A DNA stretch of 64,000 bases from Gloeobacter morelensis MG652769 (GCF_021018745.1 NZ_CP063845.1:1488001-1552000), one strand, 5' to 3'. Shown: positions 1 to 64,000, counted from the first letter of the stretch. The notes: a model not told the origin generated them from the letters alone. Translations and numbers: made by a program.

Positions 1-394
1 CGGCGAGGAGAATCTCCGCTTCGGATTTGTTGTTGCCGTGCAGATACACCAGTTCGCCGGGTACCCCCGCCCGCAAGGCCGTGTGGACTTCGCCCGCCGA
101 GACCGCGTCAACGCCTAAGCCGCAGCGATGGACGATGGCGCAGATCGCCAGGTTGCTCCAGGCCTTCGAGGCGTAGAGCACCCGAAAATCCCCGGCGTAG
201 TGGCGCTTGAACGCTTCGACGTACTGGGTACAGGCAGCGCGCAGTGTCGCCTCGTCGAGAATATACAGGGGGGTGCCGAAGCGCTGCGCCAGATCGACCA
301 CATCGCAGCCGCCGATCGTGAGGTGCCCTCGAGCGTCGGTGCGGGTGTCAAGCGGTGCGACCATCTGGTTTGGCGAAGGGATGTCGGTGGGCAT
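1..394 (-). CDS. lysA: Diaminopimelate decarboxylase, N-terminal part (runs off the window)
   Basis: Only the first 131 codons are inside the window; the gene continues beyond base 1. The visible part matches the start of PLP-dependent diaminopimelate decarboxylase, which converts meso-diaminopimelate to lysine in the cytoplasm. The fold-III decarboxylase signature YASKAW is present with the PLP lysine at residue 77, preceded by FGTPLYILDE and followed by GLGVDAVSAGE and HGNNKS, all typical of LysA. The ATG at 394 gives a short leader of about 25 residues before the conserved region. It is transcribed divergently from the ADP-ribosylglycohydrolase. Arginine and ornithine decarboxylases of the same fold are less likely because the HGNNK and SAGE motifs fit LysA. 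Confidence 0.85.
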   Translation of the reverse strand, partial: MPTDIPSPNQMVAPLDTRTDARGHLTIGGCDVVDLAQRFGTPLYILDEATLRAACTQYVEAFKRHYAGDFRVLYASKAWSNLAICAIVHRCGLGVDAVSAGEVHTALRAGVPGELVYLHGNNKSEAEILLA

Positions 395-526
395 AGAGGA
401 CGGCGACGATATTTTCTATTAGTCTACCTGTAAGCTTCGTTCGTCCGCGCCTGCCTTTCGTCCAAAGTCTACGGAGATCGCGCAGGCGTTGGGGGATAAT
501 CAGCGTTGCCCGCAACCGATAATCCC

Positions 527-1453
527 ATGCCGACATACCGAGAGCGGCTGGCGGGGGGCCTGGTGGGTCTGCTGGTGGGGGATGCCCTCGGGGTGCCCTA
601 CGAGTTCAACCCATCCGCCAACCTGCCCCCCATCGGCCTTATCAACTTCGAGCCGCCCCCCGGCTACACCCCCACCCACGCAGTCCCACCCGGTACCTGG
701 TCCGACGACGGGGCGCAGGCGCTGTGTCTGCTCGCCTCGCTGCTCGACTGCGGACGGCTCGATGCCGAGGATTTTGGTCGTCGGCTGCTGGCCTGGCACG
801 ACGAAGGTTATCTGGCCGTCGATGGCTGCGTCTTCGATGTCGGCATCCAGACGGGCGAGGCGCTCGCGGCCCTCAAGGCCGGCACTCCCGCTCTGCGGGC
901 CGGGGCGGCGGATGAGCGAGCCAACGGCAATGGTTCACTGATGCGGGTGTTGCCTTTGGCACTATGGCACCGCGGCGGCGACGCCCAACTGGCCCGCGAT
1001 GCGGCCTTGCAATCGCAGATCACCCACGGCCATGCCCGCGCCCAGCTGTGCTGCGCGCTCTATTGCCTGTGGGCGCGGCGCATCCTGGAGGGGGCAGCCC
1101 AGCCGTGGGCTGCCGCCACGGCAACGGTACGGACACTCTATGCCGCCGAACCGATGGCCCTGCGCGAACTGGAGGCTGAGATTCGCCCCGAAGCGCCGCC
1201 TGGGGGCCGCGGAGGAGCCTACGTCGTCGACTGTCTGCACTCGGTGCGCTGGGCAGTGGAGGCGGGGCAAACCTACGAACAGGTGGTGAAGCTCGCCGTC
1301 TCCCTGGGCAACGACACCGACACGACTGCCTGTCTGGCGGGTGGGATCGCCGGACTCCAGCAAGGTATCGAGGCGATCCCCGAGCACTGGCAGGCGCGTT
1401 TGCGCGGCGGAGCGCTCTATAGACCTTTGCTGGAACGGCTGCTGGCTGGGTAA
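527..1453 (+). CDS. ADP-ribosylglycohydrolase family protein
   Basis: This 308-residue protein belongs to the ADP-ribosylglycohydrolase (DraG/ARH) family, cytoplasmic di-Mg enzymes that remove ADP-ribose from modified substrates. The N-terminus has the GGLVGLLVGDALG motif (residues 10-22). The metal-binding GTWSDDG motif has its aspartates at 60 and 61, where the family usually reads GTWSDDT. Near the C-terminus GNDTDTTACLAGG supplies the second pair of metal-binding aspartates. The ATG at 527 was preferred to a TTG 21 bases upstream because it puts the first conserved motif at the usual distance. No DraT or nitrogenase gene is nearby, so a role in nitrogenase reactivation is not supported; the substrate is unknown. 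Confidence 0.85.
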   Translation: MPTYRERLAGGLVGLLVGDALGVPYEFNPSANLPPIGLINFEPPPGYTPTHAVPPGTWSDDGAQALCLLASLLDCGRLDAEDFGRRLLAWHDEGYLAVDGCVFDVGIQTGEALAALKAGTPALRAGAADERANGNGSLMRVLPLALWHRGGDAQLARDAALQSQITHGHARAQLCCALYCLWARRILEGAAQPWAAATATVRTLYAAEPMALRELEAEIRPEAPPGGRGGAYVVDCLHSVRWAVEAGQTYEQVVKLAVSLGNDTDTTACLAGGIAGLQQGIEAIPEHWQARLRGGALYRPLLERLLAG

Positions 1454-1582
1454 GGATCTTTTTTGCTGCCACGGCGATCCGCTCCAGGGTAACGCGCGTA
1501 CTTTCTAGTGAAGGTGGTCCGGTTCGGGGTCGGCTTGTTTGCGACCGTTTTCGCTTTGCTGATTTTTAGATGTCGATTGCGG

Positions 1583-1613
1583 CGCCGCGCCCCCTGGAAG
1601 GCGCGGCGTTTTT
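1583..1613 (+). terminator. Rho-independent terminator-like hairpin
   Basis: A perfect 9-bp stem (CGCCGCGCC at 1583-1591 pairing with GGCGCGGCG at 1600-1608) closes an 8-base loop and is followed directly by five T residues. It is oriented to end transcription coming from the ADP-ribosylglycohydrolase gene 130 bases upstream. It lies just before the 3' end of the opposing gene and may separate the two convergent units. Confidence 0.75.
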
Positions 1614-1625
1614 CTGTGTGCGGTC

Positions 1626-2183
1626 TTAGCCGATATAGCGGGTCTCGACGAAATGGCTGTGGCGGCCGGCCAGATCGGAGAGCGTGCGCGCCCCGGCAAT
1701 TTCGAGGTTGCGGGGAATCGAGGTGGTGAGGTGGCGCTGGGCGAGGGCTCCAAGGCCGGTGGCCAGTTGGGAGGCTGCCACCGCTGCGGTGCCGAGGGCC
1801 ACCAGTTGCGGCAGGGGACGGCGCGGCAAGAACAAACTCGCTCCTAAACCGACCCCGGCGGTAATCAGCATGCCCACCGAGAGGTTGGTGCCGCAGCGCG
1901 GGTGGATAGCAAGGTTCTCTTCACCCCGGTTGATGCGCTCCAGGGCGCGGTGGGCGGCGCGCAGCAGCGCTCCGGTGTCGACCGGGCCATAGATAAAAAA
2001 GCCCCGATCGGTCGAAAAACCGCTCAATTTGAGATCGGGATCCTGTTCGGAGAGCACCCAGATGGTGGCGTGCTCGAGGGCATGCACCTGACGGATGCGC
2101 TCGAAGAGATCCTGCAGCGCGCTGAGGGGCGAATCGTCCCGCTCGATGGTCACCGGCCGGGGTAGATCGTTGGCGTGGGTCAT
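1626..2183 (-). CDS. DUF6391-type conserved cyanobacterial protein
   Basis: This 185-residue protein resembles the cyanobacterial family I know as DUF6391. The recognisable part is IRQVHALEHATIWVL near residues 30-44, a His-Ala-Leu-Glu-His-Ala-Thr core, followed by GFFIYGPVDT and HPRCGTNLSVG. A hydrophobic segment (about residues 103-121) and a second weaker one (about 127-150) suggest membrane attachment. The HxxEH arrangement resembles a metal site, but no enzymatic function is established. It lies 18 bases downstream of the SDR gene on the same strand, so the two are probably cotranscribed. Family assignment is from memory of the motif, not from a search. Confidence 0.6.
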   Translation of the reverse strand: MTHANDLPRPVTIERDDSPLSALQDLFERIRQVHALEHATIWVLSEQDPDLKLSGFSTDRGFFIYGPVDTGALLRAAHRALERINRGEENLAIHPRCGTNLSVGMLITAGVGLGASLFLPRRPLPQLVALGTAAVAASQLATGLGALAQRHLTTSIPRNLEIAGARTLSDLAGRHSHFVETRYIG

Positions 2184-2201
2184 GCGCTGAACCTCCGGGC
2201 A

Positions 2202-2921
2202 CTAGAGAAACTGGTGACTGTCGGGCTGGATGACGATTTCGTTGGGAACACCGGGGGAGGGGACGGCGAGGGCAAAGGCGACAGCCTCGGCAGCGGTCTC
2301 GGCACTCAACATTTTGTCGCGCTGAACGCGCATGCCGGCGTTGTCCCAGAAGGGTGTGTTCACCCCACCCAGGTAGAGCAGCGTGAATTTGACGCCCGCG
2401 CGCTTGAGATCGAGGGCCATCGACTTGGTGAGGCCGACGACGGCGTACTTGGAGGCGCAGTAGGCGGCGGCCGTCGCCATCGGGTGCTGGCCGAGGATGC
2501 CCGGAATGTTAAAAATGTGGCCCCCCCCCGACTGTTGGCTCATCAGGGGCACCGCCGCCTGGCAACTCAAGAAGGTGCCTTTGAGGTTGACGGCCATCTG
2601 CCGGTCGAGATCTGTTTCGCTCAGGTTCTGAATGGGCTTGAGGATGCCAAGGCCGGCGGCGTTGAGCACAACGTCGATCTGACCGAAGGTAGCCGCCACC
2701 TTGGTGTAGAGATTATCCACCTGTTCTTTGACGGTGACGTCGGTGGCCATGGCCAGGGTCTGGGGACTGCCGGCCGCTTCGCACTCGGCCGCCAGAGCGT
2801 CGAGCACAGCCTGAGTACGCCCCGCCAGTGCCAGCGAAGCCCCCTGGGCGGCCACCCGGCGCGCTACCGCCGAACCGATCCCGCCGCTTGCACCTGTAAT
2901 CAAAACCACCTTGCCCTGCAT
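2202..2921 (-). CDS. Short-chain dehydrogenase/reductase with altered catalytic triad
   Basis: A 239-residue classical-type SDR. The Rossmann NAD(P) motif TGASGGIG is at residues 9-16, NAAG at 87-90 and the active-site YCASK at 154-158 (Tyr154, Lys158). The position 13 residues before the tyrosine, where the catalytic serine normally sits, is Gly141 in the segment NIPGILG. An arginine in AGRT after strand beta-2 suggests NADPH preference. The ATG at 2921 is chosen over one 27 bases upstream because it follows a GAGGTG Shine-Dalgarno and starts right before the first strand. The substrate is unknown. It probably forms a transcription unit with the DUF6391 gene 18 bases downstream. Confidence 0.85.
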   Translation of the reverse strand: MQGKVVLITGASGGIGSAVARRVAAQGASLALAGRTQAVLDALAAECEAAGSPQTLAMATDVTVKEQVDNLYTKVAATFGQIDVVLNAAGLGILKPIQNLSETDLDRQMAVNLKGTFLSCQAAVPLMSQQSGGGHIFNIPGILGQHPMATAAAYCASKYAVVGLTKSMALDLKRAGVKFTLLYLGGVNTPFWDNAGMRVQRDKMLSAETAAEAVAFALAVPSPGVPNEIVIQPDSHQFL

Positions 2922-3055
2922 GCCCACCTCGTGCGTACTCCCTCCCATCTTGGTGCGCGATCCGCCCGGCGTCCACCGCCAGATCCGCCCAGGGGAAGGA
3001 GCGCAAACCCACGGGCAGTGCTTAAGATCGTTTTAGCGATGGATAGATTGCAGTG

Positions 3056-3892
3056 ATGACTCAGCAACAACCGGCGGCAAGGACACCGAGCATCCCTCTA
3101 GGCGACAGCCTGCGCAACTTGGTGCAGGAACGCCTGCAAAGTGCAAGCCGCGTAGTCGAAGGTCAGATCGCTCCACAGGTGGTGAGCTGGGTGGCCACTA
3201 CTCGCTCGCGGTTGGGCGATTCGCTGCAGGCGGTGCGCACCAGCGACTGGATGCAGCAGATTGGCCGCACGATTGGCGCCAACTGGATCTTGCAACTGCT
3301 CGATCAGGTGAACCTCCAGAAAGTGCGCGAGACAGTGACGGCACTCCAGCTCGAACATCCTGGCGAGTCGCCGCCCGAACTGGCCCAGCGGCTTATCCAG
3401 CGCAAGGCGGTGTTTGCGGGTGGAGTGGGTGTGGCAAGCGGTCTGCTGCCGCCGGGTATCAACCTGCCGCTGGTGGCGGCGGACGTGGTGGCTACGGTGA
3501 TGCTCGAAATTGAGCTAATCTACGAAATTGCCTGCCTCTACGGACTGGATCTGGGCGATCCCGACCGCAAGGGTGAAGCGGTTCTGGTGCTGGCCCTTGG
3601 TTCCGGCGCCGATCGTCTGGCCGGGGCAGGCACCCAGGCGCTCAAGCAGGCGGTGGGTCAGCAGATGGCCAGGATAGGCACCGAGCAACTGGCCCGCCTT
3701 GTGGGTAAGCAGCTGGCGGAGCGGCTCCTGCTCAAAGGCGTACCGTTGTTTGTAGGGGCGCTGGTGGGCGCGGGGGTCAATGCAACGGCCCTGATGCTCA
3801 TCGGCAACACGGCGAGCAAGTTCTACGCCTCGCAAATTTCGGTTGAGCCGGTTGCCGATACTGCGACGCAAAAGAGTCTGCCTGCCGATTGA
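3056..3892 (+). CDS. EcsC-like membrane-associated protein
   Basis: This 278-residue protein resembles the EcsC family of proteins named after the third gene of the Bacillus ecs locus; their molecular function is not established. The N-terminal third is polar and probably helical. Glycine- and alanine-rich hydrophobic stretches follow: GGVGVASGLLPPG and VAADVVATVMLEIELIYEIA near the middle, and VPLFVGALVGAGVNATALML near the C-terminus. This pattern of hydrophobic helices separated by short charged loops is typical of the family. The ATG at 3056 overlaps a GTG three bases upstream. No partner ABC genes (ecsA/ecsB) are adjacent, so it appears to act alone here. Confidence 0.6.
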   Translation: MTQQQPAARTPSIPLGDSLRNLVQERLQSASRVVEGQIAPQVVSWVATTRSRLGDSLQAVRTSDWMQQIGRTIGANWILQLLDQVNLQKVRETVTALQLEHPGESPPELAQRLIQRKAVFAGGVGVASGLLPPGINLPLVAADVVATVMLEIELIYEIACLYGLDLGDPDRKGEAVLVLALGSGADRLAGAGTQALKQAVGQQMARIGTEQLARLVGKQLAERLLLKGVPLFVGALVGAGVNATALMLIGNTASKFYASQISVEPVADTATQKSLPAD

Positions 3893-3895
3893 AAC

Positions 3896-5353
3896 TCATT
3901 GCTGCAAGGCGTGGGTGCGGGTATTGTAGCGGGTGCCCCAGATGCTGGTCTGGCCCAGGATATGCACGCGCAGATTCACCAAAGCGGCGGCGCGCAGCGA
4001 GCCGTCCCCGGAGTCCGTGGGCGCGGCGTAGGGTGAGAGGCCCTTCGCTTCGATCTTTTTACCGTCCAGCACGATGACCGCCGCCTCCGACCCGCCGGTA
4101 CCGGCCCCAAACGCGATCACATCGGGGCTGCTCTGGGTCCGAGAAAGTTTGGCGCCCACCGACAACAAGATGCCGGTGTAGTGCGGATAGTCGTAGAGAG
4201 CCCTGAGGGTCGTCTCCTGAATGGCGCCGCGGTTGTCCGGGTTCTGGGCGTCGTTGAGGCCAAGGGAATTCAAAATGTAGGTGCTTGCGGTCGTAGGAAC
4301 AAGGCCGTAACTCTGGGGAAAGTAACTGGGATCGAGGGCATAGAGGCGCTCGTTGCCCTTTTTGCTGCCCTGGATGGTAAGCGCGCCGCGATTGGCGGCG
4401 CTGTCGCCCGCGTAGCCCACCGTCACGACCCCCGCCGGCTGCGCGGCAACTGCGCGCCCGCTCAGGTTGAAGCTCCAGCCCTCGGTGAGCACGTCCGCCC
4501 GCACGTTGGTCATGTAGAGAGGCGCCCCGCTGGGTCTATGGGTGACGGTTTCAGGCGTCGCCTGCAAAAACGAGACCGAGCCCTGACCGATCACCTCGGC
4601 GCGATCGCTGCGGATGGCAAGCCCGGTCTGATCCCCCAGGCCGATGCCCAGAAGCCCTGTCGTCAGACCAAAATCCGCGTTTGCTTTTGCCATGACGCCC
4701 AGCAAACGGGCGAGGCGTCCTCGATCGTTAAAGTGCGAATCGATCACAGTATTGGCGACGAAACCCAAAAAGTCGGCGTGGATGCCGCTGCCACCGTCCG
4801 CGTCGTCGAGATAGCGCGTCTGGGCGTTGGTGAGGACATCCTGGGAAATCAGATCTTTTTCCCCCGCCAGAGCGTACTGCGACTGGCTCATCGCCCCGGC
4901 GCTGGTGCCCCCCACCCCGCCCCCGAGCGTCTGGACCACATGGCGAATATGATCTTCCAAGCGCGTGTCGTTCCAGTTGTCGTAGTATTTACCCTGATCG
5001 CCGCCTTTGATGAAGATGGCGTCCACATCGCGCACGCGGTCCACCGCCGCCGGGTCGTTGGCCTGGGTGCGGGTAGCCACCAGTACGTTAAAGGCATCGT
5101 CCGCCCCCAACCACTCGAAGTACTCCGGAATAAATTCGCTCTGGGAGGAGTCGGCGATCACCGCGACGGTGATGCGGCCGTCGCCGTTGACATCGCCCGC
5201 TTCGATCAGAGTTGGATAAAGCCGGTAGGACCAACTGGCGGTATCACCAATATCGCCCTCGGACCCACCGCCGGCCACCATCACCACTCCCTGGGCGTAA
5301 CAGGGCGCAGCCAGCAGCATCAGCGCCGGTACCAGGCTCCAGAACTTGCGCAT
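3896..5353 (-). CDS. Exported cyanophycinase-like peptidase (S51 family)
   Basis: This 485-residue protein has a signal peptide (MRKFWS start, hydrophobic LVPALMLLAAP core, cleavage likely after CYA-Q) and an S51 domain. The serine-nucleophile motif GGTSAGAM places Ser151 in the nucleophile elbow, and DSHFNDRGRLARLL carries the expected histidine (His207), as in cyanophycinases that hydrolyse multi-L-arginyl-poly-L-aspartate to dipeptides. The ATG at 5353 follows GAGGAAG and directly precedes the signal peptide; an in-frame start 51 bases upstream is disfavoured. The C-terminal 200 residues form an additional region with no known motif. Intracellular CphB proteins lack both the signal and this extension, so the product probably acts in the periplasm or outside the cell. 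Confidence 0.8.
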   Translation of the reverse strand: MRKFWSLVPALMLLAAPCYAQGVVMVAGGGSEGDIGDTASWSYRLYPTLIEAGDVNGDGRITVAVIADSSQSEFIPEYFEWLGADDAFNVLVATRTQANDPAAVDRVRDVDAIFIKGGDQGKYYDNWNDTRLEDHIRHVVQTLGGGVGGTSAGAMSQSQYALAGEKDLISQDVLTNAQTRYLDDADGGSGIHADFLGFVANTVIDSHFNDRGRLARLLGVMAKANADFGLTTGLLGIGLGDQTGLAIRSDRAEVIGQGSVSFLQATPETVTHRPSGAPLYMTNVRADVLTEGWSFNLSGRAVAAQPAGVVTVGYAGDSAANRGALTIQGSKKGNERLYALDPSYFPQSYGLVPTTASTYILNSLGLNDAQNPDNRGAIQETTLRALYDYPHYTGILLSVGAKLSRTQSSPDVIAFGAGTGGSEAAVIVLDGKKIEAKGLSPYAAPTDSGDGSLRAAALVNLRVHILGQTSIWGTRYNTRTHALQQ

Positions 5354-5419
5354 AGGAAACTTCCTCAAGACCCTAGGAAGTATATCGCACAAGCTCATCT
5401 GCAAAGGTGCTCAAGAAAA

Positions 5420-5764
5420 TCAAGTGGGCGGGTCGTCCTCGTCCTCGATCTGAATGGGCCGGGGCTCATTGCCGGTCGATTTTTTGGCCGCCGGATCCTC
5501 GTAGCGTTCGATAACGACCTTGGCGCGGGAGACGACCGCCGCCACACCCGCGACACCCGCAAGCAGGGGGGCAAAGAACAACAAACCCGCCCCGGCGGCC
5601 ACGCCAATGTTGAGGGGGATTTCCAGCAACGTTTTGCCCTGGGGATCTTGAATCAAGATGCGGCGAACGTTGCCTTCCTCGATCGCTTCTTTGACTTTGT
5701 CTACGAGTTGGTTGCCAAGGACGTAGGCTTCCTCAGTGAAATTGCGGTTATGTGCCATGGCCAT
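5420..5764 (-). CDS. DUF4342 domain protein
   Basis: A 114-residue protein matching DUF4342: an N-terminal charged helix (GNQLVDKVKEAIEEGNVR), the strand pair RRILIQDPQGKTLLEIPL, a hydrophobic segment of about 25 residues (GVAAGAGLLFFAPLLAGVAGVA) and a strand-like VVIERYE. The C-terminal 20 residues are acidic and probably disordered. The family is widespread and uncharacterised; some members sit beside UBA-like domains, but none is seen here. An internal ATG six bases in is an equally plausible start. It lies between the exported peptidase and the Ctp protease on the same strand, but the gaps of about 66 and 104 bases do not argue strongly for an operon. Confidence 0.8.
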   Translation of the reverse strand: MAMAHNRNFTEEAYVLGNQLVDKVKEAIEEGNVRRILIQDPQGKTLLEIPLNIGVAAGAGLLFFAPLLAGVAGVAAVVSRAKVVIERYEDPAAKKSTGNEPRPIQIEDEDDPPT

Positions 5765-5868
5765 CGCGCTCGTCTGGTGTTGTTTCTATTGTCCCATTCC
5801 CTTCTGGGGATCTTCGAGGAAAACCGCCCCGGCCCGCAACCGCGCGCCGGGACGCTCGAAACAACAAG

Positions 5869-7170
5869 TTACTGGCGGGCGCTGGTGGCCGGTTTGGTCT
5901 CGATGAGCTTGGCCAATACCGTCACAGCGCGCTGGTACTGGATGTCGGCGCCGGTGGCAGGCTCGATGGGAGCCTTGCGCGCCTCCTCCGGAAAGGCCAC
6001 GACCACATCGGGCTGGATGCCCTTTTTGTGGATATCGTTGCCGGAGGGGGTCAGGTAGTGGGCGATGGTGACATTCACCCCGGAACCGTCGGAGAGGGCG
6101 TTCACCTGCTGGATGACCCCTTTGCCGAAGGTCTTCATGCCTACCAGGGTGCCGCGCCGGTTGTCCTGGATGGCGCCGGCGAGAATCTCGCTGGCTGAGG
6201 CCGAACCCTGATCGACCAGCACCACCAGGGGCAGGTTGGTCACCGGGTGGCGATCGGCGGTCAGCTGATCCTGGGTGCCGGCGCGATCGACCGTCGAGAC
6301 AATCGTGCCTTGGTCGAGGACCAGGCTGGCCACGCGGGTGGCAGCATCGAGCAGACCGCCGGGGTTGCCGCGCAGGTCGAGCACCCAGCCTTGTGCCCCT
6401 GCTTCGCTCAGCTTGGCAAAGGCCCGCTGCATCTCGCTAGGAGCCTTTTCAGAAAATTCCGCAAGGCGGATGTAGCCTACTTTGCGGTCATTTTCTTCCT
6501 TTAGGGAGCTGGTGACCACCTTCAATTCGATCGGAGCGCGGGTGATCGTAAAACTCATCTTCTGGCCCGAGCGCAGCACCGACAGCGTTACCTGGGTGCC
6601 GCGATCGCCGCGGATCATCCGGGAGACTTCGCCAATCTCGAGCTTGGCGGTCGGTTTGCCGTCGACGGCGAGCAACTCGTCTTTGGCTTGGATGCCCGAG
6701 CGGCTGGCGGGGCTATCTTCGAGGGTCTTGACGACCACCGGCAGTTTGCTCGCCTGGGAGACCCCCAGTTGAATACCGACACCCACCAGTTCGCCGCTGG
6801 TCTGATCGCGCAACGCCTGAAATTCGCGCGGGTCGAGAAAGCGGGTGTACGGATCGCCCAGCACCTTCAAGGAATTGCGAATCGCCTCGTAGGCTTCTTC
6901 TTTGCTTTTGTAGTCGCGGCCCAGCAACTGCCCGCGCGCCGCTATCCAGTTTTGTTTGTTGAAGGTCGGATCGACGAACTCGCGGTCCACCGTCTGCCAG
7001 ACTTCATCGACGATCGCTTTGGGTGAATCTTCGAGCCTGGCTTCGTACTCGGCGCGCAGCTTGACGGGCTGCTTGGGGGCGGCCGTCACCGCGGCGGAGC
7101 CGACGAGGCTGAGGATGACCGTGAGCAGGACACTCTTTCGGAAGAAACCTTGCATGGTGTTTTCGATCAT
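5869..7170 (-). CDS. ctp: C-terminal processing protease, S41 family with PDZ domain
   Basis: This 433-residue protein is a tail-specific protease. The order is signal peptide (residues 7-31), an N-terminal helical region, a PDZ domain near 125-210, and the S41 catalytic core. The catalytic Ser-Lys dyad is visible as GSASASEI (Ser325) and TFGKGVIQ (Lys350), with the conserved LRGNPGGLL between residues 267 and 274. In cyanobacteria CtpA matures the photosystem II D1 protein by cutting its C-terminal extension, while CtpB and CtpC are paralogues with less defined roles. The sequence alone does not say which paralogue this is. It acts on the periplasmic or lumenal side. An alternative ATG lies 15 bases downstream. 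Confidence 0.9.
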   Translation of the reverse strand: MIENTMQGFFRKSVLLTVILSLVGSAAVTAAPKQPVKLRAEYEARLEDSPKAIVDEVWQTVDREFVDPTFNKQNWIAARGQLLGRDYKSKEEAYEAIRNSLKVLGDPYTRFLDPREFQALRDQTSGELVGVGIQLGVSQASKLPVVVKTLEDSPASRSGIQAKDELLAVDGKPTAKLEIGEVSRMIRGDRGTQVTLSVLRSGQKMSFTITRAPIELKVVTSSLKEENDRKVGYIRLAEFSEKAPSEMQRAFAKLSEAGAQGWVLDLRGNPGGLLDAATRVASLVLDQGTIVSTVDRAGTQDQLTADRHPVTNLPLVVLVDQGSASASEILAGAIQDNRRGTLVGMKTFGKGVIQQVNALSDGSGVNVTIAHYLTPSGNDIHKKGIQPDVVVAFPEEARKAPIEPATGADIQYQRAVTVLAKLIETKPATSARQ

Positions 7171-7338
7171 TGCGCTGCGCTGGTAGTGATGGTCTGGGCT
7201 GCAAGACGCCGCGGGTGGCCCCGAAGTGCCCGCACCAATTAGGGCCAGTCTATCTGCTCAGGCCGAAACCGGGGGGGGCGGAGCGAAAAGAGCCTGCTAT
7301 CTTAGTTGAAGAATTCGTAACAATGCGCGGGCAAGGCG

Positions 7339-7620
7339 ATGGACTGGAAACTGGTGGGCGTCACTTTTGGGGCCATTTTCCTGGCGGAGTTGGGGGATAA
7401 GACGCAGCTTGCCACGTTTTTGATGACCGCCAAGTCGGGCTCGCCCTGGGCGGTGTTCCTGGGCTCTTCGCTGGCGCTGGTATTGGCGAGCCTGTTGGGG
7501 GTGCTGGCGGGCGCGTGGCTGAGCAAGCTTATTCCTCCTACCTATTTGCAACTGGGCGCAGCGGCGGGCTTTGTGATCATTGGCTGCTTGATGTTCTACC
7601 AGGTCTGGCGCGGCGGCTAG
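7339..7620 (+). CDS. Half-size GDT1/UPF0016 family cation transporter
   Basis: This 93-residue protein is one half of a GDT1/TMEM165 (UPF0016) transporter. The signature LAELGDKTQLATFL (residues 16-29) contains the E-x-G-D-K-T motif that lines the cation path; three membrane helices are predicted (about 4-20, 33-58 and 69-88). Family members export Mn2+ or Ca2+ in exchange for protons. Full-length members have two such repeats, so a half-size protein must pair with itself or with another half-size product. No second half is next to it. The nearest downstream gene is an adenosine-deaminase-like enzyme, so the context adds nothing about the transported ion. Confidence 0.85.
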   Translation: MDWKLVGVTFGAIFLAELGDKTQLATFLMTAKSGSPWAVFLGSSLALVLASLLGVLAGAWLSKLIPPTYLQLGAAAGFVIIGCLMFYQVWRGG

Positions 7621-7642
7621 GGCAGGACAACCAAAAATTCGG

Positions 7643-7675
7643 CCCAGGGCCAGCCCCACATCTGGGGTCCCTGGG
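7643..7675. terminator. Strong stem-loop after the GDT1-like gene
   Basis: CCCAGGG at 7643-7649 pairs with CCCTGGG at 7669-7675, and inside it CCCCA pairs with TGGGG, giving a long interrupted stem. On the + strand no T-run follows; on the - strand a T-tract occurs a few bases past the stem. It lies 23 bases after the transporter stop codon and about 36 bases before the next start. It could be a terminator, a processing site or an mRNA-stabilising hairpin. Confidence 0.5.
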
Positions 7676-7711
7676 AGATAATAAATAAAATCATCCGCCG
7701 AGTCGATATTT

Positions 7712-8725
7712 ATGTCTTTGCACGCCGAACTTCATCGTCACCTGGGCGGGTCGGTGGTCCCCCGGATCCTCTGGCGCTACCTGGTGCGCCAGGATCACCC
7801 GCTTGCTGAGCAGTATCCCGAGTACAAAGATTTCGAAGCCTTTTTTACCCGCCCCCGCCGCAGCCTCGAAGAATACCTCGAACTGCACACCCTTGTCGAG
7901 CACGTCCAGACGCTCGATGCCCTGCCTTATTTTGTCATGCGCCTCATCCGGGGCGCTTATATTTTTGAGAATCTCGCCTACCTCGAAATTCGCTACACGC
8001 CCTACCTGCGCACCGACCGCAACTTAGATGAAGATCAGCGTATCGCCCAGATGGCCGAGGTGGTGCGCGCGATCGGCGATGCCGCCCGCTCTCCTGAGTA
8101 CCCGATCGTCACCAGCCAGATCCTCTGCATGCACAGCCGCCTGAGCGATAAGGTCAACCGGGCGATCGTGGATCTGGCCGCTGCGATGCCCGAATATATC
8201 TGCGGTATCGACGTGGCCGGAGGCGACAGCCACTACGCAGCCCGGCTTGAGACGTTCGCAGATCTCTACAAATACGCCTTGGCGATGGGCATCAAGACCA
8301 CCGCCCACCTCTACGAGACCAAAGACGGCATCTACCCGCAACTCTTGCCCTACGTCTGCCGCATCGGCCACGGCATTCAGATTCCGCTGCTGTACCCGGA
8401 GCTTTTGCCGCAACTGGCCGCCCGCCGCCAGTGTCTGGAAATCTGCCCGACCACCTATATCAAGACCGGCACCCTGAGCGACATCGGCCAGTTGCGCCCC
8501 GTCTTCGAGCGCTGCTTTGAAGCGGGAGTTGACATCGCTATCTGCACCGACAACGCCGGTTTGCACGATGTGCGGCTGCCCTTCGAGTACGAAAATCTGC
8601 TCACCAACGACGTCATCGATTTCAAGCAGCTCAAAGCCTGCCAGGAGGCGAGCTTCCGCCACGCCTTCGCCTGGCCCCACGCCAAGCCGCCCCAGGCGAT
8701 GCTCACCGCCCAGACCGTCGGCTGA
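7712..8725 (+). CDS. Adenosine deaminase family protein with divergent active site
   Basis: This 337-residue protein has the amidohydrolase TIM-barrel pattern of the adenosine/AMP deaminase group. The zinc HxH motif is ELHRHLGG (His8, His10). AHLYET supplies the third histidine (His199) and the catalytic glutamate (Glu202) in place of the usual HAGE. RIGHG gives His220 and CTDN gives the zinc aspartate Asp280. Two substrate-contact positions of true adenosine deaminases differ: the aspartate in HLDG is glycine, and the second aspartate of TDD is asparagine (Asn281). The metal centre therefore looks complete but the substrate is probably not plain adenosine. The ATG at 7712 gives the usual distance to HxH. 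Confidence 0.75.
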   Translation: MSLHAELHRHLGGSVVPRILWRYLVRQDHPLAEQYPEYKDFEAFFTRPRRSLEEYLELHTLVEHVQTLDALPYFVMRLIRGAYIFENLAYLEIRYTPYLRTDRNLDEDQRIAQMAEVVRAIGDAARSPEYPIVTSQILCMHSRLSDKVNRAIVDLAAAMPEYICGIDVAGGDSHYAARLETFADLYKYALAMGIKTTAHLYETKDGIYPQLLPYVCRIGHGIQIPLLYPELLPQLAARRQCLEICPTTYIKTGTLSDIGQLRPVFERCFEAGVDIAICTDNAGLHDVRLPFEYENLLTNDVIDFKQLKACQEASFRHAFAWPHAKPPQAMLTAQTVG

Positions 8726-8757
8726 GCCTGCGGCCCCGGGGCTACTCGGTAGTCCTG

Positions 8758-8773
8758 ACACTATATGTAGTGT
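8758..8773. repeat. 16-bp inverted repeat upstream of the metallophosphoesterase
   Basis: ACACTA at 8758-8763 and TAGTGT at 8768-8773 form perfect 6-bp arms around TATG, about 32 bases before the metallophosphoesterase start. The size and AT-rich centre fit a dimeric regulator operator or a small hairpin. No known cyanobacterial consensus matches it well. Confidence 0.4.
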
Positions 8774-8804
8774 TAGACTACTTCCGGTCACGGCCCGGGG
8801 TTCC

Positions 8805-9680
8805 ATGCGCGTTCAAGCCGTCCACAAGCAGCCTTTTCATGCCATTCCCTACCGTGCCGTCGCCTCGAGCGGTGAGGTGCGAAACCGCTGGTTCGGATTG
8901 TCCCACGCGACGGTGGACCGGCTGCCCGAGGGGTGCGATGCGGTGTTTGCCTGCTCGGATTTGCAGGGGATCTTCGAGCGGGCGGGTGAAGAGGCGCCCC
9001 GCCTGCTCGGTGAAGCGGTGGCGGCGGAGTTGGCGAAACTTGCGCTCGGCGGTTATTTGCCCGGGGCCGCTCGGGTGGGGGTGCTGCTGTGCGGCGATTT
9101 GTTCGTGCGTCCCCAACTCGACCGGCGCGGCGGCATCGGCGATGTGCGTCCGGTGTGGCGGGCTTTTGCGCGGCACTTTCGCTGGGTGGCGGGGGTGGCG
9201 GGCAACCACGACGACTTTGGTACCGCCAAAGAGCGCGCCGCTTTTTTGTCCGAACCCGGTATTTATCTGCTCGACGGCGAGGTGGTCGACCTGGGCGGAT
9301 TGCGGGTGGCGGGTCTGGGGGGGATCATCGGCGATCCGGTCAAGCCCCAGCGCCGCAAGGAAAAAGATTTTGTGCGCGCGCTCAAAAAGCTCGTCGGTGC
9401 CCGGCCGGATGTGATGCTGCTGCACCAGGGGCCGGACGCCCCCGAGCTTAAATTAAGTGGCCATCGGGCCGTGCGCGAGGTGCTCGGCCGCGCCCCCGTT
9501 CCCCTGGTGATGAGCGGCCATACCCACTGGAAAGAACCGCTCGCTACCAATTTCCGCGGCTCGCAGCTGCTCAATCTCGAAGGGCGGGGCTTGCTGCTGC
9601 AGCGCGGGGTGCCCAGCCTGCCGGCAGGGCTCAAGTTGCAGTTTTCGGGAGCGCACTGGCATCTGGCAGCGGAGATATAA
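8805..9680 (+). CDS. Calcineurin-like metallophosphoesterase
   Basis: This 291-residue protein has the ordered metal-binding blocks of calcineurin-type phosphoesterases: CSDLQG near residue 45, CGDLF near 99, GNHDDF near 133, LLHQGP near 206 and SGHTHW near 237. The first block, normally D-x-H, reads SDLQG, so one histidine ligand is not obvious. Members hydrolyse phosphomonoesters, diesters or nucleotides, and the substrate cannot be read from the sequence. The ATG at 8805 was chosen because it leaves a short leader before the first block. The 3' end overlaps the 3' end of the convergent cobW gene by 50 bases. Confidence 0.8.
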   Translation: MRVQAVHKQPFHAIPYRAVASSGEVRNRWFGLSHATVDRLPEGCDAVFACSDLQGIFERAGEEAPRLLGEAVAAELAKLALGGYLPGAARVGVLLCGDLFVRPQLDRRGGIGDVRPVWRAFARHFRWVAGVAGNHDDFGTAKERAAFLSEPGIYLLDGEVVDLGGLRVAGLGGIIGDPVKPQRRKEKDFVRALKKLVGARPDVMLLHQGPDAPELKLSGHRAVREVLGRAPVPLVMSGHTHWKEPLATNFRGSQLLNLEGRGLLLQRGVPSLPAGLKLQFSGAHWHLAAEI

Positions 9681-10680
9681 GCAGGGCGAGTTCCCGTCGG
9701 ATCTTTTCCGCCTCCAGATCTTTGCCGATGATCACCAGATCGGTGCGGCGGGTTTCTTCTTTGCCCCACGGACGGTCGAAGTAGCGCTCGAAGCGGTGGC
9801 CCACCCCCTGGATCACCAGGCGCAGGGGTTTACCGGCGGCGTGGGCAAAGCCCTTGATCCGGTAGATTTCGTGGGAGCGCACCAGCTGTTGCAGTGCCGC
9901 CACCAGCCGGTCGGGATCTTGCGGTCCTTCCAGCTGCACACTGAGCGCCCGGATGCCTTCGTCGTGTTCGTGTTCTGCTGCGCTGTCGTGGTGGCTGGGG
10001 CGGTTGGCGATCTGATCTTCGACCGCCTGGCCCTGGCCCAGCAGGGTACGTGGGTCCACCCGGCTGTGGCTTGCGGCGATGAGCTTGACCGAATCCGGCA
10101 GCAAAGCGCGCAGGTGCGCTTCGACGGCCGGTTGTTCCTCTGGTATCAGCTGATCGATCTTGTTGAGCAAAACCAAGTCGGCACAGGCCAGTTGATCTTC
10201 GAATAGCTCCGCCAGTTCTGCCTCGGTCGCGCCGTGGCCAGGCGCGTCGCTGGTGCCCTCGAACAGGCCGCCCCGGGCAATAGAAGCGGCATCTACAATC
10301 GTCACCACCCCGTCCACCGTGGCGCCATTGCGAATTTCGGGCCAGCGAAAGGCCTGCACCAGCGGCTTGGGAAGCGCCAGACCGGAAGTCTCGACCAGAA
10401 TGTGGTCGATCTCACCCCGGCGAGCGATGAGGCGCTGCATCGTGGGCAGAAACTCTTCCTGCACCGTGCAGCACAGGCAGCCGTTGGTCAATTCAACAAT
10501 GTCCTCCTCGCCGCAGCCGCCGCAGGCTTTCACCAGTTCGCCGTCGATGCCCAGTTCACCGAACTCGTTAACCAGCACAGCGATGCGTAGCCCCTGGTTG
10601 TGGGTGAGGATGTGGCGGATAAGGGTCGTCTTGCCGCTTCCCAAAAAGCCGGTGATCACCGTGACGGGTACTTTCTGCAT
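9631..10680 (-). CDS. cobW: CobW-type GTPase (COG0523 metallochaperone family)
   Basis: This 349-residue P-loop GTPase has the Walker A motif GFLGSGKTTL near residues 11-20, the G3-associated metal motif GCLCC near 67-71, VETSGLALPKPLVQAF, and the NKID specificity motif. A CobW_C domain follows, with a histidine- and acid-rich loop (SHHDSAAEHEHDE) between the domains. Full COG0523 proteins deliver metal ions to target enzymes; CobW itself supports cobalt insertion by the aerobic cobaltochelatase, and the LALPKPLVQAF segment is what I associate with CobW rather than Zn chaperones of the YeiR/ZNG1 groups. No cobN is nearby. The gene converges on and overlaps the metallophosphoesterase by 50 bases. 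Confidence 0.8.
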   Translation of the reverse strand: MQKVPVTVITGFLGSGKTTLIRHILTHNQGLRIAVLVNEFGELGIDGELVKACGGCGEEDIVELTNGCLCCTVQEEFLPTMQRLIARRGEIDHILVETSGLALPKPLVQAFRWPEIRNGATVDGVVTIVDAASIARGGLFEGTSDAPGHGATEAELAELFEDQLACADLVLLNKIDQLIPEEQPAVEAHLRALLPDSVKLIAASHSRVDPRTLLGQGQAVEDQIANRPSHHDSAAEHEHDEGIRALSVQLEGPQDPDRLVAALQQLVRSHEIYRIKGFAHAAGKPLRLVIQGVGHRFERYFDRPWGKEETRRTDLVIIGKDLEAEKIRRELALLISPLPDASALPKTAT

Positions 10681-10829
10681 GACAGGCCACGTAATTGAGC
10701 TTCGTCATCGTACACCGACTGCCCCGGATGGGTGGTCCTCGCCCGGCTACCTGATATCGCTCCCGGGACGCAGGTCGATCCGAAGCTAGAGATACTAGTC
10801 TGTAGACATTTCGGCGTGGGTTGGTAGCG

Positions 10830-11315
10830 ATGAATCGGATCCTTGCTTTGTTGATTGGTGGTTACGGAGGCGCTGCACCTCTGGCGGATGTCGGTTTGCT
10901 GGTGCTGCGGGTGTTTGCCGGGCTCACGATGGCGAGCCATGGCCTGGGCAAGGTGCCCCCCGACGCAGGGCTGGTGGAGACGGTGGCGAGCCTGGGGTTT
11001 GCGGCGCCGGTCTTTTTTGCCTGGTCGGCGGGCCTTGCCGAACTGGTGGGGGGCATCCTTCTGGCAGTCGGACTTTTGACCCGGCCGGCGGCGGCTGCCA
11101 TTCTCTTTACGATGCTGGTAGCGGGCTTCATCCTGCATGGCTCCCAGCCTTTTGCTGAAAAGGAACTGGCCCTGTTGTACGCGGCGGTGTCCTTCGCCTT
11201 TTTGTTGGCGGGGGCGGGACGGTTCAGCCTCGACGGGTGGATCGGCGAGCGGTTGCTGGGTAGCAGTGCTGCAGTTCGTCCCCTCGGCCGCGACCGCGCC
11301 CCTTCGCCCAGATGA
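10830..11315 (+). CDS. DoxX family membrane protein
   Basis: This 161-residue protein has four predicted membrane helices and the DoxX pattern: GLLVLRVFAGLTMASHGLGK in helix 1, FFAWSAGLAELVGGILLAVG in helix 2, then AAAAILFTMLVAGFILHG and ALLYAAVSFAFLLAGAGRFSLD. DoxX proteins are small quinone-linked or redox-associated membrane proteins; most are uncharacterised. The ATG at 10830 was preferred over a TTG 9 bases upstream. The C-terminal 20 residues are basic and probably cytoplasmic. It stands alone, and its 3' end marks the left edge of the insertion-sequence-rich region. Confidence 0.8.
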   Translation: MNRILALLIGGYGGAAPLADVGLLVLRVFAGLTMASHGLGKVPPDAGLVETVASLGFAAPVFFAWSAGLAELVGGILLAVGLLTRPAAAAILFTMLVAGFILHGSQPFAEKELALLYAAVSFAFLLAGAGRFSLDGWIGERLLGSSAAVRPLGRDRAPSPR

Positions 11316-11667
11316 ATGCGCCGACGGCGTAACATACAACTCGAACATTTTTGATAATGCGGATGGGTGTGCTACTTTTGCTCCAGCGAACCCCCGAGCT
11401 GATGCTGTCTGCGTAGCTCAGCTCAGGGCATTCCAGAGCAAAATCACAAATCCTCTTCATGCAAAGTACATCTCTTCCGCGGGTCGGCATGCTTGCCACG
11501 GTTCGAAATCGCCGAGCGCTCATCGCTTCTGTGGAACCTTTCGGCGGCACTGCAGAGGGCTATGGGGTGACAGAGGGCCTGGAAAGCTTGCCCCATCCGG
11601 CTTCTGTGCTCCTATTCTAAGAAAGAAGGGCTGGCCACCGTGGGCAAGCCCCCAAAAAATCAAATGA
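11316..11667. other. Non-coding stretch at the left edge of the IS scar
   Basis: This 352-base gap between the DoxX gene and the IS4-type transposase remnant has lower GC than its left neighbour. I see no reading frame with family resemblance, no tRNA and no clear terminator. It probably contains the left flank and non-coding end of the degraded insertion sequence, but I could not define a terminal inverted repeat. Confidence 0.5.
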
Positions 11668-12219
11668 TGCCTCCATATCTACCAGTCCTTCCTCCAGCAA
11701 CAACTCGGTTCGGACAAAGCTCTATTCCCGCAGATCCTTTTGCACACTCTTCAATCTCAGCAATATCTGTGCCTTGAACGACTTGCTGAGGCTCTATCGC
11801 TTCCGATTGCTGCCGACAGTAGGCGCAAGGCACTTCAACGCTTTCTGCGGCTACGCTCCTTCTCGATTTGGCAGTTCTGGTTGCCTCTACTCGCTGAGAT
11901 GAGCGAACGCTTTGCTGTCCAACCCCAGCGTTTGGTCCTGGCTATCGACCGCACCAACTGGTGGAAGTACAACCTACTCATGGTCAGTCTCGTCTGGGAC
12001 CGACGCGCCCTACCCGTCTTCTGGCGACTGTTGAACCATCAGGGAAATTCCAGTCTGCCGGAACGCCGAAGTGTGCTTCTGCCTGTCCTCAAATACTTTC
12101 ACGACTTTGCTCCTCAATGGAGTGAGAATGTATTCGCTATGAAACATTTCCTGGTGATCTTGTTTTTGGTAGGTATCAGAAATTGTCGCCTTTGGGAAGA
12201 CCAAATTTCGTTAGTCTGA
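11668..12219 (+). pseudogene. IS4-type transposase, N-terminal remnant
   Basis: The reading frame from 11668 encodes a segment typical of IS4-type transposases found in cyanobacteria: YQSFLQQQLG, QSQQYLCLERLAEALSLP, RKALQRFLRLRSFS, LVLAIDRTNWWK and LLNHQGNSS. Aspartate in AIDRTNW is the first catalytic residue of the DDE triad. An ATG at 11664 or 11667 is out of frame; removing a single C near 11670 would join it, suggesting a frameshift at the very start. After about base 12110-12140 the family-like sequence stops, and the second and third catalytic residues are missing. The remnant runs tail to tail into the truncated gene that follows. It cannot encode an active transposase. Confidence 0.75.
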
Positions 12220-12736
12220 TCTTTGTCAGTCGACCCTCCAGCCAGTGGTCCAACTGCTTGCTGCTGATCAACGGATTGATCCTCAAGTAGTAGCCATTCA
12301 CTTTATCTCGAAAGTACTTTTCAAGGTTCGACAGAAGGATAGTGCGAATGCCAAAGTTTTCAAACCTTTGCAAGACGACCACGCCCTCGTCAAACTTATC
12401 CGGTGCAAAGATCAAAAAGTAGAAAGGGGTCAGTTCCGCTTCGGTGGCTTTCTTTTTGTGGGTGACCTTGCCGTCCTTCGAATCGATGAGTTCTGACTCG
12501 TACCCATACTTTCCTGTGCGGATGATGCCTTTGAAAGTGTTCTCCGACGCCTCGAACTGCTCGACTCTGATCACCTTGTTCTCACCCGTGCTCAAAGAGA
12601 GGGTGCCGCGCGCGCCAGTCAGGTGATCCTCTATCAGTTGCCGCAGGCTAGTGCCGTTGATTTCGCCTAGTTTAACGTGCTGCCCGCTCTTGCTCGCCAC
12701 CCGAATCGTATAGATAGATAAAGAGAAACTCGACAT
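12176..12736 (-). CDS. Unrecognised protein, probably truncated at its C-terminus
   Basis: This 186-residue product is not one I recognise. It starts with a strand-rich region (SLSIYTIRVAS), has a charged middle, then TPFYFLIFAPDKFDEGVVVLQ and RFENFGIRTILLSNLEKYF, and ends shortly after EGRLTKIRLTKFGLP. The alternating strand pattern and conserved-looking aromatic blocks suggest a real folded protein rather than noise. Its GC content is clearly lower than that of the flanking core genes, a sign of transfer. The frame ends at the junction with the IS4 remnant, and the last five residues (KGDNF) look like read-through into foreign sequence. The full gene was probably longer and lost its 3' end in an IS-mediated deletion. 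Confidence 0.5.
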   Translation of the reverse strand: MSSFSLSIYTIRVASKSGQHVKLGEINGTSLRQLIEDHLTGARGTLSLSTGENKVIRVEQFEASENTFKGIIRTGKYGYESELIDSKDGKVTHKKKATEAELTPFYFLIFAPDKFDEGVVVLQRFENFGIRTILLSNLEKYFRDKVNGYYLRINPLISSKQLDHWLEGRLTKIRLTKFGLPKGDNF

Positions 12737-12945
12737 GGCAGGGTGCCTCGGGGCGCAACGTATCGGTTCATGCTAGCGCGCCGGGGTCCAGAGGAGCGAT
12801 ATACCTGGGTTTTGCTGTCGGCCTCCAAGATGGGCTTGGGAAAGGGCCGTCGTTTTACGCACCACTCACTTGAGGATGCTTTACTTCTGCCGACAAGCCG
12901 TGCTCACGTTTGCAGGCACCCTTGCTGCGAGGCCGCCTTCGGTGC

Positions 12946-13359
12946 TCAATCCCGCAGAAGCGCGCGAAAACCCATTTGCTGAAAGTGTTCGTCGGTAGTC
13001 AAAGCATTGACGATACCGCGCTGGCTCATGACGACGAACGACACGCAGTCGATCAACCCCCATTCTTTATCGGGCCGGGCGCGAAAAAGGGCGAAGGCTT
13101 GGGCGTACAGACTCTCCGTCAGCGGCACGACGTCCACGTTGGGGTCGGTTTCGATTGCTGTCAACAACTGCACCGCAGCCGGGCGGTAACGGAGCTTGGA
13201 AAGGGCATTGCCAATCTCCAACAATACCGCTTGTGTCGTTACCATTCGCGCTGCCGAGGTTTCGAGCCGCTCGGCCAGTTCCACAGCCCGCCCATGATAA
13301 CGGTCTGAGGATGACGACAAAGCAATGGCATAGGCGGTGTCCAAGAACACCTCAGGCAT
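12946..13359 (-). CDS. PIN-domain toxin (VapC-like)
   Basis: This 137-residue protein is a PIN-domain ribonuclease. The first catalytic aspartate is in VFLDTAYAIAL (Asp7), a glutamate follows in QAVLLEIGNAL, and WGLIDCVSFVVM and LTTDEHF supply the remaining acidic residues. VapC-type toxins cleave tRNA or rRNA and are silenced by the cognate antitoxin. The ATG follows the antitoxin TAA with no gap (TAAATG), so translation is coupled. The pair looks intact although it sits between two degraded insertion sequences, fitting a horizontally acquired, self-maintaining module. Confidence 0.85.
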   Translation of the reverse strand: MPEVFLDTAYAIALSSSSDRYHGRAVELAERLETSAARMVTTQAVLLEIGNALSKLRYRPAAVQLLTAIETDPNVDVVPLTESLYAQAFALFRARPDKEWGLIDCVSFVVMSQRGIVNALTTDEHFQQMGFRALLRD

Positions 13360-13590
13360 TTACTGCGTTTGCTCGCCGTACAAGTGCTGGTCAATATTGG
13401 CCGACCAGTCCGGGGGGCCATCGAGCCGGAGCGCTTTGGCCGTCTTTAAGAACGAGTCTGCTTGGTCCGTTGAATTGGAGGGCACGACTTCGACAACGGT
13501 GATTCGCACCCGCGTATTGGCTTGGAGTTGCAACGGTTCCTCAGGGCGCAACACGGTTCCATCGAAAACTGCATCAATAGTTTGGCTCAC
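13360..13590 (-). CDS. DUF104/AF2212-type antitoxin
   Basis: This 76-residue protein resembles the AF2212/DUF104 antitoxin family. The core is IDAVFDGTVLRPEEPLQL followed by NTRVRITVVEV, the beta-strand pair typical of the family. The C-terminal half is polar and would wrap the toxin. It starts with GTG at 13590; the stop abuts the toxin start. As the first gene of the pair it probably autoregulates its promoter, in the 30-130 bases upstream, though I see no clear operator. Confidence 0.8.
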   Translation of the reverse strand: MSQTIDAVFDGTVLRPEEPLQLQANTRVRITVVEVVPSNSTDQADSFLKTAKALRLDGPPDWSANIDQHLYGEQTQ

Positions 13591-13718
13591 CGTCTTACTC
13601 TGATATCTGTTTTGCTTTCAGTATACGCTTGCGAGTGCGGGGTGCGTACTTATCTTCGTCCTTTGCGTTTCGTCTCTTCGACGATATTGCCGAACATATC
13701 TGTTTGCAACGCGCCCTT

Positions 13719-14097
13719 TCAACTTTGAAGTGCAACAGGGCCTGACTGACCTAACAGTACTTCCCGCGGCGTCCGATAGCCAAGTGACTTCCTCGGCCGG
13801 TCGTTCAGTAGAGCCTACCCTTTGCAGTGCCTCCGGCTTCACCGTCCAGAAGTTTGTCCGCTTCGGGAAAAACTGCCGTAGCAATCCATTCGTATGCTCG
13901 TTTAAGCCTCGCTCCCACGAGTGATAGGGTTTTGCAAAGTAGCACGCTGCTCCCACCGCACAGCTCAGCTTCTCGTGCTGGGTAAACTCCTTGCCATTAT
14001 CGAAGGTCAGCGTCTTCACCTGTTCACTAGACACCGACTTTAACAGCATCCCGATGAGAAGCGCTTGAAGAGCAGAAGCATCTACTGTACGTGACGA
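13719..14097 (-). pseudogene. IS30-type transposase, 3' remnant with frameshift
   Basis: The C-terminal third of an IS30-type transposase is visible: ALLIGMLLKSVSSEQVKTL, TFDNGKEFTQHEKL, YFAKPYHSWERGLNEH, TNGLLRQFFPKRTNFW. DNGKEF holds the second DDE aspartate and WERGLNE the catalytic glutamate. After LQRV the frame shifts; one base over, LNDRPRKSLGYRTPREVLLG and the normal end GPVALQS-stop (TGA at 13721-13719) are recovered. The 5' two thirds are gone: upstream of about 14097 an in-frame stop and unrelated sequence begin. The DNA beyond the stop carries GTTGCACTTCAAAG, possibly part of the element's terminal repeat. The element is dead. Confidence 0.8.
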
Positions 14098-14149
14098 TTA
14101 CCCGTGCGCGCGACCGGGTGTATGTTTTCTGGAGCGGTCAGCCGAGCCG

Positions 14150-14842
14150 CTATCTGAATGACATGGTGGCCACAAGCACCCCAACTGTTCCGCCGATAAG
14201 AGGGTAGTGGCGCGCTTGACTGAATCCGGCTTGCCGGGCAAGGCGCACCTGCTCGTCTCCTGTGGGAAAGCGCTCCAGGCTCGGGGCGATGTAGGCGTAT
14301 TCGGCTTCGAGGCCCTGGGCGCGGCCGAGTTCGGTGACCCGGCCTTCGAGATACCAGCGCTGAAAAGCCCGCCAAGCGGCGTCGGCCGGGGCGTGCAAAT
14401 CGAGAATCACCGCCCGGCCGCCGGGTTTGAGTACCCGGTGTAGCTGTGTGAAGCAGGCGGGAATATCGACGACGTTGCGCAGTCCGAAACCCTGGGTCAG
14501 CGCGTCGAAGCTGTCGTCGTCGAAGGGTAAATCGAGGGCATCCGCTTCGAGCCAACGCACCTGCCCCTCGCGGTCGCGGCGGCGGGCCTGGGCCAGTTGG
14601 GCGGCGGCAAAATCGACCCCCCAGACAGTACCTGCCACCCCCACCCGACGAGCGAGCAAAAATGCCAGATCCCCGGTGCCGCAGCACAGATCGAGCACCG
14701 TATCCCCCGGCTTGCAATCGGTCCAACGGGTGGCCATCTTCTTCCAGACCCGGTGCAAACCGAAGCTCATCCGGTCGTTGATCTGGTCATAGACCGGCGC
14801 GATGGCGTTGAAGATGCCCTGGATCTCCCGGCTACCCTGCAT
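14150..14842 (-). CDS. menG: Demethylmenaquinone/demethylphylloquinone methyltransferase (UbiE/MenG)
   Basis: This 230-residue SAM-dependent methyltransferase has the UbiE signature FNAIAPVYDQINDRMSFGLH at the N-terminus, motif I VLDLCCGTGDLAF, the DALTQGFGLRNV block and LHRVLKPGGRAVILD. It methylates the naphthoquinone ring in the last step of phylloquinone or menaquinone synthesis, giving the photosystem I secondary acceptor. Gloeobacter is reported to use menaquinone-4 there, which also needs this step. The ATG at 14842 shares its A with the mobA stop (TGATG), so it is translationally coupled to mobA. A TTG three bases upstream is in frame but less likely. Confidence 0.9.
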   Translation of the reverse strand: MQGSREIQGIFNAIAPVYDQINDRMSFGLHRVWKKMATRWTDCKPGDTVLDLCCGTGDLAFLLARRVGVAGTVWGVDFAAAQLAQARRRDREGQVRWLEADALDLPFDDDSFDALTQGFGLRNVVDIPACFTQLHRVLKPGGRAVILDLHAPADAAWRAFQRWYLEGRVTELGRAQGLEAEYAYIAPSLERFPTGDEQVRLARQAGFSQARHYPLIGGTVGVLVATMSFR

Positions 14843-15540
14843 CAAGATAGTGCCCGCTCCCCTTCTTCAGACAAATCCTCCGGCGTATTGCAGTTGCGCA
14901 GCATGTCCCTGTCCGCCGCCAGGGCGAAAATCTCGATGCGCTCCAGCCAACCCTGGAAGGAGCGGCCCCCCTCCGCCAGATACTGCATCGCCGAAGAAAA
15001 ACAGCGCCGCCGATAGAACCCGCACAGCGGCTCCCAGCCCAGGGCTGAGGGCACCAGGGCCGCCAGGGCACTATCCGGGGCGCCCCCGAGCGAGCGCGCC
15101 CAACGGCCAAGCACCCCAGCCTCGAGGTCGGGCAGGTCGCAGGCGAGCACCAGCACCCACTCGCTCTGGATGTGGGGCAGCGCCTGCAAAAAGGCGGCAA
15201 AGGGGCCTTCGCTGTAGCGCTCATCGATCCAGGTGCAGCCGGGCAACAGTTCGCGGTAGCGCTCGGGCCAGGGAGTGATGGTCCAGAGCGGCGCGCTTGC
15301 CCCCAGGCCGCCGCGCGCCGCTTCCCAGACGCGCCTGAGCATCGGCTTGCCGTCAATTTCGACAAGGGCCTTGTCGCGGCCCATGCGCGAACTGAATCCA
15401 CCGGCCAGGATGAGCACGCCAAGCGCGCCGGCAGTAGAGGAAGCAGAAGAATGCTGGGGATCCAATGGCGTAGCCTCGGGCACCAGGCTTACGATAGCCT
15501 GGAAAGCAGCCGGACGCGCCCATTGTGTGAAGTTGCGCAA
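14842..15540 (-). CDS. mobA: Molybdenum cofactor guanylyltransferase (MobA-like)
   Basis: This 232-residue protein carries the MobA nucleotidyltransferase start VLILAGGFSSRMGRDKAL, then DGKPMLRR, the metal-site block VLACDLPDLE and a central EPLCGFYRR. MobA transfers GMP from GTP to molybdopterin, forming the guanine-dinucleotide cofactor. The conserved domain begins about 40 residues after the ATG at 15540, so the true start may be a GTG or TTG further in; no ATG is available between. The stop codon overlaps the menG start by one base. Pairing with menG is unusual in function and probably reflects genome packing. Confidence 0.85.
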   Translation of the reverse strand: MRNFTQWARPAAFQAIVSLVPEATPLDPQHSSASSTAGALGVLILAGGFSSRMGRDKALVEIDGKPMLRRVWEAARGGLGASAPLWTITPWPERYRELLPGCTWIDERYSEGPFAAFLQALPHIQSEWVLVLACDLPDLEAGVLGRWARSLGGAPDSALAALVPSALGWEPLCGFYRRRCFSSAMQYLAEGGRSFQGWLERIEIFALAADRDMLRNCNTPEDLSEEGERALS

Positions 15541-15595
15541 CCAAAACGGCCGGATTTATGCTTTTTGGCCGATACCCCCGACAAGCCGGATACCG

Positions 15596-17731
15596 ATGAT
15601 TTCAAGAAGAACTGTCCTTGTCCTGGCAGCCGTCGTCGGCCTGGGGCCGACCCGGGCACTTGCCGCGCTCACCGAATCTTCCGGAAAACCACCGATGAAA
15701 CCACCCGTTGCTGAAGTCATTCCCAAAAATCGGACCCTCCACGGCGAGACGCTCATCGACGATTACTCCTGGCTGCGCGAGAAGGAAAACCCGAAGGTGA
15801 TTGCCTACCTGGAGGCGGAGAACCGCTACACCGAGGCGGTCATGCAGCCGACTGAGAAGTTGCAGCAAGCGCTCTACACCGAAATGCTCGCCCGCATCAA
15901 GCAGACGGATCTGACGGTACCGGAACTGTGGGGCGGCTACTACTACTACCGGCGCACCGAAGAAGGCAAACAGTACCCGATTCTCTGCCGCAAACCGGGT
16001 AGCCTCGAAGCCGCCGAAGCGATCCTGCTCGATCAAAATCAACTGGCCGAGGGCAAGAGCTATTTTCGCATTGGCACCTACCAGATGAGCCCCGACCAGC
16101 GCTTCATCGCCTACAGCGTCACCACCACCGGCGCAGAAGTCTATACGATATACATCAAAAATCTTGAAACCGGCGAAACGCTGGCGGAACAACTGACCAA
16201 CGCGAGCGGCTACGGTTTCGACTGGGCGAATGACAATACAACGCTTTTCTACACCGTCCAGGACGCGGCCAACCGTGCCTACCGCATCTATCGCCACACC
16301 CTCGGTAGCAATCCCAAAACCGACCCGCTCGTCCTTGAAGAAAAGGACGAACTATTCAATTTGACCCTCGAAAAGACCCGCAGCGACGCCTATTTTCTGG
16401 CCGTTGCCACCAGCAAACAGACCTCCGAAGTCTCCTACTTAAAAGCCGACGATCCGACCGGCACCTTCCGGATCTTCGCGCCGCGCCAGACGGGGGTGCG
16501 CTATTCGGTCGATCACCGCGGCGAGCGGTTCTATATCGTCACCGACCAGAACGCCAAAAACAGCAAGCTCCTGCAGGCCCCGACCGCCGATCCGTCCCCT
16601 ACCAACTGGCAGGAATTGCTCGCCCACCGCAGCGACGTCCTGCTGGATGGCATCGACCTGTTCAAAAACTACATGGTGGTCTACGAGCGCGAGAACGCCC
16701 TCAAGCGCCTGCGCGTCTACGACTTTGCAGCCCAGGCCTTCCAGCCGATCGAATTTGACGAACCGGTCTATTCGCTCTTCCCGTCGCGCAACCCCGAATT
16801 TGACACCGAGCAACTGCGCTTTACCTACACATCGCTGGTCACTCCCTCCTCGGTCTACGACTACGACATGCGCTTACGCACCCGCGCACTCAAAAAGCAG
16901 GAGACCGTCTACGGTTACGATCCGACCTCCTACACCAGCGAGCGGCTATGGGCCATGGCCCCAGATGGTACCCGCGTACCCATCTCCCTGGTCTACAAGA
17001 AGGGCCGCCCCCGGAACGGCAGCCAGCCGCTATTGCTATACGGCTACGGCGCCTACGGGCTCAGCATGGACCCGGGCTTTTCGGGCAATCGGCTGAGCCT
17101 GCTCGATCGCGGCTTCGCCTTTGCCATCGCCCACATCCGGGGCGGCGAGGAGATGGGCCGCGCCTGGTACGACGACGGCAAACTGCTCAACAAAAAAAAT
17201 AGTTTCACCGACTTTATCGCCTGTGCTGAGCACTTAATCGCCCAGAAGCACACCACCCCCGCAAAGCTCGCCATCTTCGGCGGCAGTGCCGGGGGCCTGC
17301 TGATGGGAGCGGTCGTCAACCTGCGGCCGGAACTATTCAAATCGGTCATCGCTAAAGTGCCCTTTGTCGATGTGATCAACACGATGCTCGACCCGAACCT
17401 GCCCCTTACCGTGGGCGAGTACGAAGAGTGGGGCAACCCGAACGACCCTATTTACTTTCGCTATATTCGCTCGTACTCCCCCTACGACAACGTCGAGGCA
17501 AAGAACTATCCCCATATCCTGCTGACCACCGGCATCAACGACTCCCAGGTGCCTTACTGGGAGCCTGCCAAGTGGGCGGCCAAACTGCGCAAGCTCAAAA
17601 CCGACGATCACATGCTGTTGCTCAAGACCAACATGGGCGTCGGCCACGGCGGCTCCTCCGGCCGCTACGACGCGCTGAAGGAAGTTGCGTTTGATTATGC
17701 GTATTTGCTGATGACGTTGGAGGTGGATTGA
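15596..17731 (+). CDS. Oligopeptidase B / prolyl oligopeptidase family peptidase with Tat-like signal
   Basis: This 711-residue S9 peptidase has a beta-propeller N-terminal region (about residues 40-430) and a C-terminal alpha/beta-hydrolase domain. The catalytic triad is visible: Ser564 in GGSAGGLLMG, Asp649 in INDSQVPYWEP and His684 in GVGHGG. The combination AHIRGGEEMG, LDPNLPLTVGEYEEWGNP and GRYDALKE points to the oligopeptidase B branch, which cuts after basic residues. The N-terminus MISRRTVLVLAAVVGLGP followed by ALA resembles a twin-arginine signal peptide, so export is likely, whereas most family members are cytosolic. The ATG at 15596 was chosen because the signal starts there. Confidence 0.9.
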   Translation: MISRRTVLVLAAVVGLGPTRALAALTESSGKPPMKPPVAEVIPKNRTLHGETLIDDYSWLREKENPKVIAYLEAENRYTEAVMQPTEKLQQALYTEMLARIKQTDLTVPELWGGYYYYRRTEEGKQYPILCRKPGSLEAAEAILLDQNQLAEGKSYFRIGTYQMSPDQRFIAYSVTTTGAEVYTIYIKNLETGETLAEQLTNASGYGFDWANDNTTLFYTVQDAANRAYRIYRHTLGSNPKTDPLVLEEKDELFNLTLEKTRSDAYFLAVATSKQTSEVSYLKADDPTGTFRIFAPRQTGVRYSVDHRGERFYIVTDQNAKNSKLLQAPTADPSPTNWQELLAHRSDVLLDGIDLFKNYMVVYERENALKRLRVYDFAAQAFQPIEFDEPVYSLFPSRNPEFDTEQLRFTYTSLVTPSSVYDYDMRLRTRALKKQETVYGYDPTSYTSERLWAMAPDGTRVPISLVYKKGRPRNGSQPLLLYGYGAYGLSMDPGFSGNRLSLLDRGFAFAIAHIRGGEEMGRAWYDDGKLLNKKNSFTDFIACAEHLIAQKHTTPAKLAIFGGSAGGLLMGAVVNLRPELFKSVIAKVPFVDVINTMLDPNLPLTVGEYEEWGNPNDPIYFRYIRSYSPYDNVEAKNYPHILLTTGINDSQVPYWEPAKWAAKLRKLKTDDHMLLLKTNMGVGHGGSSGRYDALKEVAFDYAYLLMTLEVD

Positions 17732-17873
17732 AGCGGTGTCAGGGGAAAACGGGGAAGCGCGAAGGGAGTTCCGCCTCTCGCACCCACAGATCGTCGTGCA
17801 ACACCAACTGCCACAGCCCCCCGTGCCCAAACGCGCTTTGCACCGGCCCGAACAACGCCCAAAAAAAGCCAGC

Positions 17874-18716
17874 TCAAACCACCAATCGATTTTGCAGTTC
17901 ACTCCAAAGCCCCCAGCGCCGCAGAATCGCCTGCAACTGACCGGCAGCAACCAGTTCACCCATAGCCAGATCGAGCTGCTCACGGGTTGATTGATCCTGG
18001 GTGCGCACCAGCCCAGCCAGCGCCACCGGCAACCACCCCGGCCCCAGCCGCCGCCAATTTTGATGTTGCATTACCTGCCAGGTAGCCACCGGTGCTTCAA
18101 TCAGCGCTACGTCCAATCCGCCTCCTTCCAATTGGGCGAGCAAATCCTGGAGGCTGCGAAAGCCAACTATACCAATAGGCACCACATTTTTGCGGTTATA
18201 GGCGCTCACTAACGCCCAGCCGCCGCTCTGATCGATCACCCCGACCCGTCGGCCCGCCAGCGCCACAAGCGTCTCGGGGGCACTTTCCTGTGCGCCGGTG
18301 TACAGGATTTGCTGGCTGCTCAGGTAGTAGGGCCGGGTGGGCTCGTAAGGCAGGCGGGGAGCATCCTCCGCCGTTGCGGGCGGCAATTCATGGCCATTGA
18401 AGAGCAAATCGACCTTCTGGGCCACCAGCGCCCCCACTTGCTCCGGCCAGGCGATTGGCGTCACCTCCAACCCCACACCCAACTGGCGGCACAGTGCTGA
18501 GAGAATCTCCCACTCAAACCCCGCGTACTCGCCCGCCCGCTTAAAAAAATAGGGTGCCCCCACCAGTGGATCGGCGGCGGCCCGCAAAAATCCCCGCTGG
18601 CGCACCAGCACCCAATCGGGTCCGGCGCTCGACACCGGAGCGGTCCCTGCGCAACTGGAAAGCAGACCAGTCCCGAACCAACCCAAAAACAGGCGGCGGG
18701 AGCAAGTTGGGGGCAT
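17874..18716 (-). CDS. Orphan periplasmic amino-acid-type substrate-binding lipoprotein
   Basis: This 280-residue protein resembles family 3 periplasmic binding proteins (amino-acid/polar substrates). The N-terminus SRRLFLGWFGTGLLSSCAG looks like a lipoprotein signal with a possible twin-arginine motif; Cys22 would be lipidated. YAGFEWEILSALCRQLGV resembles the GFDVDLAKAIAKRLGV block of the family, and VDLLFNGHELPPATAEDAP and LAGRRVGVIDQSGG follow. No permease or ATPase is adjacent, so it either serves a transporter encoded elsewhere or acts as a sensor. It is convergent with the S9 peptidase gene. Confidence 0.75.
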   Translation of the reverse strand: MPPTCSRRLFLGWFGTGLLSSCAGTAPVSSAGPDWVLVRQRGFLRAAADPLVGAPYFFKRAGEYAGFEWEILSALCRQLGVGLEVTPIAWPEQVGALVAQKVDLLFNGHELPPATAEDAPRLPYEPTRPYYLSSQQILYTGAQESAPETLVALAGRRVGVIDQSGGWALVSAYNRKNVVPIGIVGFRSLQDLLAQLEGGGLDVALIEAPVATWQVMQHQNWRRLGPGWLPVALAGLVRTQDQSTREQLDLAMGELVAAGQLQAILRRWGLWSELQNRLVV

Positions 18717-18786
18717 GGAGAACGCAAATCAACTGCCCACCATCTTACGAAATCCGTCCCGGTTGATTCGGTATCTTCCCGGTAGA

Positions 18787-18993
18787 ATGCCTCAAGCAGT
18801 CCACTCTCCCCTGGCACCGTTATCCGAGCAAACCCTGCGCGCCATCTTGAACTGGCAAGGGCATCTTCTGTCTATTGTGAACCAGGCCGCAGCTGTGGAG
18901 GACGCCATTTTCAGACTGTACGCAGAGAACGCAGCTACAGCCGCTGCGCTTGAGCAGATGAAAAATGTGGCGCAACGTTCAGCTTCCGCTTAG
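18787..18993 (+). CDS. Small hypothetical protein
   Basis: A possible 68-residue protein starting at the ATG at 18787, with a predicted helical middle (QTLRAILNWQGHLLSIVNQAA) and an alanine-rich C-terminal helix. The Shine-Dalgarno is weak and I recognise no family. An earlier in-frame ATG at 18715 would overlap the start of the divergent binding-protein gene and is less likely. Coding-like third-position bias in the middle is the main support. Confidence 0.4.
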   Translation: MPQAVHSPLAPLSEQTLRAILNWQGHLLSIVNQAAAVEDAIFRLYAENAATAAALEQMKNVAQRSASA

Positions 18994-19135
18994 ACCAAAC
19001 TTGGAAATTTGCTGTTGCCCATCAGTGAGGCACAACCGCCTGCTTCCACTGCTATCTTGAAACGACTTAAGGAAGGGCGGCGCGCATCCATGAAATCACC
19101 GGGAACTATAGCGCGATATTCTACGGTGGTTGCCG

Positions 19136-19795
19136 TTACTGACGGGTGTAGGGCACAAATTCGCGATAGCGGTTGAGCACGTACAGCGTCGGTTGCGGCA
19201 GGGGCAGTTGTGAATCCCAATAGAGTACCCAGCTTTTGCCCTCGGGATCGGGAGTGGTGCGGCTGCCGTCGGTGGTGAAGCGACCCACATCGCGTGCGGG
19301 GGCCTGGCCGCGCGCGTACTCGGCATTGTCGTAGGTGATGCGCTCGGGCAGGCCGCTGAAGACAAACAGGCTCTTGAGGACCGTCGGATTGGTGAGCACC
19401 GATTTGAGGCGACCCGCCCAGACCCGGGCGATGGGCAGCACCCGGGTGGTACCGTTGGGAGCGGTATCCCGGGGCGTCAATTCGATCAGCCCCCGGTCGT
19501 TGACCAGAATGATCGCCCCGCCGTCGTTGCCGCGCACCGCTACGGACAACTGCGGTTGAGGTGCTTCGCGCACAATGTTTGCAAAGCGCTGGGTCGCCTG
19601 CTCGACGCGGGCAGTGCTGTCGGGACCGCGCAAAGTGAGAATCGTATAACCGGCAATCTTCAGCGTCGCCGCCTCCGCCGGAGGCGGGGTCAAGACGGGA
19701 GCCGCTTCGGTGGACGCGGGCGCGACGGGCGTCTCAACCGGCGGCGGAGCCGGTGTTTGGGCCAACAGCGGCAGGCCCAACAACAGCCATAGCAT
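19136..19795 (-). CDS. Secreted protein resembling the N-terminal domain of cyanobacterial mechanosensitive channels
   Basis: This 219-residue protein starts at an ATG seven bases after AGGAG. A short signal peptide (MLWLLLGLPLLAQ) is followed by a Pro/Ala-rich linker to about residue 40. The domain after it begins AATLKIAGYTILTL, then STARVEQATQRFANIVREA and VNDRGLIELTPRDT. This arrangement resembles the periplasmic domain that precedes MscS-type channels in cyanobacteria, but no channel helices follow. No catalytic motif is evident. It may be a free-standing periplasmic sensor or binding domain; the resemblance is from memory and needs profile comparison. Confidence 0.5.
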   Translation of the reverse strand: MLWLLLGLPLLAQTPAPPPVETPVAPASTEAAPVLTPPPAEAATLKIAGYTILTLRGPDSTARVEQATQRFANIVREAPQPQLSVAVRGNDGGAIILVNDRGLIELTPRDTAPNGTTRVLPIARVWAGRLKSVLTNPTVLKSLFVFSGLPERITYDNAEYARGQAPARDVGRFTTDGSRTTPDPEGKSWVLYWDSQLPLPQPTLYVLNRYREFVPYTRQ

Positions 19796-19940
19796 CGGTC
19801 ATCTCCTTTCTGGCGAGAGCACTCGGCTCGGAAGTACCCGAATTAAGCACTTCTGTAGATGTTCGCATAGCTGCAGGCGCAATCGTCAACCACAAGACTT
19901 GGATGTGTTTGACTGCATGGATAACCCGGTTGCGCGCGGG

Positions 19941-20573
19941 TCAAAAGGGCATCGCGGTATGCAAAAACAGATTGAACTCGAAGCGTTGAGTATAGTCCGT
20001 TTCACCATACAGGTTGAACGTAACCACCGGCTGATCACCCAAAGATTCGATACTGTGAATCGCCTCTGGAGTAAATGCAATTATATCACCCGCCTCCACA
20101 ATTTTTTCTCCTGTCATTTCGACTTGGTCCGGATAATCGATCGTTGGAGAGCGACGCCAAAAGCAATTTTTCTCCCGGCCTTGCACCACAGCGACGATGC
20201 CCCAGGTAGCGTGATTGTGGACAGCAGAAGCCTGGCCGGGTAACCAGGCCACCATTTGAACAGTCAACGGAAAATCAAACTCATCATACAGACAATGCAC
20301 AGACCAGCCAGGATCCGCGGATGGTGCAGTGTACTGCAGCTGCAACCAGTAGGAACTGCACAGCAGCTTGCGCACCAACGGCATGAGCATCCGGACGCGC
20401 TCGACAGCATCGGAAGTGATCGACAGGATGTCTTCCACTTCGGTCAAAAACCGATACAAACGATAGGGCTGCACTGGCAGTTCGACGGTATCCAAGGGCA
20501 ATGCGTCGCATTGCCCCGCGGCTGTGACCAGCCAGTTTCGATTTTCTATCCATCCGTCAGTTGCTTCAGCCAT
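19941..20573 (-). CDS. Cupin-fold protein, cysteine-dioxygenase-like
   Basis: This 210-residue protein has a cupin metal-site block VHNHATWGIVAVVQGREKN, where two histidines and the glutamate are the expected iron ligands, and a second block IIAFTPEAIHSIESLG with the fourth histidine. The order and spacing resemble the cysteine dioxygenase type I-like group of thiol dioxygenases. It lies downstream of the anti-sigma gene on the same strand, so the three genes probably form one operon. The ATG at 20573 leaves a 37-base gap; an upstream start at 20624 would overlap the anti-sigma gene by 14 bases. A thiol or sulfur-compound substrate is an inference. Confidence 0.65.
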   Translation of the reverse strand: MAEATDGWIENRNWLVTAAGQCDALPLDTVELPVQPYRLYRFLTEVEDILSITSDAVERVRMLMPLVRKLLCSSYWLQLQYTAPSADPGWSVHCLYDEFDFPLTVQMVAWLPGQASAVHNHATWGIVAVVQGREKNCFWRRSPTIDYPDQVEMTGEKIVEAGDIIAFTPEAIHSIESLGDQPVVTFNLYGETDYTQRFEFNLFLHTAMPF

Positions 20574-20610
20574 GAACTTTCCGGTGCGACATCTAGAAGT
20601 GGCCGCCAGG

Positions 20611-21384
20611 CTAAATGCTTGCACTCTGCAGGATCACAGACCCCGTCGGACTCGGTGCCTGCGCAGAAGCTTCCAAAGTCACAATTAACCGAGATAGCCG
20701 CGGGTCATAAAAATCCTTGTACATTTCAGCCGAAAGGGGAACTTCATAGGACGCGTTTTCCCAGGAGTAGGGCCGGATCACTCCACAAGGAAACTTGCGA
20801 TCGGCGATGACAGCCCATAGCGTGTACATCTGCCCCGGAGGCGGAGCGGGCAGATTGCGTACCATGAGGAGCGCTTTGGCCTGCTGGGGATTGATGATCA
20901 TGGTGACAAAAGCGGTGCTGCCAGGTTTCGTTCCCTTGAAACTGAATAGACGGGTATCAGGATTCTGGAACATTCCTTTGACCACCTGCAATTGCCTGTT
21001 TTCCTGGTCGAGGCGGTTATGGGCAGCGACGAGAGTACCCAGATTTTGGCGCAGGCGGATGTTGTCTATACCCAAAGCGATTGCAGCCGCTGCAGCCACC
21101 GCACCGGCAACCTGCAGCCACCGCAGGCGTTGAACCCTTGCTACACTGGTTGGAGCCTTGATTTGTTCTAAAATATTCGTGAGGATCCGCGGCGGGGCAT
21201 CCGTTTCGGTAAATCCCTCCACCACTTGTCCAACAGTTGCCTGTAGACCCTCGACTTCCTTTGTCCACTCAGGATGAGTCTGCAGGAGCGCCTGGAATTC
21301 CGCAGCTTCCCTCGCATCGAGATTTCCGACAACGAATCCCGCTGCCAACAGTTGAAAACGCTCTAGTTCCGATGGGTCATTCAT
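20611..21384 (-). CDS. RskA-type anti-sigma factor
   Basis: This 257-residue protein is a membrane anti-sigma factor. The N-terminal cytoplasmic part (residues 1-80) has the helical anti-sigma pattern LAAGFVVGNLDAREAAEFQALL. A membrane segment follows near residues 90-106 (WLQVAGAVAAAAAIALG), then an extracytoplasmic RskA-like domain with LLMVRNLPAPPPGQMYTLWA and a C-terminal strand block. It binds the ECF sigma factor encoded just upstream, whose stop overlaps this start by 8 bases, and would release it on an envelope signal by regulated proteolysis. The extracytoplasmic domain is the probable signal sensor. Confidence 0.85.
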   Translation of the reverse strand: MNDPSELERFQLLAAGFVVGNLDAREAAEFQALLQTHPEWTKEVEGLQATVGQVVEGFTETDAPPRILTNILEQIKAPTSVARVQRLRWLQVAGAVAAAAAIALGIDNIRLRQNLGTLVAAHNRLDQENRQLQVVKGMFQNPDTRLFSFKGTKPGSTAFVTMIINPQQAKALLMVRNLPAPPPGQMYTLWAVIADRKFPCGVIRPYSWENASYEVPLSAEMYKDFYDPRLSRLIVTLEASAQAPSPTGSVILQSASI

Positions 21385-21979
21385 GAATCATTGAGTCCTG
21401 ATTCAACAATATTTGCCTGAGCTTCAATAGGCCTTGGCGGGTACAGGTTTTTACTGTACCCAGCGGCAGATTCAACCTCCGAGCAATTTCTGTCTGGCTG
21501 TATCCCTGATCGTAAGCCATTTCGATCACCTGGCATTGCTTTTGCGGCAGTTGTGTCAAAGCTGTGCGTATCTGTCGCCGTCGCTCGGTTGCAGCCGCCC
21601 GCTCAATGGGTGTAGGTGCGGAAAGCTGAGTTAGGCTATTCAATCCTGATTTTTCGACAAGTTTTAAGTGGCGGCTTCGAGATCGGAGTTTATCGATCGC
21701 ACGAGAACGAGTCATGGTGGTCAAATAAGCAATAAAATAGCGGCAACTGGTGTTTTTCGATGCATTGCGCCACAATTCCACAAAAATGTCCTGGGTTAAA
21801 TCCTCGGCTTCCTGCGGGTTTTTCAGGATGCTGCAGGCTTGTCCATAGACCAGGTGTCCGTAGCGTCGAAAGAGCAGTGCCAGAACGGCAGCTTCTCTGT
21901 TTTTCAAGCGCACGAACAATTCCTCGTCTGTTTTCGAAGCGAGATCATCTGTACTCTCGTCCTGTGGAGAGCGAGTCAT
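21377..21979 (-). CDS. ECF RNA polymerase sigma factor (SigK-like)
   Basis: This 200-residue protein is an extracytoplasmic-function sigma factor. Region 2 is visible as LLFRRYGHLVYGQACSILKN, AEDLTQDIFVELWRNA and YLTTMTRSRAIDKLRSRSR; region 4 as LPQKQCQVIEMAYDQGYSQT and IARRLNLPLGTVKTCTRQG. It directs transcription when freed from the anti-sigma factor. The ATG at 21979 precedes region 2 by a normal leader; upstream in-frame starts are unlikely. Its gene is divergent from the thioredoxin and CcdA genes across 229 bases, and these are plausible targets together with its own operon. Confidence 0.9.
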   Translation of the reverse strand: MTRSPQDESTDDLASKTDEELFVRLKNREAAVLALLFRRYGHLVYGQACSILKNPQEAEDLTQDIFVELWRNASKNTSCRYFIAYLTTMTRSRAIDKLRSRSRHLKLVEKSGLNSLTQLSAPTPIERAAATERRRQIRTALTQLPQKQCQVIEMAYDQGYSQTEIARRLNLPLGTVKTCTRQGLLKLRQILLNQDSMIHE

Positions 21980-22208
21980 GGTGATTCGATAGCTCCCTGG
22001 TCGGACGGTATGCAACCGTTGTTTGGCCGTCTTCCCAAAAACAGATCTCCTCCTTCATTGCCTGCCCACAATCAAAAGACGACCGCGCAGGTTTATTGGA
22101 TTTATCCTCGGCGAGCAAGTTCGAGAAAATGGAGCGCTGCCCGTTAAATCCGCTAGGCAAGCTTCTTTCGTCTTAGGAGTAGACACGACTATCCAAACGG
22201 AGATCCGC

Positions 22209-22763
22209 ATGTACTCGCGTTCCAAGCTGCTGATGTACCTGTGCGTGAGCAGTCTGCTCTTCAGCACCGCCGTCGCCGTCGAGACCGTGATTGTCGCCTC
22301 TGTGGCGGCCCCGGCCGCCCAGGCCAATCCCTGCGCAGCGAAAACCAACCCCTGTGCCGCCAAGAAAAATCCCTGCGCAGCGAAAACCAACCCCTGTGCG
22401 GCGAAAACCACTTCTGTAGGCGGTCCTCTTGCCAAAGAATTGCAGGGTGAGCCGCTTATTGTGGATGTGTACGCTAGTTGGTGCGCCGCCTGCAAGAACA
22501 TCGAACCGACGCTGAGTGAGCTGCGGCAGCAGTATGGCGACAAAGTCAACTTTGTCGTGCTCGATGTCAGTGACAAAGCGAAAGCAGCAGCCTCCGAGCA
22601 GAAGGCGAAGCAGTTGGGTCTGGGGAAGTTTTTGGAAGCCAATAAAGCCCAAACCGGTACTGTGGCAATTATCGACCCGGCCACGGGAAACATTTTGGCT
22701 CAGCACTACAACAACCCCGATCGCGCTGCATATACCGAGGTGATCACGAAGGCCCTCAAGTAG
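22209..22763 (+). CDS. Exported thioredoxin-like protein with tandem Cys repeats
   Basis: This 184-residue protein has a signal peptide (to about residue 39, cleavage after AQA), four tandem NPCAAK-type heptads at residues 40-67, and a thioredoxin fold with active site YASWCAACKNIEP. The heptads put one cysteine every seven residues, the kind of array used to bind soft metals or act as a thiol pool. The WCAAC active site and the adjacent ccdA-like gene suggest disulfide reduction in the periplasm. The ATG at 22209 directly precedes the signal. The repeat arose by a 42-bp duplication (22326-22409). It is divergent from the sigma/anti-sigma operon. Confidence 0.85.
   Translation: MYSRSKLLMYLCVSSLLFSTAVAVETVIVASVAAPAAQANPCAAKTNPCAAKKNPCAAKTNPCAAKTTSVGGPLAKELQGEPLIVDVYASWCAACKNIEPTLSELRQQYGDKVNFVVLDVSDKAKAAASEQKAKQLGLGKFLEANKAQTGTVAIIDPATGNILAQHYNNPDRAAYTEVITKALK
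22326..22409 (+). repeat. 42-bp tandem duplication encoding NPCAAK heptads
   Basis: Two 42-bp units (22326-22367 and 22368-22409) are identical for their first 32 bases. Each encodes two heptads, giving four Asn-Pro-Cys repeats. The near identity suggests a recent duplication within the gene and a possibility of copy-number variation between strains. Confidence 0.9.
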
Positions 22764-22896
22764 CAGGTTGATTTCGGTTTTTTTCTGTTAGAGCCGTGCC
22801 CTGGAACGGGTACGGCTTCGCAGGAGCTGATTTTGCTGTTTTTCCGGCAATCGCTCAAAGGGACCTTGCCACCGGCTTTTTTATGGAGCTATTCCG

Positions 22897-23742
22897 ATGC
22901 CTCATCTGCAAGAACCGCAGCAACGCCCACACAATCTTCCAAAGCCTAAATGGTCGCGATCTTGGTTGCTTTATGGAGGATTGGCCAGTGTGTTCGTCGC
23001 TGGTATTGTATTGGCGGGAGAACCCGCTTCCCGAAGTGTCGAGCACTGGATTTCCGTTGTGGAGAACAACTATCAACAATGGTTCAAACAGCAAGATACA
23101 ACCACTCCCATTGTTTTGCTGCCCCTCGCATTTTTAGGTGGCCTGCTTGCCAGCGTCTCGCCGTGCATCCTGGCGATGTTGCCGATTAATCTCAGCTATA
23201 TCGGCACACGCGATATCCAGTCTCGGTGGGACGCTTTTGTGAAGGCCGGTTTGTTCGTATTGGGTGTGGTGACGGTACTCAGTTTGTTCGGACTGGTTTC
23301 TTCTTTTGCTGCAGCAGTGATGGTGGACTATCGAGGCTACATCAATCTGGTCGTCGGTCTGGTCATTCTGGTCATGGGATTAGGATTGCTTGGGCTTGTC
23401 CGTATCCCCTTGCCGACTGTAAATATCGATGCCAACAACCTGGGGCCTTACGGAGTGGGCGTCACCTTCGGGCTGGTGAGTTCTCCGTGCGCCAGTCCGG
23501 TACTGCTGGGCGTACTTGCCGCCGCCGCCGCAACAGGTTCACAACTCGTCGCTACCCTGGCGATGATCAGCTATGCTCTGGGCTACACCGCTATCATTTT
23601 TGTGGCCAGCTTGCTCACCGGCATGGCCAAACAAGCCAGAGTTTTGCTCACCCATTCCGAGGCAATCGTCCGGGTGGGAAGCGTCGCTCTAATCCTGGCC
23701 GGCGTCTACTACGGTATTGTGGGCATACTCTGGTTTCTTTAA
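22897..23742 (+). CDS. ccdA: CcdA-type thiol-disulfide electron transporter
   Basis: This 281-residue membrane protein resembles CcdA, which passes reducing equivalents from cytoplasmic thioredoxin across the membrane to periplasmic thioredoxin-like proteins. Two conserved cysteines are visible in LASVSPCILAMLPINLSYIG and VSSPCASPVLLGVLAAAA, both in the expected helices, with glycine-rich hydrophobic helices between. An N-terminal extension with one extra membrane segment (about residues 24-41) and a 40-residue periplasmic loop precede the six-helix core. It lies 133 bases downstream of the thioredoxin gene, so the two are probably coregulated and the thioredoxin is its likely partner. Confidence 0.85.
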   Translation: MPHLQEPQQRPHNLPKPKWSRSWLLYGGLASVFVAGIVLAGEPASRSVEHWISVVENNYQQWFKQQDTTTPIVLLPLAFLGGLLASVSPCILAMLPINLSYIGTRDIQSRWDAFVKAGLFVLGVVTVLSLFGLVSSFAAAVMVDYRGYINLVVGLVILVMGLGLLGLVRIPLPTVNIDANNLGPYGVGVTFGLVSSPCASPVLLGVLAAAAATGSQLVATLAMISYALGYTAIIFVASLLTGMAKQARVLLTHSEAIVRVGSVALILAGVYYGIVGILWFL

Positions 23743-23751
23743 GCCCCAAAC

Positions 23752-25134
23752 TCAGACGGGAGCGGCAGCAGCGTCCGGACCGGTTGTCGCGGCGATCTTG
23801 TTGACTTCGTTTGGCGCGGCACTCGGGAGGTGCCTTTCGATGCGCGCTCCCAGCGCCTGCAGCTTCTTTTCGATGCTCTCGTAGCCGCGGTCGAGGTGGT
23901 GCAGTCCGGCGATGGTCGTCGTGCCGTGGGCGGCGAGCCCGGCGATGACCAGCGCCGCCGAGGCGCGCAGGTCGGTGGCCACCACCGGCGCCCCGGAAAG
24001 CTTGAGCACCCCGCGCACGATCGCATGGCCCGAGCGCACCCGGATGTCGGCCCCCAGGCGGTTGAGTTCGGGAACGTGCATCAGGCGGTTCTCAAAGACC
24101 GTCTCCGAGATGATGCTGGTGCCCTCGCTCACCGCAAGCACACTCATAAACTGCGCCTGCATGTCGGTGGGAAAACCGGGAAAGGGCAGCGTCTCGATGT
24201 CGGTGGCCGCCATCACCCGGCCGGGGCTCACCTCCAGCGTGCCCGGTCCCACCAGATTGACCACCGAACCCATCTCCCGCAACTTGGCGATCACCGCCGC
24301 GAGGTGCTCGGGGAAGACCGGCCCAATGCGCAGGGTCGAACGGGTAATGGCGGCGGCAGCCATGAAGGTGCCCGTCTCGATGCGGTCGGGAATGACGTGG
24401 TACTCGCTGCCGTGCAGGCGCGGTACACCGCTAATCACGATCGTTTTGCTGCCCGCGCCGCGGATGTGGGCGCCCATCGAGCGGCAGAAGTTGGCCAGGT
24501 CCACCACCTCCGGTTCCTGGGCGGCATTCTCGATGACGGTCTCGCCCTCGGCGAGGGTGGCGGCCATCATGATCGTCTCGGTCGCTCCCACGCTCGGATA
24601 GTCGAGATAGATGCGCCCGCCGCGCAACTTGCGCGCCCGCGCCTCGACGATGCCGTGCTCGATGCGCACCTGGGCGCCGAGGGCCTGCAGACCGCGCACG
24701 TGCAGGTCTACCGGCCGCGCCCCAATCGCACACCCACCGGGCAGCGGAATGCGCGCCATCCCCAGGCGGGCCAGAATCGGCCCCAGGATAAAAAAGCTGG
24801 CGCGCAGGCTGTTTACCAGTTCGTAGGGAGCGCGGTGGACGCTCAAAAAGCGCGGGTCGATATCGAGAATGTTGTCGGCCACAGGCCGCACCCGCACCCC
24901 AAGCGATTCGAGAATCGCACTCATCATGCGGATATCCGCCAATTTCGGCACATTGTGCAGCCGACAGGGCTCCATGGTCAAAAGCGAAGCGGCCATCAGT
25001 GCCAGCGACGAATTTTTGGCCCCACTGGTGGTCACCTCCCCGCTTAATCGATAGCCTCCCTCAATCTGTAGATACGCGTCCGCCAATTTTGCCGGGGCTG
25101 GACTCGGCTGGTGCAAGGAAGGCTCGATGCCCAT
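23752..25134 (-). CDS. murA: UDP-N-acetylglucosamine 1-carboxyvinyltransferase
   Basis: This 460-residue enzyme transfers enolpyruvate from PEP to UDP-GlcNAc in the first committed step of peptidoglycan synthesis. The substrate-binding [13 protein letters not shown] (Lys40, Asn41) and the catalytic Cys135 in [15 protein letters not shown] are present, so it is of the fosfomycin-sensitive Cys type. [18 protein letters not shown] and [16 protein letters not shown] complete the family pattern. The length is 20-40 residues greater than typical because of short N- and C-terminal extensions. It converges with the ccdA-like gene. Confidence 0.95.
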
Positions 25135-25233
25135 GGGTTCGATGATTGGTGGTATGTGGATACCCCAGATTGTAAGGGAAAGATCGCTGGAAAATCTGCC
25201 CTTTACAGTGGAGATGTAACGCCTACGCCAGAT

Positions 25234-27084
25234 TTAGGCACTCGGGGCCGGCAGCAAGGTGCGGCGCAGCAGGCGGGCGAGTTCGCGCTCCAGCAAACGG
25301 CCGGCCACCCGGCGGCTGAGGTCCCGGCCCTCGGGCTTGAGGATGAGTTTGCCGACAATGGAGACCGATTTGCGCAAGTCGAGCTTGGGATCCTCGCGCA
25401 GCAAGGACCAGAGCCTTTCAAGATTCTGCAGGCCGCTCGCTTTGCCGCCCGGAACGTTGGGGTTGACGGTGCTCGCGGAGGTCAGTTCGTCGATGAGCTT
25501 CTCGCGGATCGCAGTGCCCCGCTCGGAGAGCAAAAATTCGGCCGCCTGATCGAGAGCACGGTTGATGTCGTAGTCCCTGGCGCTTCTGGCGTTGCGCACA
25601 AGGTTTTCGAGGCGGTTCCAGCGAAAGGAGCCGTCTTTGAAGAGAAGTTCGCTCAGCGAAGCGCGCAGTTCGGGGGCGTTGTCGGTGAGCAGGCGGCGGG
25701 CCACGTAGGGGTAGGCGACTTCGAGCACCTTGAAGTCCGGGTCTACCGAGATGGCGATCCCTTCGAGGGTCACCAGCGAACGAATAATCAGTGCAAAAAA
25801 GGCGGGCACCCGAAACGGCAGGTCGTACATCATCGAGGACATGTTGTCGGTGATGCTCTTGATGTTGAGGCTGCCGATGCTAGATCCCAAAGCCTGGCCA
25901 AAAACCGCCGCCAGCACCGGTACGATGGGCTTCAGGTCTTGATCGGGTTTGAGAAAACCGAGTTTGACGTAGTCGCGCGCCAGCCCGTCGAAGTCGCGAT
26001 TGACCATATGGACGATGGCTTCGATCAGGCCGTAGCGCTGGGCAGGTTCCACCTCGCTCATCATCCCGAAGTCGAGGTAAGCGAGCCTGCCGTCGGCCAT
26101 CACCAACAAATTGCCCGGGTGGGGATCGGCGTGGAAGAAACCGTGCTCCAGCAATTGCCTCAGCGAGCACTGCACACCGTTTTCGATCACCTTGCGCGCA
26201 TTGAGACCCGCCCGCTGGATATCCTCCAGGCGAGTAAGCTTGAGGCCGTCTATCCACTCCATGGTGAGCACCTGCCGGCAGGTATAGTCCCAGTAGATGC
26301 GCGGCACATACACTTCGGGCATCCCGGTAAAGCAGGCGGCGAAGCGCTCGGCGTTCTTGCCCTCCTGGATATAGTCCATCTCCTCGAAGAGCTTACGGCC
26401 AAATTCATCGAGGATGGCCTGCAGATCGCTTTTGACCTGAGGGACGTTGCGCTCGACCCAGCCGAGCAAGCCCCGCTGCAAATAGAGATCCAGGCTCACC
26501 AGCGGAATCAAGTTGGGGCGCTGCACTTTAATGGCTACCCGCTCGCCGGTGGTGAGCCTGGCGCGATAAACCTGGCCCAGGGAGGCGGCGGCAATGGGCA
26601 CTTCGTCAAATTCGGCGTAGATTTCGCGCGGATCGCGCCCGAGCCCGGCGCGGATGAGCGCGTAGGCCTCTTCGTTGGGGACCGGCGGTAGGCGGTCCTG
26701 CAACAGCGTCAACTCATCAAGGTAGACCGGCGGCACCAGATCGGGCCGGGTCGAAAGCGCCTGGCCAATCTTGATATAGGTTGGCCCCAGGCGGGTGAGA
26801 ATCTCGCGCAGGCGCACCGCCCGCTTTTGCTGATGGCGGGCGACGGTGCCGGTGAGGCGATCCCACTGCACCATCAGTGCAAAACCCACAAAGGGCAGCA
26901 ATGTCTGAAAAAAGCGCCACACCACCCGGCCGAAGCGCCGCTCGGCATAGCGGGCAATCAGGTCCGGGTCGTAGGATTTGAACGGCAGGTCGGGAGCGAC
27001 GGCGCTGGGGAGGCCGGCCCCCGGGCGGGTCAGCGCGGCGCTCTCGAAGCGCGATTCGACGGTTGACTCGTTAAGGGCTCGCAT
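25234..27084 (-). CDS. ABC1/UbiB family atypical kinase
   Basis: This 616-residue protein belongs to the UbiB/ABC1 (AarF) protein-kinase-like family. The KxGQ signature is seen as YIKIGQALSTRPDLVP; then ASLGQVYRA replaces the kinase glycine-rich loop, VAIKVQRPN gives the lysine, and HGFFHADPHPGNLLV and LAYLDFGMMSE form the catalytic and metal loops. UbiB proteins support quinone or prenyl-lipid metabolism; in cyanobacteria and plastids (ABC1K) they affect plastoquinone and tocopherol. The C-terminal 150 residues are a helical extension. It is divergent from the RNase D-like gene, with about 80 bases between the starts. Confidence 0.9.
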   Translation of the reverse strand: MRALNESTVESRFESAALTRPGAGLPSAVAPDLPFKSYDPDLIARYAERRFGRVVWRFFQTLLPFVGFALMVQWDRLTGTVARHQQKRAVRLREILTRLGPTYIKIGQALSTRPDLVPPVYLDELTLLQDRLPPVPNEEAYALIRAGLGRDPREIYAEFDEVPIAAASLGQVYRARLTTGERVAIKVQRPNLIPLVSLDLYLQRGLLGWVERNVPQVKSDLQAILDEFGRKLFEEMDYIQEGKNAERFAACFTGMPEVYVPRIYWDYTCRQVLTMEWIDGLKLTRLEDIQRAGLNARKVIENGVQCSLRQLLEHGFFHADPHPGNLLVMADGRLAYLDFGMMSEVEPAQRYGLIEAIVHMVNRDFDGLARDYVKLGFLKPDQDLKPIVPVLAAVFGQALGSSIGSLNIKSITDNMSSMMYDLPFRVPAFFALIIRSLVTLEGIAISVDPDFKVLEVAYPYVARRLLTDNAPELRASLSELLFKDGSFRWNRLENLVRNARSARDYDINRALDQAAEFLLSERGTAIREKLIDELTSASTVNPNVPGGKASGLQNLERLWSLLREDPKLDLRKSVSIVGKLILKPEGRDLSRRVAGRLLERELARLLRRTLLPAPSA

Positions 27085-27165
27085 GTAATAAAGGTTAACA
27101 TTTTGGCGAGACTTTCTCTACCACCTGGGGAACAGATACAGTTGAGCCACGGCCGGGGAGGGGAT

Positions 27166-27792
27166 GTGAGCGAGCAGGTGCAAATTTTTACCGACGACCT
27201 CTCATCGGAGGTGGCCGGTGCGTACTTGCACAGTGGGTTTCTGGCGGTGGACAGCGAGGCGATGGGGTTGTTGCCCCACCGCGACCGGCTGTGCCTGGTG
27301 CAACTGTGCGACGAGGCGGGTCTGGTGTGTCTGGTGCGCCTGAGCGCCGGTCTGACCCGGTCTCCACAGCTGCAAAAAGTGCTCGAAGCACCGGCGGTGA
27401 TCAAGCTGTTTCATTACGCCCGCTTCGATGTCGCCATGCTGCGCTACCACCTCGGCATCCGCGTGCAGCCCATCGTCTGCACCAAGGTGGCAAGCAAACT
27501 GGCACGCACCTACAGTCCCCGGCACGGCCTGAAGGATCTGATTCTAGAGACGGTGGGCGTGGAACTGGACAAATCTGCCCAGAGCTCGGACTGGGGGGCG
27601 GTGCTGGAATTGTCCGAGGAGCAGTTGCGTTACGCCGCCAACGACGTGCGCTATTTGATCCCCGCCTGGCGCAAACTGGAGACGATGCTCAGACGCGAGG
27701 GGCGCTTCGAGCTGGCCCGGCGCTGTTTCGCGCACCTCGAGACCCAGGTGGATCTCGATCTGTTGGGTTACAGCGGTGTCTTCGAGCATTAA
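27166..27792 (+). CDS. RNase D-like 3'-5' exonuclease (DEDDy)
   Basis: This 208-residue protein has only the DEDD exonuclease domain and no HRDC domain. ExoI is LAVDSEAMGLLPHRD, ExoII is FHYARFDVAML, and ExoIII is RYAANDVRYL, with the DEDDy tyrosine. Such short RNase D-like proteins trim RNA 3' ends. The GTG at 27166, preceded by GAGGGG, is preferred to a TTG at 27103 because homologues begin about ten residues before the strand leading to ExoI. It is not linked to any RNA gene in the window. Confidence 0.85.
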   Translation: MSEQVQIFTDDLSSEVAGAYLHSGFLAVDSEAMGLLPHRDRLCLVQLCDEAGLVCLVRLSAGLTRSPQLQKVLEAPAVIKLFHYARFDVAMLRYHLGIRVQPIVCTKVASKLARTYSPRHGLKDLILETVGVELDKSAQSSDWGAVLELSEEQLRYAANDVRYLIPAWRKLETMLRREGRFELARRCFAHLETQVDLDLLGYSGVFEH

Positions 27793-27928
27793 AAAGTGCT
27801 TCCCAGGTTAGATGGCAATGGGGGCGCTCCCTGTACTGTAATGGGGAGGCCCGCCTCTGCAAGGGGGTGGTGCGCGTATGTGTATTTAGTGACGGTGCAC
27901 CCTGTCTGGCGCCGCCTTCTGCTGTCCC

Positions 27929-29005
27929 ATGCTCCAATCTGCCGAACGCATCCTAGTCGTCGACGATCTGCCTGACAATATCGCCCTAGTCCAGTTTCTG
28001 CTCGCAAGTGAAGGCTATGAAATCGAGACGGCAAGTTCCGGTGCCGAGTGCCTCGACCGGGTTTACAAAAATTCTCCGGATCTGGTGCTGCTCGATGTGA
28101 TGATGCCCGGAATGGACGGCTATGAAGTCACCCGCCGCCTGAAGGCCGACGGGCACCTGCCCTTTTTGCCGATTTTGCTGGTCACTGCCTCCGACCGTCC
28201 GAGTGCAGCCCTGGGCCTCGATGCTGGGGCGGACGAGTTTATCCGCAAGCCGATCGAGCCGGACGAATTGCTCGCCCGGGTGCGTTCACTGCTGCGCCTC
28301 AAGCGTTCGATCAGCGAACGCGACAGCATCGCCCGCCAGCGCGAAGATTTTGTGGCCCGCCTCGCCCACGACCTGCGCACCCCCCTGGTGGCCGCCGACC
28401 GCATGTTCAACCTGCTGGGTCAGGGAGCGCTCGGACCGATGCCGCCCTCGATGGCCGAGGCAATAGAAATCATGGCCCGCTCCAACAGTAACCTGCTGGC
28501 ACTGGTGCGCACTTTACTCGATGTCTACCGCTACGAGGCCGGGGCCAAAAAGCTGCATTTTCAGCCGGTCGATGTCATCGAGTTGATGCAGCAGGTGTGC
28601 GACGAACTGGCGCCGCTTGCGGCTGAGAAGCATCTGGAATTGTCTGCCCAACTGGAGACAGTCCCCAAGGTGCTGGCTGATCGTCTGGAACTGCGGCGGG
28701 TGCTCACCAATTTGCTCGGCAACGCCCTCAAATTCACTGACCAGGGTGGCGTCACCGTGCGCAGCCGCCTGGGGGACGGAGGCGGCGTCCATCTCGATTT
28801 TTGCGACACCGGACCGGGGATCGCCGCCGAGGAGCAGGCGTATCTGTTTCGCCGTTTTGCCCAGGGCCGCCACAGCAAAGAAGGCAGTGGCATGGGTCTG
28901 CATTTGAGCCGCCAGATCGTTGAAGCCCACGGCGGCACCCTCACTCTCACCAGCGCTCCCGGCACAGGCAGTATCTTCACGGTGACATTACCGGCTGCGA
29001 AGTGA
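27929..29005 (+). CDS. Response regulator-histidine kinase hybrid (REC-HisKA-HATPase)
   Basis: This 358-residue soluble protein has an N-terminal receiver (acidic pocket VVDDLPDN, phospho-Asp in LLDVMMPGMDGYE, Lys in IRKPIEPDE), a HisKA dimerisation domain with the phospho-His in ARLAHDLRTPL, and a HATPase_c domain with N-box NLLGNALKF, G1 DTGPGI and G2 GSGMGLHLS. There is no membrane segment, HAMP or PAS domain, so the receiver is the only input. This means kinase activity is probably set by an upstream phosphotransfer step. No partner regulator is adjacent. REC-first kinases of this kind are common in cyanobacteria. Confidence 0.9.
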   Translation: MLQSAERILVVDDLPDNIALVQFLLASEGYEIETASSGAECLDRVYKNSPDLVLLDVMMPGMDGYEVTRRLKADGHLPFLPILLVTASDRPSAALGLDAGADEFIRKPIEPDELLARVRSLLRLKRSISERDSIARQREDFVARLAHDLRTPLVAADRMFNLLGQGALGPMPPSMAEAIEIMARSNSNLLALVRTLLDVYRYEAGAKKLHFQPVDVIELMQQVCDELAPLAAEKHLELSAQLETVPKVLADRLELRRVLTNLLGNALKFTDQGGVTVRSRLGDGGGVHLDFCDTGPGIAAEEQAYLFRRFAQGRHSKEGSGMGLHLSRQIVEAHGGTLTLTSAPGTGSIFTVTLPAAK

Positions 29006-29008
29006 TCG

Positions 29009-29896
29009 CTATCGGTTTCGGGGAGCAAACACCTGGCCAAGGGACCGCGGCGGGGTAGAAAGCAGAGCGTAGGCCCGCCGCGAATCGAGGCTGACATCGC
29101 TCGGCCGCGGCGGGGTCGAAGGGTAGTCTCTTCCCGAAGCAGCCAGGATCAGGCGCGTATCCCAGCCGAAGTGATCCGCCAGCAGCATCCCCAGGGCATA
29201 GCGCGACAGGCGCTCAGGCCCACCCAGGTGCAGCAGCCCGGATTGTCCCGCCTCCACCAGTTCGAGCAGGGCCACAGCCAGGTCCGGAGCGTACACCGGC
29301 GAGCGAAATTCGTCTGTGAACAAGTTCGCCTGTTTTCCGGCGGCCAGTTGGGCTGCCAGGCGCTCCTCGACGCTGCGCGCCCCCGACGGGCTTGGCCCCA
29401 GCAGCAGCGAAGTGCGCAGGACCAACGCCCCCCCGCCCCCCAGTTTCAGCACTCGCTCTTCAGCCGCCATCTTGGTGCGGCCGTAGCAGCCGAGGGGACT
29501 GGGGAGGCTTTCTTCGCAGTAGGGAGCACCCCGGCCGTCGAAGACCAGGTCGGTGGAGATGAACACGAAGCGGCAGCCTATCCGGTCGGCGGCAAGCGCG
29601 AGCGCTTCGGTCGCTGCGACATTGACGCGCAAGGCCGCGGTGGGATTGGCTTCGCACTGGGCCGCCTCGCTCATCGCCGCGCAATGGACGAGGGCGTCGG
29701 GGCGGTACTGTCCCACGAAAGCTGCAAGCCCCGAAAGATCCTCCGAGGCCAGGTCCAACTGCGGTTGCTCGATAGGTAGCGGACAGCGATGGCGGCTTAT
29801 CGTACCCACCACTTCCCAGGCGCTCTGCAGCGCCCGGCGGGCGACTTGAAAACCGAGCAGGCCGCTAGCGCCCGTGATCAGCAGGCGCTTCGGCAC
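29009..29896 (-). CDS. RmlD-like sugar-nucleotide reductase (extended SDR)
   Basis: This 295-residue extended SDR has the N-terminal [16 protein letters not shown] Rossmann motif, [24 protein letters not shown] and the catalytic YGRTK. It resembles dTDP-4-dehydrorhamnose reductase (RmlD), and the same fold is used by MAT2B-like proteins, so rhamnose synthesis is only a possibility. No other rml gene is nearby. Its ATG lies 32 bases inside the 3' end of ndhB on the same strand, so its expression is probably coupled to ndhB. Confidence 0.75.
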
Positions 29897-31406
29897 CGGT
29901 ACTCACCCGCGAGACGGGCGTGGCGGTCCGCACCTGCTGCAGCGACGGGGTGGCCCGCAGCGAGGTGTCGGCGAGGCTGATCAGCGGCGGGAACAAGATG
30001 CCCAGCACGACAGTAGCGACCGTCGTAATCAACATGCCGGCTTTGAGGGTCTGGATACCGTCTTGATCGCCCGCCTCGGAATAACTCAGCACCTGGGGGG
30101 ACGGTTCCTTGACCAGCATCAGCTTGACGACGCGCACGTAGTAGTAAATCGAAGCCACCGAGGTGACCAGGCCGAAGAACACGAGCGTGTAGGCCTGCGA
30201 CTGCACCGCCGCCCAAAACAGGTACAACTTGCCGAAAAAGCCCGCGAGCGGCGGAATGCCCGCCAGAGAAAGCAAACACAAACTGAGCACCAGCGTGAGA
30301 AACGGATCTTTCTGGTAGAGGCCGCTGTAGGCGGTGATCTCGTCGGTGCCGGTGCGCAGGCTGAAGAGCACCACCGCCATGAACGCCCCCAGGTTCATAA
30401 ACAAGTAGGTGCCGATGTAGAGGATCATGCTGCTGTAGCCTTCCTGGGTGCCGATGGCAAGGCCGATCATCACGTAACCGGCCTGGGCGATCGACGAGTA
30501 GGCGAGCATGCGCTTCATGCTGGTCTGGGCGATGGCCACCACGTTGCCGAGTACCATGCTGAGGATGGCCAGCAGCACGAAGAGCGTCTGCCACTGCTCA
30601 GAAAAGCCCGGGTAGGCCGAGGTCATAAAGCGGATGGCCAGGGCGAAACCGGCGGCCTTCGAACCGACCGACAAAAAAGCGACCACCGGCGTTGGCGATC
30701 CTTCGTACACGTCGGGGGTCCACTGGTGGAAGGGCACAGCCGAGAGCTTGAAGCAGATGCCCGCCGCCACCAGGACCAGCGACAGCAAAGCCGGAAAACC
30801 CAGATCCACGATGCGCGGAGCAATCTCGCTCAGCTGCGTCTGGCCGCCGGAAAACCCATAGAGCAGCGACATGCCGTACAGGAAAATACCGGAACTGGCC
30901 GCACCGATGAGCAAATACTTTAGCGAAGCTTCGTTGGAGCGCTTGTCGAGCTTGGCGTAGCCCGAGAGCAGATAACTGGTGATACTGAGCAACTCCAGAG
31001 CCACGAAGATCATTGCCATCTCCGAGGAACCCGACAGCAGCATCGCCCCGAGGGTTGCCCCGAGCAGCAGCACATAAAATTCGGCCGTCGCCAGACTCGA
31101 CTGGTTGATGTAGCGCACCGACATCAGCACCGTGAGGGCGGCTGAGATCAAAATAAAGGCGCGAAAGACGACACTCAGCGGATCGGCGGTGAAGCTGCCC
31201 AGAAAGCTCACCGGATTTTCGAGAATCCACATCGGCAGCAGCGTGGCGGTGGCAATCCCCAACCCCAAAAGCGTCAGATAAGGAAGCGACCAGGAAGCCT
31301 TGCGGCCCGAGATCAAATCCACCAGCAACACCACAACCAGGGTGATGGTGACGATGTATTCGGGCCAGAGCGCCCCGGCGTTGAGTGCGGCCAGATCGAT
31401 GTTCAT
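29865..31406 (-). CDS. ndhB: NAD(P)H-quinone oxidoreductase subunit 2
   Basis: This 513-residue subunit of the cyanobacterial NDH-1 complex is an antiporter-like membrane protein with about 14 helices. The key features are [38 protein letters not shown] and [20 protein letters not shown], which carry the charged residues of the proton channel. NDH-1 in the thylakoid or, in Gloeobacter, the cytoplasmic membrane drives respiration and cyclic electron flow. The C-terminal tail overlaps the next gene by 32 bases. The gene is divergent from ruvB, with about 150 bases between. Confidence 0.95.
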
Positions 31407-31557
31407 GGGCAGAGTTTGCGCCTGTCGCGGAAGCTGTCACCTGTCATCGTACTTTACGTTGGCGGCAACCCACAGGTGCCCTGTGTGCCGTGGGCACTGG
31501 GATGTGTTATTGTAACGGTGATAGGGACAAGCGTTCACCACTCGCGGCAGGTTGACC

Positions 31558-32688
31558 ATGGCGATCATCTCCTCCCGTCCTTCCGGAGCCGAGGGCGAAC
31601 CGGCCAAATCGCGCACCGCTCCCGCCGAAACCGCCCAGCGCTCCCGCGCGGCGGTGCAGTCCGAGCGCGCCCACGAGGACCAGCACGAGGAGAGCCTCAG
31701 GCCCAGGAGCCTTGGTGACTATGCCGGCCAAAAAGATCTCAAAGCCGTCCTGGGCATCGCCGTGGCTGCCGCTAAAAGTCGCGGCGAATCGCTCGATCAC
31801 CTGCTATTTTACGGACCGCCGGGGCTGGGCAAGACGAGCATCTCGCTGATTCTGGCCCGCGAGATGAACGTGCAGATTCACCTTACTACTGCCCCCGCCC
31901 TCGAGCGACCCCGCGACATCGCGGGTCTGCTCGTCAAACTTCAGCGCGGCGACATTTTGTTCATCGACGAAATTCACCGCCTGCCCCGGATTACCGAGGA
32001 GATTCTCTACCCGGCCATGGAGGATTATCGCCTCGACATCACCATCGGCAAGGGACAAAACGCCCGCATCACCAGCGTGCCGCTACCGCGCTTCACGCTC
32101 ATCGGGGCCACCACCCGCGTGGGCGCCCTCAGTTCGCCCCTGCGCGATCGCTTCGGTCTTATCCAGCGTTTGCGCTTTTACGATGTCGAAGAACTCACGG
32201 GCATCGTCATTCGCAATGCTGCCCTGTTGAATATTCCAATAGATGAACCCGGGGCCGCCGAGATTGCCCGCCGCGCCCGGGGCACCCCGCGCATCGCCAA
32301 CCGCCTGCTCAAGCGCGTGCGCGACTACGCCCAGGTCGAAGGGGACGGACGGATCACCGAGCCGGTCGCCTGTGCGGCGCTGGAATTATTCGAAGTGGAC
32401 CCGCGCGGCCTCGACTGGACCGATCGCCGCCTGCTTGCCACCCTCATCGAGCACTACAACGGCGGCCCGGTGGGCGTCGAGTCCCTTGCCGCCGCCACGG
32501 GCGAAGACACTCAGACCATCGAAGAGGTCTACGAGCCTTATTTGATGCAAATCGGCTATCTGCTGCGCACCGCCCGCGGCCGGATGGCTTCCCCCGCCGC
32601 CTATCGCCACCTGGGCTACGCGCCGCCCCAGCGCTTCGAGCAGGTCAGTCTGCTGGACAACATTGACTCCGCACACAGGCGCAACTGA
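31558..32688 (+). CDS. ruvB: Holliday junction branch-migration helicase RuvB
   Basis: This 376-residue AAA+ ATPase has Walker [14 protein letters not shown], Walker [10 protein letters not shown], sensor-1 [20 protein letters not shown], the arginine finger in that block, and a C-terminal winged-helix domain with [16 protein letters not shown]. An N-terminal extension of about 50 polar residues precedes the family start at [11 protein letters not shown], as in other cyanobacteria. RuvB works with RuvA to move Holliday junctions during recombination. The ATG at 31558 was chosen over an in-frame TTG six bases upstream. No ruvA or ruvC is nearby. Confidence 0.95.
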
Positions 32689-32724
32689 CTGGTTAAAGTA
32701 GAGAGATCCTGAAAGATCCCGGCG

Positions 32725-32913
32725 ATGATCGATCCCAACGAGGCCAAAGCCATTATTGAGCAGTACTTCGCCGAGGTCACAGACGAACAGTTCGAGCATG
32801 ATCTCCGTCAATGGTGCCCGGAAGTGTTCGATGAGCGCTACTTTACCTCAAAATCGACCTTCGCATCCATCATGTTCGAATCCTTGCAAAGACAAACAAG
32901 GGGAGCCAGCCTA
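32725..32913 (+). other. In-frame coding-like leader before the Uma2 gene
   Basis: These 63 codons are open and in frame with the Uma2 gene. The first 50 look coding: ATG, charged helix (EAKAIIEQYFAEVTDEQFEH) and strong G/C third positions. The last 13 codons turn AT-rich and contain the Shine-Dalgarno of the Uma2 start. It could be the remnant of a small separate gene or a genuine N-terminal extension. Confidence 0.45.
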
Positions 32914-33690
32914 ATGACTCAATCGGCACCGCCACCCTCGCCGAAAGACCATTTACCCACCATGTACGACCTGCCGAGCGAAGCGTTGGAGGAGCCAGGC
33001 TTGCCTGACGAATTGCATATTCTCCAACCGCAACTGCTCTCGGTAACCTTTTGGCCGACAGCTTGCCCACAGGAAGAGATTTTTACCGCCAGCGACCTGA
33101 ATTTCTACTACGACCTGCGCCACCTGCTCTGGTACAAACGCCCGGACTGGTTTGCGGTGATCGGTGTGCCCAGCCTTTACGAAGAGCGAGAACTGCGGCG
33201 CAGCTACGTGTTATGGCAAGAAGGGATCGCCCCGACGGTTGTAATTGAGTTTCTTTCGCCTGGTACAGAAGCGGAAGATCTTGGCCGGTCAAGCCATGGG
33301 GCGGACGAACCGCCGACCAAGTGGCAGGTCTACGAGCGCATCCTGCGGGTGCCCTACTACATCGTCTTTGACGGGGATGTCGGTCGAATGCGGCTATTTC
33401 AACTGCTTGGCATCCGTTATCAGGAGGTGACGCTCGCTGAGCCCCGCTTCTGGTTTGAGGAGTTGGGAATTGGGATTGGTCTTTGGCGGGGCTTCTGGCT
33501 CAAGCTCGAACGGCCCTGGTTGCGCTGGTTTGACGAGCGGGGTCAATGGATAGCGACTCCCGAGGAGCAGCCGCGGCATCGAGCCGAGCAGGCCGAGCAA
33601 GAGGCCGGGCAGTTGCGCGAGCAAATGGAGCGGCTGAAGGTGCAATTGCGCTCGCTCGGTCTGCAACCGGACCACGGACCGGCTGCTTAG
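32914..33690 (+). CDS. Uma2 family protein (DUF820, PD-(D/E)XK fold)
   Basis: This 258-residue protein belongs to the Uma2/DUF820 family, greatly expanded in cyanobacteria and built on a restriction-endonuclease-like fold. Metal-site acidic residues are in KRPDWFAVIGVP and PTVVIEFLSPGTEAED, and the lysine in KWQVYERILRVPYYIVFD. A C-terminal coiled coil (HRAEQAEQEAGQLREQMERL) is typical of the family. The ATG at 32914 follows AAGGGGAG and is a good start, although the frame stays open for 63 codons upstream. The biological role is unknown; a nuclease activity is inferred from the fold only. Confidence 0.8.
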   Translation: MTQSAPPPSPKDHLPTMYDLPSEALEEPGLPDELHILQPQLLSVTFWPTACPQEEIFTASDLNFYYDLRHLLWYKRPDWFAVIGVPSLYEERELRRSYVLWQEGIAPTVVIEFLSPGTEAEDLGRSSHGADEPPTKWQVYERILRVPYYIVFDGDVGRMRLFQLLGIRYQEVTLAEPRFWFEELGIGIGLWRGFWLKLERPWLRWFDERGQWIATPEEQPRHRAEQAEQEAGQLREQMERLKVQLRSLGLQPDHGPAA

Positions 33691-33979
33691 AGAACCTGTT
33701 TGAAGTTGGCGGTGCAGCCCGGGCATGCAAAACCTACATTTTTTTGCCCGCGTTCATCGGTGCCCCCTCCTCCAGGCCATGGCATTCCCTCGATAGATCA
33801 CCCCCCGCGCCAGGCCGAAAAAATGTTCTCCCGACGCTGCAATAGTGGCATGACAAGGCTTACAAGCGCTGTGAGCCGACGGGGAACCGCAGGGGGAGTG
33901 GTCCGCTGCCACCGAATAGAATGTATAATTCACTACAGCATAGAAGACTGTTTTAACAGGTTCGACGGGTTCGAGGTAT
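33691..33979. other. Intergenic region with hairpin and possible promoter
   Basis: No gene is supported here. A GGGCA...TGCCC hairpin containing an A4/T4 extension (about 33720-33748) could end transcription of the Uma2 gene. A TATAAT hexamer (33924-33929) lies about 50 bases before the DUF4327 start. Confidence 0.4.
33924..33929 (+). promoter_or_regulatory. Probable -10 element for the DUF4327 gene
   Basis: A perfect TATAAT is placed to start transcription near 33936 and give a leader of about 44 bases. No convincing -35 hexamer is seen 17 bases upstream. Confidence 0.35.
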
Positions 33980-34201
33980 ATGGCACAGGCTGTCCGATTC
34001 TCTATTGACTACATCCGCAGCGAAGTGCGCCACCGGCTCGAGGCCGGCAAGGTGCTGCGTTCCCAGCCGGTCTCGGCGCTCGGCGCTTTTTATGCGCCCG
34101 CCGAGTGGAAGGCGATGTGCGAGGAGCTGGAATTGCTCGATGTACGGCTTTGCGACCCCCTGGCCGAGTTGCTGGGCCGCGAGGAATGGGCCAACGACTA
34201 G
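33980..34201 (+). CDS. DUF4327 family small cyanobacterial protein
   Basis: This 73-residue protein matches DUF4327, a cyanobacteria-specific family. The start MAQAVRFSIDYIRSEVRHR, the central WKAMCEELELLDVRLCDPL and the end LLGREEWAND follow the family pattern of two helical blocks ending in a short acidic tail. The function is unknown. It lies about 30 bases upstream of the aminotransferase start on the same strand. Conservation across cyanobacteria suggests a photosynthesis- or lineage-specific role, but the sequence gives no catalytic residues. Confidence 0.8.
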   Translation: MAQAVRFSIDYIRSEVRHRLEAGKVLRSQPVSALGAFYAPAEWKAMCEELELLDVRLCDPLAELLGREEWAND

Positions 34202-34231
34202 AATGCCTACAGTCGAGATTGGGCATTATTC

Positions 34232-35410
34232 GTGGTTCCACCTGTCAAGCATCGTCTGTCGGAGCGCGCCCGTGCGGTTGTTCCCTCGCTGATTCGCGAC
34301 GCCTCGCGCTACTGCGACGAACTCGGGGCACTGAATTTGGCCCAGGGGTTGCCGGATTTTGCGGCTCCCGCCTTTTTGAAGGAGGCGGCCCAGCGGGCGA
34401 TCGCCGCCGACCGCAACCAGTACTGTGACCCGTGGGGCCTCGCGCAACTGCGCGAAGCGATCGCCGCCAAGTGTGCCAGAGACAACGCTCTCGCGGTCGA
34501 TCCGGCCACGCAGGTGACGGTCTGCTGTGGGGCGACCGAGGGCCTCAATCTGGCGCTGATGGCGCTGCTTGACCCGGGCGATGAAGTCGTGGTCTTCTCG
34601 CCTTTTTATGAGAACTACCGGCCGAATCTGGCCACAGTCGAGGCAAAGCCCCGCTACGTGCCGCTCAGCGCCCCGGATTGGCGCGTCGATGAGGCGGTGC
34701 TCGAACGGGCCTTTGCCGGTACCGCGCCCCGAGCGGTGATTGTCAATAACCCCGCCAACCCCACCGGCAAAGTCTGGTCGCGCCAGGAACTGGAACTGGT
34801 GGCCCGCTACTGCGAGCGCTACGACGCCTACGCGATCACCGACGAGATTTACGAGTACATCCTCTACGACGGGGCGGAGCACATCTCGCTGGCCGCGCTC
34901 GCGGGGATGGCCGAGCGCACGGTGACCGTCAGCGGGCTTTCGAAGACTTTTTGTGTGACCGGCTGGAGGCTAGGCTATGTGATCGCCTCCGAGCCCCTGA
35001 CCGCCGCCATCCGCAGGCTGCACGACTTTTTGACCATCTGCGCTCCGGCCCCGATGCAGCACGCCGCCGTCGCGGCCCTCGAAGCGCCTGCCGACTACTA
35101 CGCCGACTTGCGCCGCCTCTACCAGGCCAAGCGCGACCGGTTGGTGACGGCGCTGTACCGCAGCGGGTTTGAGCCGGTACGACCGGCTGGGGCTTATTAT
35201 GTCTGGACCGATGCCGGCGTGCTCGGGGCCAAAAACGCCCTGGAGGCGGCCGGACGCCTCGCCATCGAAGCGGGGATCGCGGCGGTGCCCGGGGATTGTT
35301 TTTTGCCGCCGGGTCATCCCAACTGCAATTTGCGCTTTTGCTATGCCAAGAGCGACCAGACCCTGGCCGCCGCCGTCGAACGGCTCGACCGCTGGAGCGG
35401 CCATGGCTGA
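34232..35410 (+). CDS. PLP-dependent class I/II aminotransferase
   Basis: This 392-residue fold-type I enzyme has the PLP lysine in VSGLSKTFCVTGWRLGY, the NNPANPTGKVW loop, the ITDEIYEY aspartate/tyrosine and an arginine block near NCNLRFCYAK for the carboxylate. It resembles aspartate/kynurenine-type aminotransferases (subfamily I-gamma). The substrate cannot be fixed from sequence; LNLAQGLPDF at the N-terminus is shared by kynurenine and methionine-salvage enzymes. It starts with GTG at 34232, since no in-frame ATG lies near. Its last 8 bases overlap the DUF2256 start. Confidence 0.9.
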   Translation: MVPPVKHRLSERARAVVPSLIRDASRYCDELGALNLAQGLPDFAAPAFLKEAAQRAIAADRNQYCDPWGLAQLREAIAAKCARDNALAVDPATQVTVCCGATEGLNLALMALLDPGDEVVVFSPFYENYRPNLATVEAKPRYVPLSAPDWRVDEAVLERAFAGTAPRAVIVNNPANPTGKVWSRQELELVARYCERYDAYAITDEIYEYILYDGAEHISLAALAGMAERTVTVSGLSKTFCVTGWRLGYVIASEPLTAAIRRLHDFLTICAPAPMQHAAVAALEAPADYYADLRRLYQAKRDRLVTALYRSGFEPVRPAGAYYVWTDAGVLGAKNALEAAGRLAIEAGIAAVPGDCFLPPGHPNCNLRFCYAKSDQTLAAAVERLDRWSGHG

Positions 35411-35558
35411 GCGGCGGGGGCGCTATACCAAGTCCAACCTGCCCAGCAAGCTCTGTGCGGTCTGCGGTTTGCCTTTTGAATGGCGGCGCAAGTGGGCCGA
35501 CTGTTGGGACGAGGTGAAGTACTGCTCCGAACGCTGTCGCCGCGGCCGAGCGCGCTAG
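35403..35558 (+). CDS. DUF2256 small Cys-rich protein
   Basis: This 51-residue protein matches DUF2256, with a Cys4 zinc-ribbon-like pattern: CAVCGLPFEWRRKWADCW followed by VKYCSERCRRGRAR. The ATG at 35403 overlaps the aminotransferase stop by 8 bases, so translation is coupled. The family often lies near photolyase/cryptochrome genes in other bacteria, but not here. The function is unknown. Confidence 0.85.
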   Translation: MAERRGRYTKSNLPSKLCAVCGLPFEWRRKWADCWDEVKYCSERCRRGRAR

Positions 35559-35627
35559 GGCGGCGCTTCGGGCGTGGGCAGCCACCGCCTATGATGGAAT
35601 AGATCCGCTCGATTACATCGAAACGCT

Positions 35628-36569
35628 ATGGAATATCGGGACTACTACGAGATACTGGGCGTTCCTAAATCTGCCGATGAGCAGCAGATCAAAAGCACCT
35701 ACCGAAAACTGGCTCGGCAGTTCCATCCCGACCTCAATCCGGGCGACAAGCAGGCGGAAGAAAAATTCAAAACGATCTCCGAAGCCTACGAGGTGCTCTC
35801 CGACCCCAGCAAGCGCAGCCGCTACGATCAATACGGCCGCTACTGGCAGCAGGCGGGCCGCTCCGGCGGCACCCCGGCGGGGGGTACCGCCCCGGCCGAG
35901 GCAGGCGGGGGGGGCTTCGAGGGATTCGACTTTGACTTCAGCCGCTTCGGCAGCTTCGACGAATTTATCGATTCGTTGATGGGCAATCTGCGCGGCAGCG
36001 GGGGCGAGCGCACGGCTCGGGCGAACGTGCGCACCACCCAGCGCCCAGGCCGCAGTGAAGATGTCGAGATGCCCCTCGAACTGACGCTCGAAGAAGCGCT
36101 GAACGGCACCAAAAAGCGCGTGCGCACCGCCACGGGCAAAGTGGTCGAGGTCAACATCCCCGCCGGGGTTCACGAAGGCACCAAGGTGCGGGTGGCGGGC
36201 GAGGGCAGCAGCCGGGGCGATTTGTTTCTGGTCGTCAAGCTCAAGGCCCACCCATTTTTTGCGGTCGATGGCGACGATTTGCTCTGTGAAGTGCCCCTGA
36301 CCCCCGCCGAGGCGGCCCTCGGCACCAAAGTCGAAGTGCCGACCCTCACCGGCCGCGTGCGGGTGACGATCCCGGCTGGCACCTCCACCGGCCGCACCTT
36401 GCGCCTCGCGGGCCGCGGTCTGCCGCGCCGGGGGGGCAGCCGGGGCGATCAGTTGGTCAAAATCCGCATCGAGGTGCCGACGGCACTGTCCTCGGAGGAG
36501 CGCGACCTGTACGAGAAGCTCTCCCGCACCGAGTCCTTTCGTCCCCGCGCCCGCTTCGACAGCCAGTAA
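35628..36569 (+). CDS. DnaJ/CbpA-like co-chaperone (type II J-protein)
   Basis: This 313-residue protein has an N-terminal J domain ([21 protein letters not shown] motif in FHPDLNPG), a Gly/Phe-rich linker with [16 protein letters not shown] near residues 86-115, and two C-terminal substrate-binding domains. The cysteine-rich zinc finger of DnaJ is absent, so it is a CbpA-type protein that stimulates DnaK. The ATG at 35628 starts the J domain directly. The next gene begins 3 bases after the stop, so they are likely cotranscribed. Confidence 0.9.
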
Positions 36570-36572
36570 ACC

Positions 36573-36815
36573 ATGCCTCCCAAGCTCTCCTCGCCCCCGG
36601 ATCCCCGCTCGCCCGTCTACCGCGCCCTGCGCGACAAGATCAACTTTGCCCTGCACGTGGGCGTCTTTGCCGCCGTCAACTCGGGGGTGGCGTTTTTCGC
36701 GCGCTTCTACAACGCCGAGTGGCCCTGGCAGGGGTGGCTTCTGGGATTTTGGGCGCTCGCCCTGGTGGCCCACGGCATCTACGTCTTTGGAATTGCGCGC
36801 TACAGCGAGACTTGA
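36573..36815 (+). CDS. 2TM domain small membrane protein
   Basis: This 80-residue protein matches the 2TM domain: a short polar N-terminus, a first helix FALHVGVFAAVNSGVAFFAR, a tryptophan-rich turn (EWPWQGW) and a second helix LLGFWALALVAHGIYVF. Similar domains are fused to histidine kinases or found alone. It starts 3 bases after the J-protein stop, suggesting coupled expression. Confidence 0.75.
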   Translation: MPPKLSSPPDPRSPVYRALRDKINFALHVGVFAAVNSGVAFFARFYNAEWPWQGWLLGFWALALVAHGIYVFGIARYSET

Positions 36816-36864
36816 GGATTGCCGCCTTAGAATGGGTCTTGGTTAACGAGGTTTCGCAACACCC

Positions 36865-37851
36865 ATGACCCGCATCCTTGCTCTCAATCCCGGCGGCATC
36901 GGGGACCAGGTGCTCTTTTTTCCGACCCTGCGGGGACTGCGCGAGCGCTTCGCCCAGTCGCGCATCGAGGTTGTCGTCGAACCCCGTTCGCAGGGCGCCT
37001 ACCGGGTGTGCCCGAGTGTCAACGAAACGCTGACCTTTGACTTTAAGGCCGACCCGAGTCTGGCGGACTGGATGAATCTGATCGGCATCCTGCGCGATCG
37101 GCGCTACGACGCGGTGCTCTCGGTGGGCAGTTCCAGCCTCGTCGCTCTGCTGTTGTGGATGACCGGCATCCCGAAGCGGGTGGGCTACAGCGCCTGGATC
37201 ACCGAACGGTTTTTGACCGACTCGGTGCCGCTAAACCGCGATCAGTACGCGGCGCACATGTACCACGACCTGCTGCAGGGTTTTGGCATCCAGCGCGCCT
37301 TCACCCCGCCCCAGGCTGCAGTCAACTCCGAGGACGAGCGCTGGGCCACCCAGGCCCTCGCCTCGCTGGGCGGGCGCAAGCCCCTGTTGTTGCACCCGGG
37401 GGCCAGCAAGCTCGCCGAACTGAAGGGTATCCGCAAGCTCTACCCCGCCGCCCAATGGGCGCAGGTGGCGCAGAAACTGCTCGTCAAAGAAGCGGACCTG
37501 CCGTTCTATGTCGTCCAGGGGCCGGACGACAGCGAACTGGTGACGGCCATCAAGGGTGAACTGGCGGATCAGGCCCGCTTTATCCAGCCCCCGGACGTCG
37601 GTAAGCTCACCGCCCTCATCGAGCGCTCGCGCCTGCTGTTGTGCGTCGACTCGGCGCCGATGCATCTGGCAGTAGCCACCGGCACGCCCCTGGTGGCTCT
37701 GTTTGGCCCCACCCTGCCCACCAAGCTGCTGCCGGAGGAGCCCAAGTACGTCCCACTCGTTTCGCCCGAGCGCGACAAAGTCGAGCGCATCCCGGTCGAA
37801 ACGGTGGCCGCCGCGGCCATCAAGCTCCTGGCCAAAACGCCGGCCGCCTGA
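36865..37851 (+). CDS. Glycosyltransferase family 9 (heptosyltransferase-like)
   Basis: This 328-residue GT-B enzyme resembles ADP-heptose:LPS heptosyltransferases. The N-terminal Rossmann start is ILALNPGGIGDQVLFFPTLR, LLLHPGASK opens the C-terminal domain, and the donor-site block is CVDSAPMHLAVATGTPLVAL with LFGPT after it. Members transfer sugars to lipopolysaccharide cores; cyanobacterial LPS often lacks heptose, so the sugar is uncertain. It is cytoplasmic or peripheral. tRNA-Ala follows on the opposite strand 21 bases after the stop. Confidence 0.85.
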   Translation: MTRILALNPGGIGDQVLFFPTLRGLRERFAQSRIEVVVEPRSQGAYRVCPSVNETLTFDFKADPSLADWMNLIGILRDRRYDAVLSVGSSSLVALLLWMTGIPKRVGYSAWITERFLTDSVPLNRDQYAAHMYHDLLQGFGIQRAFTPPQAAVNSEDERWATQALASLGGRKPLLLHPGASKLAELKGIRKLYPAAQWAQVAQKLLVKEADLPFYVVQGPDDSELVTAIKGELADQARFIQPPDVGKLTALIERSRLLLCVDSAPMHLAVATGTPLVALFGPTLPTKLLPEEPKYVPLVSPERDKVERIPVETVAAAAIKLLAKTPAA

Positions 37852-37872
37852 GAGCCAATTGGGGGTGGACAA

Positions 37873-37945
37873 TGGAGCTAAGCGGGCTCGAACCGCTGAC
37901 CTCCGCAATGCCATTGCGGCGCTCTACCAGCTGAGCTATAGCCCC
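37873..37945 (-). tRNA. tRNA-Ala (anticodon GGC)
   Basis: The 73-base sequence on the minus strand folds into a complete cloverleaf. The acceptor stem pairs GGGGCTA with TAGCTCC and is followed by the discriminator A. The D arm is GCTCAGCTGGTAGAGC, the anticodon stem CCGCA/TGCGG closes a loop with GGC, and the T arm holds the GGTTCGAGCCC sequence. The CCA end is not encoded. It lies between the GT9 gene and the divergent oxidoreductase gene. Confidence 0.97.
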
Positions 37946-38017
37946 AGACGTGCATTTTCCATACTTACACAGACGTCAATGGGCCGTCAACGTCCAACTG
38001 CCACCCACTGCTGCCCG

Positions 38018-38734
38018 ATGATCACCATTGCACCCGCCGACTACCGGGCCAACGTGCTCTGCACCCTGCAGATGACCCCGACTATCTGGTCGATTTACCT
38101 GGCGCTCGAAGGAGAGGCGTCCTTTCGATTCCTGCCCGGTCAGGCGGTCTGGCCGCGCTTCGAGCGCGAGGGCCGCATCTTCACCAAGATTTATTCGATT
38201 GCCTCCAGTCCCGCGCTGGTGCCGGAGATTGAACTGTGCATCTCCCGGGTGGGCTGGGCCTCCAATTTTATGTGCCAGCTCAAACCCGGCGATACCATCG
38301 AGTTGCGCGGTCCCTACGGCATGATGACCCTCGAATCGGTGCCCGAGCGCGATGTGGTCTATGTCGCCGAGGGCTCGGGGATCGCACCCATCAAATCCCA
38401 TATCGAGTGGCTGTTTGCGCAGGAAGACCCACCCAACGTCTGGCTTTTTTATGGCGGCAACGACCCGGGCGAGATTGCCTACCATGCGCTCTGGAAGGAC
38501 CTGGCTGCCCACAATCTCAAGTTTCGCTATATTCCGACGGTACGCACCGGGGCCGGCGAAGAATTCGAGCCGGGCAGCGCCGAGGAGGCCGTAGCCGCCT
38601 TTATCAAACGCCCCGAGGCGCTGCAGGTCGATATTTGCGCCGTCGAAGACCGGGTGGACGAAATCAAACGAGCACTGCTGGAGCAGGGCTTCGACCCGGC
38701 CCACCTGCGCACGGAGCGATTCTGCTCTTACTGA
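38018..38734 (+). CDS. FNR-type FAD-binding oxidoreductase
   Basis: This 238-residue protein has the ferredoxin-NADP reductase fold without a ferredoxin domain. FAD-binding motif RxYS is read as FTKIYSIASSP, followed by GDTIELRGPYGMM, the NAD(P) site VVYVAEGSGIAPIKSHI, and a C-terminal aromatic tail RTERFCSY. The end in Tyr is a plant-type FNR feature, but the sequence is shorter and lacks a CpcD-like domain, so it is not PetH. The redox partner is unknown. The ATG at 38018 is chosen over an in-frame ATG 39 bases upstream. Confidence 0.8.
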   Translation: MITIAPADYRANVLCTLQMTPTIWSIYLALEGEASFRFLPGQAVWPRFEREGRIFTKIYSIASSPALVPEIELCISRVGWASNFMCQLKPGDTIELRGPYGMMTLESVPERDVVYVAEGSGIAPIKSHIEWLFAQEDPPNVWLFYGGNDPGEIAYHALWKDLAAHNLKFRYIPTVRTGAGEEFEPGSAEEAVAAFIKRPEALQVDICAVEDRVDEIKRALLEQGFDPAHLRTERFCSY

Positions 38735-38825
38735 GCTCGAGCACCGCGACGCACTTGCCGGCTTGGGTGCTTTGAGTGCCGGGGCTCTCTGTGCCCAAAT
38801 CGCCGCGGTCTGCGCACAGGAGGGG

Positions 38826-39299
38826 TCAGTGGGTACAGAGCCAGGCGTGGAAGATCGCAGCCTCGCGCTGCTTGCCGATCCAGCGCGCCCGATTCTGACC
38901 GGTCAGGGCAATCACCATCGCCTGGTGCTGCCCGGCGCGGTCACCGATCGCTTCGAAGTGCCGGTAGAGCGCATCGATCTTGGCCACCGAAGCGCGGGCC
39001 GCTTCGAGGTCTTTAAAAGACAGCACACCCCGGAAGTAGGGCGAGTAAGCGTTCTGGTCCTTGGCGGTCGTGGTGTACAGGTCGAAGTAACCCTCCAGCA
39101 ATCCCGCCTGGGCGAGCACCTGGGCCACGTAGGAAGGACGGGCCTCGGTGTGGGCGGCGATCTCGACAGGATCGCGCAGGCCGGAGTCGAACCATTCCAA
39201 GATCCGGGCTTTCTTGGTGCGAGCAGGAAGTTTTTGCGATCTGTCCCTCGCTTCGCTTGTCAATCCCGTTGGGAATTCCAGGATTTCTTCCTTTGCCAT
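38826..39299 (-). CDS. Conserved-looking hypothetical protein with possible HTH
   Basis: This 157-residue protein starts at the ATG at 39299. A basic N-terminal helix (SQKLPARTKKARILEWFD) leads to a segment that resembles a helix-turn-helix (DPVEIAAHTEARPSYVAQVL), then a mostly helical C-terminal part rich in charged residues. I recognise no named family. A DNA- or RNA-binding role would fit the HTH-like block, but this is inference. It is divergent from the rhodanese gene across 275 bases. Confidence 0.55.
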   Translation of the reverse strand: MAKEEILEFPTGLTSEARDRSQKLPARTKKARILEWFDSGLRDPVEIAAHTEARPSYVAQVLAQAGLLEGYFDLYTTTAKDQNAYSPYFRGVLSFKDLEAARASVAKIDALYRHFEAIGDRAGQHQAMVIALTGQNRARWIGKQREAAIFHAWLCTH

Positions 39300-39574
39300 T
39301 TGAAAATACCTGTCCAGAAAAATGTGTGCGGGCTTACGGGTCTTTTTACGGCGAGAAGACGAAATCAAGGGGCTGCTGAAACGCAAGAAACTACCGTATG
39401 CCTCTTCCTTTATTATCGCAAATCAACTGCCCATCAAACAGGGACAATTGGACTTGAGAATATCTATACAGCATATTGCTGTTTTCGCGATAGACTTTAG
39501 CTTTGGCAGCTGTCCTCTGCACCGCGGCAGAATCCGGATGATCCCGGCGAGGCAACTGCAGGCAAGATGTAAAC
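39300..39574. other. Intergenic region between divergent genes
   Basis: This 275-base gap separates the HTH-like hypothetical from the rhodanese gene. It has a lower GC content and should contain both promoters. No gene, tRNA or clear repeat is seen. Confidence 0.4.
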
Positions 39575-39949
39575 ATGGCAAAAAACAAGCGAACTTCCCA
39601 GACTCCGGGTCAGATCCCCCTGAGCTTGCCGCCTGTCGGACCCAACCAGGTGGTCCGCCTTGCGCCCCAGGCGGTGCTCGCAGCCGGTAACCGTGTGCGC
39701 ATCGTCGACTGCCGCAGTGCCTCCGAGCGGCGGCTGATGGCGATGGCGGGCGCAGTCCCCTTCGATGCGCGCAACTTCGAAATCAACAATCCCAACAAGC
39801 GTGTACCGGTGGTGTGCGTGAGTTGGCTGGGAGGGCGCAGTTTGGTGGCTGCTTACCGGTTGGCCAAACAGGGCTACACGGCCTACGACCTTAAAGGCGG
39901 TATGGCGGCCTGGAAAACAGCCGGTTACCCGACAATTCGCGCTTTGTGA
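39575..39949 (+). CDS. Rhodanese-like sulfurtransferase domain protein
   Basis: This 124-residue protein has a single rhodanese domain after a basic 20-residue leader. IVDCRSASERRLMAMAGAV carries the conserved Asp-Cys/Arg start, and the active-site loop is VVCVSWLGGRS, with the catalytic cysteine followed by a six-residue loop to the arginine. YDLKGGMAAWKTAG ends the fold. Such proteins pass sulfane sulfur or sense redox state. The partner is unknown. Confidence 0.8.
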   Translation: MAKNKRTSQTPGQIPLSLPPVGPNQVVRLAPQAVLAAGNRVRIVDCRSASERRLMAMAGAVPFDARNFEINNPNKRVPVVCVSWLGGRSLVAAYRLAKQGYTAYDLKGGMAAWKTAGYPTIRAL

Positions 39950-40000
39950 CGGCGGCTGCCTAGTGCTGGGGCGTAGGCCCATGGAATCTTGGGCTGAACA

Positions 40001-40315
40001 TCATTGCGGCTGGGCGAGCTTCAAGACAATCTTGTAAGCTTCGCGGATCTCCGTGGCCACATCCACCAGTTCCTTGGCGCATTCAGCGCGAGCGGTCTCC
40101 TGCCCGGCTGTGAACCAACCGGCCGAACGCTCCCGTAGCGCGTCGAGCTTGCGGATTTGGGCGTGCAGGATGCGGGCGGCGTTGCGGTGCGGCTCCGGCA
40201 GCGACGGCAAAAACGTTTCTTCGAAGTGGCGCGTCAGGTCAGCATGGATTGGCATGGCGAATTTTGTGAGCGTTTCATCACTAATGGCAAAGTCCTCCGG
40301 CAAGTACAGTAGCAA
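40001..40315 (-). CDS. Hypothetical helical protein
   Basis: A predicted 104-residue mostly helical protein with heptad-like spacing in LTRHFEETFLPSLPEPHRN and ILHAQIRKLDALRERSAGW. The frame starts with TTG at 40315; an internal ATG at 40255 would give an 84-residue product. I recognise no family. Good third-position G/C bias supports coding. It is divergent from the binding-protein gene downstream. Confidence 0.5.
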   Translation of the reverse strand: MLLYLPEDFAISDETLTKFAMPIHADLTRHFEETFLPSLPEPHRNAARILHAQIRKLDALRERSAGWFTAGQETARAECAKELVDVATEIREAYKIVLKLAQPQ

Positions 40316-40389
40316 CGAATACGGACTACCCGCCGCCGGGGGTGGGTCAATGGCGCCACACGCCCCGCCCCGCCAAGGAGGATGCCTAC

Positions 40390-41355
40390 ATGCGCAGGAT
40401 TGTCGTCGCCGCTTTGCTCTGGATGGGCTTAGCCGCCCCGGCCTTGGCCGCCCCGCTCAAAATCGGCTACAGCGCCTGGCCGGGCTGGTTCCCCTGGAAG
40501 GTGGCCGAAGCAAAGGGCCTGTTTGAGAAAAACGGCGTCGAGGTGCAGATGGTCTGGTTCGAGGGGTACGCCGACTCGATTACCGCCCTGGTGGCGGGCA
40601 AGCTGGACGCCAACTGCCAGACGCTCAACGATACGATCGCCCCCGTCGCCGCCGGGGCGAAACTCAAAGTCGTCCTCACCAACGACAACTCCGCGGGCAA
40701 CGATCAGATCATCGTCAAAAAAGCGATTGCCTCCATCAAAGATCTCAAAGGCAAAAAGCTCGGCGCCGAACTGGGCACAGTGGACCACTATCTGTTGCTG
40801 TTGGGTCTGCAAAAAGAAGGACTCACCCAAAAGGACATTCAATTTACGCCCATCGAAACCGGTGCCGCCGCCGCCGCCTTCGCCGCCGGTCGCCTCGATG
40901 GGGTCGGGGTGTTTGCCCCCTTTACCACCAAGGCCCTGAGCACCGGCAGAGGAAAAGTACTCTTCAGCTCCAAAGAATTTCCCGGCGCCATCTCCGATCA
41001 CCTGGTGCTGCGCGATGAGGTGGTCAAAGCCCGCCCGGCCGATATCCAGAAAGTTGTCAAGACCTGGTTTGATACCCTCGACTACATCCAGAAGCACCCC
41101 GAAGAATCGCTGCAGATCATGGCCAAGCAGGCGGGTACGAGCGTGGCGGACTACAAGTCCTACGACAGCGGCACGCGCATCTTTGGTCTTGAGCAGAACC
41201 TTGCCACTTTCGCTCCCGAGACCAAAGACCCGGTCAACTTGCGCTACCAGTCGAAGATCATCGCCGACTTTTTGGTCAAAGCGGGTCTTGCTAAAACCAA
41301 ACCCGATACCGCCGCGCTCTTTGAGGACAAGTTCGTCAGGGCGCTGAAGCCATAA
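40390..41355 (+). CDS. ABC transporter substrate-binding protein (NrtA/SsuA-like)
   Basis: This 321-residue periplasmic binding protein resembles the nitrate/sulfonate/taurine group. The signal peptide is MRRIVVAALLWMGLAAPAL with cleavage near ALA-A. The mature part opens with LKIGYSAWPGWFPWKVAE, followed by EVQMVWFEGYADSITALVAG and LKVVLTNDNSAGNDQIIVKK. The start at 40390 follows AAGGAGGA. No permease or ATPase is adjacent, so it is orphan. The ligand (nitrate, sulfonate, nucleobase or thiamin precursor) is not clear from sequence. Confidence 0.8.
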   Translation: MRRIVVAALLWMGLAAPALAAPLKIGYSAWPGWFPWKVAEAKGLFEKNGVEVQMVWFEGYADSITALVAGKLDANCQTLNDTIAPVAAGAKLKVVLTNDNSAGNDQIIVKKAIASIKDLKGKKLGAELGTVDHYLLLLGLQKEGLTQKDIQFTPIETGAAAAAFAAGRLDGVGVFAPFTTKALSTGRGKVLFSSKEFPGAISDHLVLRDEVVKARPADIQKVVKTWFDTLDYIQKHPEESLQIMAKQAGTSVADYKSYDSGTRIFGLEQNLATFAPETKDPVNLRYQSKIIADFLVKAGLAKTKPDTAALFEDKFVRALKP

Positions 41356-41415
41356 GCTTGCCGCACCAGAAAAGACAAACGATTCTTCCTGGTGCGGGTG
41401 TTCGCTCCCATGGGC

Positions 41416-42861
41416 TCAAGCCGCAACCGGGTAGCGGCGCAAGCCCGGCAGGGTAAGACCCACCAGCACCAGCAGCGGTGCGGCCAGCCCGACGAGTCCC
41501 GGCAGCACGCGGCCTGCGACATCGTCCGTCGATTCTTCTGCAAAGCGAAACTTTGGCAGGCGACCGATCTCGGCGGCGGCAACGGTCTGCTGCCGAAAGA
41601 TACGCGGCACGAAGTACGCCTGCCAGGTGCGGTGGTAGCGGTCGACTTGCGCTTGGAAGTGGCGGTAGCGGCCGAGGCCGGTGCCGGCCAGGTCGTTGAA
41701 GGCTTCCTGGGCGACGATGGCGGGGGAAAGATAGCGGTAGCGCTCCACCAGGGCCTGCTGGGCCAGCAACTGCCGGTCGTAGCGCTCCAGAACCGGGGCA
41801 ATCGCCTTGTCGACCGTTTCGCGCACAGCCGTACTGCGCAGGGCAAAACTGCCCGGATCGATTCGGCTATCCTTGGGGGCCAGTTCGGGGTGATCTTCGT
41901 AGTAGCGCGCCAGCAGGCGGCTACCCTGGGCGTTGGCGGCATTGGTCGCCTCGCGGATGGCCTGGATGAGTTCGACGCGCGAAGGGACCGGGCTTGCGGT
42001 GCTCACCGCCACATTGACCACCGCCGGGACGATCACGACAAACAGCAGCCACAGCCCCACCAGGACAACGGCGTTGGTGGGGGTGCGGCCCCCCGCGGCG
42101 TTGACGGCGACGGCCAGGGCGAACCAGAACACGCCGTACAGGATGACCACGAGCACCCACAGCCCCAGGCGCACCCGGACGCCGGGATCGCCTAGATCGG
42201 CGCCGCCCAGGACCGCCCCCGCCAGCGACAGCACCGCCGCGAGGGCAATCACCATCCCACCGCGCACCAGCACCTTGCCCAGTACGAGCATCGGCAGGCC
42301 CACCGGCTGGGAGAGCAGCAGCGCCAGGGTACCCTCGTCGCGCTCGCCGGAAAGCAGGTTGTAGCCCAGCGCCAGGATGCACAGTGGCAAAAGATAGATA
42401 ATCACAAAGGCAAGATCGAAGCGGCCCGCCAGCAGATTGGTGGGGTTCTCCAGTTCGTTGTTCTGGATGAACGTTTGTTTGTTGAGGGTGCTGACTTTGA
42501 AATAGTAGGGGTAGAGATCGCTCTGGCCGACGGCGAGGGGGGCGAGCGGTCCCGGCGGCAAAGTGGCGTAGCGGGTGCCTTTGTTGTTGCCGACGGTGCG
42601 CGGCTGGCGCGGATCGGCGAAGGCGTCGCCTGTAAATCGCACCTTGCCCGATTCGATGTCGGCGATGGCCGACTGCAGCTTGTCCAGGCGGGTGATTTCT
42701 TCTTGCTGGGCTTGCGCCAGAGTCTGCCGCTGAAATTGCACCCAGCCGGTGCCGTTGATGAGGCCGTAGGCCACCAGCAGGGCAAACAGCCCCCCCACCG
42801 CCCAGACGACCCGCTCGGCCATCAGGTTGCGCCATTCGTGCTTGAGGATGGAAGCGAGCAT
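41416..42861 (-). CDS. ABC-2 type permease with large external loop (second of pair)
   Basis: This 481-residue membrane protein starts with MLASILKHEWRNLMAERVVW, a short cytoplasmic segment and one membrane helix, then a large extracytoplasmic loop (about residues 40-165), then further helices with LSGERDEGTLALLLSQPVG, the coupling-helix motif of ABC-2 permeases. The C-terminal half has another extracytoplasmic segment. It resembles DUF3526-type permeases. The ATG shares one base with the stop of the preceding permease gene, so the two form a heterodimer candidate with the ATPase encoded first in this operon. Confidence 0.8.
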   Translation of the reverse strand: MLASILKHEWRNLMAERVVWAVGGLFALLVAYGLINGTGWVQFQRQTLAQAQQEEITRLDKLQSAIADIESGKVRFTGDAFADPRQPRTVGNNKGTRYATLPPGPLAPLAVGQSDLYPYYFKVSTLNKQTFIQNNELENPTNLLAGRFDLAFVIIYLLPLCILALGYNLLSGERDEGTLALLLSQPVGLPMLVLGKVLVRGGMVIALAAVLSLAGAVLGGADLGDPGVRVRLGLWVLVVILYGVFWFALAVAVNAAGGRTPTNAVVLVGLWLLFVVIVPAVVNVAVSTASPVPSRVELIQAIREATNAANAQGSRLLARYYEDHPELAPKDSRIDPGSFALRSTAVRETVDKAIAPVLERYDRQLLAQQALVERYRYLSPAIVAQEAFNDLAGTGLGRYRHFQAQVDRYHRTWQAYFVPRIFRQQTVAAAEIGRLPKFRFAEESTDDVAGRVLPGLVGLAAPLLVLVGLTLPGLRRYPVAA

Positions 42862-44276
42862 CAGCCGGTCACCCGCAGGCGGGCGGCAGCAAAAACAGCC
42901 ACAGCGGCGGCCAGGACGATCCACAATCCCAGGCCCAAAAAACTCAAGCTCTGTTGGGCCAGCACCCAGCCCAGGGACGGGGTGGTGTACTGAAAGTCGG
43001 AAACCGAGCGATAGTCTGCAGCCGTAGCCCGGTAGCCGTCGTCTTTGTTGCGGGTCATCGCTTCGTTCATCGTCTTGATGAGCCCCCGACGATACTGCTC
43101 GGCGGCGGTGGCAAAGTGGCGGTGCTGGGCAAAGTCGGTGCCCGACAATCCCATCGAGAGCGAGCGCACCGCCAGTAGCGGCGCTATGAACCCGCCCAGT
43201 TGGTGCACGGCGTTCTGCTCTTCGAAGCGCTGCCACAGTTCACCGAAGCGGCGGTCGTAGACCCGGTAGCCGTACTCTTCGCCCTCCTGCAGGGCGATAC
43301 CCGCAAAATTGACGGGCAAATCTTCAATCCGGCGGACAGCGTACTGCTGGAGTACGCGCTTTTCGAGGGCGGCGCGGCGGGCATCCTGGCTGTTGTGGCT
43401 GTCGATGCCGCCCGCCAGATCGGTGGCGACCGCCTCGGCGAAGGTCAGGGCGGAAGGGAGCGGGTACAGCCCGCGGGCCAGGTCGGTGACCAGGCGCGGA
43501 GCGACCAGACCCTGCACGATCCAAAAGCCCAAAAGCGCCACCAGCGCCAGCCTGGCCGATTTGGCCCAGGCGGAGGCCGCGAGGCAGACCCCCACAAACA
43601 GCAAGTAGTACCCCAGGTAGGCGGCACTCAACAGCGCCAACCGGGGCAGGCTGGCTGCGAGTCCCCCCGGACCGGCGGCCAGAGCCAGGGCACCGACCCC
43701 CAGGATCGTGGCAGGCACCAGTAACAGGCCAAGGGCCACGAGCATGCCGAGGGCTTTGCCCAGGGCGAGCGTCGGCGCAGGAACCCCAAGGCTCAACAGT
43801 TGCCGCAACGTTCCCTGCTCGCGCTCACCGGCAAACGCCCCGAACCCGAGCAGAATAATCACCAGCGGCAGCAGCAGTTGCAACACCGTGGCGGCGGTCA
43901 ACTCACCAAAGCGCTGCACCGCCGTCGCATCCTGGGCGGGGCGGTAGCGAAAATCGTTTTGTTTGTGCGCTTCGAGCCACACCGCCACTCCCACATAGTC
44001 GTCCACCCCCTGATCGACAAACGACAGCGGCAATTTGGGCTTGAAGGCGTAGACCCCGTAGTGGGCGGCGGAGTGGGGATTTTTGGGCTCCTGGGCGAGC
44101 CACTGCGCTCGGGTGGTGCGCTGGGCGGCTGCGTGCTGGGCGCTCACGTCGCTGTAGTGCTTCCAGCCCATCAACAGCGAGACCACAAGCAGCCCCAGTA
44201 CGACGACCGCCCCGGCCCGGAAGCGTCCGTCGCGCACCATCTCCAGGTACTCTTTGCGGGCAATGCGCCAGATCAC
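42861..44276 (-). CDS. ABC-2 type permease, DUF3526-like (first of pair)
   Basis: This 471-residue permease starts MIWRIARKEYLEMVRDGRFR, the typical N-terminus of this class, with a large extracytoplasmic loop (about residues 45-120) and the coupling motif FAGEREQGTLRQLLSLGVP. Five further helices follow, and a second loop (about residues 285-440). The family DUF3526 is often encoded near TonB-dependent receptors in other bacteria, as here. The start overlaps the ATPase stop by 4 bases (ATGA). Confidence 0.8.
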   Translation of the reverse strand: MIWRIARKEYLEMVRDGRFRAGAVVVLGLLVVSLLMGWKHYSDVSAQHAAAQRTTRAQWLAQEPKNPHSAAHYGVYAFKPKLPLSFVDQGVDDYVGVAVWLEAHKQNDFRYRPAQDATAVQRFGELTAATVLQLLLPLVIILLGFGAFAGEREQGTLRQLLSLGVPAPTLALGKALGMLVALGLLLVPATILGVGALALAAGPGGLAASLPRLALLSAAYLGYYLLFVGVCLAASAWAKSARLALVALLGFWIVQGLVAPRLVTDLARGLYPLPSALTFAEAVATDLAGGIDSHNSQDARRAALEKRVLQQYAVRRIEDLPVNFAGIALQEGEEYGYRVYDRRFGELWQRFEEQNAVHQLGGFIAPLLAVRSLSMGLSGTDFAQHRHFATAAEQYRRGLIKTMNEAMTRNKDDGYRATAADYRSVSDFQYTTPSLGWVLAQQSLSFLGLGLWIVLAAAVAVFAAARLRVTG

Positions 44277-45016
44277 CGCCGCACCTCCCGCACCCCGCCA
44301 CCTGCCGCAGCGACCGCCATACTCTCCAGATACAGCCGCTCCAGTTGCTCGTAGCCGAGGTCTTCGGTACGGGCGGTCGCCACCAGCCGACCGGCATTCA
44401 TGATTCCGACGCGCGTCCCCGCTTCTTTGGCCCGAAACAGGTCGTGGGTGGCCATCAGCACCGCCACCCCCTGCCGGCTCAGTCGCCCCAGCAACTCCGA
44501 AAACTCGTTGCTCGCCTTTGGATCGAGACCCGAAGTCGGCTCGTCCAACAGAAGCGCCTCGGCCTTTTTGGCGATGGCGATGGCGATACCGACTTTTTGG
44601 CGCATGCCCTTCGAGTAGGTGCCCACCCGCCGCCCGGCCGACTCCGCCGGTAACCCGACTTGCTCGAAAAAAGCCAGTAGCTCCGGGCGCGTATAGCGAT
44701 CCTGACCTGCCAGAGCGCTGAAATATTCGAGATTTTCCAGACCGCTCAGGTTGCGGTAGAGCATCACCTGCTCGGGAATGTAGGCCACAAAGCGCTTGGT
44801 CTCAAGCGGGTGGCGCTGCACATCAAGACTTTTGATTCGAGCCGTGCCGGCGCTCGGCGCAATGAAGCCCAAAAACAGGCTGATGGTCGTCGTCTTGCCG
44901 GCACCATTGGGTCCGAGCAGACAAAAGACTTCGCCCGCCTCGATGCGCAGGTTGAGTCTATCGAGGGACGGGACGGCCGTGCCGTAGTTCTTGGTCAAGT
45001 CGACGGCTTCGAGCAT
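44273..45016 (-). CDS. ABC transporter ATP-binding protein (ABC-2 export type)
   Basis: This 247-residue ATPase has Walker A LLGPNGAGKTTTI, the Q-loop, signature YSKGMRQKVGIA (usual LSGGQ reads YSKGM), Walker B ALLLDEPTSGLDPKA and the switch histidine in LMATHDLFRA. The YSKGMRQ signature is typical of ABC-2 exporters such as NosF-like and GldA-like proteins. The ATG at 45016 starts directly at MLEAVDLTKNYG. It heads a three-gene operon with overlapping stops and starts, divergent from the TonB receptor. Confidence 0.9.
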   Translation of the reverse strand: MLEAVDLTKNYGTAVPSLDRLNLRIEAGEVFCLLGPNGAGKTTTISLFLGFIAPSAGTARIKSLDVQRHPLETKRFVAYIPEQVMLYRNLSGLENLEYFSALAGQDRYTRPELLAFFEQVGLPAESAGRRVGTYSKGMRQKVGIAIAIAKKAEALLLDEPTSGLDPKASNEFSELLGRLSRQGVAVLMATHDLFRAKEAGTRVGIMNAGRLVATARTEDLGYEQLERLYLESMAVAAAGGGVREVRR

Positions 45017-45064
45017 GGAGGCTCCCCTGGACAACGGTTGTCGTGATTTGCTTGCAATCTACTC

Positions 45065-45083
45065 AAGAACGAGAATCGTTGTC
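45065..45083. promoter_or_regulatory. Fur-box-like site between ABC operon and TonB receptor
   Basis: The 13-base core GAGAATCGTTGTC (45071-45083) matches 10 of 13 positions of the Fur consensus half GATAATCATTATC, and the 6 bases before it match partly. It lies between the divergent ATPase and receptor genes, about 50 bases upstream of the ATPase start and 185 bases upstream of the receptor start, where a Fur repressor could act on one or both. Confidence 0.45.
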
Positions 45084-45268
45084 AAAGAACCGGATGGTTT
45101 TGGCGGGTGCGGCCGACTTTTTCAAAAAACGTCCTGCTGTGCAAAAGTCACAGGCTCAACAAGACTAAGCCTCTGCGCGCAAAAAGTCTGTCCCCCGGGG
45201 GGGTATATCCCCAAAGGAGGGGGAAGGGGCACAATCTCCGTGGGCACATTAGAAAAGTTTTAAATTCT

Positions 45269-47338
45269 ATGTCGGTACGCATTCGAACAAAGATTGGTAC
45301 ATACGCATTATTTATGCTGGCGGGCTTGCCGCTTGTCGGTGGGCTGGCGTCCGCCCAGGTCATTCCTACGCGCGACAGCCTTGCCAGACCTTCCCAGGCG
45401 GCCCGCGACCTGCTTGCCGCTCCGACCGTAGGGCCCATCGCCCAGGTACCCTCGACTCCCCAACCGGACGCCGCCGATCCGGACGGGGCAACCACTCTGG
45501 ATGAAACCGTGGTGGAGGGGATGCTCTCCCCCAGGCGATCGACGCCAGTGTTCACGATCACCAAAGAGGACATTCAAAAAAAGGCGGCGGTGAACCTGGC
45601 GGACGCGCTGCGGGGGGTGCCGGGTTTTGCCATCAACGACGCCGGGCGCGGTGCGGATTTTCACAACGGCTCGTACTACCGGGGGGCGACGGTCAACCAG
45701 TCGGCGCTGCTCATCAACGGCCGCCAGATCAAAACCGGCCTCAACTCCAACCACGGCGCCACCGACTACAACAGCATCCCGGTGGAAGGGATCAAGCGCA
45801 TCGAACTACTCGGTCCCGGTGCCGGCACAACCCTCTACGGTTCGGATGTGATCGGCGGCGTCATCAACATCATCACCGAGGAGGGACCGGCAGTCCCCAC
45901 GTTTTCCGGCAGCGCCGAGTACGGCTCCTACGGCGAATCGATCTACCGCACCTCCTACGGCGGTACCAGCGAACGGCTCAAGTACAACTTCGGCTACCAG
46001 AGCTACGGGGCCACCAACAACTTTCCGGTGCCGGTGGGTTCGACCAACCGGGGAGAGGATGGGCGGCTGATGAACGCCGACATGTACACCGCGAGCTACC
46101 AGGGCAGTGCCACCTATACCTTTGATCGGCGCAACAACCTGACGTTTGATTTATTTAAGAACCTGAGCCGCAAGGGCCTGATTATCGGCAACTCCAAAGA
46201 CCGGCTCGATCGCGACGGCCTCAACGTCGGCCTGACCTGGCGGACACTGCTGGGAGAAGGCGACGACTCGGTACTGGTCACCACCCTGGGATACGTGGAC
46301 GATTTTTTCAGCACCTACGGCCCGGTCCAGACCGACTACTTCAAGGCCGTGCAATTGGCCTCCAAGTTCTACCAGGCCCGCATCGACCACACCTGGCGCA
46401 CCAGCCCCGGCAACACGCTGCGCTGGGGGGTGGACACCAAGCACAACACGCTGCTCAGCACCCAGAACAACACCAGCCCCGACCCGATCTTTTTTGGGCT
46501 GGGCGGCACCACCGACACGGCGATCACCAACACCGGCATCTTCGCCCTCGACAGCTGGCAGATCGTCGACGGGGTGCAGCTGGATCTGGGACTGCGCCAA
46601 ACTTTCGACAGCAAATTCGGCAGCTACCTCAACCCGAGCGCCGGCTTGCGCTGGCAGATTATTCCGGAGGTGGCTCTGCGCGCCAGTTATGCTTCGGTGC
46701 AGCGCAACCCCGGGCCGGACTTTCTGTTCGTGGAGGACGCGGCGGAAGGATTTTTGCCCAATCCCGACTTGAAGCCGGAGCGCGGATCGGTCTACAACGC
46801 CGGTTTTGACCTGCGCTTCGCCGACAATCTCCGGGGCGAGCTCACCTACTTCGGCAGCCTCATCCAGGATCGCATCGGCAACGGACCGCTGCCGGCCGAC
46901 CCCACCCTCACCCAGCGCACCAACATCGGCGCGGTCGGCACCAACGGCATCGAGGCGGGGATCAAATGGCAGATCGATCCGCAGTGGTCGAGCTATCTGA
47001 GCTACACCTACACCAAGATCAAAATCGAGGAGGGCCGCTCCCTGGGCCTGTTGCGTTTTTTGCCCGAGTCGGTGGGGCAGGTGGGCGTGGGCTACGACAA
47101 CCAGGGCCTGCAGGTGAACGTGTTCGTCAACTACAACAGCGGTGCAGCCCGCACCAATGCGCTGGCCTCCTACACCACCCCCTTCGCCACGATCGACCTG
47201 CGCGCCGCCATCCCGATCAACCGGGCTTTGGCGCTGACGGTCTACCTGGCCAACCTGGCGGACGTGCAGTACGAGCGGGTCAACACGTTCTATTCGCCCG
47301 GCCTGACCTATCGTGTCGGTCTGCAGACCAGCTTTTAG
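45269..47338 (+). CDS. TonB-dependent outer-membrane receptor
   Basis: This 689-residue protein is an outer-membrane receptor. The signal peptide (TKIGTYALFMLAGLPLVGG, cleavage near ASA-Q) is followed by a 50-residue linker, a plug domain (about residues 90-205: PVFTITKEDIQKKAAVNLAD, SALLINGRQIKTGL, IKRIELLGPGAGTTLYG, GGVINIITEE), and a 22-strand barrel ending in a C-terminal phenylalanine (LQTSF). A TonB box is not clearly visible. The ATG at 45269 directly precedes the signal peptide; the open frame upstream is not supported. The ligand (ferric siderophore, heme, cobalamin or other) cannot be assigned, but the Fur-like site favours iron. Confidence 0.9.
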   Translation: MSVRIRTKIGTYALFMLAGLPLVGGLASAQVIPTRDSLARPSQAARDLLAAPTVGPIAQVPSTPQPDAADPDGATTLDETVVEGMLSPRRSTPVFTITKEDIQKKAAVNLADALRGVPGFAINDAGRGADFHNGSYYRGATVNQSALLINGRQIKTGLNSNHGATDYNSIPVEGIKRIELLGPGAGTTLYGSDVIGGVINIITEEGPAVPTFSGSAEYGSYGESIYRTSYGGTSERLKYNFGYQSYGATNNFPVPVGSTNRGEDGRLMNADMYTASYQGSATYTFDRRNNLTFDLFKNLSRKGLIIGNSKDRLDRDGLNVGLTWRTLLGEGDDSVLVTTLGYVDDFFSTYGPVQTDYFKAVQLASKFYQARIDHTWRTSPGNTLRWGVDTKHNTLLSTQNNTSPDPIFFGLGGTTDTAITNTGIFALDSWQIVDGVQLDLGLRQTFDSKFGSYLNPSAGLRWQIIPEVALRASYASVQRNPGPDFLFVEDAAEGFLPNPDLKPERGSVYNAGFDLRFADNLRGELTYFGSLIQDRIGNGPLPADPTLTQRTNIGAVGTNGIEAGIKWQIDPQWSSYLSYTYTKIKIEEGRSLGLLRFLPESVGQVGVGYDNQGLQVNVFVNYNSGAARTNALASYTTPFATIDLRAAIPINRALALTVYLANLADVQYERVNTFYSPGLTYRVGLQTSF

Positions 47339-47550
47339 CACCTGACTGGAAACCGAAGGGCGCATATTCGACAACGAGAGCGCGGGCGATCATATGTTGA
47401 GCGACAGGCTCAGCAATCTCACAAACGACTCGGGGAACACCGGGTTTACGGCGTGCTCCGCTTGAAATTTGCCCATGACGGCAACGGATACGATTCCTAC
47501 TTGAGCGGTTCCTCGGACACCGCCTTCAGCAAGCACTCGCCGCTTTGGCG
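47339..47550. other. Intergenic region between convergent genes
   Basis: This 212-base gap separates the TonB receptor from nadK. No gene or clear terminator is seen; a weak resemblance on the minus strand to a hydrolase C-terminus was not strong enough to call. Confidence 0.4.
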
Positions 47551-48480
47551 TCAAGGCAGTTCGACTGAGAGGGGTTTGGCGATGTGCGGCAGGCCCCAGC
47601 CGAGTTTCTCGCGCAGCAGCGCGAAAAATTCGGGCGGCTGCAGACGAATCAGCCGGGTGCGGTAGCGGGCGCGGCGGATGCGTACCTGATCGCCCGGCCA
47701 GATGTAACAGCCGGAGTTGCCGTCGAGCGAAAGAATCAGGTGCTGGTGGTTGGTGGGAGGATGGACCACCAGCGATTCGGTGTCGGCAAAGACCAGCCCC
47801 CGCGCCGCGAGCGAGTGGGGACAGATGGGGATGAGCTGCAGTACCTGCACATCCGGGGTGATCACCGGCCCCCCGGCGGCGAGGGCGTAGGCGGTCGAAC
47901 CGGTGGGGGTGGCGACGATCACCCCGTCGGCGGCAATATCGACGATGTTGTGGCGGCCGATGGCCACCTCGAAGTGGCAAATTCCCGAGAGCGGTTCTTT
48001 GTGCAGCACCGCCTCGTTGAGGGCAAGCGCCTCCCAGATGAGCCGCTCGTCGCGAAAGACGCGCACCTCGATCATCGAACGGTCTTCGAGGGCGTACTGG
48101 CCGGCAAGCAGCGTATCGATGGCCGGGTGGATTTGATTGAGGTAACCCTCGGTGAGAAAGCCCATGTGACCCGTATTGATGGTCAGCAAGGGAATGTCGA
48201 AGGGGGCTACCTGGCGGGCGGCGGCCAGCACCGTGCCGTCGCCCCCCAGCACGATGGCGAAGGGCATCGCCTCGTCGAAACCCTCGGCCGCGAGCCGGTC
48301 GATGGGGGTATGGCAGACAGGGCTGTCCGGGCGCGGGAAACCCAGGATGCCTCCCCAGCCGGTGGTCTGATAGACGCGGTAGCCCGCGTCCTGGAATTTT
48401 TCGGTCAACTCGGCCGCCGCTCGGGCGGCGGCCGGTTTGATGTCGTTGAAGATGATCCCGGCTTTGGGGAGGGCCATCAT
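47551..48480 (-). CDS. nadK: NAD kinase
   Basis: This 309-residue enzyme phosphorylates NAD to NADP. The catalytic [15 protein letters not shown] is visible with the aspartate, then [22 protein letters not shown] and [15 protein letters not shown], all conserved NadK blocks. The start [16 protein letters not shown] at 48480 (or the second ATG at 48477) gives the normal length; an upstream frame overlaps lipA and is rejected. The start lies one base after the lipA stop, so the two are cotranscribed. Cyanobacteria usually have two NAD kinases; which one this is cannot be told. Confidence 0.9.
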
Positions 48481-48481
48481 G

Positions 48482-49342
48482 CTATTCAGGCTCGCCGGCG
48501 TGGTAGGAACTGCGCACCAGCGGTCCGGAGCGCACGTGGGCAAAGCCCAAATCGCGGGCGACGGCGCCCAGTTCGGCAAATTCGGCCGGGGTCCAGTACT
48601 TGTGCACCGGCAGGTGGTCTTTAGAAGGCTGCAGGTACTGGCCGAGGGTGACCCGGTCGCAACCCACCTTGCGCAGATCGAGCAATGTCTCGATCACTTC
48701 TTCGCGCGTCTCGCCGTGGCCCAGCATCAGCCCCGACTTGGTGAAAATTTTGGCATCCAGACGCTTGACGGCGGCAAGGACCGCCAGACTGCGCGCGTAG
48801 GTAGCGGCGCGGCGGGCGTAGCTTTGCAGGCGCCGCACCGTCTCGATGTTGTGATTAAAGCAGACGGGCCGCGCGGCGACCACGGCGGCGATACACGCCT
48901 CTTCGCCGCGAAAATCCGGGGTGAGTACTTCGATCTCAGTCTCGGGGTTGCGCGCGCGGATCGATTCCATCGTGCGCACAAACCAGCCCGCACCCTGATC
49001 CGGCAGATCGTCGCGGGCCACCGAAGTGAGCACCACGTACTTGAGTGCTAACAGCACCACCGACTCGGCGACTTTTTCAGGCTCCTGCGGGTCGAGGGGA
49101 AGAGCCTTGCCACCGGCAACCTGGCAGAAGCCGCAGGCGCGGGTGCACACCGGTCCCATCAACAAAAACGTCGCGGTCTTCTGGGCGTAGCACTCCGCCC
49201 GGTTCGGGCAGCGCCCCTCCTCGCAGATGGTGTGCAGCGAGCGCTGCTTGACGATCTTCTCGACCGTCGAGACTTGCGAGGCGGTGCCGATGGTGCGGCG
49301 CACCCACTCGGGCAGGCGGGAGCTAGCGGTCTGGTGGGACAT
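48482..49342 (-). CDS. lipA: Lipoyl synthase
   Basis: This 286-residue radical SAM enzyme inserts two sulfurs into octanoyl chains to form lipoate. The auxiliary cluster motif [13 protein letters not shown] and the radical SAM motif CTRACGFCQ are present, and RSSYHAGE near the end carries the conserved serine that ligates the auxiliary cluster. The ATG at 49342 was chosen because it starts the family length; an ATG 57 bases upstream is rejected. Lipoate is needed by GcvH, whose gene lies 2 kb away. The next gene, nadK, begins one base after its stop. Confidence 0.95.
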
Positions 49343-49553
49343 GGCGAGCACGGACGGATCGCCTTTCAGGATACCTTGACACTCGCCAAAGGGTCTCAAG
49401 CCCTCTCGTCAAACACACATCAGGATCGAATCCGTTCGCGACGCTTCCGTTCGCAACGGTTGGGGCGGGCCTATCGGGTGCAAAGCTTATCAACAAATCC
49501 GAGTTCCGGGGAACAAGCTGCGATGTTTTTGAACCGCCCTACCGGCCGCACGA

Positions 49554-49584
49554 TTGATTAACCAGACAGTTTCGCAAATATTCT
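49554..49584 (+). promoter_or_regulatory. Possible promoter of the small RNA
   Basis: TTGATT (49554-49559) and TATTCT (49579-49584) form -35 and -10-like hexamers with a 19-base spacer, a little long. A start near 49591 would give a transcript ending at the strong terminator at 49776. Confidence 0.3.
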
Positions 49585-49590
49585 TCCCGT

Positions 49591-49776
49591 AGCAAGCCAA
49601 CCGTGTCACCGGGTCGGCACAGCCCTCAAAGCCTGCTGGGGAGAGGGCGTTGCCGTGTTGCAGGTTAATATTTGTTGAAAGCTGTTTTCGGAATAGAGGC
49701 CACGTGGTAGCGTCGTAGCTAACGAAGGTGTTGCTTCAGGGCCAGTTCTCTCAACCCCCTACACTGGCCCCTTTTT
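49591..49776 (+). ncRNA. Candidate small structured RNA (about 186 nt)
   Basis: Between divergent neighbours lies a stretch with no credible reading frame but with a promoter-like element, a terminator and base pairing between. AGCAA at the 5' end pairs with TTGCT at 49731-49735. CGGCA and TGCCG enclose a GCCCTC/GAGGGC hairpin at 49622-49648. The length and rod-like closing stem resemble 6S RNA, which is about 185 nt in cyanobacteria. I could not recognise 6S-specific sequence, and in other cyanobacteria the gene lies next to purK, which is not here. The identity is therefore open. Confidence 0.4.
49739..49776 (+). terminator. Rho-independent terminator of the small RNA
   Basis: GGGCCAG (49739-49745) pairs with CTGGCCC (49764-49770), and C followed by TTTTT (49772-49776) ends it. 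The loop is 18 bases. There is no annotated gene upstream on this strand within 1 kb, so the terminator marks the end of an untranslated RNA. Confidence 0.75.
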
Positions 49777-49809
49777 ATTGGCATTTTCACCGACGCATAC
49801 GTGGGTGTC

Positions 49810-49847
49810 GACCCTACCGCCGCAAGAAACGTTCCGGCGGTAGGGTC
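49810..49847. repeat. Long perfect inverted repeat across a gene end
   Basis: GACCCTACCGCCG (49810-49822) and CGGCGGTAGGGTC (49835-49847) form a perfect 13-bp stem with a 12-base loop. It covers the stop codon of the minus-strand gene, so the stop is inside the hairpin. No T-run follows on either strand, so a terminator is less likely than an RNA-stabilising or protein-binding structure. Confidence 0.65.
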
Positions 49848-50149
49848 AACACTTTGGAGATGAACTGGATCCAGATGGCCGCAGCGACGGCGCTGCCGAC
49901 GGCGAAGGCGAACGGGTAGGTGATCGAGCCTGGGACACTGAAGATCAGCGGCAGACTGCCGATACCGGTGGCGGCGGCGACCAGTAGGCCGATATAGGGC
50001 AAAAGCAGCAACCGGGCGTCGCGCCTGAACACCGGTTGGGCGAGCAGGCCAAGCAGGGTGCGGCGCAGCGCCAGGCCGCAGCTCAAGGAGGCCAGAGCCG
50101 CCGCCAAGATCAAAAACAGCGGGCCGGGATCGATGGCGGACTCGGGCAC
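49814..50149 (-). CDS. Small hypothetical membrane protein
   Basis: A predicted 111-residue protein with three membrane helices: LFLILAAALASLSCGLALRR, LLPYIGLLVAAATGIGSLPL and FAFAVGSAVAAAIWIQFI. The C-terminal tail is basic. I recognise no family. It is divergent from gcvT, and its stop lies in a strong hairpin. Confidence 0.55.
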   Translation of the reverse strand: MPESAIDPGPLFLILAAALASLSCGLALRRTLLGLLAQPVFRRDARLLLLPYIGLLVAAATGIGSLPLIFSVPGSITYPFAFAVGSAVAAAIWIQFISKVLTLPPERFLRR

Positions 50150-50260
50150 AGCGCAGCAGCCTCGCGGCAGTGATAAACAGAAGCCAGTGTACCAGCAGCC
50201 GTACTCGCGCCCGAGTCCTCCCGCGTACTAGGATGCATGGTGGCCCGTAGCCTGGGTTTG

Positions 50261-51340
50261 ATGAGCGACCTCAAGCGCACCCCTCTTTACGCGCAGCACC
50301 TGCAGCTTGGTGCGCGCCTCGTTCCTTTTGGCGGCTGGGAGATGCCCCTGCAGTACAGCACCCTCACCGGCGAACACCGGGCCGTGCGCACCGGCGCGGG
50401 TCTTTTTGACATCTCCCACATGGGCAAGTACACCCTCTCGGGGCCGGACGTGCTGGCCCAGATCCAGCGGCTGGTGCCCTCGGATCTGGCTCGATTGCAA
50501 CCCGGCCAGGCCCAGTACACCGTCCTGCTCAATGAGCAAGCCGGGATCATCGACGATGTCATCTTTTACTGCCGCAGCCCAGAGCATTGGGTGGTGATCG
50601 TCAACGGCGCCACCAACGACAAAGACCGCCGCTGGCTCGCAGAACACCTGCAGGGCGTTCACTTCGACGACCTGACCGGCACCCACACGCTGCTGGCGCT
50701 GCAGGGACCGGCGGCGGCCAAGGCGCTGCAGCCGCTGGTGGACTTCGACCTTGCCCGGCTGGGCCGCTTTGAGCATGCCCAGATCTCGCTGGCGGGCCAA
50801 CCGGCTTTTCTGGCCAGGACCGGCTATACCGGTGAGGACGGCTTTGAGATTATGAGCCCCCAGCCCGCAGGCATCGCGCTGTGGCAATCGCTCACAGCAG
50901 CTGGCGTACCGCCCTGCGGCCTCGGTGCCCGCGATACCCTGCGCCTCGAGGCGGCGATGCACCTGTACGGTCAGGACATGGATGAATCGACCACGCCGCT
51001 CGAAGCGTCTCTGGGCTGGGTGGTCGATTGGGACAAGCCCGATTACCTCGGCCGGGAGATTTTGCTGGCCCAAAAGGCCCACGGCACCGAGCGGCGGCTG
51101 GTCGGGCTCACCGTCGAAGGTCGGCAGATTGCCCGCCACGGCTACGGTCTTTTTGACGGCGAGCGGCAGGTAGGAGTCGTCACTAGCGGCACCCTCACCC
51201 CGACGGTGGGGCGGCCCATTGCGCTTGGCTACGTGAGCACACCGCTGGCCCGCATCGGTTCGACGCTCGAAGTCGACATTCGTGGTCGCCGGGCTCCAGC
51301 CACCGTCGTCAGGCGCCCCTTCTACCGCCGCGCGCTGTAA
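50261..51340 (+). CDS. gcvT: Glycine cleavage system T protein (aminomethyltransferase)
   Basis: This 359-residue folate enzyme transfers the methylene group from aminomethyl-lipoyl-GcvH to tetrahydrofolate, releasing ammonia. The family blocks [44 protein letters not shown] and [19 protein letters not shown] are present. The ATG at 50261 fits the family start; one 24 bases upstream is in frame. gcvH follows 37 bases after the stop. gcvP is not in the window. In photosynthetic cells the complex removes photorespiratory glycine. Confidence 0.95.
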
Positions 51341-51377
51341 GATCCCTGTGTGACAAAAATGTAGAGGTAGGCGAACC

Positions 51378-51767
51378 ATGGCCCTGGAATATCCGGAGGA
51401 ACTGAAGTATCTCGACTCCCACGAGTACCTGCGCGTCGAGGGAGACACCGTGGTGGTGGGCGTCACGTCCTATGCCGTCGACCAACTCGGCGATATCGTC
51501 TTTGTCTCGCTTCCCGAGGAAGGAGATCGTATCAACCGCGGCGACAGCTTCGGTTCGATCGAATCGGTCAAGGCGGTCGAGGAACTGTACGCTCCGCTCT
51601 CCGGAACGGTTCTGTCGGTCAACACCGTCGCAGTCGAAGACCCGGCGCTTATCGGCAGCGATCCCTACGGCGACGGTTGGCTCATCAAGGTCCGCCTTGC
51701 GGATCCTGGCGACGAGTTGAGTGAAACGATGAGCGCCGAGGAATACCGCGAGCGCGTCGAAGGCTGA
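51378..51767 (+). CDS. gcvH: Glycine cleavage system H protein
   Basis: This 129-residue lipoyl carrier holds the aminomethyl intermediate between GcvP and GcvT. The lipoyl lysine is in SIESVKAVEELYAPLSG, preceded by VGVTSYAVDQLGDIVFVSLP; all typical. It lies 37 bases after gcvT, so they form an operon, and a lipoprotein gene begins 5 bases after its stop. LipA, needed for its modification, is encoded 2 kb upstream. Confidence 0.97.
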   Translation: MALEYPEELKYLDSHEYLRVEGDTVVVGVTSYAVDQLGDIVFVSLPEEGDRINRGDSFGSIESVKAVEELYAPLSGTVLSVNTVAVEDPALIGSDPYGDGWLIKVRLADPGDELSETMSAEEYRERVEG

Positions 51768-51772
51768 GCAAA

Positions 51773-52144
51773 ATGTTGTGCACACTGCGCCGTTACAGCA
51801 GACCATCGCTCTGCATCGTCTCTACCTTGTTGCTTATCACAGGCTGCAGCAACGGCCCGAAGCTGGAGGGCCGGGTGAACAAAGTCTCAGCCCTAAAGGC
51901 CGATTTTGGGGCAGCCTGGCCCTTCACCGTCGCCAAGGGTGAATTGGCCTGCGTGAATGGCAGCCAACTGGTCTTCGTCGCGGACGGCCGCATCTACGCC
52001 CTTAACGAAGCTGCTGCCAGGCGCTACGAACCTATCGACGCCATCCAGGCGGCAGACCCCGATCCCCAGAAGCAGCAACAGGGTATCAAGCTGTCGCTTG
52101 CACCGTTTCTGGAGAAGGGCCGGCAACTGTGCGTCGAAAACTAA
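51773..52144 (+). CDS. DUF2511 (YebY-like) lipoprotein
   Basis: This 123-residue protein has a lipoprotein signal (CIVSTLLLITGC, lipobox LITGC with Cys25) and then a region like Escherichia YebY (DUF2511): WPFTVAKGELACVNGSQLVF, DGRIYALNEAA and LAPFLEKGRQLC. Two cysteines are likely to form a disulfide. YebY has been linked to copper handling in enterobacteria, but nothing here shows that. It starts 5 bases after gcvH, so it is probably cotranscribed with gcvTH, for no obvious reason. Confidence 0.7.
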   Translation: MLCTLRRYSRPSLCIVSTLLLITGCSNGPKLEGRVNKVSALKADFGAAWPFTVAKGELACVNGSQLVFVADGRIYALNEAAARRYEPIDAIQAADPDPQKQQQGIKLSLAPFLEKGRQLCVEN

Positions 52145-52153
52145 GCCCGCATC

Positions 52154-52459
52154 TCAAGTTTCCCTGCCCAGGGTGTTGCGCAATATCTTGACCTCTTCGG
52201 CCGCTACGCGGGTGGCGGGTACCGCTCGACGCACCCAGCGATCGGCCCGTACGTAGCGAAATTCAGAAATAATCAGGTCTTCACAGTAAGCGGTGGTGAC
52301 CTGGCGGGCACAATCGGCATGTAGCTTCTCGAGCTGCCTGGTGCTGAGGTGGGTAGCCTGCTGGGCTGCCTCCGGCAACTCGTAATCGGTAGCGAAGGTA
52401 CCCTGGGCATTCATCCCCAGCAAGATCGCTACGGCAAAAAAATGAATAAATCGCTTCAT
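52154..52459 (-). CDS. Small secreted hypothetical protein
   Basis: A 101-residue protein with a signal peptide (MKRFIHFFAVAILLGMNAQG, cleavage near TFA-T) and a mature part with a basic C-terminal tail. Two cysteines (in LHADCARQVTTAYCEDL) could form a disulfide. No family recognised. It converges with the YebY-like gene. Confidence 0.55.
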   Translation of the reverse strand: MKRFIHFFAVAILLGMNAQGTFATDYELPEAAQQATHLSTRQLEKLHADCARQVTTAYCEDLIISEFRYVRADRWVRRAVPATRVAAEEVKILRNTLGRET

Positions 52460-52576
52460 GGTTCCAGGTGCAATCGGCCTTCGCTTTACAACGCTTACTT
52501 ATATAGCTAAACGGATTGAAGCGCTTTTGCCATGGCCCCTAAGGCATAGGCTACAAGAGGGAAATACAGACTCGTC

Positions 52577-52849
52577 TTATCCGAAATAACTCCACACCTG
52601 CAGCGCGCTACCGACTAACAACCAGCCGCCGATCACAGTCACTGCCAAGACCGTGAAATGATCCGCCGGCAGAACGGCCCGGCTCTCATTTTGAAACAGC
52701 ACGTAAAGACCCAACAGCAGCAGCCCGCCTGTCAATACCGCCAGATGCAAACTCCACAAGTTCCGCACCCACTGGTGCGAAGGCGGCAGATGCAGGCACA
52801 GCTGCTGAACGGACATGAGGCACTGAGCGCCCATCATTCCTCCGCCCAT
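52577..52849 (-). CDS. Small hypothetical membrane protein
   Basis: A 90-residue protein with a short Met- and Cys-rich start and two predicted helices (LWSLHLAVLTGGLLLLGLYV and HFTVLAVTVIGGWLLVGSAL). No family recognised. The gaps on either side exceed 100 bases, so it is monocistronic. Confidence 0.5.
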   Translation of the reverse strand: MGGGMMGAQCLMSVQQLCLHLPPSHQWVRNLWSLHLAVLTGGLLLLGLYVLFQNESRAVLPADHFTVLAVTVIGGWLLVGSALQVWSYFG

Positions 52850-52957
52850 GAGTATCGTTAATTATCGGCAGCTATTTTTACCAAATATAGCTTACACAAC
52901 ATCCACGGCAGGCAAGAGAAGCAACGCAAAAATTTAGAGCGGTACAGCTTTTGATTT

Positions 52958-53326
52958 TCAAGCCAGGCCCGGGGGGCTGAGCAGATTTTTGGCGCGCGCG
53001 GTCTGCACCAGCGCGGCAAGGCGCTCAGCTTCGGCCGTTGCCACCCGCCGCCCCAGGTTCGTCAATCGGTAGTACCGCCGCCGCTCGTCGTCGGACCCGG
53101 GGTCCGGCCGCTCGTCCCACTCTTCGATCCAGCCGTCACCCAGCAGGCGCTTGATCGACCCGTAGAGCGTTCCTGGCCCCAACCGGACTTTGTGTCGGGT
53201 GCGCTGTTCGATCTCCTGCATGATCCCGTAGCCGTGGCGCTCACCGTCTGCGAGCGACAGCAAAATTTGAAACACCGCCGGAGTCAGGGGCAGGTGGTCC
53301 TCGGGGTGAGCGGAAGCGGATTTCAT
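52958..53326 (-). CDS. PadR family transcriptional regulator
   Basis: This 122-residue regulator has the winged helix of PadR: PAVFQILLSLADGERHGYGI, LGPGTLYGSIKRLLGDGWIE and RRYYRLTNLGRR, all in the usual order. The C-terminal part is shorter than in full PadR proteins. It is divergent from the GtrA gene, and a palindromic site lies just upstream of its start, so it probably represses itself and perhaps GtrA. Confidence 0.85.
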   Translation of the reverse strand: MKSASAHPEDHLPLTPAVFQILLSLADGERHGYGIMQEIEQRTRHKVRLGPGTLYGSIKRLLGDGWIEEWDERPDPGSDDERRRYYRLTNLGRRVATAEAERLAALVQTARAKNLLSPPGLA

Positions 53327-53337
53327 AGCTCAAGGAT

Positions 53338-53347
53338 GGATATATCC
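53338..53347. promoter_or_regulatory. Palindromic operator candidate for the PadR regulator
   Basis: GGATATATCC is a perfect 10-bp palindrome 11 bases upstream of the PadR start and 76 bases before the divergent GtrA start. Its position and TATATA centre fit PadR-type operators. Autoregulation is inferred. Confidence 0.45.
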
Positions 53348-53423
53348 GGCATTGATAGGTTAGGGAGGCCCGCAGGCACTGTCAAGATGGGACAGGTTTA
53401 CCAGTGTGGTAGGGCAGCTGAAA

Positions 53424-53843
53424 ATGGCAGGCAAAACGGAGTCGGCCCGCTGGCGGGAATGGAGCCAGCCGCTTCGCTACGGAGCGGTGGGTCTGGTCAA
53501 TACGGCGATCGACTGGGTGGGGTACGCCCTGGGGATTGCTCTGCTGCCGCAGGGGGTGGACGCCTGGATCAAAGGGGCAAGTTTTCTGGCGGGAGTGCTG
53601 AGCAGCTATTTTTTTAATGCGCGCTGGACGTTTCGGGAGCAGTTTCAGGCGAGCGACCGCTGCGCTGGACGGGCTCTGGGGCGATTTCTGGTGGTATCGG
53701 GGGTCTGCCTTGCCTTGAATACGGCCACATTTGCACTGGTGTTCAGCGGTTGGCAGGCGGGCCGATGGGCGGCGCTGGCGGCGGCGACGGCGGTGACTTT
53801 TGTGTGTGGTTTCTGGCTCAACCGGGTCTGGACATTCCGCTAG
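53424..53843 (+). CDS. GtrA family membrane protein
   Basis: This 139-residue protein has four helices and the GtrA pattern: LRYGAVGLVNTAIDWVGYAL, GASFLAGVLSSYFFNARWTF, FLVVSGVCLALNTATFALVF and AAATAVTFVCGFWLNRVWTF. GtrA proteins flip or carry undecaprenyl-linked sugars, often alongside a glycosyltransferase, which is absent here. The ATG at 53424 is preferred over a GTG 18 bases upstream. The gene ends about 90 bases before a terminator hairpin. Confidence 0.8.
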   Translation: MAGKTESARWREWSQPLRYGAVGLVNTAIDWVGYALGIALLPQGVDAWIKGASFLAGVLSSYFFNARWTFREQFQASDRCAGRALGRFLVVSGVCLALNTATFALVFSGWQAGRWAALAAATAVTFVCGFWLNRVWTFR

Positions 53844-53931
53844 ACCGGCACGAAGCTCAGCCCTGCGATACACTCGCGTATCGCTACCGCCGCGCGATAC
53901 TGACAAAAGTTCTCCTTATATACTCATCCCT

Positions 53932-53962
53932 ACCCCAGCCCCGGCTGGGGTTTATTTATAGG
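53932..53962 (+). terminator. Rho-independent terminator after the GtrA gene
   Basis: ACCCCAGC (53932-53939) pairs with GCTGGGGT (53944-53951) around a four-base loop, followed by TTATTTATA. It lies about 90 bases after the GtrA stop. Confidence 0.65.
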
Positions 53963-54118
53963 GGCTGCAAAGCACCGCCGACCACCAGCAACTGGCCCGG
54001 GAGGCCATCCAGCCTGGCGACCCCCGTACCCTTCGCCCGCTGCGCACCCAAATGCGGTAAAGTCCCTGACTGCGGACGCGGTGCGTCCCTGCTACAGTAG
54101 GGGTCGCCAGCTCACTTT

Positions 54119-54820
54119 ATGATGGTCGATTCGACCATGGCCATCTCGACTACCATCGTCCTCGGCATGAGCGCCGACGGCAAAATTGCTCCGGCCGACC
54201 CCCTCGCCCCGAGGCGCTCGGACCCGGTCGACCACGCCCATCTTGAATATCAAACGTCTCTAGCGGATCTGATCCTTATTGGCGCAGGCACCATCCGCAT
54301 CGAGGGGCAAACCTATACCGTGAGCGACCCCCAGTGGATTGCCGCCCGCCAGGTGCGCGGCCAGCCGCCGCAGCCCATCACCTGCGTGGTCAGCCGCTCG
54401 CTCGCTCTACCGCCGGATCTGCCGTTTTTTGCGCAGCCTATCGAGCGCTGGGTCTTGACGACTGAACAGGCCGTAGCCCGCAACCCGCACCCGCGCCTTG
54501 CCGAACTGGCGACCCTGGTGGCGGCGGGTGCGAACGAACTCGACTGGGAGCGCGCCTATGCCTTTTTTGCCGGGCGGGGCATCGGGCGGGTGGTGGCCCT
54601 TGGCGGCGGCGATCTGGTCGCAGCGCTGCTGGCGGCGGGGCGGATCGACGATCTGTGGCTCACGATCTGGCCGGTTATCTTCGGCGGGCGCGAGGCCACC
54701 ACACCGGTCGAAGGCGCCGGTTTTGAACCGCTCAAGGCACCGGCCCTCGAACTGATTGAATGGCGCCAGACGGCCGGCGACTTGTTTTTGCACTACCGGG
54801 TGATCAAGCCATGCAGGTAA
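54119..54820 (+). CDS. RibD C-terminal domain reductase (dihydrofolate reductase-like)
   Basis: This 233-residue protein is a free-standing RibD C-terminal domain: TIVLGMSADGKIAPAD, YQTSLADLILIGAGTIRIE and the NADPH-site block VVALGGGDLVAALLAAG are family blocks. It would reduce a pyrimidine intermediate in riboflavin synthesis, or act on another substrate of the same fold. No deaminase domain is attached. Its end overlaps the next start by 10 bases. Confidence 0.8.
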   Translation: MMVDSTMAISTTIVLGMSADGKIAPADPLAPRRSDPVDHAHLEYQTSLADLILIGAGTIRIEGQTYTVSDPQWIAARQVRGQPPQPITCVVSRSLALPPDLPFFAQPIERWVLTTEQAVARNPHPRLAELATLVAAGANELDWERAYAFFAGRGIGRVVALGGGDLVAALLAAGRIDDLWLTIWPVIFGGREATTPVEGAGFEPLKAPALELIEWRQTAGDLFLHYRVIKPCR

Positions 54821-55320
54821 AAATCATCCGCAGTCACCGGCGCACCCGCAGCGTCAGCGCCCGGGCCGAGGGGGACGTGTTTGTCGTGCGCGCCCCCGTC
54901 CAGATGGATGATGCCGAGTTGCACCGGATTGTCGAGCGCCTCAAAAGCCGCTGGCTGCAGCGCGCCCACTGCCCACTGCTCGACGACAGCGAACTGGAGC
55001 GCCGCGCCCGCCAACTCAACCGCCACTATTTCGAGGGGCGTCTGGAGTGGCAATCGATTCGCTGGGTAACCAATCAGGAGGCGCGCTGGGGCAGTTGCAC
55101 CCCGACTTTGGGCACCATTCGCCTCTCCCACCGCCTCGCAGCCCTGCCGACTTTTGTGCGCGACTACGTGCTGGTGCACGAACTGGCGCATCTGGTCGAA
55201 CCCAACCACGGTCCACGCTTCTGGGCGCTGGTCAACCGCTTCGAAAAAGCCGAGCGCGCCCGCGGCTACCTGATGGCCCTGGGTCTGGGAGACATCGATC
55301 CGGCGGAACCCGAAGCCTGA
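54811..55320 (+). CDS. YgjP/DUF45-type metalloprotease
   Basis: This 169-residue protein has the zinc motif VLVHELAHLVEPNHGPRFW, giving HExxH and a third histidine, and a preceding block RWGSCTPTLGTIRLSHRL. This is the YgjP (DUF45) family of M48-like metallopeptidases. The ATG at 54811 overlaps the RibD-like stop by 10 bases. The substrate is unknown. Confidence 0.85.
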   Translation: MQVKIIRSHRRTRSVSARAEGDVFVVRAPVQMDDAELHRIVERLKSRWLQRAHCPLLDDSELERRARQLNRHYFEGRLEWQSIRWVTNQEARWGSCTPTLGTIRLSHRLAALPTFVRDYVLVHELAHLVEPNHGPRFWALVNRFEKAERARGYLMALGLGDIDPAEPEA

Positions 55321-55360
55321 GGGACTTAAAATAGCGGGTGTCGCACCCAACGTGTGCCCT

Positions 55361-57880
55361 ATGCCGCCCATCGCCCTCGACCAGATTCTCAGTGCCGATA
55401 TCCAGACGCCTGCCCGCTACCTGGGCAACGAACTGGGCGCTTTTCACAAAGATTGGGAAGCCGCAAGCGTGCGCTGGGTGCTTACCTATCCGGAGATCTA
55501 CGAAGTCGGGGCTTCCAACCTCGGGCACATCATTCTCTACAACATCCTGAACAGCCAGCCCCGGCAGCTTTGTGACCGCGCCTACCTACCGGGGACAGAT
55601 CTGGCCGCCCGATTGCGCGAGACCGGCACACCGCTCTTTGCCGTCGAGTCGCGCTGTGCTCTGGCGGAATTTGACCTGGTGGGTTTTTCGCTTGCCTACG
55701 AGCTGGGGGTGACCAACGCCCTGGAGATGCTCGCCCTGGCGGGCCTGCCCCTGCGCGCCCGAGATCGTGACCGTACCCATCCGCTTATCTTTGCGGGCGG
55801 CCCCACCGCCAGTTCCAACCCGGAACCCTACGTCGACTTTTTTGACTTTTTTGTCTTCGGCGACGGTGAAGAAGTTCTGCCTGAAATCGGCCTGGTGCTC
55901 GAGGAGGGCAAAGCGGCGGGCCTCGGCCGTGGGGCGCTGCTGTTGGATCTGGCCCAGGTGCCGGGGGTCTACGTGCCTTGCTTCTACGCACCGGTAGCGG
56001 GGGTGCCCACCCCGACGGCCGATGTACCCGCCCGGGTGGTGCGCCGTGTGGCCACCCCGATGCCCAAATATTCGGTGGGGTTGGTGCCCCTCATCGAGAC
56101 GGTTCACGACCGGCTCGCCATCGAGGTGCGCCGCGGCTGCACCCGCGGCTGTCGGTTCTGTCAGCCCGGCATGCTCACCCGCCCGGCCCGCGATGTCGCC
56201 CCGGAGGCGGTGGTCGAGGGCATCGTCGCGGGGCTCAAGGCCACCGGCTACAACGAATTTTCGCTCCTGTCGCTGAGCTGCTCCGACTACCTGTCGCTGC
56301 CGGCGGTGGGTGCCCGGCTACAAAATACCCTGCGCGACGATCTCGTTTCGCTGTCGCTACCTTCGCAGCGGGTCGACCGCTTCGACGAGCAGCTGGCGGG
56401 GATCATCGGCGGGGCGCGCAAGCCGGGGCTCACCTTCGCTCCCGAGGCCGGTACCCAGCGTCTGCGCGATGTCATCAACAAAGGGCTCACCAACGCAGAT
56501 CTGCTGCGGGGGGTGAAGACCGCCTACGAGCAGGGCTGGGATCTGGTCAAGCTCTACTTTATGATTGGGCTGCCCACCGAGACCGACCAGGACGTACTCG
56601 GGATCGCCGAAACAATCGGCTGGCTGCAGCGCGAGTGCCGCCTGCCCAACCGCCGCCGCCTGGAGGTGAACGTCACCATCTCCAACTTCACCCCGAAGCC
56701 GTTTACGCCTTTCCAGTGGCACTCGGTCACCGCCGAGGAACTGCGCCACAAACAGGCGCTGTTGCAGGCGGCCTTGCGTCGGCTAAAGGGGGTCAAGGTC
56801 AACTTCACTGATATCCGCGTCTCGGCGCTGGAGGACGTGCTCACCCGCGCCGGCCGCGATATGAACGACGCTATCCACCGCGCCTGGGAACTGGGTGTGG
56901 CCCGCCATGATCCCTGGTTTGCCCCGGACGCCTTTTTTGGCATCTGGGATCGGGTGCTGGCGGAATTCGGCTACGGCTGGGATGTAGTGGGACCACCCGT
57001 CGAAGCGCCGCTGCCGTGGGATTTTATCGATACCGGCATCGACAAGCGCTGGCTGGCGGAGGACTATCGGCGGGCCTTAGCGGAGGTGGTTGTCCCCGAC
57101 TGCTCCTTCGATTCGTGCTCCCACTGCGGGGTGTGCGGCGAAGATTTTGGCACCAACGTCGTCATCGCCCCGCCCCCGGTACCCGGGCGGGTCGCCTCCG
57201 TCACCCCGCCACCCCCGGCTGCCCAGCGATTGCGGGTGGTCTTCGCCAAATTGGCAGAATCGCGCTTTATCGGTCACCTCGACCTGCAGCGGCTCTGGGA
57301 GCGGGCCTGCCGCCGCGGCGAGATCGCCCTGGCCCACTCCGGCGGTTTTCATCCGCTGCCGCGCATCGTGGCGGCCACCGCCCTGGCCCTGGGGGCCGAA
57401 AGCAGCGGCGAAATCGTCGATTTTGAATTGGTCGCTCCCCTCGATCCCGGGGAATTTCGGGCACGGCTACAGGCCCAATTGCCCGCGGGCGTCGAGATGG
57501 TGAGCGTCGAGTCCGTTCCCCTCAAAAGCCCCGCCGCCGCCACTCAGCTGGTAGCGGCCGAATATCGCCTGCTGGTGCACACCCCCGCCCCGGCGGACTG
57601 GGTGGCTATTGTGGCGGCGATTAACGCGAGCGAGCAACTCCCGGTCGAGCGCACCAGCAAAAAATCGGGCAACGCCTACACCGTCGACGCCCGTCCGTGG
57701 CTATTGGAACTGGAACTGGCGGCCGTGTGGCCGGAGGCCATCGAGATCCGCTACGTGGGGGCCTGCCGCAACGACGGCACGGTCCTGCGCCCCGACGACG
57801 TCGTTCAACTGCTCCAGCGTTCGAGCGGCCTGGAACTGGCGCTGAGCCGCATCCACCGCCTCGGTTTGCGTTTGGGCTGA
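55361..57880 (+). CDS. Radical SAM protein with C-terminal DUF2344 domain
   Basis: This 839-residue protein joins two units that are separate in many bacteria. Residues 1-600 form a B12-binding/radical SAM protein with the iron-sulfur motif CTRGCRFCQPG, preceded by VGFSLAYELGVTNALEMLAL. A cysteine cluster near residue 585 (SCSHCGVCGEDF) may hold another site. From about residue 625 the DUF2344 domain starts (LRVVFAKLAESRFIGHLDLQ). In bacteria with split genes they lie next to RNase G. The reaction is unknown; tRNA or rRNA modification is likely but inferred. The ATG at 55361 is preferred to a GTG 9 bases upstream. Confidence 0.85.
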   Translation: MPPIALDQILSADIQTPARYLGNELGAFHKDWEAASVRWVLTYPEIYEVGASNLGHIILYNILNSQPRQLCDRAYLPGTDLAARLRETGTPLFAVESRCALAEFDLVGFSLAYELGVTNALEMLALAGLPLRARDRDRTHPLIFAGGPTASSNPEPYVDFFDFFVFGDGEEVLPEIGLVLEEGKAAGLGRGALLLDLAQVPGVYVPCFYAPVAGVPTPTADVPARVVRRVATPMPKYSVGLVPLIETVHDRLAIEVRRGCTRGCRFCQPGMLTRPARDVAPEAVVEGIVAGLKATGYNEFSLLSLSCSDYLSLPAVGARLQNTLRDDLVSLSLPSQRVDRFDEQLAGIIGGARKPGLTFAPEAGTQRLRDVINKGLTNADLLRGVKTAYEQGWDLVKLYFMIGLPTETDQDVLGIAETIGWLQRECRLPNRRRLEVNVTISNFTPKPFTPFQWHSVTAEELRHKQALLQAALRRLKGVKVNFTDIRVSALEDVLTRAGRDMNDAIHRAWELGVARHDPWFAPDAFFGIWDRVLAEFGYGWDVVGPPVEAPLPWDFIDTGIDKRWLAEDYRRALAEVVVPDCSFDSCSHCGVCGEDFGTNVVIAPPPVPGRVASVTPPPPAAQRLRVVFAKLAESRFIGHLDLQRLWERACRRGEIALAHSGGFHPLPRIVAATALALGAESSGEIVDFELVAPLDPGEFRARLQAQLPAGVEMVSVESVPLKSPAAATQLVAAEYRLLVHTPAPADWVAIVAAINASEQLPVERTSKKSGNAYTVDARPWLLELELAAVWPEAIEIRYVGACRNDGTVLRPDDVVQLLQRSSGLELALSRIHRLGLRLG

Positions 57881-57923
57881 AATCACCCCAGCCTCTATCT
57901 CGAGCGTCTTCTTCGAGGGTACG

Positions 57924-58604
57924 TCACGCCGTTTCACCGAGGGTGTGCTGTTCGCGCAGGATCTCGACCCCCCGGCCGGTGCCCAGGCGGTTTGCCCCAG
58001 CGGCCAGCAGTTCGAGGGCCTGGTTCAGGGTGTGGATACCGCCCGCCACTTTGATCCCCAACTGGTTGCGCAGAATGCGCCGCAGACCCAAAATATCTTC
58101 GGGCCGCACCGGACCCGACCAACCGGCGGAGGTCTTCAGGGCAGTGACTCCGACATCGAGACACACCTCGGCGACGTGCTGGCGCTCGGTTGCATCCAGC
58201 AAGTTCAACTCCAGAATCGCCCGCACCTCACAGCTGACCGCATCGACGATCTGACCGAGTTCTTCGTAGATGGCGTTGTAGTGGCCGGATTTGATCGCCC
58301 CCAGGTTGACCATCACCTCCAGGCCGGTCACCCCCCTCGCCGCCGCCTCCTGCGCTTCGAAAAGCTTGCAGGGGGCGGTGGCCAGCCCCAGCGGAAAACC
58401 AACGACCGTGAAGACCTGGGGTTTTTGCTTGTGCAGCAATTCGACGGCCAAAGGCGCGTACACCGGTGCTACGCAGACTGCGGCAAAGCGGTACCGCTGC
58501 GCCTCCCAACACATCTGGCGAACATCGTCTGCGGTGGCGGTGGGTTTGAGGCAAGTCTGCTCGATAAATCCGGCCAGTTCGATTTCGGGGTGGCTGCTAA
58601 TCAT
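57924..58604 (-). CDS. deoC: Deoxyribose-phosphate aldolase
   Basis: This 226-residue class I aldolase splits 2-deoxyribose-5-phosphate into acetaldehyde and glyceraldehyde-3-phosphate. The Schiff-base lysine is in TALKTSAGW, the second lysine in IKVAGGI, and NLGAIKSGHY carries the aspartate-adjacent block. The ATG at 58604 gives the family length; longer upstream frames are not supported. It is convergent with the radical SAM gene and divergent from the small membrane protein gene. Confidence 0.9.
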   Translation of the reverse strand: MISSHPEIELAGFIEQTCLKPTATADDVRQMCWEAQRYRFAAVCVAPVYAPLAVELLHKQKPQVFTVVGFPLGLATAPCKLFEAQEAAARGVTGLEVMVNLGAIKSGHYNAIYEELGQIVDAVSCEVRAILELNLLDATERQHVAEVCLDVGVTALKTSAGWSGPVRPEDILGLRRILRNQLGIKVAGGIHTLNQALELLAAGANRLGTGRGVEILREQHTLGETA

Positions 58605-58695
58605 CGTTCGCGGTCCAAATTTCTCCACAGAATACCCCCAGTTTCTCCGAATGGTACACAGCGCTATTCTGTAGACAGCTATCAAAGGTGCGGCG

Positions 58696-59007
58696 ATGGC
58701 GCAAAACCCAAGAGACGACCAGGACGCCTTTCTGGACGGATTGGTGGTAGGAGCGGTGATCGGTTCGGTGGTGGGGGGGCTGGTCGCCAGCCTGGTAGCC
58801 CCGCGCCTGCGGCGCAACGCCGAAATCGAAGCGCCCCATCGCTCCCCCGAACCGCCCGTCTCCCCAGGGGTCGATCCAGGCACCCTCGAAGACGCCCGGC
58901 GCGTGCTCGACGAAAAAATTGCCGAACTCAACCAGGCCATCGAGCAGACCCGCAGCCGTCTGTGGTCGAGCACCCAGCCGTCCCCTCCCCCAGAGATGCC
59001 ATCGTGA
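58696..59007 (+). CDS. Small membrane-anchored hypothetical protein
   Basis: A 103-residue protein with one N-terminal membrane helix (LVVGAVIGSVVGGLVASLVA), a proline-rich linker and a helical coiled-coil-like segment (LEDARRVLDEKIAELNQAIE). The arrangement resembles YtxH-like proteins, but it is not a firm match. The YggT gene starts 37 bases downstream on the same strand. Confidence 0.5.
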   Translation: MAQNPRDDQDAFLDGLVVGAVIGSVVGGLVASLVAPRLRRNAEIEAPHRSPEPPVSPGVDPGTLEDARRVLDEKIAELNQAIEQTRSRLWSSTQPSPPPEMPS

Positions 59008-59044
59008 ACTACCCTGGAATAAGAAACATACGGTGACAGTGGAG

Positions 59045-59320
59045 ATGATCGCTCAGACTTTGGCCCCGGCGCTCAGCAACTTCATCCAGATCTACGTGGT
59101 TCTCCTGTTTGTGCGGGTTCTGCTTAGCTGGTTTCCCAATATCGATTGGTCGAGCAATCCCTGGGCTATCCTCAGCCAGCTGACCGATCCCTACCTCAAC
59201 CTTTTTCGCTCGATCATCCCGCCCCTGGGTGGCATCGACCTCTCGCCCATCCTGGCGTTTCTGGCGCTACAGGTTGTAGGCGGTCTGCTGGTGAGCGGTC
59301 TGGCGAGCCTGCCGGTCTAG
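59045..59320 (+). CDS. YggT family membrane protein
   Basis: This 91-residue protein has a single YggT unit: IYVVLLFVRVLLSWFPNIDW, WAILSQLTDPYLNLFRSIIP and LAFLALQVVGGLLVSGLASL. In cyanobacteria and plastids YggT-like proteins (CCB3) assist cytochrome b6 haem attachment or thylakoid organisation; the paralogue cannot be told here. The ATG at 59045 precedes the family start closely. Confidence 0.85.
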   Translation: MIAQTLAPALSNFIQIYVVLLFVRVLLSWFPNIDWSSNPWAILSQLTDPYLNLFRSIIPPLGGIDLSPILAFLALQVVGGLLVSGLASLPV

Positions 59321-59351
59321 AATAGTCGCGCATCCGCACCGAGGAGCGCCT

Positions 59352-61088
59352 ATGGCTGCTGCGATCCGCTACCGGGTGAGCATGGAAAAAGCCCATGCCC
59401 ACCTTTTTGATGTCGAGATGACCATCGAAGGCTGGAGCGATTCGGCCCTGACGCTCAAGCTGCCGGTCTGGACGCCGGGATCGTACCTGGTGCGCGAGTA
59501 CAGCCGCCACCTGCAGGATTTCGAGGCCGTGGGTGCCACCGGACCGCTGCGGTGGCAGAAACTGGCCAAGCAGACCTGGTGGGTGGACGTGCCGACAGAC
59601 GGGCGGGTGCAGGTGCGCTACCGCATCTACGCCAACGAACTGACCGTGCGCACCAGCCACCTGGATACCACCCACGCCTTCTTCAACGGGGCCTGCCTGT
59701 TTTTCTATGTGCCGGGGTGCGAATCGTCCCCGTGCGAAGTGAGCGTGGTGCCGCTCAACCCCGACTGGCGCATCAGCACCGCCCTTGCCGCCGGGCCGGG
59801 CCGGCAGAACACCTTCCAGGCCGCCAGTTACGACGAACTGGTGGACAGTCCCTTTGAGGTGGGCACCCACCGCATCGTCCCTTTTACCGTCCAAGGCAAA
59901 CCCCACACCCTGGCTGTCTGGGGCAAGAGCAACCTCGATTACAACCGCTTCCTGCCGGATCTGGAGAGCATCATCGCCACCGAGGCAAAACTCTTCGGCA
60001 GCCTCCCCTACGAGCACTATTTGTTTTTGGTGCACTTTGCCGACGGCTACGGCGGTTTAGAGCACCGCAATTCGACGACGCTGCTCTATCCACGCTTCGA
60101 ATTGAGGGGCGACGAAAAATACTTCAAGTTTTTGAATCTGGTCGCCCACGAATTTTTCCACCTCTGGAACGTCAAGCGCATCCGGCCTTCGACCCTCGAT
60201 CGCTTCGAGTACGCCCACGAAAACTACACCCGCTCGCTGTGGTTCATGGAGGGGGCCACCAGCTACTATGACGAGCTGATCCCACTGCGCGCCGGTATCT
60301 ATGACGCCACCCACTACCTCAAGCAACTGGGAATCCATATCACCCGCCTGCTCACCACCCCCGGCCGCGCGGTCCAATCGCTGGCCGAATCGAGCTTCGA
60401 CACCTGGATCAAGCTCTACCGGCCCAACGAGAACTCCCTAAATTCCCAGGTGTCCTACTATCTCAAGGGGCAACTGGTCTGTCTGCTGCTCGATCTCGAA
60501 ATTCGCCTGCGCACCGGTGGCGAACGTTCCCTCGACGATGCGATGCGCCATCTCTGGCAGCATTATGGTGCGGTGGACACCAGTTTTCCAGAGGCAGAAC
60601 TCGAAGCGATCATCGCGCGAGCGGTGGGCCTGGATCTACAACTCTTTTTTGACCACGCCCTACGCTCGACCGGCGAACTGGACTTCGAGGGCCACTTCGC
60701 CCCCTTCGGCCTCCAGCTGGTGCCCACCGGCACCGACGGCGCGCCGCCCTATCTGGGATTGCGCACCCAGGAGCAAAACGGCCGCACCACGGTCCAGAAT
60801 GTCGAAGCAGGCTCTCCCGCCCAATTGGCAGGCGTGGCAACCGGCGACGAGTTGGTGGCCCTGGCAGGTTGGAAGGTGACCCACGGCACGCTCAAGGACC
60901 GTCTGGCCGACTGGCGGCCTGGGGACCGTCTCGAAGTGACCTATTTTCGCCGCGAGGAGTTGAGCACCACCACCGTGCGCCTCGGCGAAGCGCGCCCAAC
61001 CACTTATACCGTCGAGCGGCGCGCCGAGGCGACCGCCCAAGAGCGCGAACGCCTCACAGCCTGGCTCGGGCAGGGAGGTCCCGCCTAA
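59352..61088 (+). CDS. M61 family glycyl aminopeptidase with PDZ domain
   Basis: This 578-residue peptidase has the M61 zinc motif VAHEFFHLWNVKRI with the glutamate, GGLEHRNSTTLLYPRFEL upstream and WFMEGATSYYDELIPLRAG downstream. A C-terminal PDZ domain (about residues 470-550) with VEAGSPAQLAGVATGDELVA follows. M61 enzymes release N-terminal glycine or alanine from peptides. No signal peptide is present, so the enzyme is cytoplasmic. Confidence 0.9.
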   Translation: MAAAIRYRVSMEKAHAHLFDVEMTIEGWSDSALTLKLPVWTPGSYLVREYSRHLQDFEAVGATGPLRWQKLAKQTWWVDVPTDGRVQVRYRIYANELTVRTSHLDTTHAFFNGACLFFYVPGCESSPCEVSVVPLNPDWRISTALAAGPGRQNTFQAASYDELVDSPFEVGTHRIVPFTVQGKPHTLAVWGKSNLDYNRFLPDLESIIATEAKLFGSLPYEHYLFLVHFADGYGGLEHRNSTTLLYPRFELRGDEKYFKFLNLVAHEFFHLWNVKRIRPSTLDRFEYAHENYTRSLWFMEGATSYYDELIPLRAGIYDATHYLKQLGIHITRLLTTPGRAVQSLAESSFDTWIKLYRPNENSLNSQVSYYLKGQLVCLLLDLEIRLRTGGERSLDDAMRHLWQHYGAVDTSFPEAELEAIIARAVGLDLQLFFDHALRSTGELDFEGHFAPFGLQLVPTGTDGAPPYLGLRTQEQNGRTTVQNVEAGSPAQLAGVATGDELVALAGWKVTHGTLKDRLADWRPGDRLEVTYFRREELSTTTVRLGEARPTTYTVERRAEATAQERERLTAWLGQGGPA

Positions 61089-62395
61089 CCCATCGCTGCG
61101 GCGATTTTTTTGAGTTCCGCCTGCAGCTTCTGGACTTGGGCGCTATTGCCCTGGCCGGTGTAGAGGTCGATCGCCCGTTTGAGATCAACGATTGCTTTAT
61201 CTTTTTCACCCCGAACAGCAAGCGCCAGAGCCCGCAAACGGAAGGCCGCAGGGGACGGCTGCAGCGCGATGGCCCGCTCGTAATCGGCAAGGGCTTGAGC
61301 GCTGTCGCGCAGGCGCATGTGCAACTGGCCGCGGGTGAGGTAGGTGGCCGCTTCCTTGGGGTTCAAATCAACTTCGCGGTTGAGATCTTCGAGGGCACCG
61401 TTGAGATCGCCCATCGCAAAGCGGGCGTAGCCCCGGTAGTGATAGCCGTTGCCCCGCGGGTCAAGGCGGATCGCCACATCGTAGTCTTCGAGCGCCCCTG
61501 GGCGATCTCCTAGAGAAAAGCGCAACTCGCCGCGCCCGATGTGCACATCGGCGTTCGGCCCCAGGGCAAGGGCGGCGTCGAAATCGGCGAGCGCTCCTTT
61601 TTTGTCCCCGGTGGCCCGGCGGGCGTTGGCGCGGGCCACCCACGCCGAGCGCTCCTTAGAAGCGACCGCCACCGCCCGATCGGCGTCGGCGAGCGCCCCC
61701 AGCTTGTCGCCGGTAAACAAACGCACCTCGACGCGCTCGATGAGGGCGTGCAGGTGGCTGGGCTCGAGGCGCAAGACCTCGGCGTAGTCGGCCAGGGCCA
61801 ACTGCACCTTGCCGCTCTGGCGGTAGAGCTTGGCGCGGTTCTGATAGCCGGCCGGGTCGGTTGGATCCAGGCGGATCATCTGGGTGTAATCGGCAATCGC
61901 CCCTGCGATGTCCCCCAGGGAGCGGCGCGCTCCCGCCCGGTTTTCGTAAGCCGAGGCGTCCTTCGGATCGAGGTGGATGAGCACGGTGTAATCGTCCGCG
62001 CCGGCCTCCAGCTTGCCCATCTCGACGTGCAGATCGCCGCGGCTGTCGTAGGCAAAACGGTTGGTGGGCTCCAAACGGATGGCTTCGGTGTAATCGGCCG
62101 CCGCCCCTTCGAGATCCCCCAGGTCGTGGCGCACGCCCGCTCGGGCCAGATAGGCCGACACGCGGGTCGGATCGCGGCGGATGGCTTCGCTGTAGAATTC
62201 GGCGGCACCGCGCAGATCGCCCGCCGCGTAGCGCTGCTGGCCATCCTGAAACGCTTGAAAGAAGCTGCCCGGCCGAACGTCCGCCAAACGCAAAGTAGGG
62301 GCAGGGGCAGTCTCCGCATGCACAGAAGCCGATACCGACATCAGCAGTAGCAGGGTTGTACCGAGACCGAAAGAATGGCGAGTCGAGAGCATCAT
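61085..62395 (-). CDS. Exported TPR repeat protein
   Basis: This 436-residue protein has a signal peptide (MMLSTRHSFGLGTTLLLLMS, cleavage near VHA-E) and about 11 consecutive 34-residue TPR units, each with the pattern ALADYDxAIRLDP or similar. TPR arrays hold protein partners; which ones is unknown. The ATG at 62395 directly precedes the signal; a longer frame upstream is rejected. It overlaps the stop of the convergent M61 gene by 4 bases. Confidence 0.85.
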   Translation of the reverse strand: MMLSTRHSFGLGTTLLLLMSVSASVHAETAPAPTLRLADVRPGSFFQAFQDGQQRYAAGDLRGAAEFYSEAIRRDPTRVSAYLARAGVRHDLGDLEGAAADYTEAIRLEPTNRFAYDSRGDLHVEMGKLEAGADDYTVLIHLDPKDASAYENRAGARRSLGDIAGAIADYTQMIRLDPTDPAGYQNRAKLYRQSGKVQLALADYAEVLRLEPSHLHALIERVEVRLFTGDKLGALADADRAVAVASKERSAWVARANARRATGDKKGALADFDAALALGPNADVHIGRGELRFSLGDRPGALEDYDVAIRLDPRGNGYHYRGYARFAMGDLNGALEDLNREVDLNPKEAATYLTRGQLHMRLRDSAQALADYERAIALQPSPAAFRLRALALAVRGEKDKAIVDLKRAIDLYTGQGNSAQVQKLQAELKKIAAAMG

Positions 62396-62452
62396 TGTAT
62401 TAAAAACGGTGAACGACAGACGGCAAAAGTGTAAACCAATCGAAACAATCAA

Positions 62453-62635
62453 ATGATTGAATACTCACACCATAAATTGCTGTTGTTTCGAGGTCTTGTA
62501 TCTCAAGGCACATATAGAGATAATTCCATTCTTGAGGCGTTTGCCCGCCCATTTATCCTAGGGGAACCCTGGGTGTACAGCGAACCGACTGAATATTACC
62601 CTAATTTTCTCGATGGTTTGATGAATTGGCCATAG
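62453..62635 (+). other. AT-rich open frame of uncertain status
   Basis: A 60-codon frame in the gap between the TPR gene and carA. Its codon use (AAA, TTG, AGA, TAT, CTA) is unlike every neighbour, and no Shine-Dalgarno is clear. The C-terminal part (AFARPFILGEPWVYSEPTEY) looks protein-like. It may be a fragment of a transferred gene or chance; I do not call it a gene. Confidence 0.3.
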
Positions 62636-62642
62636 AAAACAT

Positions 62643-63797
62643 CTATGGTTCGACCAGGCTGGTGGCGTCCGCCGACTTTTCGCGCATCAGATCGACGAAT
62701 TGGGCAAACAGGTAATCGGCGTCGTGGGGGCCGGGGCTGGCCTCAGGATGGTACTGCACCGAGAAGACCGGCAGTTCGCGGTGTCGCAGGCCCTCTACGG
62801 TCCGATCGTTGAGGTTGAGGTGGGTGATTTCGATATTTGCCCCGACCAGCGAGGCGTCATCGACCGCGAAGCCGTGATTCTGGCTGGTGATTTCGACGCG
62901 GTTGTTGAAGCTGGCCGGCTGGTTGAGGCCGCGGTGGCCGAACTTGAGTTTGTAGGTCTCGCCGCCCAGGGCCAGGGCCAGAATCTGGTGGCCCAGGCAG
63001 ATGCCGAACATCGGCTTGCGGCTTTTGAGCAATTCCTGGACGGTCTTGATGCCGTAGCGCACCGCCGCCGGGTCGCCCGGGCCATTGGAAAGGAAAATGC
63101 CGTCCGGCCGGTAGGCAAGGATCGCTTCGACACCGGTATCGGCCGGTACGACGATCACCTCACAACCGTAGCTGGCCAGGCGGCGCAGGATATTGTGCTT
63201 GATGCCGAAGTCGATGGCCACCACCCGCAGGGGCCGCTCCGCTGCGGCGGCCCGCGTGGCAAGCCAGTCGGCGGGGGTGCTTTGCGACCATGTGTAGGGA
63301 GCGGCGGTGGTCACCTGGGGCACCAGGTCGAGCCCCTGCATCGCGGGAGCCTCCTGCAGCCGGGCGAGCAACGCCTCGGTGGAGAGTTCTGTGGAGATGG
63401 CGCCGTTCATCGCCCCGCGGCTGCGCAGGTGGCGGGTGAGGGCGCGGGTGTCGATGCCGGCGATGGCGACGATGGCGTGGTCCTTCAGATAATCCCCAAG
63501 ACTCTGGGTGGCACGCCAGGAACTGGCACGCCCCGCGACGTTGTGGGCGATCACCCCGCGCACCTGGGGCCGGTCCGATTCGGCATCTTCAAGGTTGACG
63601 CCGGTGTTGCCCAGTTCGGGGTACGTGAAGGCAACGATCTGCCCGCAGTAGCTGGGGTCGGTCAGCACCTCCTGATAGCCGGTCATGCCAGTGTTGAAGA
63701 CCACCTCGCCCACGCTGGTACCCGGCGCCCCGAACGACCAGCCCTCAAAAGCCGTGCTGTCCTCCAGCACCAGTCGCGCCACCGTTCGCTGCGCCAT
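62643..63797 (-). CDS. carA: Carbamoyl-phosphate synthase small subunit
   Basis: This 384-residue glutaminase subunit supplies ammonia to CarB for carbamoyl phosphate, used in arginine and pyrimidine synthesis. The N-terminal half has [20 protein letters not shown] and [19 protein letters not shown]; the class I amidotransferase half has [12 protein letters not shown], the catalytic Cys in FGICLGHQ and the His-Glu pair in [13 protein letters not shown]. The ATG at 63797 is the family start; the longer frame upstream is rejected. ndhO ends 59 bases upstream on the same strand. Confidence 0.95.
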
Positions 63798-63855
63798 CGC
63801 CCTGCCCCGCTGCCCAAAAATCTTCCTCAGGCTAGCAAATCCGGCGGTCGAAGCA

Positions 63856-64000
63856 CTACGCACTGCCCTCAGCGGCGGCACTGCTCTCGGCAAGCTGGTC
63901 CTGGCGCAGCCAGACAGGCGGCGTCGGCACCGCACCGAACTTGATCAGCGCGTAGTCCCCACGCATATCGAGCACCTCGCCGTCGCTCTCAAACAGATAG
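63856..64000 (-). CDS. ndhO: NAD(P)H-quinone oxidoreductase subunit O, C-terminal part (runs off the window)
   Basis: The last 47 codons are in the window; the 5' part lies beyond base 64000. [20 protein letters not shown] and [12 protein letters not shown] are the conserved C-terminal blocks of NdhO, a small oxygenic-photosynthesis-specific subunit on the cytoplasmic arm of NDH-1 that tunes cyclic electron flow. A tail of about 12 residues ([11 protein letters not shown]) extends past the usual end. carA follows on the same strand. Confidence 0.85.

Follow-up and report, generated by a model that had tools for sequence, protein, structure and literature searches.

In Mycobacterium tuberculosis, SigK and its anti-sigma factor RskA control mpt83-dipZ-mpt70, and dipZ, a gene of the CcdA family, is read from a SigK promoter (PMC9861118). 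In Corynebacterium pseudotuberculosis, cskE, sigK and dipZ lie together in one island (PMC3078919). DipZ is described as combining a CcdA part and a TlpA-like part within one protein (PMC9861118, PMC3078919). Among cyanobacteria, sigG is cotranscribed with sapG, whose product binds SigG (PMC2758279). A 2009 review called it unclear what SigG, SigH and SigI of strain PCC 6803 do and which promoters they recognize. More generally, CGT in the -10 box together with autoregulation is standard for ECF promoters (PMC8103513).

We analyzed a stretch of 64,000 nucleotides from Gloeobacter morelensis MG652769 (the window). A preliminary description, made from the sequence alone, had placed five genes in it, and all five were found at their positions by sequence and by Pfam or profile matches. 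The 8-base overlap between the sigma and anti-sigma genes, the 229 bases separating the divergent ATGs of the sigma factor and the exported thioredoxin, and the four NPCAAK heptads on that thioredoxin were likewise as described. The features are as follows.

19941-20573, minus strand: cupin of the thiol-dioxygenase family (profile search and fold)
20611-21384, minus strand: RskA-type membrane anti-sigma factor (PF10099)
21377-21979, minus strand: ECF sigma factor (PRK12519), overlapping rskA by 8 bases
22076-22103, minus strand: predicted ECF-type promoter of the sigma operon, AAATCC-N16-CGTCTT (exact pattern match)
22146-22174, plus strand: predicted ECF-type promoter driving trx-ccdA, AAATCC-N17-CGTCTT, roughly 35 nt ahead of the start codon ATG
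22209-22763, plus strand: exported thioredoxin with WCAAC active site (PF00085)
22326-22409, plus strand: four NPCAAK(T/K) heptads in the exported thioredoxin (sequence)
22479-22493, plus strand: codons of the WCAAC redox motif of the exported thioredoxin (sequence)
22897-23742, plus strand: CcdA/DsbD_TM membrane electron carrier (PF02683)
19809-23746, no strand: approximate span of the island, which was probably acquired (GC, and synteny with genomes G003 and G001)

The sigma factor scores 242.7 bits against PRK12519, exceeding the cut-off, and contains regions 2 and 4 only. The protein encoded next to it carries an RskA_C domain (PF10099, E 5.5e-19) and reaches 95.5 bits against NF052375, just below the cut-off of 100. 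The predicted pair is an ECF sigma factor with an RskA-type anti-sigma factor, of the SigK-RskA kind. SigK of M. tuberculosis is the closest solved relative of the sigma factor (4nqw, E 1e-19), and the score against the SigK model is 112.8 for a cut-off of 226. The redox cysteines 133 and 183 of SigK are missing from the Gloeobacter protein, the aligned residues being Ala and Ile (with an inferred offset in chain numbering), and we rejected a SigK-type redox switch within the sigma factor itself. In a quick tree of the compared cyanobacterial ECF sigmas, the sigma factors linked to the module fall into a single clade (SH-aLRT 98), and the anti-sigma factor accompanies the sigma factor across the recurrent loci. 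The anti-sigma factor has a single cysteine, Cys200, in its predicted extracytoplasmic domain, and this residue is kept in 22 of 22 linked copies. We rejected it as a module-specific sensor because several unlinked cyanobacterial RskAs share the same CG motif.

An ECF sigma factor with an RskA-type membrane anti-sigma factor is thus common to this locus and to SigK-RskA, whose regulon includes DipZ. The preliminary description had stated that no described module has this set of genes. Our literature search for the combined five-gene module gave nothing relevant, but the set is less isolated than that statement suggests, since its control logic is known: because SigK-RskA controls dipZ in M. 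tuberculosis, the Gloeobacter module is a variant of an existing scheme. What is new in it, and sets it apart from SigK-RskA-DipZ, is that thioredoxin and CcdA are separate genes, that the thioredoxin carries NPC-type cysteine repeats, that a thiol dioxygenase is part of the operon, that the promoters are paired and divergent, and that the regulator is exchangeable. Compared by description, SigG-SapG resembles the present pair as a cyanobacterial ECF sigma factor with a partner gene; however, sigG-sapG is, by its description, conserved among the strains under comparison, whereas the pair studied here is accessory and linked to trx-ccdA.

ResA, TlpA and ScsB are kinds of exported thioredoxins in CcdA/DsbD thiol-electron transfer. 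The exported thioredoxin of the window matches PF00085 (E 1.9e-11; 44.3 bits for a cut-off of 23.5), and its WCAAC agrees with the WCxxC pattern. Its neighbor matches PF02683 (E 3.1e-10; 40.2 bits for a Pfam cut-off of 27.1), and the only solved relative is 5vkv, a CcdA. Cys90 and Cys198 of the Gloeobacter CcdA lie in SPC motifs and are both invariant in the alignment. As in the known systems, a DsbD_TM protein with two conserved cysteines is found adjacent to an exported thioredoxin; in contrast to them, the proteins form a separate paralogue family, restricted to cyanobacteria in the scan made, and the thioredoxin has cysteine repeats.

The thiol-dioxygenase character proposed earlier for the cupin is backed by profile and fold, the Pfam CDO_I and Cupin_2 matches being weak and below cut-off. 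A profile search against the PDB returned 3-mercaptopropionate dioxygenase (7e-19) and mercaptosuccinate dioxygenase (3.5e-16), and the AlphaFold2 model (pLDDT 94) has 4tlf, 6xb9 and 8vni as its best Foldseek matches. The three metal histidines (H119, H121 and H173, in a 3-His pattern HNH...H) are invariant in the alignment, as is Arg197. On these profile and model matches, we assign the cupin to the thiol dioxygenase superfamily (CDO/3MDO/MSDO). It shares the fold, the three metal histidines and the conserved Tyr with 3-mercaptopropionate and mercaptosuccinate dioxygenases, but is only 20-24% identical to them and lacks the Ser-His-Tyr catalytic triad of thiol dioxygenases; the triad reads S/T-N-Y, with Asn in place of His in every copy where the motif is readable. 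Viral carriage of the cupin was rejected, as no relative of it was confirmed among viral contigs.

An alignment of the exported thioredoxin was scanned against genome contigs of 84,980 prokaryote species, and 76 loci were kept. By record title all but one are cyanobacterial; the exception is a bin of Candidatus Gracilibacteria, and its CcdA is almost the same as the Hydrococcus protein. The thioredoxin family comprises 105 proteins in 75 cyanobacterial loci. Both halves of the arrangement, for which the preliminary description proposed a co-occurrence search, were seen together in other genomes: ccdA adjoins trx in 70 of the 75 loci with a called thioredoxin, and a sigma factor or a kinase recurs with them. 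Because the module is present in only 18 of 244 cyanobacterial genomes, an even sample of the phylum, it is accessory. Among the 55 loci whose upstream sequence reaches 4 kb or more, the sigma factor is found in 20, a histidine kinase in 21, neither in 14 and both in 0. Judged from gene content, the sigma pair and an unrelated two-component system are thus alternative regulators of the module, each excluding the other. In most kinase-type loci the histidine kinase is accompanied by a response regulator. The cupin occurs with either kind of regulator. Many loci also have a thioredoxin reductase and a cytoplasmic thioredoxin after ccdA, which is the expected electron source.

An unbiased screen for word pairs in the sequence preceding trx, run on the sigma-type loci, yielded AAATCC-N15-18-CGTC. 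This motif is present upstream of trx in 21 of 21 sigma-type and in 0 of 28 kinase-type loci, with a chance expectation of 0.03-0.04 by shuffling; it is also present in 5 of the 25 loci where neither regulator is seen, 4 of these 5 having short upstream contigs. An exact-pattern search of the whole 5.1-Mb genome with the strict form AAATCC-N15-18-CGTCTT gives two matches and no more, which both lie within the 229-bp gap, and 0 matches in the reversed control. The boxes TTAAATCC and CGTC are 100% identical between the window and 21 other loci, as compared to 30% for the spacer and 11% for the flank. The site before the sigma gene is usually (C/A)AATCC(A/G)A ... CGTCAT; the scripted pattern finds it in 21 of 22 loci, and the remaining one (L110), located by eye, reads GTAATCCGATCGCC...AGTCGTCATA. 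No sigma-70-type promoter was found in the 229-bp gap. The predicted promoter of the sigma operon carries CGTC, in keeping with ECF autoregulation, and its -35 element is AATCC rather than the classical AAC. The sigma factor therefore appears to control its own operon and trx-ccdA via two matching promoter sites. The five-gene arrangement is more than a chance one, as far as sequence comparison can tell, since it recurs in other cyanobacteria with the promoter boxes kept and the spacer between them not. A shared -35/-10 motif before both transcription units was thus found where the preliminary description had suggested looking for one, and together with the co-occurrence of the two halves it strongly supports the proposal that the sigma factor controls the thioredoxin system. 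More broadly, a target and a promoter sequence can now be assigned, from sequence alone, to a subfamily of cyanobacterial ECF sigma factors.

Kinase-type loci have other upstream elements, namely CATCT-type direct repeats, which are present in 22 of the 28 and in none of the sigma-type loci. The spacing of these repeats is like that often seen for OmpR/PhoB sites. In the CcdA tree, which has long branches, the sigma-type loci do not group as a single clade (p-AU 6e-5), and the fewest state changes are 7. Agreement between regulator and DNA site can be counted in only 2 independent locus pairs on well-supported branches, and in 7 on all branches. Because AAATCC...CGTC belongs to sigma-type loci and the CATCT repeats to kinase-type loci, the predicted cis and trans parts change together, i.e., the regulator class has been exchanged along with the matching DNA sites. 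This is a natural swap of two regulator classes with a matching swap of sites, and the main claims are testable in cultivable strains, the sigma type including Calothrix and Anabaena, and the kinase type Microcystis and Pseudanabaena.

The lowest-GC 3.9 kb of the window begins at 19801 and has 53.4% GC, the window mean being 61.7% (sd 2.35). The cupin and close relatives of the exported thioredoxin and CcdA are absent from three other Gloeobacter genomes. In G003, murA directly adjoins the orthologue of the gene at 19136-19795 with nothing between them, and homology of the window to G001 stops at 19808 and restarts at 23747. Because of the low GC, the absence from the three related genomes and the uninterrupted murA neighborhood in G003, the module of the window is probably a horizontally acquired island; loss from the other Gloeobacter genomes instead of gain here is less likely. 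One Pseudanabaena plasmid carries the thioredoxin, and as the sole plasmid case found it does not make plasmid carriage a general mode.

We consider it likely that the five genes form a self-contained and probably transferable envelope thiol-stress module, in which the sigma/anti-sigma pair controls both its own operon and a repair system made of the exported thioredoxin and CcdA. As long as the cell is not under stress, the membrane-bound RskA-type anti-sigma factor would hold the sigma factor, which would be released upon a change in the envelope. The free sigma factor would then activate its own operon (sigma factor, anti-sigma factor and cupin) as well as trx and ccdA, the latter two from a second, opposite-facing copy of the same promoter. 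CcdA would take electrons from cytoplasmic thioredoxin and pass them through the membrane to the exported one, which in turn would re-reduce oxidized or metal(loid)-blocked thiols of the envelope. The NPCAAK repeats probably capture the soft metal or metalloid responsible, and the cupin probably oxidizes a small thiol in the cytoplasm. The earlier suggestion of a thiol- or metal-stress circuit fits with CcdA, the thioredoxin, the thiol dioxygenase, the cysteine repeats and, in relatives, the neighboring arsenosugar genes.

These neighbors bear on the nature of the stress. Genes for ArsM (NF038099, 579 bits) and ArsS (TIGR04167, 408 bits), both exceeding cut-off, lie next to the module in Nostocaceae and relatives (L126, L141 and L148; Nodularia, Anabaena UHCC 0204 and Trichormus) and in the Oscillatoria/Laspinema group (L139, L143, L147 and L149; Oscillatoria, Laspinema and Phormidium); most such loci also encode a VTT membrane protein and a reductase resembling MerA. 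Both are likewise present in G044, in the order cupin-HK-RR-VTT-PyrR-ArsM-VTT-ArsS; in G007, trx adjoins arsS, and G043 has a related sigma-rskA pair with an arsM-arsS cluster oriented divergently from it. Because similar loci adjoin arsM and arsS in several lineages, the stress is most likely arsenic or another thiol-binding metal, and the accessory thiol-stress module defined here may serve arsenic tolerance in cyanobacteria. A narrower, arsenic-specific form, in which the module would guard the envelope or supply reductant while the cell is exposed to arsenite and makes arsenosugars, with arsenite or an arsenical as the inducer, can be put forward only tentatively. By a rough gene-density estimate, arsS would be expected near about 0.2 of the 75 loci (1.2 Mb) and is seen near 7, but these are confined to two clades, and most module loci have no arsenic gene nearby. 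Moreover, arsS is common anyway (45 of 59 cyanobacterial genomes), whereas the module is found in 18 of 244. Neither arsM nor arsS is in the module of the window; arsS of this genome lies about 64 kb away, and the arsenic link comes only from relatives, in which the genes are adjacent, so that the module of Gloeobacter morelensis is not an arsenosugar cluster (arsM plus arsS).

The cysteine repeats underlie a second alternative. At least two [NDS]PC repeats are present in 74 of the 105 thioredoxins of the family, with a maximum of 11, and we found no paper on the NPCAAK repeat in our literature search. The repeats are probably either soft-metal binding or a flexible linker. If binding of copper, mercury or cadmium were their main job, the thioredoxin and CcdA would merely keep the repeat cysteines reduced. 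A YHS-domain protein that is no relative of the thioredoxin does carry similar NPCAxK repeats in a related locus (G041), where it lies beside a response regulator and the cupin; CopZ-like and YHS neighbors are seen, and the kinase and response regulator score in the CopS/CopR heavy-metal families, though below cut-off. But the conserved set contains no metal transporter and, since 24 of the 105 thioredoxins are without the repeat, the repeats are not essential, and we regard metal binding as somewhat unlikely to be the primary function.

Less probable still is an extended version of the envelope thiol-stress reading. In it, the sigma/anti-sigma pair and the histidine kinase with its response regulator, exchanged together with their DNA sites, would read the same thiol-derived signal, set or cleared by the thiol dioxygenase, and the exported thioredoxin would reset the single extracytoplasmic cysteine of the anti-sigma factor, thereby closing a feedback loop.

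The CcdA family and an exported thioredoxin domain would also suit a duplicate of the pair that serves housekeeping cytochrome c maturation (CcdA together with a TxlA/HCF164-like protein). This is very improbable, as the module is patchy and has its own regulator, and a separate, widely conserved thioredoxin-CcdA pair, only about 32% identical, is located at G000:C1:1598168-1599302; we therefore rejected the housekeeping role for the module. That the two halves are mere chance neighbors is hardly credible: genes are inserted between the homologous halves in L092, L095 and L106, but the recurrence, the mutually exclusive regulators and the shared promoters all speak against it.

Upstream of trx in kinase-type loci, which have a histidine kinase (HK) and, in most, a response regulator (RR) instead of the sigma/anti-sigma pair (e.g., L088, L098 and L113), CATCT-type direct repeats are arranged in tandem, and a AGATGAATTTTTGCTGAA element is present, reversed, on the cupin-facing side. 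Both the repeats and the reversed element are probably response-regulator sites. Other features of the compared loci and the window are as follows:

L077:2437-10732, cupin-HK-RR joined to VTT-PyrR-ArsM-VTT-ArsS, all on a single strand
L072:7357-8211, exported YHS-domain protein with numerous NPCAGK repeats, adjoining a response regulator and the cupin
L197 (G043:C97) 1-7919, arsM-arsS-VTT-VTT-MerA-like cluster, divergent from an ECF sigma-rskA pair
Pseudanabaena galeata plasmid NZ_CP112876.1:121913-122269, plasmid-borne exported-Trx relative, at three places within the plasmid record
window 19136-19795, 219-aa protein, kept across the genus

In several Microcoleus-type loci, ccdA is followed by YHS proteins.

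The L197 sigma-rskA pair is a related yet distinct ECF pair (41% and 31% identity), and its sigma groups with a Snowella sigma (L124) whose gene lies downstream of trx-ccdA. The 219-aa protein has no Pfam match, and its counterpart in genome G003 is adjoined by murA.
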